A stretch of 43,660 nucleotides of DNA, taken from Candidatus Agathobaculum intestinipullorum. Lineage in GTDB: Bacteria; Bacillota; Clostridia; Oscillospirales; Butyricicoccaceae. This document shows positions 1 to 43,660 of this stretch, one piece after another. Every line of letters begins with the position of its first letter. The stretch's first letter is position 1. Made by a program: the position numbers and the translations under genes. The stretch is from positions 1-43,660 of the forward strand of contig DWZQ01000013.1 in the NCBI GenBank assembly GCA_019117485.1, read 5' to 3'. Under the pieces are notes generated by a model. That model was given only the letters and a program-made list of their open reading frames with translations. It was not told the DNA's origin and searched no databases.

Positions 1-60
1 ACGGGGCGCGGAAGTGAGATGAGGGGAGGCTGTTGCCTCTCTCGGCACATAGGAGGAAGT

Positions 61-504
61 ATGAGTATCCTTGAGCTATTCGCCAGCGGGGGCGGCTTGC
101 TTTTTCTGGCGCTGTCGCTGATCGAGATCGCCCCCATCAAGGTAAACCCGTGGTCGGCGGCTGCGCGGTGGCTCGGCAGCATGTTCAACCGCGATGTGCT
201 CGCCCGGCTCGACGACATCAGCCGGATGCAGCGCGACACGCAGCGGCGGCTGGACGACCATATCAAGGTGGACGACGAGCGCGACGCCGACATGCACCGC
301 GCGAAGATCCTGCGGTTCAACAATGAGCTGCTGCGGAACATCCCGCACACACGCGAGGAGTTTATTGAAATCCTCGCCGAAATAGACGGGTATGAGGCGT
401 TTTGCCGCGCGCATCCGGACTATCAAAACAACAGAGCCGTCCATGCGGTTGCAAATATTAACCGTGTTTATGACGAGCGGCTGCAAAAACACGACTTTTT
501 ATGA
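61..504 (+). CDS. Small membrane-anchored phage lysis-module protein (holin/spanin-like)
   Basis: The protein has 147 residues. A perfect AGGAGG at 51-56 sits before ATG 61, so this start is preferred over the upstream in-frame ATG at 19. The first about 25 residues form a hydrophobic segment (LLFLALSLIEIAPIKVNPW). A charged, probably helical region follows (about 45-85, rich in R, D and Q), then a soluble tail. A single N-terminal membrane segment followed by a coiled-coil-like cytoplasmic part is typical of small holin or lysis-accessory proteins in Firmicutes prophages. It lies 13 bases upstream of a second holin-like gene and close to the endolysin, which supports a lysis role. I do not recognise a precise family. 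A phage membrane protein is fairly sure; the specific function is inferred from position. Confidence 0.6.
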   Translation: MSILELFASGGGLLFLALSLIEIAPIKVNPWSAAARWLGSMFNRDVLARLDDISRMQRDTQRRLDDHIKVDDERDADMHRAKILRFNNELLRNIPHTREEFIEILAEIDGYEAFCRAHPDYQNNRAVHAVANINRVYDERLQKHDFL

Positions 505-517
505 GGAGGTCAACGAA

Positions 518-739
518 ATGAAAAAGCTGAGCGAAAAAACCAAACTGTGGATGAAGGCGGCAGGCGTGCGCGCGGTTAAGACTGTGGCGCAGTCCGCGAT
601 CGGCGTGATCGGCGCGGCGGCCGCAATGGGCGAGGTCAACTGGCCGATGGTGTTTTCCGGCGCGGCGCTGGCGGGCATCGTGTCGCTGCTGACCAGCATT
701 GCGGGCTTGCCCGAAGTCAAGGCGCAGACGGGGGAGTAA
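518..739 (+). CDS. Putative phage holin (r1t-like small holin)
   Basis: The protein has 73 residues, with ATG 518 preceded by GAGGAGG at 503-509. A basic N-terminus (KKLSEKTKLWMK) is followed by two hydrophobic stretches, at about 17-36 (TVAQSAIGVIGAAAAMG) and about 41-62 (WPMVFSGAALAGIVSLLTSI). They are separated by a short turn and end in an acidic tail. Two membrane helices in about 70 residues is the layout of r1t-type holins, which form membrane lesions that release the endolysin. The longer open frame beginning upstream overlaps the previous gene and lacks a ribosome binding site, so it is rejected. The amidase gene 380 bases downstream fits a holin-endolysin pair. The holin call rests on size, topology and location. 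Confidence 0.7.
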   Translation: MKKLSEKTKLWMKAAGVRAVKTVAQSAIGVIGAAAAMGEVNWPMVFSGAALAGIVSLLTSIAGLPEVKAQTGE

Positions 740-771
740 CCCGGCAAAAGGTATCGAAATCCTTGCAGAAA

Positions 772-797
772 TAACAAAAGCCGCCTAAAAAGGCGGC
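772..797 (-). terminator. Intrinsic terminator reading on the minus strand
   Basis: A 7-bp stem (780-786 with 791-797) closes a 4-base loop. Read on the minus strand it is followed by a T-rich tract (ctTTTgTTaTTT, about 779-768). On the plus strand the tail is A-rich, so it should end transcripts coming from the right. It would be the end point of an antisense RNA started at the minus promoter 1057-1084. Confidence 0.5.
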
Positions 798-800
798 AAA

Positions 801-830
801 TTGACATAGCGCGGCGCGTGATGGTATAAT
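801..830 (+). promoter_or_regulatory. Strong sigma-A-type promoter of the small toxin-like gene
   Basis: A perfect TTGACA (801-806) and a perfect TATAAT (825-830) are separated by 18 bases. Transcription should start near 837 and give a leader of about 60 bases before ATG 896. Consensus boxes on both sides indicate high unregulated transcription, as expected for the toxin mRNA of a type I system. Confidence 0.8.
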
Positions 831-867
831 AAGTCGGGCGCTGTCGTTCCCAGCGGCGGGCGGTTGG

Positions 868-890
868 CCACTCTCCTGCAAAGGAGGTGG
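868..890 (+). promoter_or_regulatory. Hairpin that sequesters the Shine-Dalgarno of the small toxin-like gene
   Basis: Positions 868-877 (CCACTCTCCT) pair with 882-890 (AGGAGGTGG), with one bulged base and the tetraloop GCAA. The 3' arm is the ribosome binding site of the ATG at 896. A stem that buries the whole AGGAGG should keep the nascent full-length mRNA poorly translated until it is processed or unfolded, as is known for several type I toxins. The structure is read from the sequence; the regulatory role is inferred. Confidence 0.55.
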
Positions 891-895
891 TGCAT

Positions 896-970
896 ATGGG
901 GATGAAACTGTTTCGTTTCTTCGTATGTATAGCAGTCATGCTTTACATATTCACCATAAATGCAAAGTAA
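896..970 (+). CDS. 24-residue hydrophobic peptide, candidate type I toxin
   Basis: Too short for ordinary gene calling, the frame runs from ATG 896 to TAA 968-970. An alternative ATG lies at 902. The peptide begins MGMKLFRFF, continues with the hydrophobic run VCIAVMLYIFTI and ends NAK: a short basic start, one membrane-spanning helix and a basic C-terminus, as in small membrane toxins of the TxpA/BsrG/Fst kind, although I see no clear sequence match to one of them. Its ribosome binding site is unusually strong (AAGGAGGTGG) but hidden in a hairpin. It has a consensus promoter, a terminator and a convergent promoter that would make a complementary RNA. The location inside a prophage fits known examples. 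Toxicity is not shown by sequence alone. Confidence 0.6.
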   Translation: MGMKLFRFFVCIAVMLYIFTINAK

Positions 971-1004
971 CCGCCCCATCGACCAAAATGTAGCGGTTAC
1001 TTTG
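963..1004. repeat. Perfect 12-bp inverted repeat at the toxin-like gene stop codon
   Basis: CAAAGTAACCGC (963-974) and GCGGTTACTTTG (993-1004) form a perfect 12-bp stem around an 18-base loop. The left arm contains the TAA stop of the 24-residue frame. Neither side has a T-tract, so it is not a convincing terminator. It would form in both the sense and antisense RNAs and could be the loop-loop contact point between them. Confidence 0.6.
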
Positions 1005-1056
1005 TAACAACTGATTTTGGGTCAGCCGTCTGCCGACAGCGCCCCTTGTATAAGAT

Positions 1057-1084
1057 ATTATACCACACGCCCCGCCAAAGTCAA
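1057..1084 (-). promoter_or_regulatory. Minus-strand promoter convergent with the toxin-like gene
   Basis: On the minus strand TTGACT (1084-1079) and TATAAT (1062-1057) are spaced by 16 bases. The -35 box lies largely in the loop of the plus-strand terminator 1067-1101, so the antisense promoter and the sense terminator are interleaved. Confidence 0.65.
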
Positions 1085-1101
1085 GGCGGGGCGTTTTGTT
1101 T
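1067..1101 (+). terminator. Intrinsic terminator of the toxin-like transcript
   Basis: ACGCCCCGCC (1067-1076) pairs perfectly with GGCGGGGCGT (1085-1094) around an 8-base loop, and TTTTGTTT follows. The strong GC stem plus T-tract should end the transcript begun at 801-830, giving an mRNA of about 260 bases. Confidence 0.75.
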
Positions 1102-1120
1102 GCCCCGGGAAGGAGGACGC

Positions 1121-2470
1121 ATGAGCAGTATCCGTTGCGATATTTACGACCCCAAAGAGTATGACATTTGGTTTGCGGCTGCGCCTTATGGCACGGCCAG
1201 CAAGCCCGCGAAGTCACTCAAACAGTGGGCGACCGAGGAGCAGGCCGACGTGGTGTACAACCTGTGCCTGTTCAATATGACCGGCTCGGGCAGCGACCAG
1301 TACGGCGTCATTAAGGGGCGCACGCTGCAATACTTACGCGCCAAGAACGTGGACTGCGGCTACGGCGGCACGGCGGAGCATCTGACCGTTAGCGCGGGCA
1401 ACGTGGTCGCGGGCGTGAAGGTCGCGGTGCGCGACGGCGTGGTGCTGTCCGGGCTGGACAAGTCCACTTACCGAAGCCGCAACATGATTGGCATGCTCGC
1501 GGACGGGCGTATTATCGTCGTGCAGTCCTCGGACGGCTGCACCGAGGAGCAGGTGGCGCGCTATGCCGCCGGGAAGTACACAATCAAACTGCTGCTGGTG
1601 CAGGACGCAGGCGGCAGCACCGGCATGTACCGCATGAGCGACGGCTATCTGTTTGCGCCGGAAAAAGAGGGCGCGGACGGCCGCCCAGTGTGCAGCGTAG
1701 TATGTATGAGAAAGAAAAATAAGGAGGAGAATGACACTATGAGCAAGAAAAAGGTATTTATCGGTGTTGGTCACGGCGGCAGCGACCCCGGTGCGGTTGG
1801 CTATCTGGTCGAGAAGGACGTAAACCTCACGATGGCGACCGCGTGCCGCGATTTTCTGACCGCCTACAGCGTGGATGTGAAAATGTCCCGTACCAAGGAC
1901 GAGAACGACACGGTGAATGACGAGGTGCGCGAGTGCAACGCCTACGGCCCCGATCTGGCGGTTGACGTGCACAATAATTCTGGCGGCGGTGACGGCTTCG
2001 AGGTGTTCCACACGATCCACGGCGGCACGGGCAAGACGCTCGCGCAGAATATCGAGAAGCACGTCAAGGCAATGGGCCAGAATAGCCGCGGCGTCAAGAC
2101 ACGTCAGGGCACGAGCGGCGATTACTACGCCTTTATCCGCGAGACGGTTGCACCGGCAGTCATCTGCGAGGGTGTGTTTGTGGACACCAAGGCGGACGCT
2201 GCGCAGGCCGACACGCTCGCTGAACAGCAGGCGTTCGGCGTGGCGTACGCGAAGGGCATTCTGGACACGCTGGGTCTGGCCTACGATGAGCCGGAGGACG
2301 ATCCGGAGGAGGAAAGCCCGGACGAGCCGGAGCAGCCCGCCAAGGAACACTGGGCGCAGCAGTATTACGACAGCCTGATCGCCAAGGGTGTGAAGATCGA
2401 AGCCACTCGCTTCGATGACCCCATTACCCGCGGCGAAGTGTTCGCGTTACTGGATCGGATTGTGAAATAA
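1121..2470 (+). CDS. Phage endolysin: glycosidase-like domain fused to N-acetylmuramoyl-L-alanine amidase and an SLH-like repeat
   Basis: The protein has 449 residues. ATG 1121 follows GGAAGGAGG; the longer upstream start would run through the terminator and is rejected. Residues about 15-195 resemble the phosphodiester glycosidase (NAGPA) domain (YNLCLFNMTGSGSDQYGVIK; LLLVQDAGGSTGMY), a frequent partner in clostridial phage lysins. Residues about 212-390 are an Amidase_3 fold: VFIGVGHGGSDPGAVG with the first zinc ligand, DLAVDVHNNSGGG with the second, and VICEGVFVDT with the catalytic glutamate. An acidic linker (EPEDDPEEESPDEPEQP) leads to one SLH-like repeat (HWAQQYYDSL...RFDDPITRGEVF), which would bind pyruvylated wall polymer. 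It cleaves the peptidoglycan amide bond during lysis. An in-frame ATG at 1739 with its own strong ribosome binding site would give an amidase-only product. Confidence 0.85.
   Translation: MSSIRCDIYDPKEYDIWFAAAPYGTASKPAKSLKQWATEEQADVVYNLCLFNMTGSGSDQYGVIKGRTLQYLRAKNVDCGYGGTAEHLTVSAGNVVAGVKVAVRDGVVLSGLDKSTYRSRNMIGMLADGRIIVVQSSDGCTEEQVARYAAGKYTIKLLLVQDAGGSTGMYRMSDGYLFAPEKEGADGRPVCSVVCMRKKNKEENDTMSKKKVFIGVGHGGSDPGAVGYLVEKDVNLTMATACRDFLTAYSVDVKMSRTKDENDTVNDEVRECNAYGPDLAVDVHNNSGGGDGFEVFHTIHGGTGKTLAQNIEKHVKAMGQNSRGVKTRQGTSGDYYAFIRETVAPAVICEGVFVDTKADAAQADTLAEQQAFGVAYAKGILDTLGLAYDEPEDDPEEESPDEPEQPAKEHWAQQYYDSLIAKGVKIEATRFDDPITRGEVFALLDRIVK
1721..1741 (+). promoter_or_regulatory. Internal ribosome binding site and start inside the endolysin gene
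   Basis: AAGGAGGAG (1721-1729) lies 9 bases before an in-frame ATG (1739-1741) that begins MSKKKVFIGVGHGG, exactly at the start of the amidase domain. A separate 243-residue amidase-SLH product is therefore likely beside the full-length fusion. Endolysins with internal starts are known in clostridial phages. Confidence 0.6.
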
Positions 2471-2492
2471 CGGTGTTCAATTTGGACACGGG

Positions 2493-2523
2493 AAAGCCCC
2501 GGCCGAAAGGTCGGGGCTTTTTG
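2493..2523 (+). terminator. Intrinsic terminator after the endolysin gene
   Basis: AAAGCCCCGGCC (2493-2504) pairs with GGTCGGGGCTTT (2509-2520), with one G-T pair, around a GAAA tetraloop, and is followed by a T run. It closes the lysis transcript and insulates the cargo gene that starts immediately after. Confidence 0.85.
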
Positions 2524-2530
2524 TAATACT

Positions 2531-2559
2531 TTGCATTATTGTGCAGAATATGGTATGAT
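2531..2559 (+). promoter_or_regulatory. Promoter of the SIR2-TPR gene
   Basis: TTGCAT (2531-2536) and TATGAT (2554-2559) are separated by 17 bases, directly after the lysis terminator and 35 bases before ATG 2594. This gives the cargo gene an expression unit independent of the lytic programme. Confidence 0.7.
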
Positions 2560-2593
2560 AATCGTATCAAAGAAGATAAGCGAGGGGATCGAC

Positions 2594-4978
2594 ATGGCTG
2601 CCAAGATGATGCAGGAACAGCGCTTTATAGATCATGTGTACGATAACTATCATGCGGGAGAGCGGTATTGCTTCATATTGGGTGCAGGCGCATCTCGATC
2701 CTCGGGAATCCGAACTGGCGAGCAGCTGATGCGGGAATGGCATTCCTTTTTATTGAAAAGAGGGGAGGACTATATCCGTGAAAGTGCGGAGGATGCAGGA
2801 CTCGAAGAAAAGGAGTATGCACATTTGCTGCGTCCGGATGCAAAGCTGAGCAATAAAGATTATTTTACGCTGTTTGATTTGCGTTTTGCTGGCCAAGCAT
2901 CGGCGGCCTATAATGCGCTTGAGAGAGAGATGGATGGAAAACAGCCGGGATTCGGGTATTATCCGCTTTCTATGTTGCTGACCAAGACGGAAAATAAGTT
3001 GGTTATCACTACTAACTTTGATTCGTTGACCGAAGACGCTATTTTTATCTACACGCACAAGCACCCTCTGGTCGTTGGGCATGAGAGCTTGGCCGGATTT
3101 ATGGGAAACAACGTCCGTCGCCCGGTCATTGCCAAAGTACACCGTGATTTGTTTTTTAGTCCCATGAACCGGAACAAGGATATGCAGGCTTTGGCGGATG
3201 GATGGGAAAAACCTTTGGGAAACGCACTGCAGAAATATATTCCGATCGTAATTGGATATGCAGGCGGCGACCGCACATTGATGACACTGCTTAGCAAAAT
3301 GCAATTGAAGAATATCTATTGGTGTTATGTTGGACAAAAACCGGATGAGGATATTTGCGGTGTAGTTGAGAAAAATCGGGGATATCTTGTAAAAATTTTG
3401 GGGTTTGATGAGATCATGTTCCAATTGGCGGAACGGTTTGCGCAGGAAATTGCGTTTGGCGATCCACGGGAAGATATTATAGATCAGGCAGAACAGCGTT
3501 GCAAAAACTATCAGGAAAGTTTTGATAGGATTAAAAAGGTCTATGAGGAAAAGAATCAGAATGAGGCAAATAGTGATACCGCTGCTATGGGGCAAGCGCT
3601 CGACCAATATGAATTCAGACAGGGTGAAGATGACATTGACAAAGATTTGAATGAGAGAATAAAAGATGCGAAAGCAAGAGTGCGAAGGGGGCAATATCGG
3701 GAGGCTGTAAATGAATATAATCAATTAATAAAAGATCATCCCCAATTGGCTATGCTATATGATTTGCGTGGTTCGGTATATTTTAGAATGGGCGAATATG
3801 AGAAAAATTTACAAGATATGTTAGAGGCCATAAAACTGGATCCCGATAACGCAGATTATTATGATAGCCGCGGAGTGACATTGCATAAATTGGAGCGATA
3901 TACTGAGGCGTTAGCAGATAAAACCAAAGCAGTTGAATTGAACCCACATAATGCTCGTTATATCCATAGCCGAGGAGGAACACTGCATGCGATGGGACAA
4001 TATGCCAAGGCATTAACAGATAAGCAAAAAGCGATTGAACTAGATTCGAATAACCCCCGTTATTATTATAGCTGTGGTGTAACATTAAATGAAATGAAGC
4101 GCTATGAAGCAGCATTGGCAGATAAGAATCATGCGATCGAGTTGGAACCAGACAATGCCAGTTATTATCATAGCCGCGCGGTGACATTGCATGACATGAA
4201 ACGTTATGATGAAGCACTAGTGGATAGAACCAAAGCAATTGCATTGGATCCGAATAATGCCAAATATTTCAATCAACGCGGCATAACGTTACATGAGATG
4301 AAACGGGATAATGAAGCATTGGAAGACCATAATAAAGCAGTTGCATTAAATCCGACCTCTGCTTTTTATTATCACGGACGTGCATTAACTCTCCATGCAC
4401 TTGGCCGCTATGACGAGGCCTTAGCAGATAAGAATAAAGCAATTGAGATAGACCCTACATCTGCACGGTATTATCATAGCCGCGCAGTGACATTACATGA
4501 AATGAAACATTATGGTGAAGCGTTAGTGGACAGAGCCAAAGCAATTGAAATAGAGCCGAATAATGCTCGATATTTCAATCAACGTGGCGTGACATTGCAT
4601 GACATGAAGCGGTATAAAGAAGCGCTGGCGGATAAGACTAAGGCAATCGAGTTGGAACCGGACAATGCAGAGTATTATCGAAGCCGCGGCGTGACATTGC
4701 ATGACATGAAGCGGTATAAAGAAGCGCTGGCAGATGAGACCAAGGCAATCGAGTTGGAACCAGACAATGCAGAGTATTATCGAGGCCGCGGCGTGACACT
4801 GCGCGCAATGAAGCAGTATGACGAAGCACTGAAAGATGCAGACAAGTCAATTGAATTGGCTCCCGAGGATGCTCTGTGCTACAACAGCAGAAGTATTACA
4901 TATCGAGAGATGGGAGAAATCGAAAAGGCAGAGCGTGATGAGAAAAAGGCGGAAGAACTCGGCTTCAACAAAGACTAA
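2594..4978 (+). CDS. SIR2-like NADase-type domain with a long TPR array; probable prophage-borne anti-phage protein
   Basis: The protein has 794 residues, with GAGGGG before ATG 2594. Residues about 10-290 are a SIR2-like Rossmann domain: GAGAS (30-34), TTNFD (139-143), KVH with a candidate catalytic His183, and VIGYAGGDRTL. Defence SIR2 domains (ThsA, DSR, SIR2-Argonaute systems) deplete NAD+ on infection. Residues about 380-790 are at least 12 tandem 34-residue TPRs, each with a YY.SRGVTLH..K.Y.EAL pattern; TPR arrays serve as sensor or oligomerisation modules. The gene stands alone between terminators, has its own promoter and is visibly more AT-rich than the flanking phage lysis genes, so it is probably a transferred cargo gene that protects the lysogen. 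The SIR2 and TPR calls are firm; NADase activity and the trigger are inferred. Confidence 0.85.
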   Translation: MAAKMMQEQRFIDHVYDNYHAGERYCFILGAGASRSSGIRTGEQLMREWHSFLLKRGEDYIRESAEDAGLEEKEYAHLLRPDAKLSNKDYFTLFDLRFAGQASAAYNALEREMDGKQPGFGYYPLSMLLTKTENKLVITTNFDSLTEDAIFIYTHKHPLVVGHESLAGFMGNNVRRPVIAKVHRDLFFSPMNRNKDMQALADGWEKPLGNALQKYIPIVIGYAGGDRTLMTLLSKMQLKNIYWCYVGQKPDEDICGVVEKNRGYLVKILGFDEIMFQLAERFAQEIAFGDPREDIIDQAEQRCKNYQESFDRIKKVYEEKNQNEANSDTAAMGQALDQYEFRQGEDDIDKDLNERIKDAKARVRRGQYREAVNEYNQLIKDHPQLAMLYDLRGSVYFRMGEYEKNLQDMLEAIKLDPDNADYYDSRGVTLHKLERYTEALADKTKAVELNPHNARYIHSRGGTLHAMGQYAKALTDKQKAIELDSNNPRYYYSCGVTLNEMKRYEAALADKNHAIELEPDNASYYHSRAVTLHDMKRYDEALVDRTKAIALDPNNAKYFNQRGITLHEMKRDNEALEDHNKAVALNPTSAFYYHGRALTLHALGRYDEALADKNKAIEIDPTSARYYHSRAVTLHEMKHYGEALVDRAKAIEIEPNNARYFNQRGVTLHDMKRYKEALADKTKAIELEPDNAEYYRSRGVTLHDMKRYKEALADETKAIELEPDNAEYYRGRGVTLRAMKQYDEALKDADKSIELAPEDALCYNSRSITYREMGEIEKAERDEKKAEELGFNKD
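4583..4786 (+). repeat. Two nearly identical tandem 102-bp TPR units
   Basis: Positions 4583-4684 and 4685-4786 differ at only a handful of bases, whereas the other TPR units of the gene have diverged much further at the DNA level. A recent in-frame duplication or conversion within the array is the simplest reading. Confidence 0.75.
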
Positions 4979-5055
4979 TGGTGTACAGCATCTAAACGCC
5001 TGCAAAAATCGATAGAAGATTGTCCTAATTTAAGAAAAATGCACGATAGGCGGAA

Positions 5056-5095
5056 AAGGGCAGGGGGAGAAGCTATATGTATCATCCCTGCCCTT
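5056..5095. terminator. Terminator-like hairpin between the SIR2-TPR gene and the truncated spore gene
   Basis: AAGGGCAGGG (5056-5065) pairs with CCCTGCCCTT (5086-5095) over a 20-base loop. It lies between the two converging genes and could serve either. Its right arm contains the stop codon (5094-5096) that ends the truncated GH18 gene, so this hairpin probably belongs to the phage side of the junction. Confidence 0.5.
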
Positions 5096-5110
5096 ATTCA
5101 TAGGTCATCA
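5090..5110. other. Putative prophage-chromosome junction (attachment site)
   Basis: Reading on the minus strand, homology to YaaH/SleL-type enzymes continues perfectly up to a conserved LLMTYE motif and then stops at TAA in a terminator stem. In the family this motif is followed by WGY and about 140 more residues. The abrupt end next to phage lysis and cargo genes marks the likely recombination point. The core sequence cannot be defined without the other junction. Confidence 0.45.
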
Positions 5111-5936
5111 AGAGAACATCATCCGCGGCGGCGCCGAGCGCAGCGTAATCATGCGCCTCATACAGCAGCCCCGGCTGTCCTGCCGAGGTTTTGGGCGCGA
5201 GCGCAACCATGACCGTATACCCGGACGGTTCGAGCCGTGCGCGCACCGCGCGGATAAAGTCGGCATAGGCTGCCGCGTCTTCGGCGGGGATGTACTCAAA
5301 GTCGATATCCACGCCGCCGAAGCCCTGCGTGGCGAGCGTCTGCGCGAGGTTTTCGATCAGCGCGCCGCGGGCGGTCGGGTCGCGCAGCAGCTGTTGCGCC
5401 CGCGCGCTGGAAAATTGGCCATCCTCGCCCAGCGTGGTCAGTACCAATAACGGCCGTGCGCCGTATTGCCGTGCCAGCCGGGTCAGATTTTCGGCATTCT
5501 GCGGCAAAATGCGGCCGAGACTGTCAAAACCGTAGGAGAAAACCGATAAGTACGTCAGATAGGGCAGCGTTTTGCGCAGCACCTGCTGGTCGATTGACGG
5601 GTAGGCGTAGCCGTTGACTGCGAATTTACCCAGTTTGGGGCCGTAGGATATAATCAGCTCCTGCCCCGTGCGTATGCGGTCGCTGCCGCCCAGTTGCGGA
5701 TTGTTTTGCAGCAGCGCGAGCACGGTCGTGCCGTAGCGCGCCGCGATCGTGGTGAGTGTTTCGCCTTGCCGGACGGTGTGCGTCTGCATGGGCTGCGGCA
5801 CGACGACCGTCTGGCCGGGCGTCAAGCGGTACGGCTCATGCAGTTCGTTCTGCTGGATGAGCAGCGGCAGCGGCGTCTGATACGCCCGGGCGATACGGTA
5901 GAGCGAATCCCCGGGTTGGACAACGTGTATCACCAT
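5094..5936 (-). CDS. yaaH: Truncated YaaH/SleL-type spore cortex N-acetylglucosaminidase (LysM-LysM-GH18), interrupted by the prophage
   Basis: The product has 280 residues; start ATG 5936 follows AAAGGTGG. Residues 3-47 and 52-96 are two LysM repeats (HVVQPGDSLYRIA, HTVRQGETLTTIA) that bind glycan. From about 105 it is a GH18 barrel like B. subtilis YaaH and B. cereus SleL, which act on the spore cortex during germination, with the catalytic signature DIDFEY (D210, D212, E214). Family members have about 430 residues. This one ends at LLMTYE, where the family continues WGY, so the last third of the barrel is missing. The protein is probably inactive unless the prophage excises and rejoins the gene. 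The family assignment is firm and the cause of truncation is inferred. Confidence 0.85.
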   Translation of the reverse strand: MVIHVVQPGDSLYRIARAYQTPLPLLIQQNELHEPYRLTPGQTVVVPQPMQTHTVRQGETLTTIAARYGTTVLALLQNNPQLGGSDRIRTGQELIISYGPKLGKFAVNGYAYPSIDQQVLRKTLPYLTYLSVFSYGFDSLGRILPQNAENLTRLARQYGARPLLVLTTLGEDGQFSSARAQQLLRDPTARGALIENLAQTLATQGFGGVDIDFEYIPAEDAAAYADFIRAVRARLEPSGYTVMVALAPKTSAGQPGLLYEAHDYAALGAAADDVLLMTYE

Positions 5937-5957
5937 GGAAATACCACCTTTCCCCCC

Positions 5958-5984
5958 AGTCTATGCCGTCTGTCGCGCGCCGGT
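5958..5984 (-). promoter_or_regulatory. Possible mother-cell sporulation promoter (sigma-K-like) for the YaaH gene
   Basis: On the minus strand AC (5984-5983), 17 bases, then CATAGACT (5965-5958) match the sigma-K pattern AC-N16/17-CATANNNT, about 20 bases before the start codon. The motif is short and can occur by chance. It is listed because the gene product is expected in the mother cell or spore coat. Confidence 0.3.
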
Positions 5985-6008
5985 GACCGACGCCGGGGAA
6001 AGGGAAAA

Positions 6009-6040
6009 ACCGGCCGCTTGGTATGGCGGCCGGTTTTTTT
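6009..6040. terminator. Bidirectional terminator after the FeoB-associated gene
   Basis: ACCGGCCGC (6009-6017) pairs with GCGGCCGGT (6026-6034). A T-run follows on the plus strand and an A-run (T on the minus strand) precedes it. It overlaps the stop codon of the minus-strand gene at 6039-6227 and would end that transcript. Confidence 0.8.
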
Positions 6041-6227
6041 ATGGTTTGCGGCCCTGCTGCGCGGGCTTGTCCGCGGGCGTAACGGTGTGGCAGCCGCGGC
6101 TGCACGTGCTGCACCCGCCGCCGCATCCGCTGCACCCGCCTGATTTGGACTGGCGCACCACGGAGCGTGCTGCCAGAAATACCAGCGCCGCCACGAGCAG
6201 GCCGACGATCCATGTCGACATATCCAT
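6039..6227 (-). CDS. FeoB-associated Cys-rich membrane protein
   Basis: The protein has 62 residues, with ATG 6227 preceded by ACGAGG. One membrane helix (about residues 5-21, WIVGLLVAALVFLAARS) leads into a cysteine- and glycine-rich cytoplasmic segment (GGCSGCGGGCSTCSRGC) and a short polar tail. This is the layout of the FeoB-associated Cys-rich membrane protein family, found next to ferrous iron transporter FeoB in many Firmicutes and thought to assist iron import. No feoA or feoB lies in this window, so the gene is an orphan here, although an iron-type operon lies 440 bases away on the same strand. Size, topology and cysteine pattern support the family; the biochemical role is unproven. 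Confidence 0.75.
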   Translation of the reverse strand: MDMSTWIVGLLVAALVFLAARSVVRQSKSGGCSGCGGGCSTCSRGCHTVTPADKPAQQGRKP

Positions 6228-6257
6228 AACCTCGTTTCTGGTGTATCTGTTGATATC

Positions 6258-6286
6258 AGCATACCACAGTGCGCGGCCACAGGCAA
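6258..6286 (-). promoter_or_regulatory. Promoter of the FeoB-associated gene
   Basis: On the minus strand TTGCCT (6286-6281) and TATGCT (6263-6258) are spaced by 17 bases, about 30 bases before ATG 6227. Confidence 0.55.
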
Positions 6287-6660
6287 GCCGGTTTCGTACT
6301 GGGATGCAAAGGAGGAAGCCCGCGGGCTGTTGTTCCGGACAGCCGCGGGCTCATGAGATTACGGGCATACCGGGCAGGGTATACCCTTGGGGTTTCCCCC
6401 GGGACAAGAAAGGATATTTGTATCATAACCGCCGGTGCGGCGGGTATGACCAAGATGGTTCCGTTTGAAGCGTACAGCTTCAAACGGGAGGGATTTGCCG
6501 CGCCGGGCGCGGACAAATCCAATCATCAATGATTGCGCGCCGCAAGCGGCACACAACATTGATGTCTGGTATCAAAACGCACGCACATGTCGCGCGTTTT
6601 GATGCGGTGCAGCGGCATAGCCGCCGCGCCGCTATTGGGATGCGCGCGTCGCGCGCAGGG
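6287..6660. repeat. Gene-free stretch filled with palindromes, copy 1 of a modular intergenic repeat
   Basis: No credible gene is seen here. Hairpins include 6317-6330 with 6339-6351 (GC-rich, one bulge), 6461-6471 with 6477-6487 (11 bp, CCGTTTGAAGC), 6571-6580 with 6594-6603 (10 bp, loop ACGCACATGTCGC), 6612-6616 with 6620-6624 and 6641-6647 with 6651-6657. The last three modules recur in the same order and spacing at 15382-15462, and the 11-bp module recurs at 15498-15521. The conserved loop with altered but still paired stem bases marks a structured repeat family. Confidence 0.7.
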
Positions 6661-6670
6661 ATGGGTTGGT

Positions 6671-7102
6671 TTAGTAGGTGGCAAAGCCCTTGCCGAATTC
6701 ACGGCACTGCGTGAGCATTGCCTCGTCCGGCGTTTCGTGCGCCATCAGCCCCTCATCGGTGTAGACATTGGCGTTCGCGTCGTTTGCGCGCTGTACCCAG
6801 TCGCGCATCCACTGGCCGTCGCCCCAGCCGTATGAGCCGAACAGCGCGACCTTGCGGCCGCCCAGCTTGCCCTCCAACTCGGTGAAAAACGGCTCGAATT
6901 CGATTTCCTCCAACACTTCCGCGCCCATGGCCGGGCAACCGAGCGCCAGCTTGGTGTAGCCCGCCGCATCGGCGGCGCTGGTTTCGGAAACGTTCATCAG
7001 GTCACATTCCATTCCGCCCGCGCGGATGCCTTCAGCGATTGCGCTTGCCATCTGCTCGGTGTTGCCGGTCTGGCTCCAGAAAATCACTGCTGCCTTGCTC
7101 AT
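6671..7102 (-). CDS. Flavodoxin
   Basis: The protein has 143 residues. AGGAGG lies 10 bases before ATG 7102; the TTG at 7111 is too close to it. The N-terminus AVIFWSQTGNTEQMA is the FMN phosphate-binding loop ([ST]xTGNT), and residues about 80-95 (VALFGSYGWGDGQWM) are the second isoalloxazine-binding loop. The length fits short-chain flavodoxins, which carry electrons in place of ferredoxin under iron limitation. It is the last gene of a minus-strand operon with DUF3793 and a small ORF behind a promoter that contains an iron-repressor-like palindrome, in agreement with induction when iron is low. Confidence 0.93.
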   Translation of the reverse strand: MSKAAVIFWSQTGNTEQMASAIAEGIRAGGMECDLMNVSETSAADAAGYTKLALGCPAMGAEVLEEIEFEPFFTELEGKLGGRKVALFGSYGWGDGQWMRDWVQRANDANANVYTDEGLMAHETPDEAMLTQCREFGKGFATY

Positions 7103-7150
7103 TGTGGTCAATCCTCCTATAAATCAAAATGGTATTGGTAAACGGATGTT

Positions 7151-7714
7151 TTATGCTGCTGCGAACACATCCAGCAGCGTTTCGCCTTGCTCGACGCGTC
7201 GCTTGACCGCCTGACATACCCGGCTGAGCCGGTCGAACAGGCGGGACGCGGCTTCCGCGTCGCCATAAACCTTCCAATAGCCGCATAATTTACAGCCGCG
7301 GCCGGCGTGACGGATAAAGCCGACCACATCCTCGACCGGATAGCCCAAAAACAGGCCGATCTCATGCGGGAAATCCTGCTGCGCGGCGATACGCGCACGC
7401 AGTTTGTCCAGCAGTACGCGGAGCGGCGCACCGGCGGGGTAGCCGAACTGCGCCAGCACATGCTGTGCGCGTCTGTCCGACAGGCAGCGGGTGAGCTGCC
7501 CGTGGTGGTAGGCCAGCAGCAGGAAGCGTCCCCGGCAGGCACATAGGATATCAAACCGGATGCCGCGTGCGGCAAAGGCTTGCCGGTAGGTTTGCAACTG
7601 CTCGGGCAGGTCGGGGTATTCCGCGCGGTTGCACGAAGCTAAGCTGGCGGGCTTGATCCCGGCGAGCGTCGGCGCGCAGTAGGCCGCCAGCAGGCGGTCA
7701 AGCTGGTGATTCAT
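7151..7714 (-). CDS. DUF3793 family protein
   Basis: The protein has 187 residues. ATG 7714 follows AGGAGG at a good distance; the longer open frame to 7900 has no such site. The family pattern is visible: an N-terminal CAPTLAGIKPASL, central RFLLLAYHH and VLAQFGYP, and a C-terminal FPHEIGLFLGYPVEDVVGF followed by GCKLCGYWKVYGD with a CxxC pair. DUF3793 proteins are common in clostridia, often beside flavodoxin or feo genes, and have no assigned reaction; the conserved cysteines suggest metal or haem handling. Here the gene lies 48 bases upstream of flavodoxin and overlaps the stop of a small upstream frame, so the three are probably cotranscribed. The family is confident and the function unknown. 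Confidence 0.85.
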   Translation of the reverse strand: MNHQLDRLLAAYCAPTLAGIKPASLASCNRAEYPDLPEQLQTYRQAFAARGIRFDILCACRGRFLLLAYHHGQLTRCLSDRRAQHVLAQFGYPAGAPLRVLLDKLRARIAAQQDFPHEIGLFLGYPVEDVVGFIRHAGRGCKLCGYWKVYGDAEAASRLFDRLSRVCQAVKRRVEQGETLLDVFAAA

Positions 7715-7854
7715 GGGCAGGCGTCCTCCTCTCTCCTCTGGCGCTGTCCCCATACCGGAAGCAGTGCGGCCGCGGTTAGCCTGACAGCCGCACCACCGGC
7801 TACGATATGTCTGTTCGGATGATGCGCAAATGCAGAGGAAGCTGTGTATGTCAT
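7711..7854 (-). CDS. Small 47-residue ORF translationally coupled to DUF3793
   Basis: The frame runs from ATG 7854 to a TGA that overlaps the DUF3793 start codon (ATGA). A weak GGAAGG precedes it. The peptide begins MTYTASSAFAHHPNRH, has a mildly hydrophobic middle (IVAGGAAVRLTAAALLPVW) and an arginine- and glutamate-rich end. The ATGA overlap and the position directly after an iron-type promoter argue for real translation, but I do not recognise a family and codon statistics over 47 codons are weak. It may act only to couple translation of DUF3793. Confidence 0.4.
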   Translation of the reverse strand: MTYTASSAFAHHPNRHIVAGGAAVRLTAAALLPVWGQRQRREEDACP

Positions 7855-7927
7855 GCCGTGCCTTCCCGTTCCGCGTGGATGGCACAGGCGATCGGGGCAA
7901 TTAGTAAGCCTCGGCTAACCTGAATAT

Positions 7928-7956
7928 AGGTTAGCATATGCTAACTAAAATGTCAA
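7928..7956 (-). promoter_or_regulatory. Promoter with an embedded iron-repressor-like palindrome
   Basis: On the minus strand TTGACA (7956-7951) and TAACCT (7933-7928) are spaced by 17 bases. The perfect 16-bp palindrome GTTAGCATATGCTAAC (7930-7945) fills the spacer. TTAGGTTAGC-type dyads are bound by DtxR/IdeR-family iron repressors; a second imperfect match (TAAGCCTCGGCTAACC, 7905-7920) follows in the leader. Regulation by iron is inferred from motif and gene content. Confidence 0.6.
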
Positions 7957-7983
7957 GCACATTCTGAAAGTTTTTTTGGATAC

Positions 7984-8015
7984 AAAAAAGCGCCGGACGG
8001 GGTTTCGTCCGGCGC
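7984..8015 (-). terminator. Terminator of the aspartyl-tRNA synthetase gene
   Basis: GCGCCGGACG (7990-7999) pairs with CGTCCGGCGC (8006-8015). Read on the minus strand, six T residues follow. It lies 20 bases after the stop at 8035. Confidence 0.85.
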
Positions 8016-8034
8016 AGGGGATACGGGATATTGA

Positions 8035-9360
8035 TTACGGCTCGAGACGGTTCATGTCACGCGGGAACATGGACGCGTCGCGCACGTTGTTCAGCTTTAA
8101 AAGCTGCATGGTCAGGCGTTCCAGACCAATGCCGAGACCGCCGTGCGGCGGCATGCCGTACTTGTGCAGCATGGTGAAGGACTCGAACAGCTCGGCGTTC
8201 ATCTTGCGGGCTTCCAACTTGTCCATCTGCTGCTGATAGTCGTGGATACGCTGGCCGCCGGTCGTGATTTCCAGACCGCGGAACAGCAGGTCGAACGACA
8301 GCGCCAGCTTGGGGTCTTCCGGGTCGTCCATCGCATAGAACGGACGCTTGGCCGACGGGAAGTGGGTGACAAACACGAATTCGCTGCCGTGTTCTTCCTT
8401 CGCCCACTGGCAGAGCAGCACTTCCTCGTCCGGGTTGAGGTCGTAGCGGTTCTTGGACTTATGGCCGTACTTCTCCTCCATGATCTGCTTGGCCTCGTGG
8501 AAGCGGATGGTCGGGATCTCGGTGATCTCCGGGATGTCGGCCTTTAAGAGCGCGATCTCCTCGGCGCAGTGCTCCTTGACATATGCCATCACGGCCTTGA
8601 GCATGCCGGTCTCCATTGCCATCACGTCGTACATCGAATCGATGTAGGCCATCTCGAAGTCGAGACCGATATATTCATTTAAGTGGCGCGAGGTGTTGTG
8701 GCGTTCGGCGCGGTACACGCTGCCGATCTCAAACACGCGGCCGAACGCGCCTGCGAGGTACTGCTTGTGGAACTGCGGGGATTGAGCAAGGTAAGCCGGG
8801 TTGCCGAAGTAGTCCAGTTTGAACAGGTTGGCGCCGCCCTCCGCGCCCGCGACTACGATTTTGGGCGTGTGGATATGGGTAAAGCCCTGCGACTGCATAT
8901 ACTGCGCAAAGCCGTCCGCGATGGCGCCCTGCACGCGGAATACCGCCTGCTTGATTGGGTGGCGCAGCGTAATCGGACGCAGCGGCAGGTCAACGTCGAG
9001 CGACAGGCCCATATACTTTTTGCCCAGCGGCACCGGCAGCTTGTCGTACGGACGGCCGAGCACGCTGACCGCACTGAGCACAACCTCGACGCCGTGCTCG
9101 GCGCGCGGCTCCTCATGCACCTTGCCGGTGACCTCGAGCACCATCGCGTCCTTGATCTCGCCGCGCTGGATGCCGCCGATCTCGTCCCCTTGGAAGGTGC
9201 ACTGGATCAGGCCGCGCTCAACGCGCATGATGACAAAGGCAAAATCCGACATATCGCGCACGCGGTGCACCGTGCCGCGGAAGGTGACCTCGCCGCCGAC
9301 CGCATCGCATACGCGCTTGACGGTATCGACGTACTGCGCCGCTTCGTGAATCATTTCCAT
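8035..9360 (-). CDS. aspS: Archaeal-type aspartyl-tRNA synthetase, probably non-discriminating (aspartate--tRNA(Asn/Asp) ligase)
   Basis: The protein has 441 residues, with GAGAGG before ATG 9360. An N-terminal OB-fold anticodon-binding domain (about 20-110, FAFVIMRVERGLIQCTF) is followed by a class II catalytic core: motif 2 FEIGSVYRAERHNTSRHLNE and motif 3 GLGIGLERLTMQLL near the C-terminus. The compact form, without the large GAD insertion of the usual about 590-residue bacterial AspRS, is the archaeal/eukaryotic type, found as a second AspRS in several clostridia. Such enzymes usually charge both tRNA-Asp and tRNA-Asn and rely on the GatCAB amidotransferase. It is a single-gene unit with its own promoter and terminator. 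Non-discrimination is inferred from family and not read directly. Confidence 0.9.
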   Translation of the reverse strand: MEMIHEAAQYVDTVKRVCDAVGGEVTFRGTVHRVRDMSDFAFVIMRVERGLIQCTFQGDEIGGIQRGEIKDAMVLEVTGKVHEEPRAEHGVEVVLSAVSVLGRPYDKLPVPLGKKYMGLSLDVDLPLRPITLRHPIKQAVFRVQGAIADGFAQYMQSQGFTHIHTPKIVVAGAEGGANLFKLDYFGNPAYLAQSPQFHKQYLAGAFGRVFEIGSVYRAERHNTSRHLNEYIGLDFEMAYIDSMYDVMAMETGMLKAVMAYVKEHCAEEIALLKADIPEITEIPTIRFHEAKQIMEEKYGHKSKNRYDLNPDEEVLLCQWAKEEHGSEFVFVTHFPSAKRPFYAMDDPEDPKLALSFDLLFRGLEITTGGQRIHDYQQQMDKLEARKMNAELFESFTMLHKYGMPPHGGLGIGLERLTMQLLKLNNVRDASMFPRDMNRLEP

Positions 9361-9403
9361 ACTCTTTAACGCCTCTCTATTTCAGCATTTCATATAGTTC
9401 AGT

Positions 9404-9432
9404 ATTATACCACTGCTTTTGCAGTTACACAA
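9404..9432 (-). promoter_or_regulatory. Promoter of aspS
   Basis: On the minus strand TTGTGT (9432-9427) and TATAAT (9409-9404) are spaced by 17 bases, 43 bases before ATG 9360. The leader is too short for a T-box. Confidence 0.75.
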
Positions 9433-9455
9433 GGGAATTGCGCGGAAAAATCGGC

Positions 9456-10901
9456 TTATCTGCGAAGTTTGTGCAGGATGGCCTGCATCTCGCCGCGTCC
9501 CTCGCCGCTCAGGACGATGCATGCGGCGTAGGTAACTGCACCCGCGGGCACGGCGCAAACCAGCCGGAGCAGGTTGCTCACCGGCAGCATCGTGCAGGCG
9601 CAGGCCGCCGCGCCGCACAGCACGGCGCTGAACACGATGCGCACAAGGTTTTTGAGCGGCACATGGAACAGGAAGCGCCGCCGCACGCGCACGCAGGTGA
9701 TCAGGAAATAGGACGAAAACGCCACGACCGAACCCATCGCGCCGCCGGTAAAGCCAACCGTTTTGAGCAGCACGACGCTGGATGCTACTTTGATCACCGC
9801 GGCGATCGCGCTGTTTTGCAGCACATGCACGGTCGACTGTTCCAGCTCGTAGGCTTTGTTGGCGTACTCGGTCAGTCCCATGAACAGCATGGCAAGCGCG
9901 GTGTACGCGATGACCGGCGCGCCTGCGTCATATCCTTTGGCGAACAGTACGCGCGACATGGGAAGCGCCACGGCGGTCAGCCCCGCCACGGCGGGCACCG
10001 CGACCAGCAGGTACAGTCGTGCGCCCTGGTCGAGCAGGGGCTTGGCCGCTTCCCGGCCGCCCTCACGCCAGCCGCGCAGCACCGCCGGGTATACGCCGCG
10101 CATGATGCCAACCGAGATCATCGTGAACAGGCCGGAAGCGATGGAGTTATTGGACGAATAGACGCCGTACACGTCCATGTCGAAAAAGCCGACCACCAGA
10201 TATTTGTCGATTTGGTTGAGCAGCGTTACCGAGATGGAAACGCCCATCAGCGGCACGCCGAAGCGCAGGAATTTGCCGAACAGTTCGCGCGAGAACCAGC
10301 GCAGCCGCGCGATCTGCGGCAGGCCGAGCGCGATGACCGCGCCGATGCCGGCCACACCGTCCGCCACGGTGTTGGCGCAGATGGCGGGGAAGGGGGAGGA
10401 CGGGTTGCGCAGGCCGAACACCAGCCCGTAGGCCACCAGCAGCTTGAGCACGGCCGAGGTCAGGCTCAGCGTGATGGATGCGCGCATGCGGCCAAGCTGG
10501 ATGAGCGCGGAGTTGAGGATCTGGAAGACCGTGTAGCTGAAAAACATGGTCATAAAGCCCAGATACAGCGGGTCGCGCAGCAGGACGGCTGCGCCGCAGC
10601 AGAACACGGCGACCGCCGCGCAGATGATAAGGTAGACGGTCGAAACGGTGGAGAACAGGCCGCGTCCGCCATCCTTGTGGAACTCCTCGCCGACATAGCG
10701 GGTGGCGGCGTTGGCCATCCATCCGGCGAGGATGAGGTAGGCGATCTGCACGTTGAAGTTGATGAAGTTGAACGTGCCGACCGTCGACTCATAGAACAGG
10801 TGGGTGTATAGCGACGTACACGCGATGATCAGCAGCCCTTCGACGACCTTGGCCGGCAGGAACAGCATCGCGTCGCGCGTCATGGTGTTTTTGGAAGACA
10901 A
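9456..10901 (-). CDS. Polysaccharide/lipid-linked oligosaccharide flippase (Wzx/MATE-like, MOP superfamily)
   Basis: The protein has 481 residues with about 12-14 hydrophobic segments along its whole length and few long loops, as in Wzx-type exporters that flip undecaprenyl-linked sugars. The N-terminus resembles the family (RDAMLFLPAKVVEGLL), and the centre carries FGVPLMGVSISVTLLNQIDK. The start chosen is TTG 10901, seven bases after GAGG. The longer frame would begin inside the promoter region, and ATG 10883 lacks a site. It is divergent from a glycosyltransferase-CsaB fusion, so it probably exports the wall polymer built by those enzymes. The substrate is not readable from sequence. Confidence 0.8.
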   Translation of the reverse strand: MSSKNTMTRDAMLFLPAKVVEGLLIIACTSLYTHLFYESTVGTFNFINFNVQIAYLILAGWMANAATRYVGEEFHKDGGRGLFSTVSTVYLIICAAVAVFCCGAAVLLRDPLYLGFMTMFFSYTVFQILNSALIQLGRMRASITLSLTSAVLKLLVAYGLVFGLRNPSSPFPAICANTVADGVAGIGAVIALGLPQIARLRWFSRELFGKFLRFGVPLMGVSISVTLLNQIDKYLVVGFFDMDVYGVYSSNNSIASGLFTMISVGIMRGVYPAVLRGWREGGREAAKPLLDQGARLYLLVAVPAVAGLTAVALPMSRVLFAKGYDAGAPVIAYTALAMLFMGLTEYANKAYELEQSTVHVLQNSAIAAVIKVASSVVLLKTVGFTGGAMGSVVAFSSYFLITCVRVRRRFLFHVPLKNLVRIVFSAVLCGAAACACTMLPVSNLLRLVCAVPAGAVTYAACIVLSGEGRGEMQAILHKLRR

Positions 10902-10933
10902 AGGAAAAGCCTCGCTTTCGGTTAGATATCCAT

Positions 10934-10962
10934 AGTATAGCATGGTTTTTGTACAAACACAA
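10934..10962 (-). promoter_or_regulatory. Promoter of the flippase gene
   Basis: On the minus strand TTGTGT (10962-10957) and TATACT (10939-10934) are spaced by 17 bases, supporting a start codon near 10901. It is divergent from the plus promoter at 10994. Confidence 0.65.
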
Positions 10963-10993
10963 ATGACGGTTTGCAAACAAGCGCACTTCGGTT

Positions 10994-11022
10994 TTGCATT
11001 TGCAGGCGGTTCGTGGTATACT
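10994..11022 (+). promoter_or_regulatory. Promoter of the glycosyltransferase-CsaB operon
   Basis: TTGCAT (10994-10999) and TATACT (11017-11022) are spaced by 17 bases, 40 bases before the TTG start at 11063. Confidence 0.65.
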
Positions 11023-11062
11023 GTCTGTAACTGTGAAAAAATGCCCTTGGGAGGAATTTGCC

Positions 11063-13303
11063 TTGCGCGTGATGCATGTGATGGGCGGCGGCGACGTTGG
11101 CGGCGCCAAAACCCACATTATGAATATGGTGACCGGCCTTGCCCAGCGGGGCGAGGTGATGCTCGTTTCGTTCCGCGCCGGCCCGTTTGCGGACGAGGCG
11201 CGCGAACGCGGCATTGACGTGCGCGTCATCGAGCGGCACAACCCTCTGCGCGCGGCGCACGCCATGCGTGATCTGGTCGACCAGTTCCAGCCGGATATCA
11301 TCCACTGTCACGGCGGCCGCGCCAACCTGATGGGCGCGATCGTGCGCCGGTCGCGCCGCGTACCCGTGCTGACGACCGTCCACTCGGATTACCGGCTCGA
11401 CTATCTGGGCAACCCGCTCAAGCAGCACACGTTTGGTGCGGCGAACTCGGTCGCGCTGCGCTTCCTTGACTTTTACCAGCCGGTGGCGGACCGCATGGCG
11501 CGCACGCTGATCGAGCGCGGCTTCGACCCCGAGCGCATCGTCAAAATCTACAACGGCATGGACTTCCACCGTCCGGAGGGCGATTTTGACCGCGCGCAGT
11601 ACCTGAAAAACAACTACGGCACGGAAATCGACGACGGCGACGTGCTGTGCGGCATCGCCGCGCGCCTGACCGCGGTCAAGGACATCGCGACTACCGTGCG
11701 CGCCTTTGCGGCGGCGCTGGCGGACGCGCCGCAGCTGCGGCTGTTCATCGCGGGCGAGGGCGAGGACGAGGAGATGCTCAAAAAACTCGCCGCACAGCTG
11801 CATGTGTCCGATCGCGTGACGTTCTGCGGCTGGGTGTCGCCCATCGAGCCGTTTTTCCGCGCGATGGATATCAACCTGCTGTCCTCAGTGTCCGAAACCT
11901 TCCCGTATTCCATTCTGGAAGGCGTGTGCGCGGGCTGCGCGACGATCTGCTCGGACGTCGGCGGTATGCCCGAGCTGATCGACACGGGTGAAAACGGCTA
12001 TATCTTCCCGGTTGGGGATTATAAAAAGCTCAGCGAGTACATGGCGCGTCTGGCAAACGACGCCGCGCTGCGTGAAAGCTTTGCGCAGGCGCTGTATGAA
12101 AAGGCGTCGCGCGACTTTTCCAAGGATAAGATGTGCGAGCGGCAGGAGGCCAACTACCGCCATCTGATCGCGCGCTTCCACCGCCCGAAAAATGAGCGCG
12201 AGAGCATTATGATCTGCGGCGCGTATGGCCGCGGTAACGCGGGCGACGACGCGATTTTGGAGGCGATCGTGCAGGAGATGCGTGCGCTCGATCCGGAACG
12301 CACGATCTGCGTCATGTCCCGCCGGCCAAAGGAGACGCGGCTGGTTTACCGCACGGGCGCGGTTTATACCTTTAATATCTTTTCCGTACTGCACAAGTTC
12401 CGCAAAGCCGCGCTTTATATCAATGGCGGCGGCTCGCTGATGCAGGATGTGACCTCGACCCGGTCGCTGTGGTATTATTGCTACACGCTGCGCGCGGCCA
12501 AACGGCGCGGCTGCAAGGTGATGATGTACGGCTGCGGCATCGGGCCGATCAACCGCGCGGGCAACCGGAAAATGGCCGCCAAGACGATCGACCGCTCGGT
12601 CGACCGCATTACGCTGCGCGACGACAACTCGCGCGCCGAGCTTGCCGACATGGGCGTGACCCGGCCGGACATCCGCGTATCGGCCGACCCGACGATCATC
12701 CTCGACGCCGCCCCGGCCGAGGTGGTGTCGCTGGCGATGGAGCAGAGCGGCATCGACCCGGACGGTCGTTACATCGGCTTTGGCCTGCGTAACTGGAAGG
12801 GGTTGGACGCGGCGCTGCCCGCCATCGCGGCGGCGGCGAATTACGCCTACGAAAAGCACGGTCTGACGCCTGTGTTCGTGCCCATCGAGTTCCCCAGCGA
12901 CCTGACGCCCGCCGAGCGGGTGGGTTCGCTGCTGCATTGCCCGTGGTACGCGGTGCGCACGCGCCAGCCGATTGAGGTCACCATCGGTATCCTCGCGCGC
13001 ATGAAAACCGTAGTCGGCATCCGGCTGCACTCGCTGATGTTCTCGGCGGGGCAGGGCGTGCCGGTCGTCGGGCTGAGCTATGATATCAAGGTGGACGGCT
13101 TCCTCAAATACATCGGCAGCCGCACCTGCCTGCAATTGCGCACCGCACGCGCGGACGACCTGTGCCGCCTGATCGACGAGTGCGTCTCGGGCGCGCTCGA
13201 CGGCGAGGTGCGCCGCACCGCCCAGATGCTGCGCGAGCGCGAGCACGAAAACGTGCACGGCGCGGCCATCCTGCTGGGACTTGCAAACGAAAAGGACGGA
13301 TAA
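11063..13303 (+). CDS. csaB: Fusion of a GT4 glycosyltransferase and a CsaB-type polysaccharide pyruvyl transferase
   Basis: The protein has 746 residues; TTG 11063 lies eight bases after GGGAGG. Residues 1-370 are a GT-B glycosyltransferase of family 4: an N-terminal GGGDVGGAKTHIMNM loop, then the donor-site segment SVSETFPYSILEGVCAG with its E-x7-E-like acid pair. Residues about 383-746 are CsaB-like: CGAYGRGNAGDDAIL at the start, LYINGGGSLMQD, VMMYGCGIGPI, and the conserved GIRLHSLMFSAGQGVPV near the end. CsaB adds ketal pyruvate to secondary cell-wall polymer so that SLH proteins can bind. Joining a sugar transferase to the pyruvylating enzyme suggests the two steps act on the same growing polymer. 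Domain calls are firm; the acceptor is unknown. Confidence 0.9.
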   Translation: MRVMHVMGGGDVGGAKTHIMNMVTGLAQRGEVMLVSFRAGPFADEARERGIDVRVIERHNPLRAAHAMRDLVDQFQPDIIHCHGGRANLMGAIVRRSRRVPVLTTVHSDYRLDYLGNPLKQHTFGAANSVALRFLDFYQPVADRMARTLIERGFDPERIVKIYNGMDFHRPEGDFDRAQYLKNNYGTEIDDGDVLCGIAARLTAVKDIATTVRAFAAALADAPQLRLFIAGEGEDEEMLKKLAAQLHVSDRVTFCGWVSPIEPFFRAMDINLLSSVSETFPYSILEGVCAGCATICSDVGGMPELIDTGENGYIFPVGDYKKLSEYMARLANDAALRESFAQALYEKASRDFSKDKMCERQEANYRHLIARFHRPKNERESIMICGAYGRGNAGDDAILEAIVQEMRALDPERTICVMSRRPKETRLVYRTGAVYTFNIFSVLHKFRKAALYINGGGSLMQDVTSTRSLWYYCYTLRAAKRRGCKVMMYGCGIGPINRAGNRKMAAKTIDRSVDRITLRDDNSRAELADMGVTRPDIRVSADPTIILDAAPAEVVSLAMEQSGIDPDGRYIGFGLRNWKGLDAALPAIAAAANYAYEKHGLTPVFVPIEFPSDLTPAERVGSLLHCPWYAVRTRQPIEVTIGILARMKTVVGIRLHSLMFSAGQGVPVVGLSYDIKVDGFLKYIGSRTCLQLRTARADDLCRLIDECVSGALDGEVRRTAQMLREREHENVHGAAILLGLANEKDG

Positions 13304-13308
13304 ACGAT

Positions 13309-14487
13309 ATGAAAAACCATGTGGTATGCCTGTCGACCACCAACTACCACCCGCTGCCCACCCGCAAGCAGAACGTCATGAGCCGCCTGCGGAACGCAGA
13401 GGTGCTGTACTTCGACCCGCCGGTGTCGCTGATTGCGCCGCTCAAGGATAAAAAAGCGTCGGCTTATATCAATAAGTACAAGCAGCCGGGCGAAAAGGTA
13501 GAGGGGCATGAGAATATCACGGTGTACGCACTGCCGCCCGTGCTGCCGTTTTTCAACAAGTTCCGCTGGGTCAACAAGATCAACCAGAAGCGGCAGGCGG
13601 CGTTTGTGCGCAAAAAGATGCGCGAGCATGGCTTTGGCGACGAGACCGTGCTGTGGTGCTACTCGCCGTCCTCGTGCGACATTGTAGAACATGTGCCGCA
13701 CCGCGCGCTGGTGTATGACTGTGTCGACCGACACTCGGCCTATAAGGGGCACATAAACCCGGCGGTCGTCGACCAGATGGAGCGCGATTTGGCCCAGCCC
13801 GCCGATCAGGTGTTTGCGACCGCGGTCGGGCTGGCAGAAACGCTCGAAAAGGTCAACCCCACGACCAAAATGATCCCGAACGGTGCGGCGTATGAGATCT
13901 TTTCGCGCGTGCAGAAGGAAAAGGGCAGCCTGCCCTGCCCGGACGATATGAAAAACCTCAAACATCCGGTGTTCGGCTTTGTCGGCATGTTGCAGGAGTG
14001 CATCGACTATGCGCTGATCGAAAAACTGGCGCAGGCGCGGCCGGATGCGACGGTTTTCCTCATCGGGCGCACGCTGCCCGGCGTCGACCTGACGCATTTG
14101 CAGAAGTACCCGAATATCGTGTTCCACGGTCTGGTGCCGCAGCCCGAGCTGCCCGCGTATCTGGCACAGATGGACGTGTGCCTGAACGTGTTCCGCGCGG
14201 GCGCGCTGAGTAAGGATGTGTCGCCGCTGAAATTCTACGAATACCTTGCCACCGGTAAGCCGGTCGTGTCGACGCGTGAGCCGTTGCAGGTGGAGGATTT
14301 CAAGGATGTGGTTTATATCGCGCACGACGCGGACGAATTCCTTTCGCTGTGCGACGCGGCAGCCGCGGAAAACGATGCGGACAAGGTGCAAAAGCGGCTG
14401 GACTACGGCGCGCAGTGTTCGTGGACCGAGCGCGTTCACCAGATGGAGGCTGTTTTATATGCAAAGGGCGTTCTGCACGAAAGCTGA
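13309..14487 (+). CDS. Glycosyltransferase, TuaH/GT-B type
   Basis: The protein has 392 residues and starts 5 bases after the CsaB fusion, with AAAAGGA upstream. The N-terminus (VVCLSTTNYHPLPTRKQNVM) matches the TuaH-like group of teichuronic acid and exopolysaccharide glycosyltransferases. A GT-B C-terminal half is visible in FGFVGMLQECIDYALI, a nucleotide-sugar region VFLIGRTLPGVDL, and the donor-binding KFYEYLATGKPVVSTREP. It probably adds a residue to the wall polymer handled by the preceding fusion protein and the divergent flippase. Donor and acceptor cannot be named from sequence. Confidence 0.8.
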   Translation: MKNHVVCLSTTNYHPLPTRKQNVMSRLRNAEVLYFDPPVSLIAPLKDKKASAYINKYKQPGEKVEGHENITVYALPPVLPFFNKFRWVNKINQKRQAAFVRKKMREHGFGDETVLWCYSPSSCDIVEHVPHRALVYDCVDRHSAYKGHINPAVVDQMERDLAQPADQVFATAVGLAETLEKVNPTTKMIPNGAAYEIFSRVQKEKGSLPCPDDMKNLKHPVFGFVGMLQECIDYALIEKLAQARPDATVFLIGRTLPGVDLTHLQKYPNIVFHGLVPQPELPAYLAQMDVCLNVFRAGALSKDVSPLKFYEYLATGKPVVSTREPLQVEDFKDVVYIAHDADEFLSLCDAAAAENDADKVQKRLDYGAQCSWTERVHQMEAVLYAKGVLHES

Positions 14488-14546
14488 GGCGGCAGGCGGT
14501 TTTCTTTGGGCATTTGCACAAAACGCGAAAAAGACAGGTAAAATGC

Positions 14547-14575
14547 TTGCATTGCGCGGGCAGATTGGATAGAAT
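14547..14575 (+). promoter_or_regulatory. Promoter of the purine operon leader
   Basis: TTGCAT (14547-14552) and TAGAAT (14570-14575) are spaced by 17 bases. It lies 60 bases past the preceding gene and gives a leader of about 200 bases before purE that contains a small ORF and a terminator-like hairpin. No PurR box or purine riboswitch core was recognised. Confidence 0.55.
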
Positions 14576-14618
14576 AATAGTGTATCTTCACCGATTGTTC
14601 GAGGAAAGAGGTGCGCGT

Positions 14619-14723
14619 ATGACTGGCAGTGTGTTTTTGAAGCAAACGGCGCAGCATACCCGCAGCCTTTTTGAAATGCCCGGGCACTCGTGCATGGTTT
14701 CGGGCATCGGTGCAGCCAATTGA
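14619..14723 (+). CDS. 34-residue leader ORF upstream of purE
   Basis: ATG 14619 is preceded by AGGAAAGAGGTG and the frame ends with TGA 14721-14723, just before a hairpin and purE. The peptide starts MTGSVFLKQTAQHTRSLFEM and ends PGHSCMVSGIGAAN; it is not hydrophobic and has no obvious family. Position between promoter and terminator suggests a leader peptide or a small independent gene. I cannot assign a function. Confidence 0.45.
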   Translation: MTGSVFLKQTAQHTRSLFEMPGHSCMVSGIGAAN

Positions 14724-14731
14724 CGAATATA

Positions 14732-14765
14732 GGACACGGGTATACCCGTGTCCTCATTTGTTTTT
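14732..14765 (+). terminator. Terminator or attenuator hairpin just upstream of purE
   Basis: A 9-bp perfect stem (14732-14740 with 14745-14753, GGACACGGG) with loop TATA is followed by TCAT and then TTTGTTTTT. The purE Shine-Dalgarno begins at the end of the T-tract. If it functions, it would cut most transcripts before purE, making it a candidate attenuator for the purine operon. Confidence 0.5.
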
Positions 14766-14780
14766 GAGGAGGAATTGCAG

Positions 14781-15272
14781 ATGAAAAAAGTGCTGGTCGT
14801 CATAGGTTCGGACAGCGACCTGAAAGTGATGGAAAAGTGCGTCGACCGCTTAAAATCCTTTGATATCCCGACCGAGGTGCGCATTTGCTCGGCACACCGC
14901 ACCCCGGCGGTGGCCGAACAGCTCGCGAAAAACGCCAAGGCGGATGGCTTTGGTGTTATCATCGCGGCGGCGGGCAAGGCGGCGCATCTGGGCGGCGTGC
15001 TCGCGGCGTACACAACGCTGCCGGTCATCGGCGTGCCGATGGGCACGAGTGTGATGGGCGGCATGGACAGCCTGCTCTCCATCGTGCAGATGCCCAAGGG
15101 CATTCCGGTGGCGACGGTTGCGATCGACGGCGCGGACAACGCGGCCATCCTTGCCGCGCAGATGATCGCCCTGTCGGACGACGCGCTTGCGGACAAGCTG
15201 GCCGCGTTCAAGGCGGGCATGGCGGACGAGGTTGTCGCCAAGGACGAGAAGGTGCGCGCGCAGTTTGCGTAA
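14781..15272 (+). CDS. purE: 5-(carboxyamino)imidazole ribonucleotide mutase / AIR carboxylase catalytic subunit PurE
   Basis: The protein has 163 residues, with GAGGAGG nine bases before ATG 14781. It catalyses the carboxylation-rearrangement step to CAIR in de novo purine synthesis. Seen directly: the N-terminal VVIGSDSDLKVM phosphate loop, CSAHRTP with the catalytic His, and MGGMDSLLSIVQMPKGIPVA. The usual AGGAAHLPG loop appears as AAAGKAAHLGG. No purK is in this cluster, so the carboxyamino donor step is either encoded elsewhere or bypassed. It is the first enzyme gene of the operon, separated from purC by about 350 bases of palindromes. Confidence 0.95.
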   Translation: MKKVLVVIGSDSDLKVMEKCVDRLKSFDIPTEVRICSAHRTPAVAEQLAKNAKADGFGVIIAAAGKAAHLGGVLAAYTTLPVIGVPMGTSVMGGMDSLLSIVQMPKGIPVATVAIDGADNAAILAAQMIALSDDALADKLAAFKAGMADEVVAKDEKVRAQFA

Positions 15273-15274
15273 AC

Positions 15275-15585
15275 TCGATAGAAAATACATTTTCTATCGA
15301 ATTTCGGACATGCCGCGCGTTGCGCGGACAAGTCCGGGGCTATGAAAAGTTCCGCGAAGCGAAACTTTTCTCCGCACTTGTATAAAAACCCACGCGCATG
15401 TCGCGGGTTTTTATGAACATTGCGGCGTGCCGCAATGTTCTGTTGGATGCGCGCTTCGCGCGTCAGATAAGACGTTTCTGGCGCGGCGCTTCCCCCTCGT
15501 TTGAAACCGTGGTTTCAAACGAAGTAAGAGGTAAAGGCGCGGCGCGCGGACCCATTGCCGCACGCCGGGTAAAACCCAAAACAAT
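15275..15585. repeat. Gene-free purE-purC gap filled with palindromes, copy 2 of the modular intergenic repeat
   Basis: No gene is seen. Successive hairpins are 15275-15286 with 15289-15300 (12 bp perfect), 15313-15318 with 15322-15327 inside an outer GGAC/GTCC pair, 15344-15351 with 15363-15370, 15382-15391 with 15405-15414 (loop ACGCGCATGTCGC), 15416-15426 with 15429-15439 (11 bp perfect), 15450-15454 with 15458-15462, and 15498-15508 with 15511-15521 (11 bp perfect, CGTTTGAAACC). The middle block matches the array near 6571-6657. The first hairpin may also help end the purE message. Confidence 0.75.
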
Positions 15586-15627
15586 TTGTTTGTTTTAAAT
15601 TACACATATAAATGGAGGAGTATGGAC

Positions 15628-16338
15628 ATGGAAAAGAAAGAACAGCTCTACGAAGGCAAGGCCAAGAAGGTTTTCGCAACAGACGACGCTAACCTCGTCA
15701 TCGTCGATTATAAGGACGACGCGACCGCGTTCAACGGCGAAAAGAAAGGCACGATTGCAGGCAAGGGCGTCATCAACAACGTCATGAGCAACCATATGTT
15801 CCAGCTGCTGGAGCAGCAGGGCGTGCCGACGCATTTCGTCGAGCAGCTTTCCGACCGCGAAACCGTGGTCAAGAAGGTGTCCATCGTACCGCTCGAGGTT
15901 ATCATCCGCAATATTTCGGCCGGTTCGTTCGCCAAGCGCTTCGGCGTGAAGGAGGGCATCGTGTTCGACGAACCGACCATCGAATTCTCCTACAAAAACG
16001 ACGATCTGGGCGACCCGCTCATGAACGCCTATCACGCGATCGCTTTGAAGCTTGCCACCCGTGAGGAGATCGAGCAGATCAAGGGCATGGCGTTTAAGGT
16101 AAACGAAGTGATGAAGCAGTATTTCGATACGCTGAACGTCACCCTTGTCGACTTCAAGCTGGAGTTCGGCAAGACCGCGGACGGCACGATCGTGCTGGCC
16201 GACGAGATCAGCCCGGACACCTGCCGCCTGTGGGACAAGACCACCGGCGAAAAGCTCGATAAGGATCGCTTCCGCCGCGATATGGGCGGCGTTGAGGAAG
16301 CCTACCAGGAAATTATGAAGCGCGTAATGGGCAAGTAA
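15628..16338 (+). CDS. purC: Phosphoribosylaminoimidazole-succinocarboxamide synthase (SAICAR synthetase)
   Basis: The protein has 236 residues. GGAGGAG lies eight bases before ATG 15628, which is preferred over ATG 15622. It joins CAIR and aspartate using ATP. The family hallmarks are present: [10 protein letters not shown] at the N-terminus, [28 protein letters not shown]-like [17 protein letters not shown], and LVDFKLEFG followed by [14 protein letters not shown]. The length is normal. The next gene, purF, starts 20 bases downstream. Confidence 0.97.
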
Positions 16339-16358
16339 CCCGGAGATATAGCAAACCC

Positions 16359-17849
16359 ATGAAATATCGTATTCTCAAGCAAAGGAAAACCCCTTTTGAC
16401 AAGGTGCACGAGGAGTGCGGCGTGTTCGGCATCGCCGCGCCGCCGGGCAGGGACATCGCCGCCGCGCACGAAGCGTATGTAGCATTGTTCGCCTTGCAGC
16501 ATCGGGGACAGGAGGCCGCGGGCATCGCGGTCAACAACCGCGGCGTCATCCGCTGCCATAAGGACGTTGGTCTGGTCAGTCAGGTGTTCACGCAGGACGT
16601 GCTCGACAGTATGCCCGGCTCGATGGCGGTCGGCCATGTCCGCTATTCGACGACCGGCAAGCAGTCGCGCGAAAACGCGCAGCCGATTGCGATTACGCAT
16701 GTCAAGGGCAACCTTGCCGTTGCGCACAACGGCAATCTGGTCAACGCGGGCGCGCTGCGCCGCCGCATTGAGCTGGCGGGCGGCATCTTCCGCTCGTCGA
16801 ACGACACCGAGGTGCTGGTGTACACCATCGTGGGCGAACGCCTGAAATGCGGCAGCATCGAAGAGGCCGTCAAAAACGCCATGGGCGTGATCGAGGGCGC
16901 GTATTCGCTCGTCGTGATGAGCCCGCGCAAGCTGATTGCCGCGCGCGACCCGCACGGCTTCCGCCCGCTGTGCATCGGCCTGCTGGACGGGGCGTATATG
17001 TTCGCTTCCGAAACCTGCGCGCTCGACGCACTGGGCGCACAGTTCGTGCGCGACGTCGAGCCGGGCGAAATCTGCGTGGTCGAGGACGGCGAGCTGCGCT
17101 CGATGCACTGCGGCGTGCAGTGCAAAAGTTCGGCCTGCGTCTTTGAGTATATCTACTTTGCCCGCCCGGACTCGGTTATCGACGGCGCAAGCGTCGAGCT
17201 TGCCCGGCAGGAGGCCGGCAAGTACCTGTCGATCGAGCATCCGGTCGGCGCGGACGTGGTCATCGGCGTGCCGGACTCCGGCATCCCCGCCGCGATCGGC
17301 TACGCCAAGTTTTCCGGCATCCCCTACGGCGTGGGGCTGATCAAAAACCGTTATATCGCGCGCACCTTCATCCAGCCGGGGCAGGATAAGCGCGAGCGTT
17401 CGGTGCGCTTAAAGCTCAACGCCCTGCGCACCGCGGTCGAGGGCAAGCGCGTCATCATGGTCGACGACTCAATCGTGCGCGGCACGACCTGTGCGCGGCT
17501 GGTAAAGCTGCTGCGCGACGCGGGCGCGGCCGAGGTGCATATGCGCATTTCCGCGCCGCCGTTCCGGCACCCCTGCTTTTTCGGTACGGATATCCCGGAG
17601 CGCAGCCAGCTTTTGGCGCACGGCCGCACGGTTGAGGAAATGCGCCAGATCATCGGCGTGGACAGCCTCGGCTTCCTGTCGCTGGAAGCGGCGCGCAAGA
17701 TCGCCGTCGGCTGCCGTCTGGGCTTTTGCGACGCCTGCTTTTCGGGCGAGTACCCGATCCCGGTGCCCGAACAGGCGGAAAAGAATATGTTTGAAAACGA
17801 AATCCCGCTCGACGACGGAAAGGCCGCCGGGCAGCAAGACAAGGAGTAA
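16359..17849 (+). CDS. purF: Amidophosphoribosyltransferase (glutamine PRPP amidotransferase)
   Basis: The protein has 496 residues and performs the first committed step of purine synthesis. A propeptide of about 20 residues precedes CGVFGI, whose cysteine becomes the N-terminal nucleophile of the Ntn glutaminase after processing. Further glutaminase signatures are FALQHRGQEAAG, GHVRYSTTG and AHNGNLVN. The PRPP loop [13 protein letters not shown] is complete, and the C-terminus carries LGFCDACFSGEYPIP. The start ATG 16359 has only a modest CCGGAGA upstream. It is followed after three bases by a paralogue that lacks the catalytic cysteine. Confidence 0.97.
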   Translation: MKYRILKQRKTPFDKVHEECGVFGIAAPPGRDIAAAHEAYVALFALQHRGQEAAGIAVNNRGVIRCHKDVGLVSQVFTQDVLDSMPGSMAVGHVRYSTTGKQSRENAQPIAITHVKGNLAVAHNGNLVNAGALRRRIELAGGIFRSSNDTEVLVYTIVGERLKCGSIEEAVKNAMGVIEGAYSLVVMSPRKLIAARDPHGFRPLCIGLLDGAYMFASETCALDALGAQFVRDVEPGEICVVEDGELRSMHCGVQCKSSACVFEYIYFARPDSVIDGASVELARQEAGKYLSIEHPVGADVVIGVPDSGIPAAIGYAKFSGIPYGVGLIKNRYIARTFIQPGQDKRERSVRLKLNALRTAVEGKRVIMVDDSIVRGTTCARLVKLLRDAGAAEVHMRISAPPFRHPCFFGTDIPERSQLLAHGRTVEEMRQIIGVDSLGFLSLEAARKIAVGCRLGFCDACFSGEYPIPVPEQAEKNMFENEIPLDDGKAAGQQDKE

Positions 17850-17852
17850 CAA

Positions 17853-19274
17853 ATGGGAGGATTTTTCGGCGTAGTCTCCAAGGAGGACTGCGTGCTGGAT
17901 ATTTTCTTCGGCGTAGACTACCATTCGCATCTGGGCACCCGCCGCGGCGGTATGATCCTGTACGACAAGGAACGCGGCTTCCAGCGCCAGATCCACAGCA
18001 TTGAAAACACCCCGTTCCGCACCAAGTTTGAGAAGGATTTGGCGGATTTTTCCGGTTGCAGCGGCATCGGCTGCATCAGCGATACCGACCCGCAGCCACT
18101 GCTTGTGCGCTCGCACCTTGGGCTTTACGCGCTGACCACGGTCGGCATCATCAACAACGCGGAAAAGCTGGTTTCCGAGTATTTTTCCGACCACGGCCAT
18201 CAGTTCATGGCGATGAGCTCGGGCAAGGTAAACTCGACCGAGTTGGCTGCGGCGCTCATCAACCAGAAGGACGATCTCATTTCGGGCATCCTGCATGCGC
18301 AGGAGGTGATCGACGGCTCGCTGACGCTGCTTGTGCTCACCCCGGACGGCATCATCGCCGCGCGCGACCGCGTTGGCCGTCTGCCGGTGCTGATCGGCCA
18401 GAATGAGGACGGCTGCTGCATTTCGTTCGAGTCCTTTGCCTACCACAAGCTGGGTTACGAGGACGCTTACGAGCTTGGGCCCCGTGAGATCGTCAAGGTG
18501 ACGGCGGACGGCTTTGAAACGCTCTCGCCCGCGGGCAAGGAGATGAAAATCTGCTCGTTCCTGTGGACGTATTACGGCTACCCCAACTCCAATTACGAGG
18601 GCGTCAACGTCGAGGTCATGCGCTACCGCAACGGCGCGATCATGGCGCGCGACGACAAAAAACGCGGTCTTGCCGCGGACGTTGACTTTATCGCAGGCGT
18701 GCCGGACTCGGGCGTGCCGCACGCCATCGGCTACGCCAACGAGTGCGGCAAACCGTTTGCCCGCCCGTTCGTCAAGTATACGCCGACGTGGCCGCGCTCG
18801 TTCATGCCGGCAAACCAGAAGGTGCGCAATCAGGTCGCCAAGATGAAGCAGATCCCGGTGCCCGAGCTGATCGAGGGCAAAAAGCTGCTGTTTGTGGACG
18901 ATTCGATCGTGCGCGGCACGCAGCTACGCGAGACGGTTGAGTTCCTGTATGAGTCGGGCGCGAAGGAAGTGCACATGCGCTCGGCCTGCCCGCCGATCAT
19001 GTACGGCTGCAAATACCTGAACTTCTCCTCCTCCAATTCGGAGATGGAGCTGCTCGCCCGCCGCATCGTGCAGGAATTGGAGGGCGAGGAAGGCCAGAAG
19101 CATCTGGAGGAATACGCGGACGCGAACACCGAACGCGGCCAGTGCATGCTGAAAACCATCTGCGAGAAGTTTGGCTTCAGCTCGCTGGGCTACCAGTCGC
19201 TCGAGGGCCTTTTGGAAGCCATCGGGCTGGACCGCGACAAGGTCTGCACCTATTGCTGGAACGGCAAGGAATAA
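17853..19274 (+). CDS. PurF paralogue lacking the catalytic cysteine
   Basis: The protein has 473 residues, with AAGGAG before ATG 17853. It aligns along its length with amidophosphoribosyltransferase but begins MGGFFGVVS, so glycine takes the place of the Cys1 nucleophile and there is no propeptide. The RGGM and TRRGG region of the glutaminase fold is retained. The phosphoribosyltransferase domain keeps [17 protein letters not shown] and the intact PRPP loop [13 protein letters not shown], and the C-terminal CTYCWNGKE echoes the CDACF motif of PurF. It cannot use glutamine by the usual mechanism. It may bind PRPP or nucleotides as a regulatory partner of the adjacent PurF, or use ammonia. 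Homology is firm and the role is open. Confidence 0.9.
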
Positions 19275-19309
19275 ACCGTTCCCCCACAATACAACGAAGG
19301 AGAATCATT

Positions 19310-20347
19310 ATGAGTGAAAGCCGTTCTGAAAGCTATAAGGCGGCCGGCGTAGACGTAACCGCCGGTTACGAGGCAGTCAAGCTGATGAAGCCGATGGTCG
19401 AGTCGACGTTCACAAAGGGCGTTATGGGTACGCTCGGCGGCTTCGGCGGCCTGTTCCGCCCGGATTTCAAGGGCATGGCCGACCCCATTCTGGTGTCCGG
19501 CACGGATGGCGTGGGCACCAAGCTCAAGCTGGCCTTCCTGATGGATAAGCACGACACGGTCGGTATCGACTGCGTGGCCATGTGCGTCAACGACATCGCC
19601 TGCTGCGGCGCGCAGCCGCTGTTCTTCCTCGATTACATTGCGGTCGGCAAGAACCATCCGGCCAAGATCGCGCAGATGGTTTCCGGCATCGCGGAGGGCT
19701 GCCGGCAGGCGGGCTGTGCGCTCATCGGCGGCGAGACCGCCGAAATGCCCGGCTTCTACCCGGAGGATGAGTACGATATGGCGGGCTTTTCGGTCGGCAT
19801 GGTCGACCGGGAGAAGATGATCGACGGCTCGCACATCCGTCCGGGCGACGCGCTGATTGGCGTGGCGTCCTCGGGCGTACACTCCAACGGCTATTCGCTC
19901 GTGCGCAAGACGCTGGGCATCAACGAAAAGGCAGTGCGCCGCTACATCGACGAATTCGGCAAGACGCTCGGCGAGGAGCTGCTGACCCCGACCAAGATCT
20001 ACGTCAAAGCTATCCAAGCGCTGATGGGCAAGGTAGAGGTCAAGGGCATCAGCCATATCACGGGCGGCGGCTTCTATGAGAACGTGCCGCGCATGCTGCC
20101 CGACGGTATCTGCGCCAAGATCGAGAAAAAGGCGATGCCGGTACCGCCGGTGTTCGACCTGATTGCCAAAACCGGCAAAATCCCGGAGCGCGATATGTAC
20201 AACACGTTCAACATGGGCGCGGGTCTGGTGCTGGCCGTCGCTGCTGAGGATGCATCCCGCGCGGTGGCCGCGATTTCTGCCGCAGGCGAGCAGGCTTACG
20301 TCATCGGTGAGTGCGTTGCCGGTGAAAAGGGCGTCGTGCTCGAATAA
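19310..20347 (+). CDS. purM: Phosphoribosylformylglycinamidine cyclo-ligase (AIR synthetase)
   Basis: The protein has 345 residues, with GAAGGAG before ATG 19310. It closes the imidazole ring to give AIR with ATP. Typical segments are [15 protein letters not shown] at the N-terminus, [15 protein letters not shown] (ATP/substrate loop), [32 protein letters not shown] and [16 protein letters not shown]. The length and all core motifs are normal for the PurM/ThiL fold. It lies 35 bases after the PurF paralogue and 12 bases before purN. Confidence 0.97.
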
Positions 20348-20359
20348 GGGAGAAGCGGG

Positions 20360-20983
20360 ATGAAAAACATCGCAGTTTTGGTTTCGGGCGGCGGCACCAA
20401 TTTACAGGCGCTGATCGACGCGCAGGCCGCGGGCAAGATCGAAAACGGCCGTATCCGGCTGGTCGTGTCGTCCAACCCGGAGGCGTTCGCGCTTGAGCGG
20501 GCGGCAAAGGCGGATATCCCGTCGGCGGTGCTGCGCCGCCGCGACTTTGCGGACGCAGACGGCTACGGCGCGGCGCTGACCGCCATTCTGGAGGAGTACG
20601 GCGTCGATCTGGTCGTGCTGGCGGGTTTTATGACCGTGCTGCCGGACAGCTTCTGCCGCCGGTACGAAAACCGCATCATCAATGTGCACCCGTCGCTGAT
20701 CCCGTCGTTCTGCGGGGCGGGGTACTACGGCCTGCGCGTACATGAGGCCGCCCTCGCCAAAGGGGTGAAGGTGACCGGCGCAACCGTGCATTTTGTCTCC
20801 GAAGTGGTGGACGGCGGCGCGATCATCGCGCAGAAAGCCGTCGGGGTGGAGGATGGCGACACCCCTGAAACCTTGCAGAAGCGCGTAATGGAGCAGGCCG
20901 AGTGGATTCTGCTGCCGCAGGCCGTCAGCGATTTTTGCGCGGGGCGCTTGCAGGTGAAGGGCGCATGGGTCGCCAGAAAGTAA
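20360..20983 (+). CDS. purN: Phosphoribosylglycinamide formyltransferase
   Basis: The protein has 207 residues, with AAGGGAGAAG before ATG 20360. It transfers the formyl group of 10-formyltetrahydrofolate to GAR. The motifs present are VLVSGGGTNLQAL (phosphate-binding loop), LAGFMTVLP, IINVHPSLIPSFCG with the catalytic Asn and His, and the VSEVVDGGAIIAQ region with the conserved Asp. The length is normal. It is followed after 13 bases by the IMP cyclohydrolase gene. Confidence 0.97.
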   Translation: MKNIAVLVSGGGTNLQALIDAQAAGKIENGRIRLVVSSNPEAFALERAAKADIPSAVLRRRDFADADGYGAALTAILEEYGVDLVVLAGFMTVLPDSFCRRYENRIINVHPSLIPSFCGAGYYGLRVHEAALAKGVKVTGATVHFVSEVVDGGAIIAQKAVGVEDGDTPETLQKRVMEQAEWILLPQAVSDFCAGRLQVKGAWVARK

Positions 20984-20996
20984 GGAGGAAAGCAGT

Positions 20997-21719
20997 ATGA
21001 GCAAGAATGTGTTCAATATCAGCTATGAGTTGCTGAGCAATGCCTATCCCGGCCGCGGCATCATCTTCGGCCGCACACTGGACAATAAGTATAACGTGGT
21101 CGCCTATTTCATCATGGGCCGCTCGGAGAACAGCCGCAACCGCATCTTTGTGGAGACGGAGGACGGCATCCGCACCGAGGCGTTCGACCCGTCCAAGATG
21201 ACCGACCCCTCGCTCATCATCTATCATCCGGTGCGCCAGTGCGGCGGCAAGCTGGTCGTCACCAACGGCGACCAGACCGACACGATCTGCGAGTACCTCA
21301 AGGACGGCAAGAGCTATATCGACGCGCTGCGCACCCGTCAGTTTGAGCCTGACCCGCCGAACTACACCTCGCGCATTTCGGGCGTGATCAACGAGGACGG
21401 CTCGTACAGCCTGTCCATCCTCAAGAACTTCACCTCCGACCGCACGGCGAATAAGCGCTTTTTCTATGAGTACGACAAGCCGGTGCCCGGTCTCGGCCAC
21501 TTTATCCACACCTACCAGTGCGACGGCGACCCGCTGCCGCCGTTCCGTGGCGAGCCGAAGTGCATCCGCATTGAAAAGCCGATCAAGCAGTTCACAGAGA
21601 TGCTGTGGACGAGCATGAACGAGCAGAACAAGGTTGCACTGTTTGTGCGTTATATCGACCTCGAAACCGGCGCATACTGGCAGGAGATCCGCAACAAGAA
21701 TGAGGAGGGCAAGGCATGA
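20997..21719 (+). CDS. purO: IMP cyclohydrolase, PurO-type (stand-alone)
   Basis: The protein has 240 residues, with AAGGAGG before ATG 20997. It resembles the IMP_cyclohyd (PurO) family first known from archaea, which closes FAICAR to IMP: YPGRGIIFGRTLDN near the start, VAYFIMGRSENSRNRIF, IIYHPVRQ, VVTNGDQTD and PNYTSRISGV. Bacteria usually have this activity in the N-terminal MGS-like domain of bifunctional PurH. Here it is replaced by this unrelated protein, and the next gene, overlapping by ATGA, supplies only the transformylase. The gene pair therefore does the work of purH. Confidence 0.9.
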   Translation: MSKNVFNISYELLSNAYPGRGIIFGRTLDNKYNVVAYFIMGRSENSRNRIFVETEDGIRTEAFDPSKMTDPSLIIYHPVRQCGGKLVVTNGDQTDTICEYLKDGKSYIDALRTRQFEPDPPNYTSRISGVINEDGSYSLSILKNFTSDRTANKRFFYEYDKPVPGLGHFIHTYQCDGDPLPPFRGEPKCIRIEKPIKQFTEMLWTSMNEQNKVALFVRYIDLETGAYWQEIRNKNEEGKA

Positions 21720-22891
21720 ACGAGCTGGCACTCAAATACGGCTGCAACCCCAACCAGAAGCCCGCGCGCATTTTTATGACCGAGGGCGAGCTGCCGATTG
21801 AGGTTTTAAACGGCAAGCCGGGCTATATCAACTTTTGCGATGCGTTTAACTCGTGGCAGCTGGTCAAGGCGCTGAAAAAAGCCACTGGTATGCCGGCAGC
21901 GGCGTCTTTCAAACACGTTTCCCCCGCGGGTGCGGCGCTCGGCAAACCGCTGACCGAGGTCGAAAAGCAGATGTATTTTGTGGAAGCCGACCACGAGTTG
22001 TCGCCCATCGCGTGCGCCTATATCCGCGCGCGCGGCGCCGACCGCCTGTGCTCCTACGGCGACTGGGCGGCGCTGTCCGATGTGTGCGACGCGGATACTG
22101 CGTCCTACCTCGCGCATGAGGTGTCGGACGGCATCATCGCGCCGGGCTACACCGACGAGGCGCTGGCGATTTTGAAAACCAAGCGCAAGGGCGGCTATAA
22201 CGTCGTCAAGATCGACCCGGACTATGTCCCCAAGCCGATCGAGCAGCGCGATATCTTTGGTATTCGCTTCGAGCAGGGCTACAACGATTATGAAATCAAC
22301 GAAAGCCTGCTGAATAACATCGTCACGGACAACAAGGAGCTGCCCGAAAGCGTCAAGCACGATATGATTTTGTCGCTCATCACGCTCAAGTACACGCAGT
22401 CCAATTCGGTCTGCTACGTCAAGGACGGCATGACCATCGGCGTGGGCGCGGGCCAGCAGAGCCGCATCCACTGCACGCGCCTTGCGGGCAACAAGGCGGA
22501 TAACTGGTTCCTGCGGCAGCATCCCAAGGTGCTCGGCCTGCAATTTGTGGACGGTATCCGCCGCCCCGACCGCGACAACGCGATCGACGTGTATATCTCG
22601 GACGAGTACGAGGACGTGCTGGCCGACGGCGTGTGGCAGAACACCTTCAAGGTCAAACCCGAGGTGCTCACCGCCGAGGAAAAGAAGGCGTGGATTGCGA
22701 AAAATACCGGCGTAACCGTGGGTTCGGACGCGTTCTTCCCGTTTGGCGACAACGTGGAGCGCGCGCGCAAGTCGGGCGTGCAGTATATTGTGCAGCCGGG
22801 CGGCTCGATCCGCGATGATAACGTCATCGAAACCGCAAATAAGTACGGTATCGTGATGGCGTTCACCGGCATGCGCCTGTTCCACCACTGA
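21716..22891 (+). CDS. purH: Stand-alone AICAR transformylase (PurH C-terminal-type)
   Basis: The protein has 391 residues, overlapping the PurO stop by four bases (ATGA), which implies translational coupling. It formylates AICAR with 10-formyl-THF. It starts LALKYGCNPNQKPARI, the usual beginning of the AICARFT domain, and carries SFKHVSPAGAA with the catalytic Lys-His pair, ACAYIRARGADRLCSYGD, KYTQSNSVCY and a C-terminal PGGSIRDDNVIETANKY. The N-terminal IMP cyclohydrolase half of bifunctional PurH is absent and its task is covered by the preceding gene. All transformylase motifs appear complete. Confidence 0.92.
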   Translation: MNELALKYGCNPNQKPARIFMTEGELPIEVLNGKPGYINFCDAFNSWQLVKALKKATGMPAAASFKHVSPAGAALGKPLTEVEKQMYFVEADHELSPIACAYIRARGADRLCSYGDWAALSDVCDADTASYLAHEVSDGIIAPGYTDEALAILKTKRKGGYNVVKIDPDYVPKPIEQRDIFGIRFEQGYNDYEINESLLNNIVTDNKELPESVKHDMILSLITLKYTQSNSVCYVKDGMTIGVGAGQQSRIHCTRLAGNKADNWFLRQHPKVLGLQFVDGIRRPDRDNAIDVYISDEYEDVLADGVWQNTFKVKPEVLTAEEKKAWIAKNTGVTVGSDAFFPFGDNVERARKSGVQYIVQPGGSIRDDNVIETANKYGIVMAFTGMRLFHH

Positions 22892-22907
22892 TACACGCCG
22901 GATTGTG

Positions 22908-23447
22908 ATGAAACTGATCCGAGGCTACTATGCCTATCTGGCGATTGCGGGCGGCCTGCTGCTCGGGCTGGTCGTGCGGGACAACTGGATGCTGCAAATC
23001 GTGGGCAGCGCACTGATTTCTGCGGGCGCGCTGTCCTTACAGCGCGTCTCGCGCTGGTTTTTGCGCGCGTCTATCGCGGCGGACGTGTCCATCGGCTTTA
23101 CCGTGTTGTGCGGGCCGGGCGTGCTGCCGCCGGGACTGGGGCGCATGGCGCTGGAATATGCCTCGCTCGTGCCGCTGCTGCTGACCGGCTGCATGCTGCT
23201 TTTGGCGTATATCGACCAGATGCGCGCGGCGGGGCGCGGCGCGCTGGCCGAGTGGGCGGTGTTCGTCGTGTGGAGCGCGGGCTGGATTTTGGCGCTGCTC
23301 ATGGCGCCCGGTTGGCTGAATGACTATGCGCTGGCGCTGACCGTGACGGCGGTCAACACGTTGACCGTTCTCGGCTACATCGCGCTGCTGGCGGACACGT
23401 TCCGCGCGCAGAAAGAATACATCCGTACGGAGGGAGAAAATCCATGA
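22908..23447 (+). CDS. Unknown multi-pass membrane protein within the purine operon
   Basis: The protein has 179 residues with five or six hydrophobic segments (about 8-25, 30-45, 57-75, 80-100, 112-130 and 140-160) and short basic loops. ATG 22908 has a weak CCGGA upstream; a GTG at 22905 is an alternative. It lies 16 bases after the AICAR transformylase and overlaps the start of purD by four bases (ATGA), so it is cotranscribed and coupled with purD. I recognise no family. A transport or anchoring role in purine metabolism would be speculation; it may simply be an inserted gene. Confidence 0.75.
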   Translation: MKLIRGYYAYLAIAGGLLLGLVVRDNWMLQIVGSALISAGALSLQRVSRWFLRASIAADVSIGFTVLCGPGVLPPGLGRMALEYASLVPLLLTGCMLLLAYIDQMRAAGRGALAEWAVFVVWSAGWILALLMAPGWLNDYALALTVTAVNTLTVLGYIALLADTFRAQKEYIRTEGENP

Positions 23448-24700
23448 AAGTATTGGTGATCGGCGGCGGCGGGCGTGAGCACGCCATCGTGCATACCCTG
23501 AAGAAAAGCCCTAAGGTCGACCATATCTGGTGCGCACCGGGCAACGGCGGCATCGCGCAGGAAGCCGAGTGCGTCGATATCAAGGCGACCGATATCGAAG
23601 GCGTGGTGGCGTTTGCCAAGGCGAACAAGCCCGACCTCGTGATGGTCGCGCCGGACGACCCGCTGGCGCTCGGCATGGTGGATGCACTCGAAGAAGCAGG
23701 CATCCGCGCGTTTGGCCCGCGCAAAAACGCGGCGATCATTGAGGGTTCCAAGTCCTTTGCCAAGGAATTGATGAAAAAGTACGGCATCCCGACCGCGGGC
23801 TATGCCGTGTTTGAAAACTCGGCGGACGCCATCGCCTATATCAAGGAGCAGGGCGCGCCGATCGTGGTCAAGGCGGACGGTTTGGCGCTCGGCAAGGGCG
23901 TTACGGTTGCCATGACTGAAGAGGATGCGATCGCCGCCGTCAAGGACGCGATCGACGGCGGTGCGTTCGGCGGCGCGGGCGCGCGCGTGGTTATCGAGGA
24001 GTTCCTGACCGGGCCGGAGGTGTCCGTGCTGGCGTTTGTCGACGGCAAGCACCTCAAGACCATGCCGTCGGCGCAGGACCACAAGCGCGCTTACGATCAC
24101 GATGAGGGCCCCAACACGGGCGGCATGGGCGCGTTCTCGCCCTCGCGGTTCTACACCGAGGATATCGCGCAAACCTGCATGGAAACGATTTTCAAGCCCA
24201 CGGTCGAGGCGATGGCCAAGGAGGGGCGTCCGTTCAAGGGCGTGCTGTACTTCGGCCTGATGCTGACCCCCAAGGGCCCCAAGGTGATCGAATACAACGC
24301 GCGCTTTGGCGACCCGGAGACGCAGGCCGTGTTGTCCCGTCTGGAAACTGACCTGTTTGACATCTTCAATGCGGTCATCGACGAAAAACTCGATGAAATC
24401 GAGATCAAATGGGCGGATAATGCCGCTTGCTGCGTGTGCATGGCGTCCGGCGGCTATCCCAAGGCCTATGAAAAGGGCAAGGTGATCACCGGGCTGGATG
24501 ATGTGACCGGCTCGTTCGTGTTCCATGCGGGCACGGCGGTGAAGGACGGCGCGTTTGTCACGAGCGGTGGCCGCGTGCTCGGCGTCACCGCAACCGCGCC
24601 GACACTCGATGAGGCGATCGTCAAGGCATACGATGATGTAAAGAAAATCCACTTTGAAAAGGCGCATTACCGCACGGATATTGGGGTGAAAAAGGGATGA
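23444..24700 (+). CDS. purD: Phosphoribosylamine-glycine ligase (GAR synthetase)
   Basis: The protein has 418 residues, with GGAGGGAG before ATG 23444. It joins phosphoribosylamine and glycine using ATP (ATP-grasp fold). Visible are VLVIGGGGREHAI at the N-terminus, WCAPGNGGIAQEAE, PIVVKADGLALGKGVTVA (ATP-binding lysine), SVLAFVDGKHLKTMPSAQDHKR, PNTGGMGAFSP and YNARFGDPETQ. The length is normal. It overlaps both the preceding membrane protein gene and the next gene by ATGA. Confidence 0.97.
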   Translation: MKVLVIGGGGREHAIVHTLKKSPKVDHIWCAPGNGGIAQEAECVDIKATDIEGVVAFAKANKPDLVMVAPDDPLALGMVDALEEAGIRAFGPRKNAAIIEGSKSFAKELMKKYGIPTAGYAVFENSADAIAYIKEQGAPIVVKADGLALGKGVTVAMTEEDAIAAVKDAIDGGAFGGAGARVVIEEFLTGPEVSVLAFVDGKHLKTMPSAQDHKRAYDHDEGPNTGGMGAFSPSRFYTEDIAQTCMETIFKPTVEAMAKEGRPFKGVLYFGLMLTPKGPKVIEYNARFGDPETQAVLSRLETDLFDIFNAVIDEKLDEIEIKWADNAACCVCMASGGYPKAYEKGKVITGLDDVTGSFVFHAGTAVKDGAFVTSGGRVLGVTATAPTLDEAIVKAYDDVKKIHFEKAHYRTDIGVKKG

Positions 24701-25221
24701 AACTCGAACAACAGGAGCAGATCCTCGGCTGCATGGCCGAGGTACTCAACCAGAACGGCTTCCGCGCGGAGGTCATGCGTAAGGAGGGCGCGCCCACGCT
24801 GCTGCGCTGCGAGGCGATGCGGCAGGGCAAGGTCGCCAAGGATGTGGTGATCGAGGCGTGCTTCATCCCGATGCAGCTGCCGAGCGAGGACAGCGGCCTG
24901 CTGCAATTCTTTGTCACGCTGTTTCAGGGCGCACCGGATGCGAACGTGAACCAGCTGCGTCGCGCCTGCAGCTATTGCAACGATTTCTGTGCGCTCGGCG
25001 CGTTTGGCCTGTTCGAGCAGGGCGGGCAGATTTACCTCAAGCATAATACGCTGCTGGATGGCTCGCTCGAACTGGAAAAGATCATCCCGTTTGTGGCGGA
25101 TAACATTTCGCTGCTGCTGGCAGCGGTCAGCCGCTTCATCGACGGTCTGGCGCAGGTGGCCTACGCGGGCATGACGCTGGACGCGGTGATCGATCAGGAA
25201 CTGTTCCCGAAAGTAAACTGA
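24697..25221 (+). CDS. Unknown protein, YbjN-like, last gene of the purine operon
   Basis: The protein has 174 residues, coupled to purD by an ATGA overlap. It is a soluble mixed alpha/beta protein with no catalytic motif I can name. The arrangement of an N-terminal helix with LNQNGFRAEV, a beta region, a central ACSYCNDFCALGAFG segment and a C-terminal helical part (IIPFVADNISLLLAAVSRFIDGLAQV) is reminiscent of YbjN-type sensory or chaperone-like domains. Four cysteines occur, three of them in the conserved-looking YC-x3-FC stretch. The operon ends here with a strong terminator. The YbjN resemblance is tentative. Confidence 0.65.
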   Translation: MKLEQQEQILGCMAEVLNQNGFRAEVMRKEGAPTLLRCEAMRQGKVAKDVVIEACFIPMQLPSEDSGLLQFFVTLFQGAPDANVNQLRRACSYCNDFCALGAFGLFEQGGQIYLKHNTLLDGSLELEKIIPFVADNISLLLAAVSRFIDGLAQVAYAGMTLDAVIDQELFPKVN

Positions 25222-25258
25222 CGTTTTCGCTTGCAAGCGAGGGGCTGTGTCAGGACGA

Positions 25259-25298
25259 CAAAACCGCGCAGGAACGCATCGGTTCCTGCGCGGTTTTG
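25259..25298. terminator. Bidirectional terminator between the purine operon and glgB
   Basis: A perfect 17-bp stem (25259-25275 with 25282-25298) closes a 6-base loop, with A and T tracts inside the ends of the stem. It lies between converging genes and can stop both the purine transcript and the glgB transcript. A 14-bp perfect palindrome (25227-25240) precedes it. Confidence 0.9.
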
Positions 25299-25313
25299 TA
25301 TTTTCTGAGAAAA

Positions 25314-27083
25314 TCAGTCCTCGATAATTTTGAGTAGTATAGCGCTGAATTTTGGCAGTTTCAGATAAATTTCGTCGGAATCATCAAAAAATGACCAGTC
25401 GTTCTCTTTTGTCTGGCCGCCGAAGCGTTCCCAATCGGTGTGCAGCAGCACGGTGCAGTTGGGGGAGGGGAGGGGGCAGGCATATGGCTCATCCCCGAAG
25501 TTGCACACCGCGACCAGCCGCTCGGTTTTGCTGCGGCGCTCCCACGCGAACACACACGGCGCAGCGCTGTCTGCGTCCAGCCAGCGGAAGGCACCCGGCT
25601 CGTAGTCCGCGTGCAGCGCAGGGTGGTCGCGGTAGGTTTGTGACAGCGCCCGGAAGAACGTGTGGAACATGCCGTTGGCATACGACCAGTCCAGCTCGGC
25701 GGCTTCGCTCCACTCCACGCGCAGGCCAAGCTCGTTGCCCATGAAATTCAGCTTCTTGCCCGGATGCGCGAACATATAAAGGTAGAACGACCGTGCCTGC
25801 GCGTACTTATCGGTCAGGTCGGCGCCCCACATCTTCTGCACGATGGCCGCTTTGCCGTGCACGACCTCGTCGTGCGATAGCGGCAGCAGATAGTGCTCGT
25901 TGGGGAAATACTCCATGGAAAATAGCAGCTGTCCGCGCCGTTCGGGGCGTTCGTCCGGCGGGGTCTGCATGTAGGAGAGGGTGTCGTGCATCCAGCCGAG
26001 ATCCCACTTGTAGTCGAAGCCCAGCCCGCCCTTGCTGACCGGCTGCGTCACGCCGGGGTAGGCGGTGGAGTCCTCGGCGATCAGCAGCGCGGACGGATGG
26101 CGGGCTTTCAGCCCGGCGTTCATGTTTTTGAGGAACTCCATCGTGTCGCCGTTGACGCCGCGCGCCGGGTCGCCCTGCCAGTAGATCAGGCGGCTGACCG
26201 CGTCCATGCGCAGGCCGTCAAAATGGAACTGGTCGAGCCAGTAGTCGGCAGCGGACTGCAAAAAGCAGCGCACTTCGCGGCGCGAGTGGATGAAGTTGCA
26301 GCTGCCCCACTCGCTTTCGCCCACGTCGGGGTGGGGATATTCGTAAAGCGGCGTGCCGTCGAACAGCGCAAGGCCGTAACTGTCGACCGCGAAGTGTACG
26401 GGTACAAAGTCCATGATTGCACCGATGCCCGCGTGATGCAGCCGGTCGATGAGCATTTTCAGCTGTGCGGGCGTGCCGTAGCGCGAGGTGGGCGCGAAAA
26501 AGCCGGTGTTCTGGTAGCCCCATGAGCCGTCGAACGGATGCTCGGACAGCGGCAGAAATTCGACATGCGTAAAGCCGTGCTCTTGGAGGTAGGGGATGAG
26601 CTGGTCGGCGATCTCGTCGTAGCGGTACCAGCCGTTTTCGTCTGCGGGGTTGCGCAGCCAGGAACCGAGGTGCAACTCGTAGATGTTCAGCGGCGCGTCG
26701 GGCGCGGCGGTGCGCGCGGCCATCCAGTCCGCGTCGGTGAAGGTATACTCGTCCGGGTCAGTGATGACAGAGCAGCAGCCCGGCCGCAGCTCCATCGCAA
26801 AGCCGTAGGGGTCGCAGTGCTCGACGACCGCGCCGCCCGGGGTATAAATACGGTACTTGTAGAACTGCCCCGGCCGCGCATCCGGGACTGTCACCTCCCA
26901 GAACCCGCTCCGGCCGTCCTGTTTCAGCTCGTCCTCTTTCCAGCTGTTAAACGCACCAGTTACAGTGATTTTGACAGCATTCGGCGCAAAAACACGAAAA
27001 ATGACCGAGCGGTCGTCAATGTGAGCGCCAAACCAGCGCCACGCGTCAAACACCTTTCCGGTAAAAAATTCCTGCTTGTCCAT
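25314..27083 (-). CDS. glgB: 1,4-alpha-glucan branching enzyme
   Basis: The protein has 589 residues, with AAAGGAGG before ATG 27083; the longer frame to 27269 has no site. It forms alpha-1,6 branches in glycogen. Residues about 20-110 are a CBM48 domain (VIFRVFAPNAVKITVTGAFN). The GH13 barrel carries DFVPVHF, FDGLRMDAVSR with the catalytic Asp, LLIAEDSTAYPGV with the acid-base Glu and LPLSHDEVVHGK with the third acidic residue, then a C-terminal all-beta domain. The length is slightly below the usual 620-730 because the N-terminus is short. No other glycogen gene is nearby, so it stands alone in this window. Confidence 0.93.
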   Translation of the reverse strand: MDKQEFFTGKVFDAWRWFGAHIDDRSVIFRVFAPNAVKITVTGAFNSWKEDELKQDGRSGFWEVTVPDARPGQFYKYRIYTPGGAVVEHCDPYGFAMELRPGCCSVITDPDEYTFTDADWMAARTAAPDAPLNIYELHLGSWLRNPADENGWYRYDEIADQLIPYLQEHGFTHVEFLPLSEHPFDGSWGYQNTGFFAPTSRYGTPAQLKMLIDRLHHAGIGAIMDFVPVHFAVDSYGLALFDGTPLYEYPHPDVGESEWGSCNFIHSRREVRCFLQSAADYWLDQFHFDGLRMDAVSRLIYWQGDPARGVNGDTMEFLKNMNAGLKARHPSALLIAEDSTAYPGVTQPVSKGGLGFDYKWDLGWMHDTLSYMQTPPDERPERRGQLLFSMEYFPNEHYLLPLSHDEVVHGKAAIVQKMWGADLTDKYAQARSFYLYMFAHPGKKLNFMGNELGLRVEWSEAAELDWSYANGMFHTFFRALSQTYRDHPALHADYEPGAFRWLDADSAAPCVFAWERRSKTERLVAVCNFGDEPYACPLPSPNCTVLLHTDWERFGGQTKENDWSFFDDSDEIYLKLPKFSAILLKIIED

Positions 27084-27121
27084 CGGGGCTTTCCTCCTTT
27101 TGCGGTTTGGAGTATAGTAAT

Positions 27122-27150
27122 AGTATAGGGGACGGGTACCCAAAAGGCAA
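27122..27150 (-). promoter_or_regulatory. Promoter of glgB
   Basis: On the minus strand TTGCCT (27150-27145) and TATACT (27127-27122) are spaced by 17 bases, about 40 bases before ATG 27083. A second TATACT occurs at 27116-27111. Confidence 0.55.
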
Positions 27151-27208
27151 CCGCCAAAGCGGCAGGCTTTTGTCCAATAATTTTGCGGAAAATTTTTCGC
27201 ACAATCCG

Positions 27209-27240
27209 TGAACCAAACCGCCATCCCGCGGCTCTTATAG
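27209..27240 (+). promoter_or_regulatory. Possible ECF-type autoregulated promoter of the sigma factor operon
   Basis: TGAACC (27209-27214) is followed by CTCTTATAG (27232-27240), resembling the AAC-type -35 and CGTCTTATA-like -10 elements of ECF sigma promoters, about 35 bases before ATG 27275. No good housekeeping promoter was seen on this strand. The match is imperfect. Confidence 0.35.
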
Positions 27241-27274
27241 ACAGGTGCACCAAAAACGCAAAGGAGCAAGACGT

Positions 27275-27832
27275 ATGACCGATGAACAACTCGTCCGCCG
27301 GATGCAGCAGGGCGACATGCAGGCGTTCGACGAACTGTATACGCGATACAAGAATGACGCGTACCGCGTTGCTTGCCTGATCACCGGCAACCGTGCGGAC
27401 GGCGAGGATTTGACGCAGGAGGCTTTCGTCACCTGCGTGCGGTCGATCGGGTCGCTCAAGGACGGGGCGAAGTTCCGCCCATGGCTGCTCAGGACGCTCA
27501 CGCGCGCGGCATGGAAGTACTGCCGCAAATCAAAGCGTGAAACGCCGGTCGCGGACTTTTTCGAGACCGGCGAGGGCGAAAGCGCGCTGTCCGCCGTGCT
27601 GCGGACAGACGAGCAGCGGCGACTATATCAGGCGATGTACGCGCTCGACGAAAAACGCCGCACCGTGCTGGTACTGTACTATTTCGACAACCGGCCGGTC
27701 AAAGAGATCGCACGCACGCTGGGCGTGACCGAGGGTACGGTCAAATCCCGCCTGTTTTCCGCCCGCCGCCATCTGCGGCAGGCGCTGACCGAAAAAGAGG
27801 GAAAGCCGGAGGAGGCTGTAACACATGGATGA
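27275..27832 (+). CDS. ECF-family RNA polymerase sigma factor
   Basis: The protein has 185 residues, with AAGGAG before ATG 27275. Region 2 spans about residues 10-75 (MQAFDELYTRYKNDAYRVA; DGEDLTQEAFVTC, the D-L-TQE-F core-binding motif). Region 4 spans about 118-170 (RTVLVLYYFDNRPVKEIA, then LGVTEGTVKSRLFSARRHL, the HTH that reads the -35 element). There is no region 1 or 3, as expected for extracytoplasmic function sigmas. It overlaps the next gene, encoding a membrane-anchored partner, by eight bases, the usual sigma/anti-sigma arrangement. The inducing signal cannot be told from sequence. Confidence 0.93.
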   Translation: MTDEQLVRRMQQGDMQAFDELYTRYKNDAYRVACLITGNRADGEDLTQEAFVTCVRSIGSLKDGAKFRPWLLRTLTRAAWKYCRKSKRETPVADFFETGEGESALSAVLRTDEQRRLYQAMYALDEKRRTVLVLYYFDNRPVKEIARTLGVTEGTVKSRLFSARRHLRQALTEKEGKPEEAVTHG

Positions 27833-28604
27833 GATGAAGATGGATCGAGAGATGCAGGAAATGCTGCACCAGTGCGCACAGGGGCTGGAAGCCCCGGACA
27901 AACTCAAGACCCGCATTGACTTTGCGCTCAAGAGCGGCGAGGCACCGCGCAAGGTGCGCCGCCCGTTTGCCAAACGGCTGGCAGCGGTCGCGCTGGTCGC
28001 GGCGGTAGCCATTACCGGCGCAATGGCGGGGAGCGGCGTTGTGGGCTGGTATTCCAGCACTTGGCTGGATCAGAATTGGACGGATTTTGCGCAGACGGCG
28101 GAATATGTGCAGGAGCATGTTCCGGGTGCAAAATATGTCGAATCCTTTTCCAATGGCTATGTGTTTGCAAAAGGCTATGAGGACACTGTGGACAAACGAG
28201 ACGAAAGCGGCAATACGCTGGGCAGCTTTACTGGAGTGCTGTTGAATTATGAAAAAGCTGGTGCAACATTGACAGTGGAAACAGAGCCCGTGCAGGAAGA
28301 GGGACAGTATGCTTCACCGTATGACGTCGTGCGCATGGTGGGTGATACGCAGGTACACTATCGTGCAATGAAAGCTATCGCGCTGCCGGCAGATGGCAGC
28401 ATCCAGCCAACAGAAGCGGAACAGGCGGCATTTGAGCGTGGCGAAATTAATATTGCCTATGGCTCGTCTGTGCGTGAGGAGAATACCTTTTATCGGGTCT
28501 CGTGGATCGAAGATGCTATTGCATATTCGATCTATACCTTTGATCCGGCTGACTTGGCAGAGGATGATTTCTTCCAGATGGCGCAGGAGATTATCACGTC
28601 CTAA
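27825..28604 (+). CDS. Probable membrane-anchored anti-sigma factor
   Basis: The protein has 259 residues. A cytoplasmic N-terminal part of about 45 residues (MQEMLHQCAQGLEAPDKLKTR) precedes one membrane helix at about 48-70 (RLAAVALVAAVAITGAMAG), and an extracytoplasmic domain of about 185 residues follows. The gene overlaps the ECF sigma gene, so it most likely binds and silences that sigma. The zinc anti-sigma HxxxCxxC signature is missing; only one cysteine lies in the N-terminal part. The outer domain (YVESFSNGYVFAKGYE) resembles DUF4367-type sensor regions only vaguely. From about 28080 the DNA is visibly less GC-rich than the first half of the gene. The role is inferred from context. 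Confidence 0.75.
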   Translation: MDEMKMDREMQEMLHQCAQGLEAPDKLKTRIDFALKSGEAPRKVRRPFAKRLAAVALVAAVAITGAMAGSGVVGWYSSTWLDQNWTDFAQTAEYVQEHVPGAKYVESFSNGYVFAKGYEDTVDKRDESGNTLGSFTGVLLNYEKAGATLTVETEPVQEEGQYASPYDVVRMVGDTQVHYRAMKAIALPADGSIQPTEAEQAAFERGEINIAYGSSVREENTFYRVSWIEDAIAYSIYTFDPADLAEDDFFQMAQEIITS

Positions 28605-28645
28605 ACGGTGTAAAAGTAGGATATTGCAGAAAATCAGAACAAAAT

Positions 28646-28677
28646 GCAGAAAAGCGTCCGCGTGGACGCTTTTCTGC
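28646..28677 (+). terminator. Terminator after the sigma/anti-sigma operon
   Basis: GCAGAAAAGCGTCC (28646-28659) pairs perfectly with GGACGCTTTTCTGC (28664-28677) around GCGT. A- and T-tracts lie within the stem, so it can act on either strand. Confidence 0.75.
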
Positions 28678-28740
28678 TGCGTGGGGAAAGATACAAAATG
28701 AAAGGGGCAAGCGGCCTGACATGCGGGGCGCGCTTTCCGA

Positions 28741-28770
28741 TTGCGGCAGACCGGACAGGCATGCTATAAT
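28741..28770 (+). promoter_or_regulatory. Promoter of the rRNA methyltransferase gene
   Basis: TTGCGG (28741-28746) and TATAAT (28765-28770) are spaced by 18 bases, 32 bases before ATG 28803. Confidence 0.7.
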
Positions 28771-28802
28771 AGGGGTATCAGATTGGAAAAGGGGCGCCGA
28801 AC

Positions 28803-30440
28803 ATGGAGCTTGCCAAAAATAAAATTTACCGATGCCAGATCATCGACTATACAGCAGACGGCACCGGACTTGCCAAAATCGACGGCCGTGCGGTGTTCGT
28901 GCCGCGCACGGCGGTGGGGGATCAGTGCGATGTGCGTATCACCAAGGTGACCAAAAGTGTGGCGTTCGGGCGGCTGGAAAAGCTGGTCGTGCCGTCAGGT
29001 GTGCGCATCCAGCCTGCCTGCCCGGTTGCGGACAAGTGCGGCGGCTGTTGCTATCAGCACATCACCTACGAGGAGGAGCTGCGTGCCAAGGAGAAAAAGG
29101 TGCGCGACGCGCTCACCCGCATCGGCGGGCTGGACGGCACGGTGCTTGCCGGCATCACGGGCGCGCCGACAACCGAACATTACCGCAACAAGGCGCAGTA
29201 TCCGGTCGGACGGGACGTGGACGGCAATATCGTCACCGGGTTTTACCGGCCGCGCAGCCATGACATTGTGCCGGTCGGGCGGTGCCTGATCCAGTCCGAG
29301 ACCGCCGACCGCATTGCGGCCATTGTGCGGCAGTGGATGCGTGACTTCGACGTGCCGCCATATGATTACCAGACCAAACGGGGGGCGGTGCGGCATATTT
29401 ACGTCCGTGTGGGTGAAAAAAGCGGCGAAAGTCAGTTGACCTTGATCGCGGCGACGCGCAAAATGCCCGCGTTGAGTGAGCTGATTTGTCGCTTGCGGGA
29501 AGCCGAGCCGTCGCTGACCGGCATTTTGATCAACCACAACCAGCGGGGGGATAATGTCATCCTTGGTGACCGCACGGATGTCCTGTGGGGCGAGCCGATG
29601 CTGGAGGATCGGCTGTGCGGGCATTCGTTCCTGCTCTCGCCCGAGGCGTTTTATCAGGTCAATCACGCGCAGGCCGAGCGGCTGTACGAGTGTGCGGTTT
29701 CGTTTGCCGGTCTGACCGGACAGGAAACCGTGCTCGACCTGTATTGCGGCGCGGGTACGATCACACTGACGCTGGCGCCGCACGCCAAAACCGTGATCGG
29801 TGTCGAAATCGTGCCCGAGGCGGTGGAAAATGCGCGACAGAATGCGGCTCGCAACGGTATGGATAACGTCGAGTTCCTGTGTGCGGATGCAGGACAGGCC
29901 GCGCGGCAGTTGGCCGCGCGCGGCGTTGCGCCCGATGTGCTGGTTGTCGATCCACCGCGCAAAGGGCTGGACGAGCAGGCGCGTGACGCGATCCTGAAAA
30001 TGCGGACGCCGCGCGTGGTGTACGTCTCCTGCGACCCGGCGACCCTCGCCCGCGACCTGCGTGAGCTGACCGGCGCAGGGTATGTGATGGAAAAGGCACA
30101 GGCGTTTGATTTGTTCCCGCGAACCGGGCATGTGGAGACGGTAGTACTCTTGTCCAAACTTAACACCAAGCAGCATATCGAAGTGGAGTTGAATCTGGAC
30201 GAGCTGGATTTGACAGCGGCGGAGAGCAAGGCTACCTATGACGAAATCAAAGCATATGTGCTGGAGAAGTATGGTTTGAAGGTATCCAGCCTGTACATCT
30301 CCCAGGTCAAACGGAAATGTGGGCTGAATGTTGGGCCAAACTATAATCTATCGAAGAAGGAAGACGCGAAAGTACCGCAGTGCCCGCCGGAAAAGGAAGC
30401 GGCAATTATGGAGGCGCTGAAGCACTTCGGGATGGTTTAG
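28803..30440 (+). CDS. rlmCD: 23S rRNA (uracil-5-)-methyltransferase RlmCD/RumA with an element-derived C-terminal extension
   Basis: The protein has 545 residues, with AAAAGGGG before ATG 28803. A TRAM domain (about 1-60) precedes a 4Fe-4S cysteine set (CPVADKCGGCCYQH) and a SAM-dependent methyltransferase core: FLLSPEAFYQVN, DLYCGAGTITL, DPPRKG and the catalytic cysteine in VYVSCDPATLARDL. The family normally ends soon after HVETVVLLS (443-451). Here 93 more residues follow (KQHIEVELNLDELDLTAAES ... EKEAAIMEALKHFGMV). That tail is familiar to me from clostridial and streptococcal rumA genes in which an integrative element has replaced the 3' end. It methylates 23S rRNA uridines. The enzyme is certain; the origin of the tail is knowledge-based inference. 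Confidence 0.93.
   Translation: MELAKNKIYRCQIIDYTADGTGLAKIDGRAVFVPRTAVGDQCDVRITKVTKSVAFGRLEKLVVPSGVRIQPACPVADKCGGCCYQHITYEEELRAKEKKVRDALTRIGGLDGTVLAGITGAPTTEHYRNKAQYPVGRDVDGNIVTGFYRPRSHDIVPVGRCLIQSETADRIAAIVRQWMRDFDVPPYDYQTKRGAVRHIYVRVGEKSGESQLTLIAATRKMPALSELICRLREAEPSLTGILINHNQRGDNVILGDRTDVLWGEPMLEDRLCGHSFLLSPEAFYQVNHAQAERLYECAVSFAGLTGQETVLDLYCGAGTITLTLAPHAKTVIGVEIVPEAVENARQNAARNGMDNVEFLCADAGQAARQLAARGVAPDVLVVDPPRKGLDEQARDAILKMRTPRVVYVSCDPATLARDLRELTGAGYVMEKAQAFDLFPRTGHVETVVLLSKLNTKQHIEVELNLDELDLTAAESKATYDEIKAYVLEKYGLKVSSLYISQVKRKCGLNVGPNYNLSKKEDAKVPQCPPEKEAAIMEALKHFGMV
30129..30160. other. Putative integration site (attL-like) at the 3' end of rlmCD/rumA
   Basis: CATGTGGAGACGGTAGTACT (from 30129), encoding HVETVVLL, corresponds to the rumA 3'-end site used by several integrative and conjugative elements (for example in streptococci the CACGTGGAGTGCGTAGT-type core). 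Base composition falls after this point. The second copy of the core would lie beyond the right edge. Confidence 0.5.
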
Positions 30441-30455
30441 CATATAGTAGGACAC

Positions 30456-30494
30456 AAAACACCAGTGTCGGTTTTTGACCGACACTGGTGTTTT
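30456..30494. terminator. Terminator after rlmCD
   Basis: A perfect 17-bp stem (30456-30472 with 30478-30494) closes a 5-base loop, with terminal A- and T-tracts. It separates the methyltransferase from the BREX operon. Confidence 0.9.
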
Positions 30495-30544
30495 CATTAA
30501 GTTCAAGAACTCAAATTTTAAATTCAATTTTCCAGAGAAATCGG

Positions 30545-30573
30545 TTGTATTTTCTGTTTTTCTGTTCTAAAAT
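30545..30573 (+). promoter_or_regulatory. Promoter of the BREX operon
   Basis: TTGTAT (30545-30550) and TAAAAT (30568-30573) are spaced by 17 bases in an AT-rich leader 45 bases before the regulator start. This is the only convincing promoter seen before the run of closely spaced defence genes. Confidence 0.6.
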
Positions 30574-30617
30574 GTAAATAGTTTTGTCGAGCTATTCAGT
30601 ACAGGGAGTTATGTAAT

Positions 30618-30836
30618 ATGCGAATTAGTTATAAAAAGCTGTGGCTGCTACTATTAGAGCGAGACATCAGTAAAGCCACGTTACGTACAGATTTGAAATT
30701 GGCTACCGGAACTATGGCTAAGCTGAATAAGGGTGAAGAGGTTGCCTTGAGTGTTCTGATGCGTATTTGTCAGTATTTGCGTTGCGATATTGGAGATATA
30801 TGTTCTGTTATTTTGGAGGAAAAGAGTACATATTAA
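30618..30836 (+). CDS. Small XRE-type HTH regulator of the BREX operon
   Basis: The protein has 72 residues, with AGGGAG 11 bases before ATG 30618. It is a single Cro/C1-like helix-turn-helix of the HTH_26 type: YKKLWLLLLERDISKATLRT, then a recognition-helix region LATGTMAKLNKGEEV and the characteristic LMRICQYLRCDIGDI ending. Such short regulators commonly head restriction and BREX operons and control their level. It is first in the operon, 47 bases before the 988-residue gene. DNA target and sign of control are unknown. Confidence 0.85.
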   Translation: MRISYKKLWLLLLERDISKATLRTDLKLATGTMAKLNKGEEVALSVLMRICQYLRCDIGDICSVILEEKSTY

Positions 30837-30883
30837 ATTTTTCATAGAGAGTGATACAAATACTGATAGAAAAGAGTGGTAAG

Positions 30884-33850
30884 ATGGCGCAAAGAGTACC
30901 TTGGGATATGAGTGAAGCAGTCATTATGTTGAATGCGCTGATCGCCGCTCGTGAGGGAAGGATGTCCCGGAAAGATGCAATTGTAGCTGTGTCTTCAAAA
31001 CTTCGTTCACGTGCGAAGAGAAATGGTATCGAAGTAGACGACATTTTTCGTAACGTAAACGGCATTACGCTACAGATGTCCACGATGGAATACATCCTGA
31101 CTGATGGCGAAAAGGGCATGAAGAAATCCTCCATGCCTAAGCTATTTCAGGATGCGGTTGCCATGTACCAGAATGACAGAGCGACCTACGAAAAAATGCT
31201 GAGGGAGGCAAGGAACGTGTCGGATACCAAATCAATACAAGACCAGTATTTTGCATGGCTGGAAACACAAGTATCTCCGGCGCAACTGTCGGAATTATAT
31301 ATGATATATACTGACATTGAGGACTTTTGCCTGAAGCGCAGCGTAATTAAGAAAAAGCTATTTTCATTGACTAACCTTGCCGATATTCGTAAAGTAATGA
31401 ACACGGTTGATTCCAATAAGGTCTTCCGTTTTACATATAAGAAAAAATTGAGCAAAATGAGCTCTGCAATGCGATTTTACTACCGCTTTGTGAAGGAGCA
31501 TCCTGAGCTGCTGACTCAGGCGGCACCAATGAAGTCTAACCAGACTGCAACCCCTATGGAGACAAAACCTGCAGAACCTTCTCCAGAGTTGATTGGGTAT
31601 GGAGAAACAGCAGCGCCTTCCACTGTTGGCACTGTCGCATACAAGATCGATTTCACCAATATTCAGTCCCTGGCTTTTACTCAGCCGACGGAGTATTCAT
31701 ATTTCGAAGAGGAGCAGGGCAAAGTCAACTTTTGGACGCAATTATATGTTCAAGTCGTCAAGTGCCTGATGGATGATTATCCAGATGTGTTGCGCTCTTA
31801 TATCAACTGCAATATCGATGGACAGAGCCGGTGCGATTTCACTGATGAGGCTGGAATAAGCAGCATGACGGCTCCCAAAAAGGTACAGGATAATTTCTAT
31901 CTGGAAACGAACCTCAGCGCTACAGATATTGTAGGAAAGATAAAAAAGCTGCTTGACCTGTGCAATGTAGATTATGAAAATCTGGAAGTATATTACCAGA
32001 AGCGAAGCTCTACAGCGCCTCAAACAATTTCGACAACAGGAACAGGCAACTGTGCCGATAGCTCAGATGCCGAAAGCAGTAAAGAACAGTTTATAAGCTG
32101 GATGCAGCAGACCGGTTCTGCATTAGGTACTATCCGCAGCTATGTTTCTGCCATCGGACAGTCCAGTAAGGCTGCCAATGAATATGGTGTTTGCGATACG
32201 GATTTGTTCTTAATCGAAGATGCCAATAAGCTACAGCAGCTTTTGGATGAGCTCTTGAAGGTCCCGGTTTTCCGGAATCTAAATGCGCAGCAGCATAACC
32301 GCTTCCGGGCAGCGATATCCAAGCTCGTCGCTTACCGTTCCAGTACAACAGCCCATACCCGGCCAGAAGAGAAACTTCCAGAATTAAAAACCGTTGAGGC
32401 GGTTATAAATCCGCAGTACCTCTCCGAGGAGACTCGGATCCGCTATACGGAGATTCTTGCAGAGCATTTTGGCGAGGATGGCTACCAAACGGGGCGGCCA
32501 ATTTTTCGTGGGCGGTTTAGGCGATTTTATGCGGAAAAGTATGGCTGTCCCCCAGCAGAAACAGATGATCGCATTGATGAAATCATGAGTATCGTCGGGA
32601 CAAAGTGTGATAATAGAGTATTCCCCAAGCAGGATGACAGTCAAAATAACTTGATTATGGAAATTGTGAGTGATATTCTGTCTGCTTTTGATTCTGGCGC
32701 AACGGCCGTCTACATCGAAGCGGTTTATGATAAATACCAGCAGCCGCTTGCAGACTATTTGCACATATACAATCAGGATGCCTTGGCATCGCTATTGATG
32801 GCCCATGCCAACGGAAAATACACTCATCGTTATTCTTTTCTGACGAATAACTGGTCTGGTGCAAATGCCCAGGAGGACTTGCTTCGCATTATGAAGATGT
32901 TCCACCAGCCGCAGGATTATGCTGCAATTCATGAGAAGGCATGGTTTCTTCCTTATGAAAGGACGAAGACCATTCTGGTTACGACAGCCTCCATCGTGAA
33001 GGTTGCAGCTGAGACCTATTTCTATGCACCAAATCTGCCGGTCAGTGCAGATGAGCTAGCATATCTTTCTTCATTGATGAATGAAGAACTGAGCTATCAC
33101 AGTCATATTACGGATGTTCGCCTGATGCAGCTGATTGCAGAAAAATGCCCAAGCATTGCAATCAATACGGATGGATACACCACCTATGGCTTAAGGAATT
33201 GCCTCGGATACATCCTCCGAGATCAGTTCGCTTTTAATGGGCCTATTATTACCCTCAAGGGTAAGGAATTGAGCATGGCAGATGTTTTTACAGAGTTTGC
33301 AAAAGACCACGAGGTGTTGTCCGTTGACGAGCTGTCGGCTCTGAGCGATGAAATGAGCACTGTGATTTACTGGGATTCGGTATTGAGCGAGATGATTCGT
33401 ATCTCCGCCACGGAATTGCTGCGGAAAGACCAGATAAAGTTTGATGTAGAAGCAATAGACGAAATTTTAGACGGAATGTGTCCGGGAGATTATGTTCCAC
33501 TTTCGGAAATAAATCTTTTTCTGTGCTTCCCGAATATCGGCCATCCGTGGAACAGCTATCTGCTGGAGAGCTATCTGTTTGGCTTCAGCAGGAAATTCCG
33601 TTTGCTGCACTCCTCTTTCATCAAAACCGGTGTATACGGTGCAATGGTGCGCAAGGATGCAGATTTTCAGGATTACCGCGCTTTATTGGTGGATGTTCTG
33701 TCGAAATCCAATGCACTGGACTCTACCAAGGATGCTCTGCAATATATTGTCGATAAGGGATACCAGCAGCGAAGACGTTATGAAGGCATCGAGACGGTGG
33801 TTCAGGAGGCCAAGCTGGTAAAAGAACAGAGAGAAAAACAGGAGAAATGA
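30884..33850 (+). CDS. Large BREX-associated protein of unknown function (988 residues)
   Basis: ATG 30884 is chosen because the family-like sequence starts at AQRVPWDMSEAVIML; a GTG at 30851 is possible, and both have weak sites. Residues 1-95 resemble an N-terminal module seen in front of nuclease or defence proteins (W..SEAV.ML..., LRSRAKRNGIEVDDIFRN, NGITLQM). Residues about 405-490 resemble a SAM-like, integrase-N-type helical domain (FISWMQQTGSALGTIRSYVS ... NAQQHNRFRAAISKLVAYR). A similar FRN-x-NGI motif recurs in weaker form near 520-570. The rest (about 580-960) is alpha-helical with winged-helix-like blocks. I see no nuclease, methyltransferase or ATPase motif. It is cotranscribed with brxP 10 bases downstream, so a DNA-recognition or regulatory part of the defence system is plausible. 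Confidence 0.7.
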   Translation: MAQRVPWDMSEAVIMLNALIAAREGRMSRKDAIVAVSSKLRSRAKRNGIEVDDIFRNVNGITLQMSTMEYILTDGEKGMKKSSMPKLFQDAVAMYQNDRATYEKMLREARNVSDTKSIQDQYFAWLETQVSPAQLSELYMIYTDIEDFCLKRSVIKKKLFSLTNLADIRKVMNTVDSNKVFRFTYKKKLSKMSSAMRFYYRFVKEHPELLTQAAPMKSNQTATPMETKPAEPSPELIGYGETAAPSTVGTVAYKIDFTNIQSLAFTQPTEYSYFEEEQGKVNFWTQLYVQVVKCLMDDYPDVLRSYINCNIDGQSRCDFTDEAGISSMTAPKKVQDNFYLETNLSATDIVGKIKKLLDLCNVDYENLEVYYQKRSSTAPQTISTTGTGNCADSSDAESSKEQFISWMQQTGSALGTIRSYVSAIGQSSKAANEYGVCDTDLFLIEDANKLQQLLDELLKVPVFRNLNAQQHNRFRAAISKLVAYRSSTTAHTRPEEKLPELKTVEAVINPQYLSEETRIRYTEILAEHFGEDGYQTGRPIFRGRFRRFYAEKYGCPPAETDDRIDEIMSIVGTKCDNRVFPKQDDSQNNLIMEIVSDILSAFDSGATAVYIEAVYDKYQQPLADYLHIYNQDALASLLMAHANGKYTHRYSFLTNNWSGANAQEDLLRIMKMFHQPQDYAAIHEKAWFLPYERTKTILVTTASIVKVAAETYFYAPNLPVSADELAYLSSLMNEELSYHSHITDVRLMQLIAEKCPSIAINTDGYTTYGLRNCLGYILRDQFAFNGPIITLKGKELSMADVFTEFAKDHEVLSVDELSALSDEMSTVIYWDSVLSEMIRISATELLRKDQIKFDVEAIDEILDGMCPGDYVPLSEINLFLCFPNIGHPWNSYLLESYLFGFSRKFRLLHSSFIKTGVYGAMVRKDADFQDYRALLVDVLSKSNALDSTKDALQYIVDKGYQQRRRYEGIETVVQEAKLVKEQREKQEK

Positions 33851-33860
33851 GGAAACCCTG

Positions 33861-36272
33861 ATGTACCAATATTTATGGGATGAGGAGACAGGAGGATTGC
33901 TTCTGACCACAGAGCAATCGAAGTTCAGCAAGGAACCGCGTCCTGTTTATGCCTCAGAATTGACACTACTGGGATTTGACCAATACTGGTCGTATCCCAA
34001 AGACGACTGCGCTCCGCTCATGTGGGCAGAAGCTAATAACTATATTTATCGCGGCAGAATGGTTGCCAGAACTAAAGGCGGTTCGTACTATTCCAAACCA
34101 GAGATAGTCCTTTTGGATACACCTGAGCCAGATGGAATACCGTTACAATTCGTTGATGTTGAAACAATGACGAAAAAAAACGAAGCCATTTTAGAAACTC
34201 TCGTTCAAGAAACGATTCAGACAGTTTATAATACATATAGGGAATATAAAGATAAAATCGATGTTTTTTATGTTGCTTTCAGTGGTGGAAAGGACAGTGT
34301 TGTAGCGTTAGACATTGTACAGCGTGCGCTTCCTCACGATGATTTTTGGGTTTTGTTTGGAAATACCCGTATGGAATTTCCTGATACGTATGAGCTAGTG
34401 GAACGAATTAAAGCAGACTGCATAAGTGAGGGCATACGGTTCTATCAAGCAGAATCCAAGCTGCTTCCACAAAATACATGGTCTTGCTTTGGGCCACCTT
34501 CAACCAGCAATCGCTGGTGTTGTAGTGTACATAAAACGTCACCACAGATTAATTTGCTCAGGGAGATAACAGGTAAGCGAGATTTTACAGGAATGGCCTT
34601 TACCGGAGTGCGCGCTGAAGAAAGCTTGGCACGAAGCACTTATGATACAGTAAGCAATGGCCAGAAGCACAGTGGTCAAATGAGCTGCCATGCAATACTC
34701 GATTGGACTTCCGCAGAGTTATATTGCTATATCTATGAAAGGCATTTGCACTTGAATGAGGCATATAAAAAGGGAAATATGAGGGTTGGATGTTTAGTTT
34801 GTCCCAATTCAACTGGAAAGCACGAGTATATAAAGCGCTGTTCATATCAGTCTGAAGTGGATTTTTTTCTTAGGAAAATAGCTTCTACGAGCGGGAAAAC
34901 CAATTACTCAGAGGCCGATATGAAAGAGTTCATTGATGGCGGATTTTGGAGAACCCGTAAATCTGGACGTGAGCTTAATCTAGGCCAGGATAAGTTTGAG
35001 GTCATCGGCGGAAGCAATCCGCCTATGATAGATACTTTTGTGACGCATCTCAAATGGCAAAATTGGGGGAAGACAATTGGTGATATAACACAGGTGGCGG
35101 AAGATGAATATACAATTCTGTTTGAAGGAAAATCCTATACTGTCAGAACAGCATTGGGTGAAAGCAAAACGACCTTTATTCTGGAAAACTGTGAGAACTC
35201 CAAGACGGATATTAAATTTCAATCGTTGATGAGAAGTGTAATCATCAAAAGTCTGTACTGCGTGGGATGTGGAGAATGCGAGGCAGAATGCAAACATGAT
35301 TGCATTGACATGAAGGACGGGATAGTGATTAGAGATAACTGTGTACACTGCTACAGATGTCACGATGTCCAAGAGCATTGCTTAAGGTATGCATCGATAC
35401 GAAACAAGATAACGGAGGGGAGAAAAATGGCGGGAATTGATAGGTATTTTACCTTTGGAACGCGGGATGAGTGGCTGGATTCATTCATTCGATATAAGGG
35501 TGGAAAAGAATTCTGGCTTTCTGATGGTGATGGTCAGGTCGCTAATAAGAAAAAAGATGCATTCAAGAATTTTGCGGATGATGCAGGCCTTACAGTCTAC
35601 GACAAAACTGCGGATGGAGACAAGTACACTAAATGCGTGCCGACACCGTTTGCGGATGTAATTATCAGAGAGGGTGCATACAGTCAGACCTCGTGGGCCT
35701 TGATTCTTTGCAATCTGGTCTACACACCTGCGTTTAATTGGTTCGTCACTTCACTTGAATTTGGAATATCATATACACCTGACCTATTGAATTTGATGTT
35801 GACAGATGTGATGGAGAATGATACCAAAGGAAAGGGTAAGCGGAATGTTATTGATTCCCTTAAAATCATAATGGCCAAGACGCCTCTGGGTAAAGATAGA
35901 ATCTTTGCCGACTGCGATGTAGTCGAAAAAGCATCCGCTTCTGGTAGAGAGACGGTAACGCTTAACTCTATTATGAGATGTAGTTGGGCTGAACCAGATG
36001 CCCGTGTCATTCTCTACTCACTTTACAAGTTTGCGGAGAAATGTGGCGGATATTACCAGTTCTCGCTGTCCACGCTGCTGGATGACTCCATAGAGCGTGA
36101 CGGCATTAGTCCGACCAGAATTTTTGGCCTGAACTACGATACGATGGTTCCGATTCTAAATGGTTTGTCCGTAAACTATCCAGACTTCATTTCGGCCAGT
36201 TTCTCTTTGGGACTGGATACTATTAGCTTACGTGAAGGCAAATCCTCTCAGGATGTGTTGGCTATATTCTGA
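33861..36272 (+). CDS. brxP: BrxP: PAPS reductase-like protein with ferredoxin-type Fe-S region and DUF4007-like C-terminus
   Basis: The protein has 803 residues. About residues 100-400 are a PAPS-reductase/DndC-like domain with the PP-loop AFSGGKDS (139-146), then LFGNTRMEFPDTYE, NRWCCSVHK and GCLVCP cysteine motifs. Residues 467-507 hold two cysteine sets, CxxCxxCxxxC (467, 470, 473, 477) and CxxCxxC...C (494, 497, 500, 507), as in 2[4Fe-4S] ferredoxins. About 525-803 is DUF4007-like. DndC uses this fold in DNA phosphorothioation, and BrxP is the marker of type 4 BREX. Sulfur-based DNA marking is therefore a reasonable hypothesis but not shown. It sits between the 988-residue gene and brxC with short gaps. 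Confidence 0.85.
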   Translation: MYQYLWDEETGGLLLTTEQSKFSKEPRPVYASELTLLGFDQYWSYPKDDCAPLMWAEANNYIYRGRMVARTKGGSYYSKPEIVLLDTPEPDGIPLQFVDVETMTKKNEAILETLVQETIQTVYNTYREYKDKIDVFYVAFSGGKDSVVALDIVQRALPHDDFWVLFGNTRMEFPDTYELVERIKADCISEGIRFYQAESKLLPQNTWSCFGPPSTSNRWCCSVHKTSPQINLLREITGKRDFTGMAFTGVRAEESLARSTYDTVSNGQKHSGQMSCHAILDWTSAELYCYIYERHLHLNEAYKKGNMRVGCLVCPNSTGKHEYIKRCSYQSEVDFFLRKIASTSGKTNYSEADMKEFIDGGFWRTRKSGRELNLGQDKFEVIGGSNPPMIDTFVTHLKWQNWGKTIGDITQVAEDEYTILFEGKSYTVRTALGESKTTFILENCENSKTDIKFQSLMRSVIIKSLYCVGCGECEAECKHDCIDMKDGIVIRDNCVHCYRCHDVQEHCLRYASIRNKITEGRKMAGIDRYFTFGTRDEWLDSFIRYKGGKEFWLSDGDGQVANKKKDAFKNFADDAGLTVYDKTADGDKYTKCVPTPFADVIIREGAYSQTSWALILCNLVYTPAFNWFVTSLEFGISYTPDLLNLMLTDVMENDTKGKGKRNVIDSLKIIMAKTPLGKDRIFADCDVVEKASASGRETVTLNSIMRCSWAEPDARVILYSLYKFAEKCGGYYQFSLSTLLDDSIERDGISPTRIFGLNYDTMVPILNGLSVNYPDFISASFSLGLDTISLREGKSSQDVLAIF

Positions 36273-36291
36273 GATAGGAGGAGAAAAGACG

Positions 36292-39200
36292 ATGAGCAAG
36301 AAAACCTACAAGGATTATTTTAACATTGATCCAAAGTATTATGCGGCGGTTACGGCTGACCTGATAAGATCTGGTGAAGTCAAATGGACTTCATTCTATC
36401 CTCATGAGACCTTTGTCAAGCTGCTGGAGAAAACCCACATCATGCTCTCTGGCAAGGACTCCCGGTCCCTGTGGGTGGAAGGTGCCTACGGTACCGGCAA
36501 ATCCCATGCTGCTCTGACGGTAAAATCTATGCTGGAGGCCAGCGATGACGAGATCCGTGCTTATTTTAAGGATTATGGCCTCCGGGATGACCTTTGCCAG
36601 CAGCTCATTACGGACAAGAGCAACGGCAGATTGATTACCATCCACCGGATTGGCTCTGCGTCTATCCGTTCTGACCAAGACCTGATTCTAGCCTTACAGG
36701 ATAGCATCGCAGCTGCGCTGCAGGAGCATGGCATTACCAATCGTGGTGAAGCATCCCTGAAGGAATCCGCCCTGCGCTGGCTGGAAGACAAAGAGGCAAA
36801 CCGAGTCTACTTTGACAGCCTGATTCAGGAAGATAAGTACATGTGGGATTTCGGCGGCAAGCATGTGAATGAGGTCATCTCTGTGCTGAAGAACTCCGAG
36901 GACGAGGCCGCTGTTTCTAAAATGATGCGCAATATCCTGAAGGTTGCCGAGGACAATGGCATTACGGCCCTGCGTCTGGATATTCCGGCCATGTGCGATT
37001 GGATCAAAAGCATCATTGACGAGAACGACATCTCCGCTATTCTCTTCGTGTGGGACGAGTTTACGGAGTATTTTCAGAACAATCAGAATGCCTTGACTGG
37101 CTTTCAGACCCTTGCAGAAATCAGCGAGTCCCACCCGTTTTATTTCCTTATCGTGACCCACGAAAGCAGTTCTCTCATTCAGGATAAGGATATGCGTAAG
37201 AAGATTCTGAATCGTTTTGTGGGCGATGTAACTGTCCGTATTGAGATGCCGGAGAATATGGCATTTCGGTTGATGGCGCAGGCCATGAAAACTACGGATG
37301 ACCCTGTGCTCCTCCCGGAGTGGACTAAATACAAGGGTGACCTAAATGAAGGGTTAACCAGTGTCCGCAATACCATTATTGCCAGTGCAAAAAAGCACTC
37401 CACAATGGGGCAAAAGACCGTCATTTCTGATACAGAGTTGCAGTCTATCGTTCCAATTCATCCGTATGCAGCGCTGCTGTTGAAACACATGTCAGTGGCA
37501 TTCAATTCCAATGCTCGTAGTATGTTTGACTTCATTATCAGTAATGACATGTCGGATGCAAAAGGTTTCAAGTGGTTTATTAACGAGTATGGTCCTGAGG
37601 AGAGTATAAACCTACTCACCATCGACATGCTCTGGGATTTCTTTACCGGGAAAGACCAGAATGGATTGAATGACGATGTTCGCGTGATTTTGGATTCCTT
37701 CGGTCTGCTGAAAAAGGGTATCCTAACTCCAGACCAGGAGCGAGTGTTTAAAACTGTGCTGCTTCTGGAAGCCATTTCCTTGCGTGTGGGCAACGTGGAG
37801 CTTCTGCGCCCCAACGAGCAAAATATCGATCTGGCCTTTGTGGGTACTGACTGGTCAAAGGGCAAAGCACGTAATATTGCTGCTGGTCTGTGTCAGCAGG
37901 GACTGCTCTTTGAAAAACCCGTAGGCAATGGTCTAAAGGAATACACTGTTGCGAATCGTGACGGCGACATTGGCAAGATTAACAAGCTAAAGGCCGATAT
38001 CCGCAACAGCACAAAAACGCAGGATTTGATTGTTTCTGCCGACCTGATGTCTGCAGTGCAGCTTCCTGTTGCAATCCGTCCCCGTTTTGTGATGGAGGGC
38101 GCAGCTTCCTCTAATTTAACACCAGTCAGCAGCAAGCTGAGTGGACAGAGCAAGCCAAATCGTTTTAAGACTGTGGTAGCTTTTGCTCTGAATGATACAG
38201 AGGCTGCTACCATCAGAAATGCCATTTTAAAAGCAATCGTTCAGCCTTCTAACGAGCTTTTCTATATTGAATGCCTGACACCTATGGGTGATGACCTTTT
38301 GAGCCAGTATGTAGAGAACATGGCATACAGTAAGAATTATGCTCAGAACGACCGTCAGCGTGCAATGGGATTTGAAACGCAAGCGAAAAAGTGCCTGACT
38401 GAATGGAAACAGAGAATTTCTGCGGGTGCTTTTATCCTTTATACGCCTGAGCATAAGAGCGGCACTCGCGTGGCCAATCTTGCCGCATTGCAGGAGGCGC
38501 TGCAGAAACTCAACCACCAGATTTATTTCTGCGGCCTTGAGCAGTTCAATCTGATTGATAACATGTTCGTGAAAGGCCCTCTGGCCCAGGGCGCTGAATG
38601 CGGCATCACAGAGGAGTTGAAGTCCACCTTTAAATCTTCCAATGTGAAAACCAGCCTTGCGACTGCACTAAAGGGTGCATGGAAGGTTGAGCGCTATTGG
38701 GAAGACCCGACGAAAAAGAGCCTGCCAATTGTCCGCATCAAGCAGGAAGTAGAGAAGGTCATAAAAGCTGGATTTGAGAAGGCTTCCGGTCGTATCAGCA
38801 TTCTTTCCATTTATGAGGCGTTGGAAGAGGCGCCTTACGGATTTATGCCCAGCAATGCGACTGCTTTTGTTATGGGCTTTGTGCTGAAAGAATATGCCAC
38901 TGCCGATTATTTCTGGAGCAATGGCCCTTTCAGTGAAAGCATGACACAAGGGAAAATGAAGCAGATGATTGCTAACGCAATCAATCAGAAATTTTCTCCG
39001 TCTTCGAAATATAAAGAAGAATATATCGTTGCTATGAGCGCAAGCCAGCGCTGCTTCCTACAGTGCACATCTGCTGCGTTTCATATTCCGATGTCGCAGT
39101 GTGGCTCTATCGAAAGCGCCCGCGATCAAATACGAATCAAGATGAAAGGCCTTACTTTCCCTATTTGGTGCCTGAAATATATTCTGAACACGGTGCAGTT

Positions 39201-40515
39201 GGAGACACCTGCTGATCAGATTACCACCGTAATTGATGCTTACTGTGGAATCGCCAATACTGCTAACAGTAACAAGGACACAGAGAGCGCTCTTGCAGAC
39301 CAGATTGGTTCCCTTGTCCATGACAATGCCGCCATCACGCGGGACATGGAAAGTCTCCTGACCGATGAGATGTGTCGCAAGGGTATGCTGGCGTATATTG
39401 ATGCTTATCAGGGCGGTGCTCTCCGTCAGCTGGCAAATGAAATTGGCGATGGTGGAGCCTATCTTGACCAGGTAAAACTGAAGTTTAACGCGGATGCCGC
39501 GAACTGGGTATGGAGCTCTGTTACTGCGGACGAGAAAATTTCGGATGTCATTTTGGAGTATCGCATCATTGCCGAAAGCAATAAGAGCCTTCCAAAATGC
39601 ACCAACCTTCGGGATATGGTATTGGAATGGAATAAACGCTCCAACAACATCCGCATGCCGTATGATGTCCTGCGCAAATATACCGGAGACTTGAGCCAGC
39701 TTTTAGTCCATCTTTATTACATGAAGCAGAGCGGCCAACTGCAGGAACAGTATAAGCAACAATTTTATAATGCGCTGATAACGCAACGTGAGGCATTTGA
39801 GCACTTCTATAAAGACCAGTTGCCGTATTTTAAACAGGTTGCGGGCACGTTTGTAGAAGAACTGGATGAGCAGGATGTTGCCGGATTCTGCAATACTCTT
39901 CCTGCTGGTCAGTTTACCAAGTCCAGCACGGAGTATTATCAATACATTGAGAATGCTGTAAGCAACTACAAAAAGAGCATTCGGAGGACTCAGCTGAAGA
40001 ACCTCTGGCTGGAGAAAACCGGAACAAAAGACCCCTCCGATTGGTCTGACCGATATGATACACCGATTCTTTGTATGTTCGATGACACAGAGCGCGGAGA
40101 GGCAAGAACTATCTTTGCCACCATCCTTGCATATGCTGCTTCGGATGCAGATATTACCAAGGCCATCAATTATCTTGAGGCGGCTACGTTCTATGATCGT
40201 TTGAATGACCCGCTGGAGCGAGATCGCTGCTTCATGGAGCGTGTTGTCGGCGATTACGCCGTTATGCTGAAGGATGCGGATTCTATTCGGAAGAGCCTAA
40301 TTGGAAGTATCCCGGACAAGGCGTATAATTGGATAGATAATTCTGCAGTGAAGAATCGGCTGAAAGTACTGGCAGAAAAGCAATACAAACTCAGCGGTTG
40401 TGAGCGTGCACAGGCTGTTATCGATAAGATGGATGCTACTGAACTGCGTCGCTATTTGAATGAGCTCATTGCTGATAATCTTACGGTGGGGATGGAAATT
40501 CTGAAGAATGAATAA
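36292..40515 (+). CDS. brxC: BrxC/PglY-family BREX ATPase
   Basis: The protein has 1407 residues, with AGGAGG before ATG 36292. It has a large P-loop ATPase core: Walker A GAYGTGKS (64-71) and Walker B ILFVWDEF (D255, E256), a sensor-like FYFLIVTHESS, then a long, mostly helical C-terminal region. Length and opening match BrxC/PglY, the AAA+-like motor found in all BREX types and needed for defence and DNA modification. It starts 19 bases after brxP and ends 11 bases before pglZ. Part of the N-terminal third is more GC-rich than the flanking genes, suggesting recombination between alleles. Confidence 0.92.
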   Translation: MSKKTYKDYFNIDPKYYAAVTADLIRSGEVKWTSFYPHETFVKLLEKTHIMLSGKDSRSLWVEGAYGTGKSHAALTVKSMLEASDDEIRAYFKDYGLRDDLCQQLITDKSNGRLITIHRIGSASIRSDQDLILALQDSIAAALQEHGITNRGEASLKESALRWLEDKEANRVYFDSLIQEDKYMWDFGGKHVNEVISVLKNSEDEAAVSKMMRNILKVAEDNGITALRLDIPAMCDWIKSIIDENDISAILFVWDEFTEYFQNNQNALTGFQTLAEISESHPFYFLIVTHESSSLIQDKDMRKKILNRFVGDVTVRIEMPENMAFRLMAQAMKTTDDPVLLPEWTKYKGDLNEGLTSVRNTIIASAKKHSTMGQKTVISDTELQSIVPIHPYAALLLKHMSVAFNSNARSMFDFIISNDMSDAKGFKWFINEYGPEESINLLTIDMLWDFFTGKDQNGLNDDVRVILDSFGLLKKGILTPDQERVFKTVLLLEAISLRVGNVELLRPNEQNIDLAFVGTDWSKGKARNIAAGLCQQGLLFEKPVGNGLKEYTVANRDGDIGKINKLKADIRNSTKTQDLIVSADLMSAVQLPVAIRPRFVMEGAASSNLTPVSSKLSGQSKPNRFKTVVAFALNDTEAATIRNAILKAIVQPSNELFYIECLTPMGDDLLSQYVENMAYSKNYAQNDRQRAMGFETQAKKCLTEWKQRISAGAFILYTPEHKSGTRVANLAALQEALQKLNHQIYFCGLEQFNLIDNMFVKGPLAQGAECGITEELKSTFKSSNVKTSLATALKGAWKVERYWEDPTKKSLPIVRIKQEVEKVIKAGFEKASGRISILSIYEALEEAPYGFMPSNATAFVMGFVLKEYATADYFWSNGPFSESMTQGKMKQMIANAINQKFSPSSKYKEEYIVAMSASQRCFLQCTSAAFHIPMSQCGSIESARDQIRIKMKGLTFPIWCLKYILNTVQLETPADQITTVIDAYCGIANTANSNKDTESALADQIGSLVHDNAAITRDMESLLTDEMCRKGMLAYIDAYQGGALRQLANEIGDGGAYLDQVKLKFNADAANWVWSSVTADEKISDVILEYRIIAESNKSLPKCTNLRDMVLEWNKRSNNIRMPYDVLRKYTGDLSQLLVHLYYMKQSGQLQEQYKQQFYNALITQREAFEHFYKDQLPYFKQVAGTFVEELDEQDVAGFCNTLPAGQFTKSSTEYYQYIENAVSNYKKSIRRTQLKNLWLEKTGTKDPSDWSDRYDTPILCMFDDTERGEARTIFATILAYAASDADITKAINYLEAATFYDRLNDPLERDRCFMERVVGDYAVMLKDADSIRKSLIGSIPDKAYNWIDNSAVKNRLKVLAEKQYKLSGCERAQAVIDKMDATELRRYLNELIADNLTVGMEILKNE

Positions 40516-40526
40516 GGAGGGCATTT

Positions 40527-42866
40527 ATGCGTTGCATTAACACAAGTGAATGTTTCGAGCAAATGAGTGCCTATTTTGACGGAAAAAAGACTGGCTATTT
40601 CTTGTTGGTGAATACGGAGAATTACGATGTTTATCAGGAAATACTCCAACGCCTTGAGGCCGATAGCTGCAAGAGATGTGTTTATATTTCCCAAAATTGC
40701 CTGCCCAACGGTCTGCCTGATGTCGATGCAGCCGTCTCTATTGCAAGCGGTAGTGGAAACTATGCCTTAGTTGGGCTATCGCAGGCTCAGATGCTTCGCA
40801 GCGATAGTGCGTTGGCCGCAAAGCTGGATGAGGTTCTTAGTTACCCTATCAGCGGATATGGCATTGTTCTTCTTGATCATTGTGAACAGACGCTTCAGAA
40901 ATTTATAAATCGTGATATCCGGTTGAAAAAAAGAGTCCTTTTGGTTGACGGAGAGGTTTCGCCGTTGCCACAGATAAAGTTTGCGAAAACTGAAGAAGAG
41001 TGCATTGGATTTAGGCCACTTTCTGATATTCCGAGACTTCTCTCCTATCTTGAAAGATTGACGGATATGCAGCGTCAGAATCACCCTGCTGTGACGGCAC
41101 TTTGCTCGTTTCCTGTTGATATGTTCCGAAACGCTGCTTATTCCGTTACTGCATCTGAAGGCATTTATGAGGCGTTGACCACAAAATATTCAGACATTGC
41201 AGGAGCGACGGAAAAAGCATACGGAACAGATGTGCAGTGGAGCTGGCTTGCTTCTAAAATGTCTGGCAAGAGCAGCTTTTCCGCGTTGGTTTGTGATGAA
41301 TTTGGCGCTACAGCAAATCTGTCGGCGCATCTATCAGATGTTTGGGGATCCGCCGATAAGAAGATGCAGTGGCTCTTGTGGCTGTCATTGAAGTCCTTCG
41401 GCGAGGCCAATAACCACTATCTGACGTTGATACTTGAAAATTGTGATCATGTTGATTCTTTTGAGATGCATGCATATCTAGACTTTGCAGATGTAGATAT
41501 TTCGCATCCGGAGTTTGAGCGGTATTATACAGAGCGAAAGAGGCTGTTGGAGCAGTTGCCGGAGAATCTGTCGCTTATTAAAAAATATTGTGATAAACTG
41601 GGCCGTCACCAAAAGGACGAGGTGTTCTATCTGACCGACAGCAGCGCACAAGAAAAGTACGAATTTGTACGGTGCCTCAGCCTTTATGATTTCACACCGG
41701 AAGAAATTTTTCGTGCAACACGCAGTATGTCTAAATCTCTACACTTATATATGCAGGATTTCGTCTTTGATGCCGTGAACACTAAGTTGCCGGAATCCGA
41801 CAGTAGATTCCGGGGTGATTTGACTACATATTTCCGGGATTACAAACTTCAAAAGCTTACAAATCGTATCTTTCCGGAGTTTCTGAAAAGGGTCAATGCT
41901 TACGCCCAATCACCTCGGCCGAATAATAAATTGCAGCCGAGGAGCAGCATTATTTCCCACATGGATAAGAAGAAGGTACAATGCTTCTTTTTCGATGCAC
42001 TTGGCGTGGAGTACCTTGCTTTTATTATGGCAAAGTGCGAGGAATATGGCTTGGTATCAGAAGTAGCCATAGGCCATTGCGAGCTGCCTTCCATCACAGT
42101 TAAAAACAAAGAGTTTTTGCAGCATTTTGCGGACGGAGACTGGAGAAAAATCGATGACCTTGACGAGATAAAGCATCACAGCCAGGTTTACGATTATCGG
42201 AAATGTGAGTACCCGCTCCATTTATTTGAGGAACTGGATGTAATCGATGAACAACTACGGATGATTCAGTCCATGCTTGTGCAAGGCACGCTGGAGAAAG
42301 CGTTGATTGTAGCCGACCACGGTGCCAGCAGATTGGCAGTGCGTTATGGTCATGAGTTGAATTCTAGCATTGAGCTAGAGGAATCTGGTGAACACAGCGG
42401 ACGATGCTGTCCGGCTGCAGAAGATCCGAATCTGTCGTTTGTTGCTTATGAAGATGGATTTGCTGTTCTTGCAAACTATGAGCGTTTTAAGGGTGGCCGT
42501 CGGGCAAATGTAGAAGTACACGGTGGGGCTTCCCTTGAGGAAGTGGTGGTGCCCATCATCACCCTGACAAAGCGTCCGGACAATATTGAACTTTGCTTTG
42601 TTAATCCTGTCATTACACTAAAGCCGCGTGTTACTCCAGAATTGGTGCTTTATTCCAATATTCCGCTCAGCAAGCCTCGACTGCTCATTGATAACGATTT
42701 CTATGACGGTGAATTTGTAGCGGATAAGAAACATGCAAGATTTGAAATTTCGAAGATTAAGAGGAAAGGCAATTACTCTGCGGAGGTTTATGATGGCGAG
42801 AAAAATATGTCGGTGAAGCTGGAGTTTAAAGTGCAAAAGCAGACCCGCGAAGTAGATTTGTTCTAA
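40527..42866 (+). CDS. pglZ: PglZ, BREX alkaline phosphatase-like protein
   Basis: The protein has 779 residues, with AAGGAGG before ATG 40527. The C-terminal half has the alkaline-phosphatase-superfamily metal sites: FFFDALGVEYL (D490), IVADHGASR (D597, H598) and VEVHGGASLEEVVVP (H665). The N-terminal 450 residues are the variable helical part typical of PglZ. PglZ is the universal BREX protein; its phosphatase-like or nuclease-like role is still debated. It is tightly spaced between brxC and brxL. The family assignment is secure from the three metal motifs and the neighbourhood. Confidence 0.93.
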   Translation: MRCINTSECFEQMSAYFDGKKTGYFLLVNTENYDVYQEILQRLEADSCKRCVYISQNCLPNGLPDVDAAVSIASGSGNYALVGLSQAQMLRSDSALAAKLDEVLSYPISGYGIVLLDHCEQTLQKFINRDIRLKKRVLLVDGEVSPLPQIKFAKTEEECIGFRPLSDIPRLLSYLERLTDMQRQNHPAVTALCSFPVDMFRNAAYSVTASEGIYEALTTKYSDIAGATEKAYGTDVQWSWLASKMSGKSSFSALVCDEFGATANLSAHLSDVWGSADKKMQWLLWLSLKSFGEANNHYLTLILENCDHVDSFEMHAYLDFADVDISHPEFERYYTERKRLLEQLPENLSLIKKYCDKLGRHQKDEVFYLTDSSAQEKYEFVRCLSLYDFTPEEIFRATRSMSKSLHLYMQDFVFDAVNTKLPESDSRFRGDLTTYFRDYKLQKLTNRIFPEFLKRVNAYAQSPRPNNKLQPRSSIISHMDKKKVQCFFFDALGVEYLAFIMAKCEEYGLVSEVAIGHCELPSITVKNKEFLQHFADGDWRKIDDLDEIKHHSQVYDYRKCEYPLHLFEELDVIDEQLRMIQSMLVQGTLEKALIVADHGASRLAVRYGHELNSSIELEESGEHSGRCCPAAEDPNLSFVAYEDGFAVLANYERFKGGRRANVEVHGGASLEEVVVPIITLTKRPDNIELCFVNPVITLKPRVTPELVLYSNIPLSKPRLLIDNDFYDGEFVADKKHARFEISKIKRKGNYSAEVYDGEKNMSVKLEFKVQKQTREVDLF

Positions 42867-42881
42867 TCGGAGGAGGCAAAT

Positions 42882-43660
42882 ATGAGCGAGTTACAGTCTG
42901 CCGATATGGTGGAAAAGTTAAAGGACAACTTTGATGAGATGGTTGTCTATAAAGACCTGAAGAAGAGCAATTTTATTACCTCCTTCAAGATGCCATCATT
43001 CATGCGGGATTGGGTGTTAAAGCGCTTTCAGGATGACCATGGCGAAATTGATTTTGATGGGGCTACAGCTTTTATTCGTGAGTTTATTCCGAAAAAAGAG
43101 GACTGGAAATCTATCAAGAACCGTATTGTCAACTATCAAGAGCAGATGAAATTTTTGGCCAAGATATCGGTTGATATTGATATCAAGACGCAGGGTCTGT
43201 CTTTCTCGCTTCCTGATTTTGGTCTGACCACTAAAGATACTGTGATTCCGAGAGATGTTTGGGAAAATTGCAGCGCAGCATTGTTGAAGGCTGAAGAGAA
43301 TTGGGGAATCGTAGAACTTGGATATCAGTTCCCGGAGAGCGACAGGGATGCCGGAAAAATTAAGTTGGTGAGTTTCCAAGATTTCTGTCCGTATATTATC
43401 GACTTGGATGAGTACAAGTATGCCCGTGAATCTTTCACCCTTGATGAGTGGATTGACATTATTCTTGGCGCCATCGATTATAATGCAGCTGGCTACGAAT
43501 CCCGTCAGCAGAAGCTGGCCATGATTACGAGATTGCTTCCTTTTGTAGAGAAGCGACTGAATTTGATTGAACTAGCCCCCAAAGGTACCGGCAAGTCCTA
43601 TCTGTTCGGATCGGTCAGCCGTTATGGTTGGCTTTCTTCTGGCGGCACTATGTCCAGAGC
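42882..43660 (+). CDS. brxL: BrxL, BREX Lon-like AAA+ protein (partial, cut by the window end)
   Basis: ATG 42882 follows GGAGGAGG and the frame stays open for 259 codons to the window edge. The N-terminus begins MSELQSADMVEKLKDNFDEM, and near the end stands the Walker A IELAPKGTGKSYLF (P-loop 235-239, GTGKS), followed by SVSRYGWLSSGG as in BrxL. Full-length BrxL has about 680 residues, with an AAA+ domain and a Lon-like C-terminal domain; both lie largely outside this window. In type 4 and type 1 BREX it is the DNA-binding hexameric effector. The identity is firm. Confidence 0.92.
   Translation, partial: MSELQSADMVEKLKDNFDEMVVYKDLKKSNFITSFKMPSFMRDWVLKRFQDDHGEIDFDGATAFIREFIPKKEDWKSIKNRIVNYQEQMKFLAKISVDIDIKTQGLSFSLPDFGLTTKDTVIPRDVWENCSAALLKAEENWGIVELGYQFPESDRDAGKIKLVSFQDFCPYIIDLDEYKYARESFTLDEWIDIILGAIDYNAAGYESRQQKLAMITRLLPFVEKRLNLIELAPKGTGKSYLFGSVSRYGWLSSGGTMSR

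Follow-up and report, generated by a model that had tools for sequence, protein, structure and literature searches.

The window, i.e., the whole stretch of DNA that was analyzed (43,660 bases, an entire contig that ends inside brxL), carries a BREX operon with all genes on the forward strand in the order helix-turn-helix (HTH) ORF, X, brxP, brxC, pglZ, and brxL (Table 1). X denotes here the gene, and its product, that belongs to no named family. The locus contains BrxP, BrxC, a type-4 PglZ, BrxL, and a DUF4007/SspB-like domain, by which type-4 BREX is recognized; the accessible text of a 2026 survey (PMC12839542) lists five major components for this type plus a cysteine desulfurase, the latter in 56% of taxa only. 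The SspB-like tail of BrxP was identified by comparing a BrxP alignment with one made from nine SspB-like proteins (probability 95.5, E 1.3e-8), and DUF4007 gave no Pfam match in the window's BrxP at E 0.1. The start of brxC was placed at an ATG that aligns with that of L003, a closely related locus, and the frame is already open from a GTG at 36232. The gene before the HTH ORF (28803-30440) is the rRNA methyltransferase gene rlmD (TIGR00479) and no regulator, so the "regulator" of the preliminary description is the small HTH ORF, which together with brxP does flank X as had been described. The HTH protein is 98.6% identical in L003 and had tblastn matches in 10 of 38 loci searched, always before X.

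Table 1. Features of the BREX operon in the window and domains of X (aa, amino acids of X)
Feature	Positions	Strand	Evidence
72-aa helix-turn-helix regulator-like ORF	30618..30836	+	sequence reading
X, BREX-4 protein without a named family	30884..33850	+	relatives 5' of brxP, same strand
X head domain, aa 1-112, FRNxNGI motif	30884..31219	+	alignment A4
X first SAM-like domain, aa 115-228	31226..31567	+	hhalign with second copy
X alpha/beta block (tentative fold name), aa 246-380, FYLETNLSA motif, optional in relatives	31619..32023	+	alignment A6
X second SAM-like domain, aa 394-492	32063..32359	+	equivalent L135 stretch matches PF13102
X C-module, aa 515-988, common to family	32426..33847	+	profile A5
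brxP, PAPS-reductase + Fe-S-like region + SspB/DUF4007-like tail	33861..36272	+	PADLOC BrxP E 3e-231
brxC, AAA+ ATPase	36292..40515	+	PADLOC BrxC E 3.7e-235
pglZ, type 4	40527..42866	+	NF033445 BREX_PglZ_4, 444 bits, cut-off 140
brxL, cut by contig end	42882..43658	+	first 259 aa match PADLOC BrxL E 1.9e-105

The 988-residue frame of X is open from an ATG, as first described, and an alternative in-frame GTG upstream (30851) would give 999 residues; in L003, X starts at the same ATG and is 85% identical across the first 405 residues. Ratios of dN/dS against L003 were 0.15 for the head, 0.10 for residues 115-225, 0.26 for residues 226-380, and 0.21 for the C-module, as compared to 0.08 for BrxC, 0.14 for PglZ, and 0.02 for BrxL. 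Given the length of the frame and ratios of 0.10-0.26 across four segments, X is not a chance frame; the values point to purifying selection, mostly less stringent than on the core genes. X ends 10 bases 5' of brxP. Its relatives are also encoded 5' of brxP and on the same strand, mostly at a distance of ≤60 bases and often ≤10 bases away or overlapping (ORF starts were chosen mechanically). Judging from spacing and strand, X is probably cotranscribed with the BREX genes.

No Pfam, NCBIfam, or PADLOC model matched X at E 0.1, in agreement with the earlier statement that it has no recognized function. PHROGs returned a single weak match (E 0.19), and profile searches of the PDB stayed at chance level (best E 0.18 for X, 0.3 for the head, and 0.51 for the C-module). 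Several identities were considered and rejected. Comparison of the C-module with SspB-like proteins and BrxP gave hhalign probabilities <1, which does not fit an SspB/DUF4007 protein; a sigma-70 factor was set aside after no Pfam match to sigma regions 2, 3, or 4 was obtained for the window's X, and PglW after no Pfam match to a NERD nuclease or kinase. Of a tyrosine recombinase, X has only SAM-like domains, recognized through L135 and hhalign, with no match to the catalytic domain. The head had no Pfam or PDB-profile match to a known restriction-enzyme N-domain; a motif similar to that of the head presumably occurs in ScoMcrA-like enzymes. Neither a catalytic domain nor an invariant residue pattern suggesting catalysis was recognized, so the view that X lacks a catalytic motif stands.

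X is modular. The motif noticed at the outset, FRNVNGITLQM, is present and forms part of a conserved head domain in which S37, R41, R56, and G60 are invariant in 10 sequences (alignment A4). The head is also a gene of its own between the C-module gene and brxP in two loci (L039, 243 aa; L105, 238 aa), and X therefore resembles a fusion of parts that are also found apart. The integrase-N-like domain of the preliminary description turned out to be two SAM-like domains that are copies of one another (hhalign probability 97.1, E 7.8e-11). Their assignment is supported through relatives, as the single copy in L135 just passes the integrase SAM model PF13102 (22.5 bits, cut-off 22.3), but neither of the window's copies has a significant Pfam match. 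The block between the copies, for which alpha/beta is our guess at the fold from sequence, was found in L134 and L152 (alignment A6), and residues 246-375 are matched by a protein from another locus, L038 (E 4.9e-16). The C-module may contain the winged-helix-like blocks of the preliminary description. It occurs in both BREX-4 and Pbe loci (profile A5), has mostly hydrophobic or aromatic residues at its conserved positions, and shows no significant internal repeats by hhalign.

The modules that precede the C-module differ among relatives and include alpha-CTD, sigma region 4, or HARE-HTH. Both alpha-CTD and sigma region 4 were found in L138, which has two alpha-CTD stretches (1.8e-27), and in L039; L105 and L106 have sigma region 4 (1.1e-10 in L106), and HARE-HTH was matched in the weak relative L113 (3.4e-7) and, just short of the cut-off, in L031 (3.7e-5). 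The sigma-4 helices of seven relatives retain a TRERxRQ pattern, and a Pbe-type relative (L216) matches RpoD with 48% identity across 44 residues.

Distribution was surveyed in 394 genomes of the order and 398 of the phylum, which cover the window's own phylum only. A brxP was termed canonical at E <1e-90 in the order sample and <1e-200 in the phylum sample, thresholds that were set after the matches had been seen. Profiles A4 and A5 were built partly from order-sample loci and from no phylum-sample or IMG/VR loci; A5 includes the Pbe locus L042, which had been found beforehand by X alone. In the order sample, X as the query matched 16/394 genomes at E 0.001 (the window's own included), and the BrxP profile matched 20/394 at E 1e-60, with 13 canonical genes and 7 weaker ones that sit in Ssp-type loci. 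X was present in 11 of the 13 canonical-brxP genomes (window's included) versus 5 of the 381 others, the latter being all order-sample genomes without a canonical brxP, among them the 7 with an Ssp-type brxP (Fisher p 4e-16). Among the 11, X is a truncated remnant in G171 and is spread over two unjoined contig ends in G322. For the two canonical genes without X, the contig begins 199 bases before brxP (G394) or the place is taken by a 299-aa gene with no significant match (G317). Matches without canonical brxP comprised the C-module in Pbe loci (G065, G153), the alpha/beta block alone in another locus (G364), the head alone beside a PAPS-reductase-like gene and dnd genes (G035), and a match at a contig end (G130). 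Neither head nor C-module was found in any of nine Ssp-type loci (seven of the order sample plus L118 and L119 of the phylum sample), a class assigned by layout and not by PADLOC, with L068 showing only SspD- and SspB-like genes.

In the phylum sample, brxP was detected in 15/398 genomes at E 1e-200 or better, and the C-module profile (E 1e-5) matched 7 of these 15 versus 4 of 383 others (G412, G673, G727, and G799). Sixteen canonical type-4 loci were examined besides the window, two of them from G581 and one, of G692, with a broken brxP. The C-module was clear in six (L105, L106, L107, L108, L111, L114) and weak in two (L113, E 1.3e-4; L116, E 1.9e-3). The place of X was taken by a sigma-70 gene in two (L109, L117) and, by eye, a sigma-70 remnant in one (L115), and nothing recognizable was seen there in five (L102, L103, L104, L110, L112). 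Both sigma-70 genes are complete and lie 27-28 bases 5' of brxP, which is whole in L109 and in pieces in L117. Overall, the ten X-less type-4 loci divide into seven with nothing recognizable, two with a sigma-70 gene, and one with a sigma remnant. About half of the phylum-sample type-4 loci lack X, so type-4 function in general does not require it.

A BrxP scan of IMG/VR gave 206 relatives and returned 79 loci, of which the strongest 23 were examined. Nine of these either are BREX loci or break off immediately behind brxP, with a clear C-module in six (L133-L138), a weak one in L148 and L152 (in L152 beside a clear head), and none in L154. In the remaining 14, the brxP-like genes are short and phage-borne, and no BREX gene was recognized next to them. 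A full X is present on a phage-labelled fecal contig (L076), and X is absent from both another phage-labelled contig that has 1.3 kb before brxP (L077) and a Methanosphaera plasmid (L075). Viral-contig scans gave no match for X alone or for the L076 relative, and the head matched 5 loci, four of them on contigs that had been identified as BREX-4 before and the fifth at the end of its contig. Plasmid searches found no match for the window's X, its head, or two relatives; with L216, 23 records matched over stretches of about 44-78 residues, and of the 20 listed, those with an annotation were sigma factors.

In a BrxP tree of 45 rows, one clade (support 99/99) unites 19 loci that have a full X with one contig-edge locus and 4 phage copies, so that 19 of the 23 X-bearing loci of the tree fall into a single supported clade. 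The C-module loci outside of it (L039, L040, L105, L106) lie near X-less loci. Nine X-less loci form one group with weaker support (86/96), seven with nothing in the place of X and two with a sigma gene or remnant. The presence of X requires 4 changes on the tree versus 15.4 in shuffles. By this pattern, X is a marker for one part of type-4 BREX whose history included losses, replacements, or gains. The survey hence bears out that X is linked to BREX genes, where occurrence in unrelated contexts only would have spoken against it, and that it defines a subtype of type 4.

Confinement of the family to BREX did not hold up. Three phylum-sample loci (L214, L215, L216) and two order-sample loci (L042, L043) have the C-module immediately upstream of pbeA, with PbeA and then PbeC as the next genes by PADLOC. 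L042 additionally has DndB, DndC, and DndD, and no dnd genes were recognized by eye in the stretches examined of L214-L216. Further C-module matches outside BREX were a stand-alone 506-aa gene (L213) and a match at a contig end (L212). Scanning 348 genomes for PbeA yielded 25 matches, of which 15 were newly examined in addition to L215 and L216 from before; an X relative precedes pbeA in two of the 15 (L244 and L245, both weaker) and is absent in 13, making X an optional partner of Pbe too. Several Ssp-type loci without X have a PbeA-like gene (by eye; L119 also by the PbeA scan). The scan found no match in the window's own genome.

DNA identity of the window to L003 is 88% before the body of brxP and 94% after it. 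BrxP is only 53% identical, versus 81-91% for segments of X, and its residues 51-700, taken in 50-residue steps, show identities of 20-68% between ends that match. By sequence, marking specificity seems to have been exchanged as a cassette, with X kept in place. X is unlikely to set marking specificity itself, because BrxP has the SspB/DUF4007-like tail and BrxP, not X, was exchanged. Across 16 related loci (C-module only), distances of X correlated best with those of BrxC (r 0.82, partial 0.37), and partial correlations were about 0 with BrxP, PglZ, and BrxL; we regard this as weak evidence. The proposal that X is a specificity or sensing subunit therefore survives in part, as a gene tied to type-4 BREX and a subtype marker that is unlikely to determine what is marked.

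We propose that, in one branch of type-4 BREX, X serves as a modular subunit that recognizes DNA without catalysis, docks on BrxC, and acts in interference, a reading to which we give roughly even chances of being right. BrxP, with its SspB-like tail, and BrxC would place the sulfur marks on self DNA in the manner of SspD, SspB, and SspC, with X on the interference side. DNA would be read by exchangeable N-terminal modules (the head, the paired integrase-type SAM-like domains, and the alpha/beta block), for which relatives would use alpha-CTD, sigma region 4, or HARE-HTH instead. The conserved C-module would link these readers to the shared machinery, with docking on the AAA+ hub BrxC as the most likely way. 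In the available part of PMC8092258, SspABCD mark DNA, and given that all nine Ssp-type loci are without X, such marking does not need it. Together with the exchange of BrxP, the tracking of BrxC, and type-1 BrxC as a hub that binds DNA and BrxB-PglZ (as given in the accessible part of PMC13326643), this favors a BrxC-bound recognition subunit for interference. We infer DNA binding, BrxC docking, and an interference role for the window's X, which had no significant Pfam DNA-binding match. X is probably a DNA-recognition part of both type-4 BREX and Pbe.

The main rival is a regulatory role, prompted by sigma-like relatives and by X-less loci with a sigma-70 gene. X would then be a large transcription factor that sets the expression of the BREX operon by binding its promoter region, perhaps together with RNA polymerase. 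The alpha-CTD and sigma region 4 of relatives, the two complete sigma-70 genes just before brxP, and the position of X just after a small HTH gene all suit such a role, but neither sigma nor alpha-CTD was matched by the window's X, the locus already has its 72-aa HTH regulator, the C-module recurs before pbeA beside effector genes, and brxP is broken in one of the two sigma loci; we consider it unlikely. Proximity to brxP and the brxP clade shared by most X-bearing loci could instead make X part of the sulfur-marking complex, where it would help BrxP and BrxC to find sites in host DNA. This is unlikely given the nine Ssp-type loci without X, the SspB-like tail that BrxP itself possesses, the divergence of BrxP and not X between the window and L003, and the C-module in Pbe loci L214-L216, whose examined stretches showed no dnd genes by eye.

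In a bolder variant, the slot before brxP, whether filled by X, by its alpha-CTD/sigma region 4 relatives, or by sigma-70, would hold readers of promoters or transcription complexes that steer interference to transcribed phage DNA, with the sulfur mark as a veto and the same C-module acting likewise in some Pbe loci; we view this as a long shot. It is very improbable that X is an accessory gene with an anti-phage activity of its own that travels with BREX. Its confinement to part of type-4 BREX and its occurrence with another system would agree with this, but its fixed position 5' of brxP (often ≤10 bases away or overlapping) and the lack of a recognized effector domain would not.

As a non-catalytic recognition subunit, X would be a concrete candidate for the step of phage-DNA recognition in a little-studied BREX branch, with a single gene to test. 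Should X prove dispensable for marking yet required for interference, the two type-4 BREX activities could be separated. If the proposal is true, current models of type-4 BREX and Pbe miss a component in part of their loci, and defence-finding tools should accordingly include a model of X. No X-like protein was found in the accessible text of PMC12839542, PMC10853773, PMC6459918, or PMC11931770; a type-4 BREX study cited in the last of these (Yuan et al., 2024, bioRxiv) may describe it.

The window resembles known type-4 BREX in having BrxP, BrxC, PglZ, and BrxL in that order and an SspB/DUF4007-like tail in BrxP, but X is not among the components named in the available text of PMC12839542, which also equates BrxP, DUF4007, and BrxC with SspD, SspB, and SspC. 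The same text describes, in the C-terminal half of PglW (type-2 BREX), an alpha-CTD-like domain followed by winged helices and a sensor. Alpha-CTD modules before the conserved C-module are likewise seen in some X relatives, whereas X has no NERD or kinase match; with the PADLOC PglW model, only L042 matched, over 68 residues (E 0.0027; scanned were the window and L042, and L216 down to E 1e-8 only). X relatives with the same C-module stand directly before pbeA in some loci of PbeABCD, a sulfur-dependent replication block, although the window's genome lacks a PbeA match. X is neither PbeB nor PbeD, since the archaeal proteins have 66 and 152 aa (accessible part of PMC6459918). Unrelated in C-module sequence to SspB-like proteins and BrxP, X would nevertheless share with the SspB/DUF4007 recognition subunits, to which BrxA and DndG are assigned in the literature, the same proposed class of role, DNA recognition without catalysis.

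The body of BrxP, the PAPS-reductase of type-4 BREX that carries an SspB-like tail and is linked to sulfur marking, appears from sequence comparison to have been swapped as a cassette between the operon of the window and that of its relative L003, which are near-identical elsewhere. This swap constitutes a natural experiment on marking specificity. In an IMG/VR locus (L133), brxP was broken by two tandem transposase-like genes (judged by eye), equal in length and start.

Features in the window and in the compared loci
Feature	Locus	Position	Strand
brxP with swapped body	window	33861-36272	
brxP with swapped body	L003	12986-15316	
brxP with insertions	L133	7156-9969	
complete sigma-70 factor gene, X-less type-4 BREX	L109	11630-13108	-
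complete sigma-70 factor gene, X-less type-4 BREX	L117	6978-8420	+
ECF sigma factor gene, then weakly anti-sigma-like gene	window	27245-28604	
994-aa protein with X alpha/beta block	L038	7839-10823	
short BrxP-like genes, phage contigs	L139-L147, L149-L151, L153, L155		

X is the 988-aa protein encoded directly 5' of brxP in the window. Both complete sigma-70 genes from loci lacking X contained regions 1.1, 1.2, 2, 3 and 4 and were located 27-28 bases 5' of brxP. A sigma-70 remnant was seen by eye in another such locus (L115). Within the window, the anti-sigma-like match (E 9e-4) was under the cut-off, and the ECF sigma/anti-sigma-like pair is apparently unrelated to BREX.

Upstream of the L003 operon, the rRNA methyltransferase gene rlmD was reduced to about its last 103 codons (L003:9246-9554), and the gene appears to have been invaded there by an element. 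Recombinase-like genes (by eye) were present upstream of the remnant. Between rlmD and the window operon, a perfect inverted repeat with 17-base arms and a 5-base loop (30456-30494), terminator-like, was read directly from the sequence and is absent from the scan's list.

The L038 protein belongs to another kind of multi-gene locus, one of whose genes looks chaperone-like by eye; this locus may represent a further defence system. HIRAN was matched in one of 11 proteins scanned, by eye this one.

The 14 phage loci were among the 23 strongest of the IMG/VR BrxP scan. Their proteins were ≤578 aa, and because the BrxP match ended at about residue 527, the SspB-like tail is missing. Six of these loci held two tandem copies, and in L142 the genes adjoined endolysin and DNA methyltransferase genes. 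These short genes possibly represent phage counter-marking.
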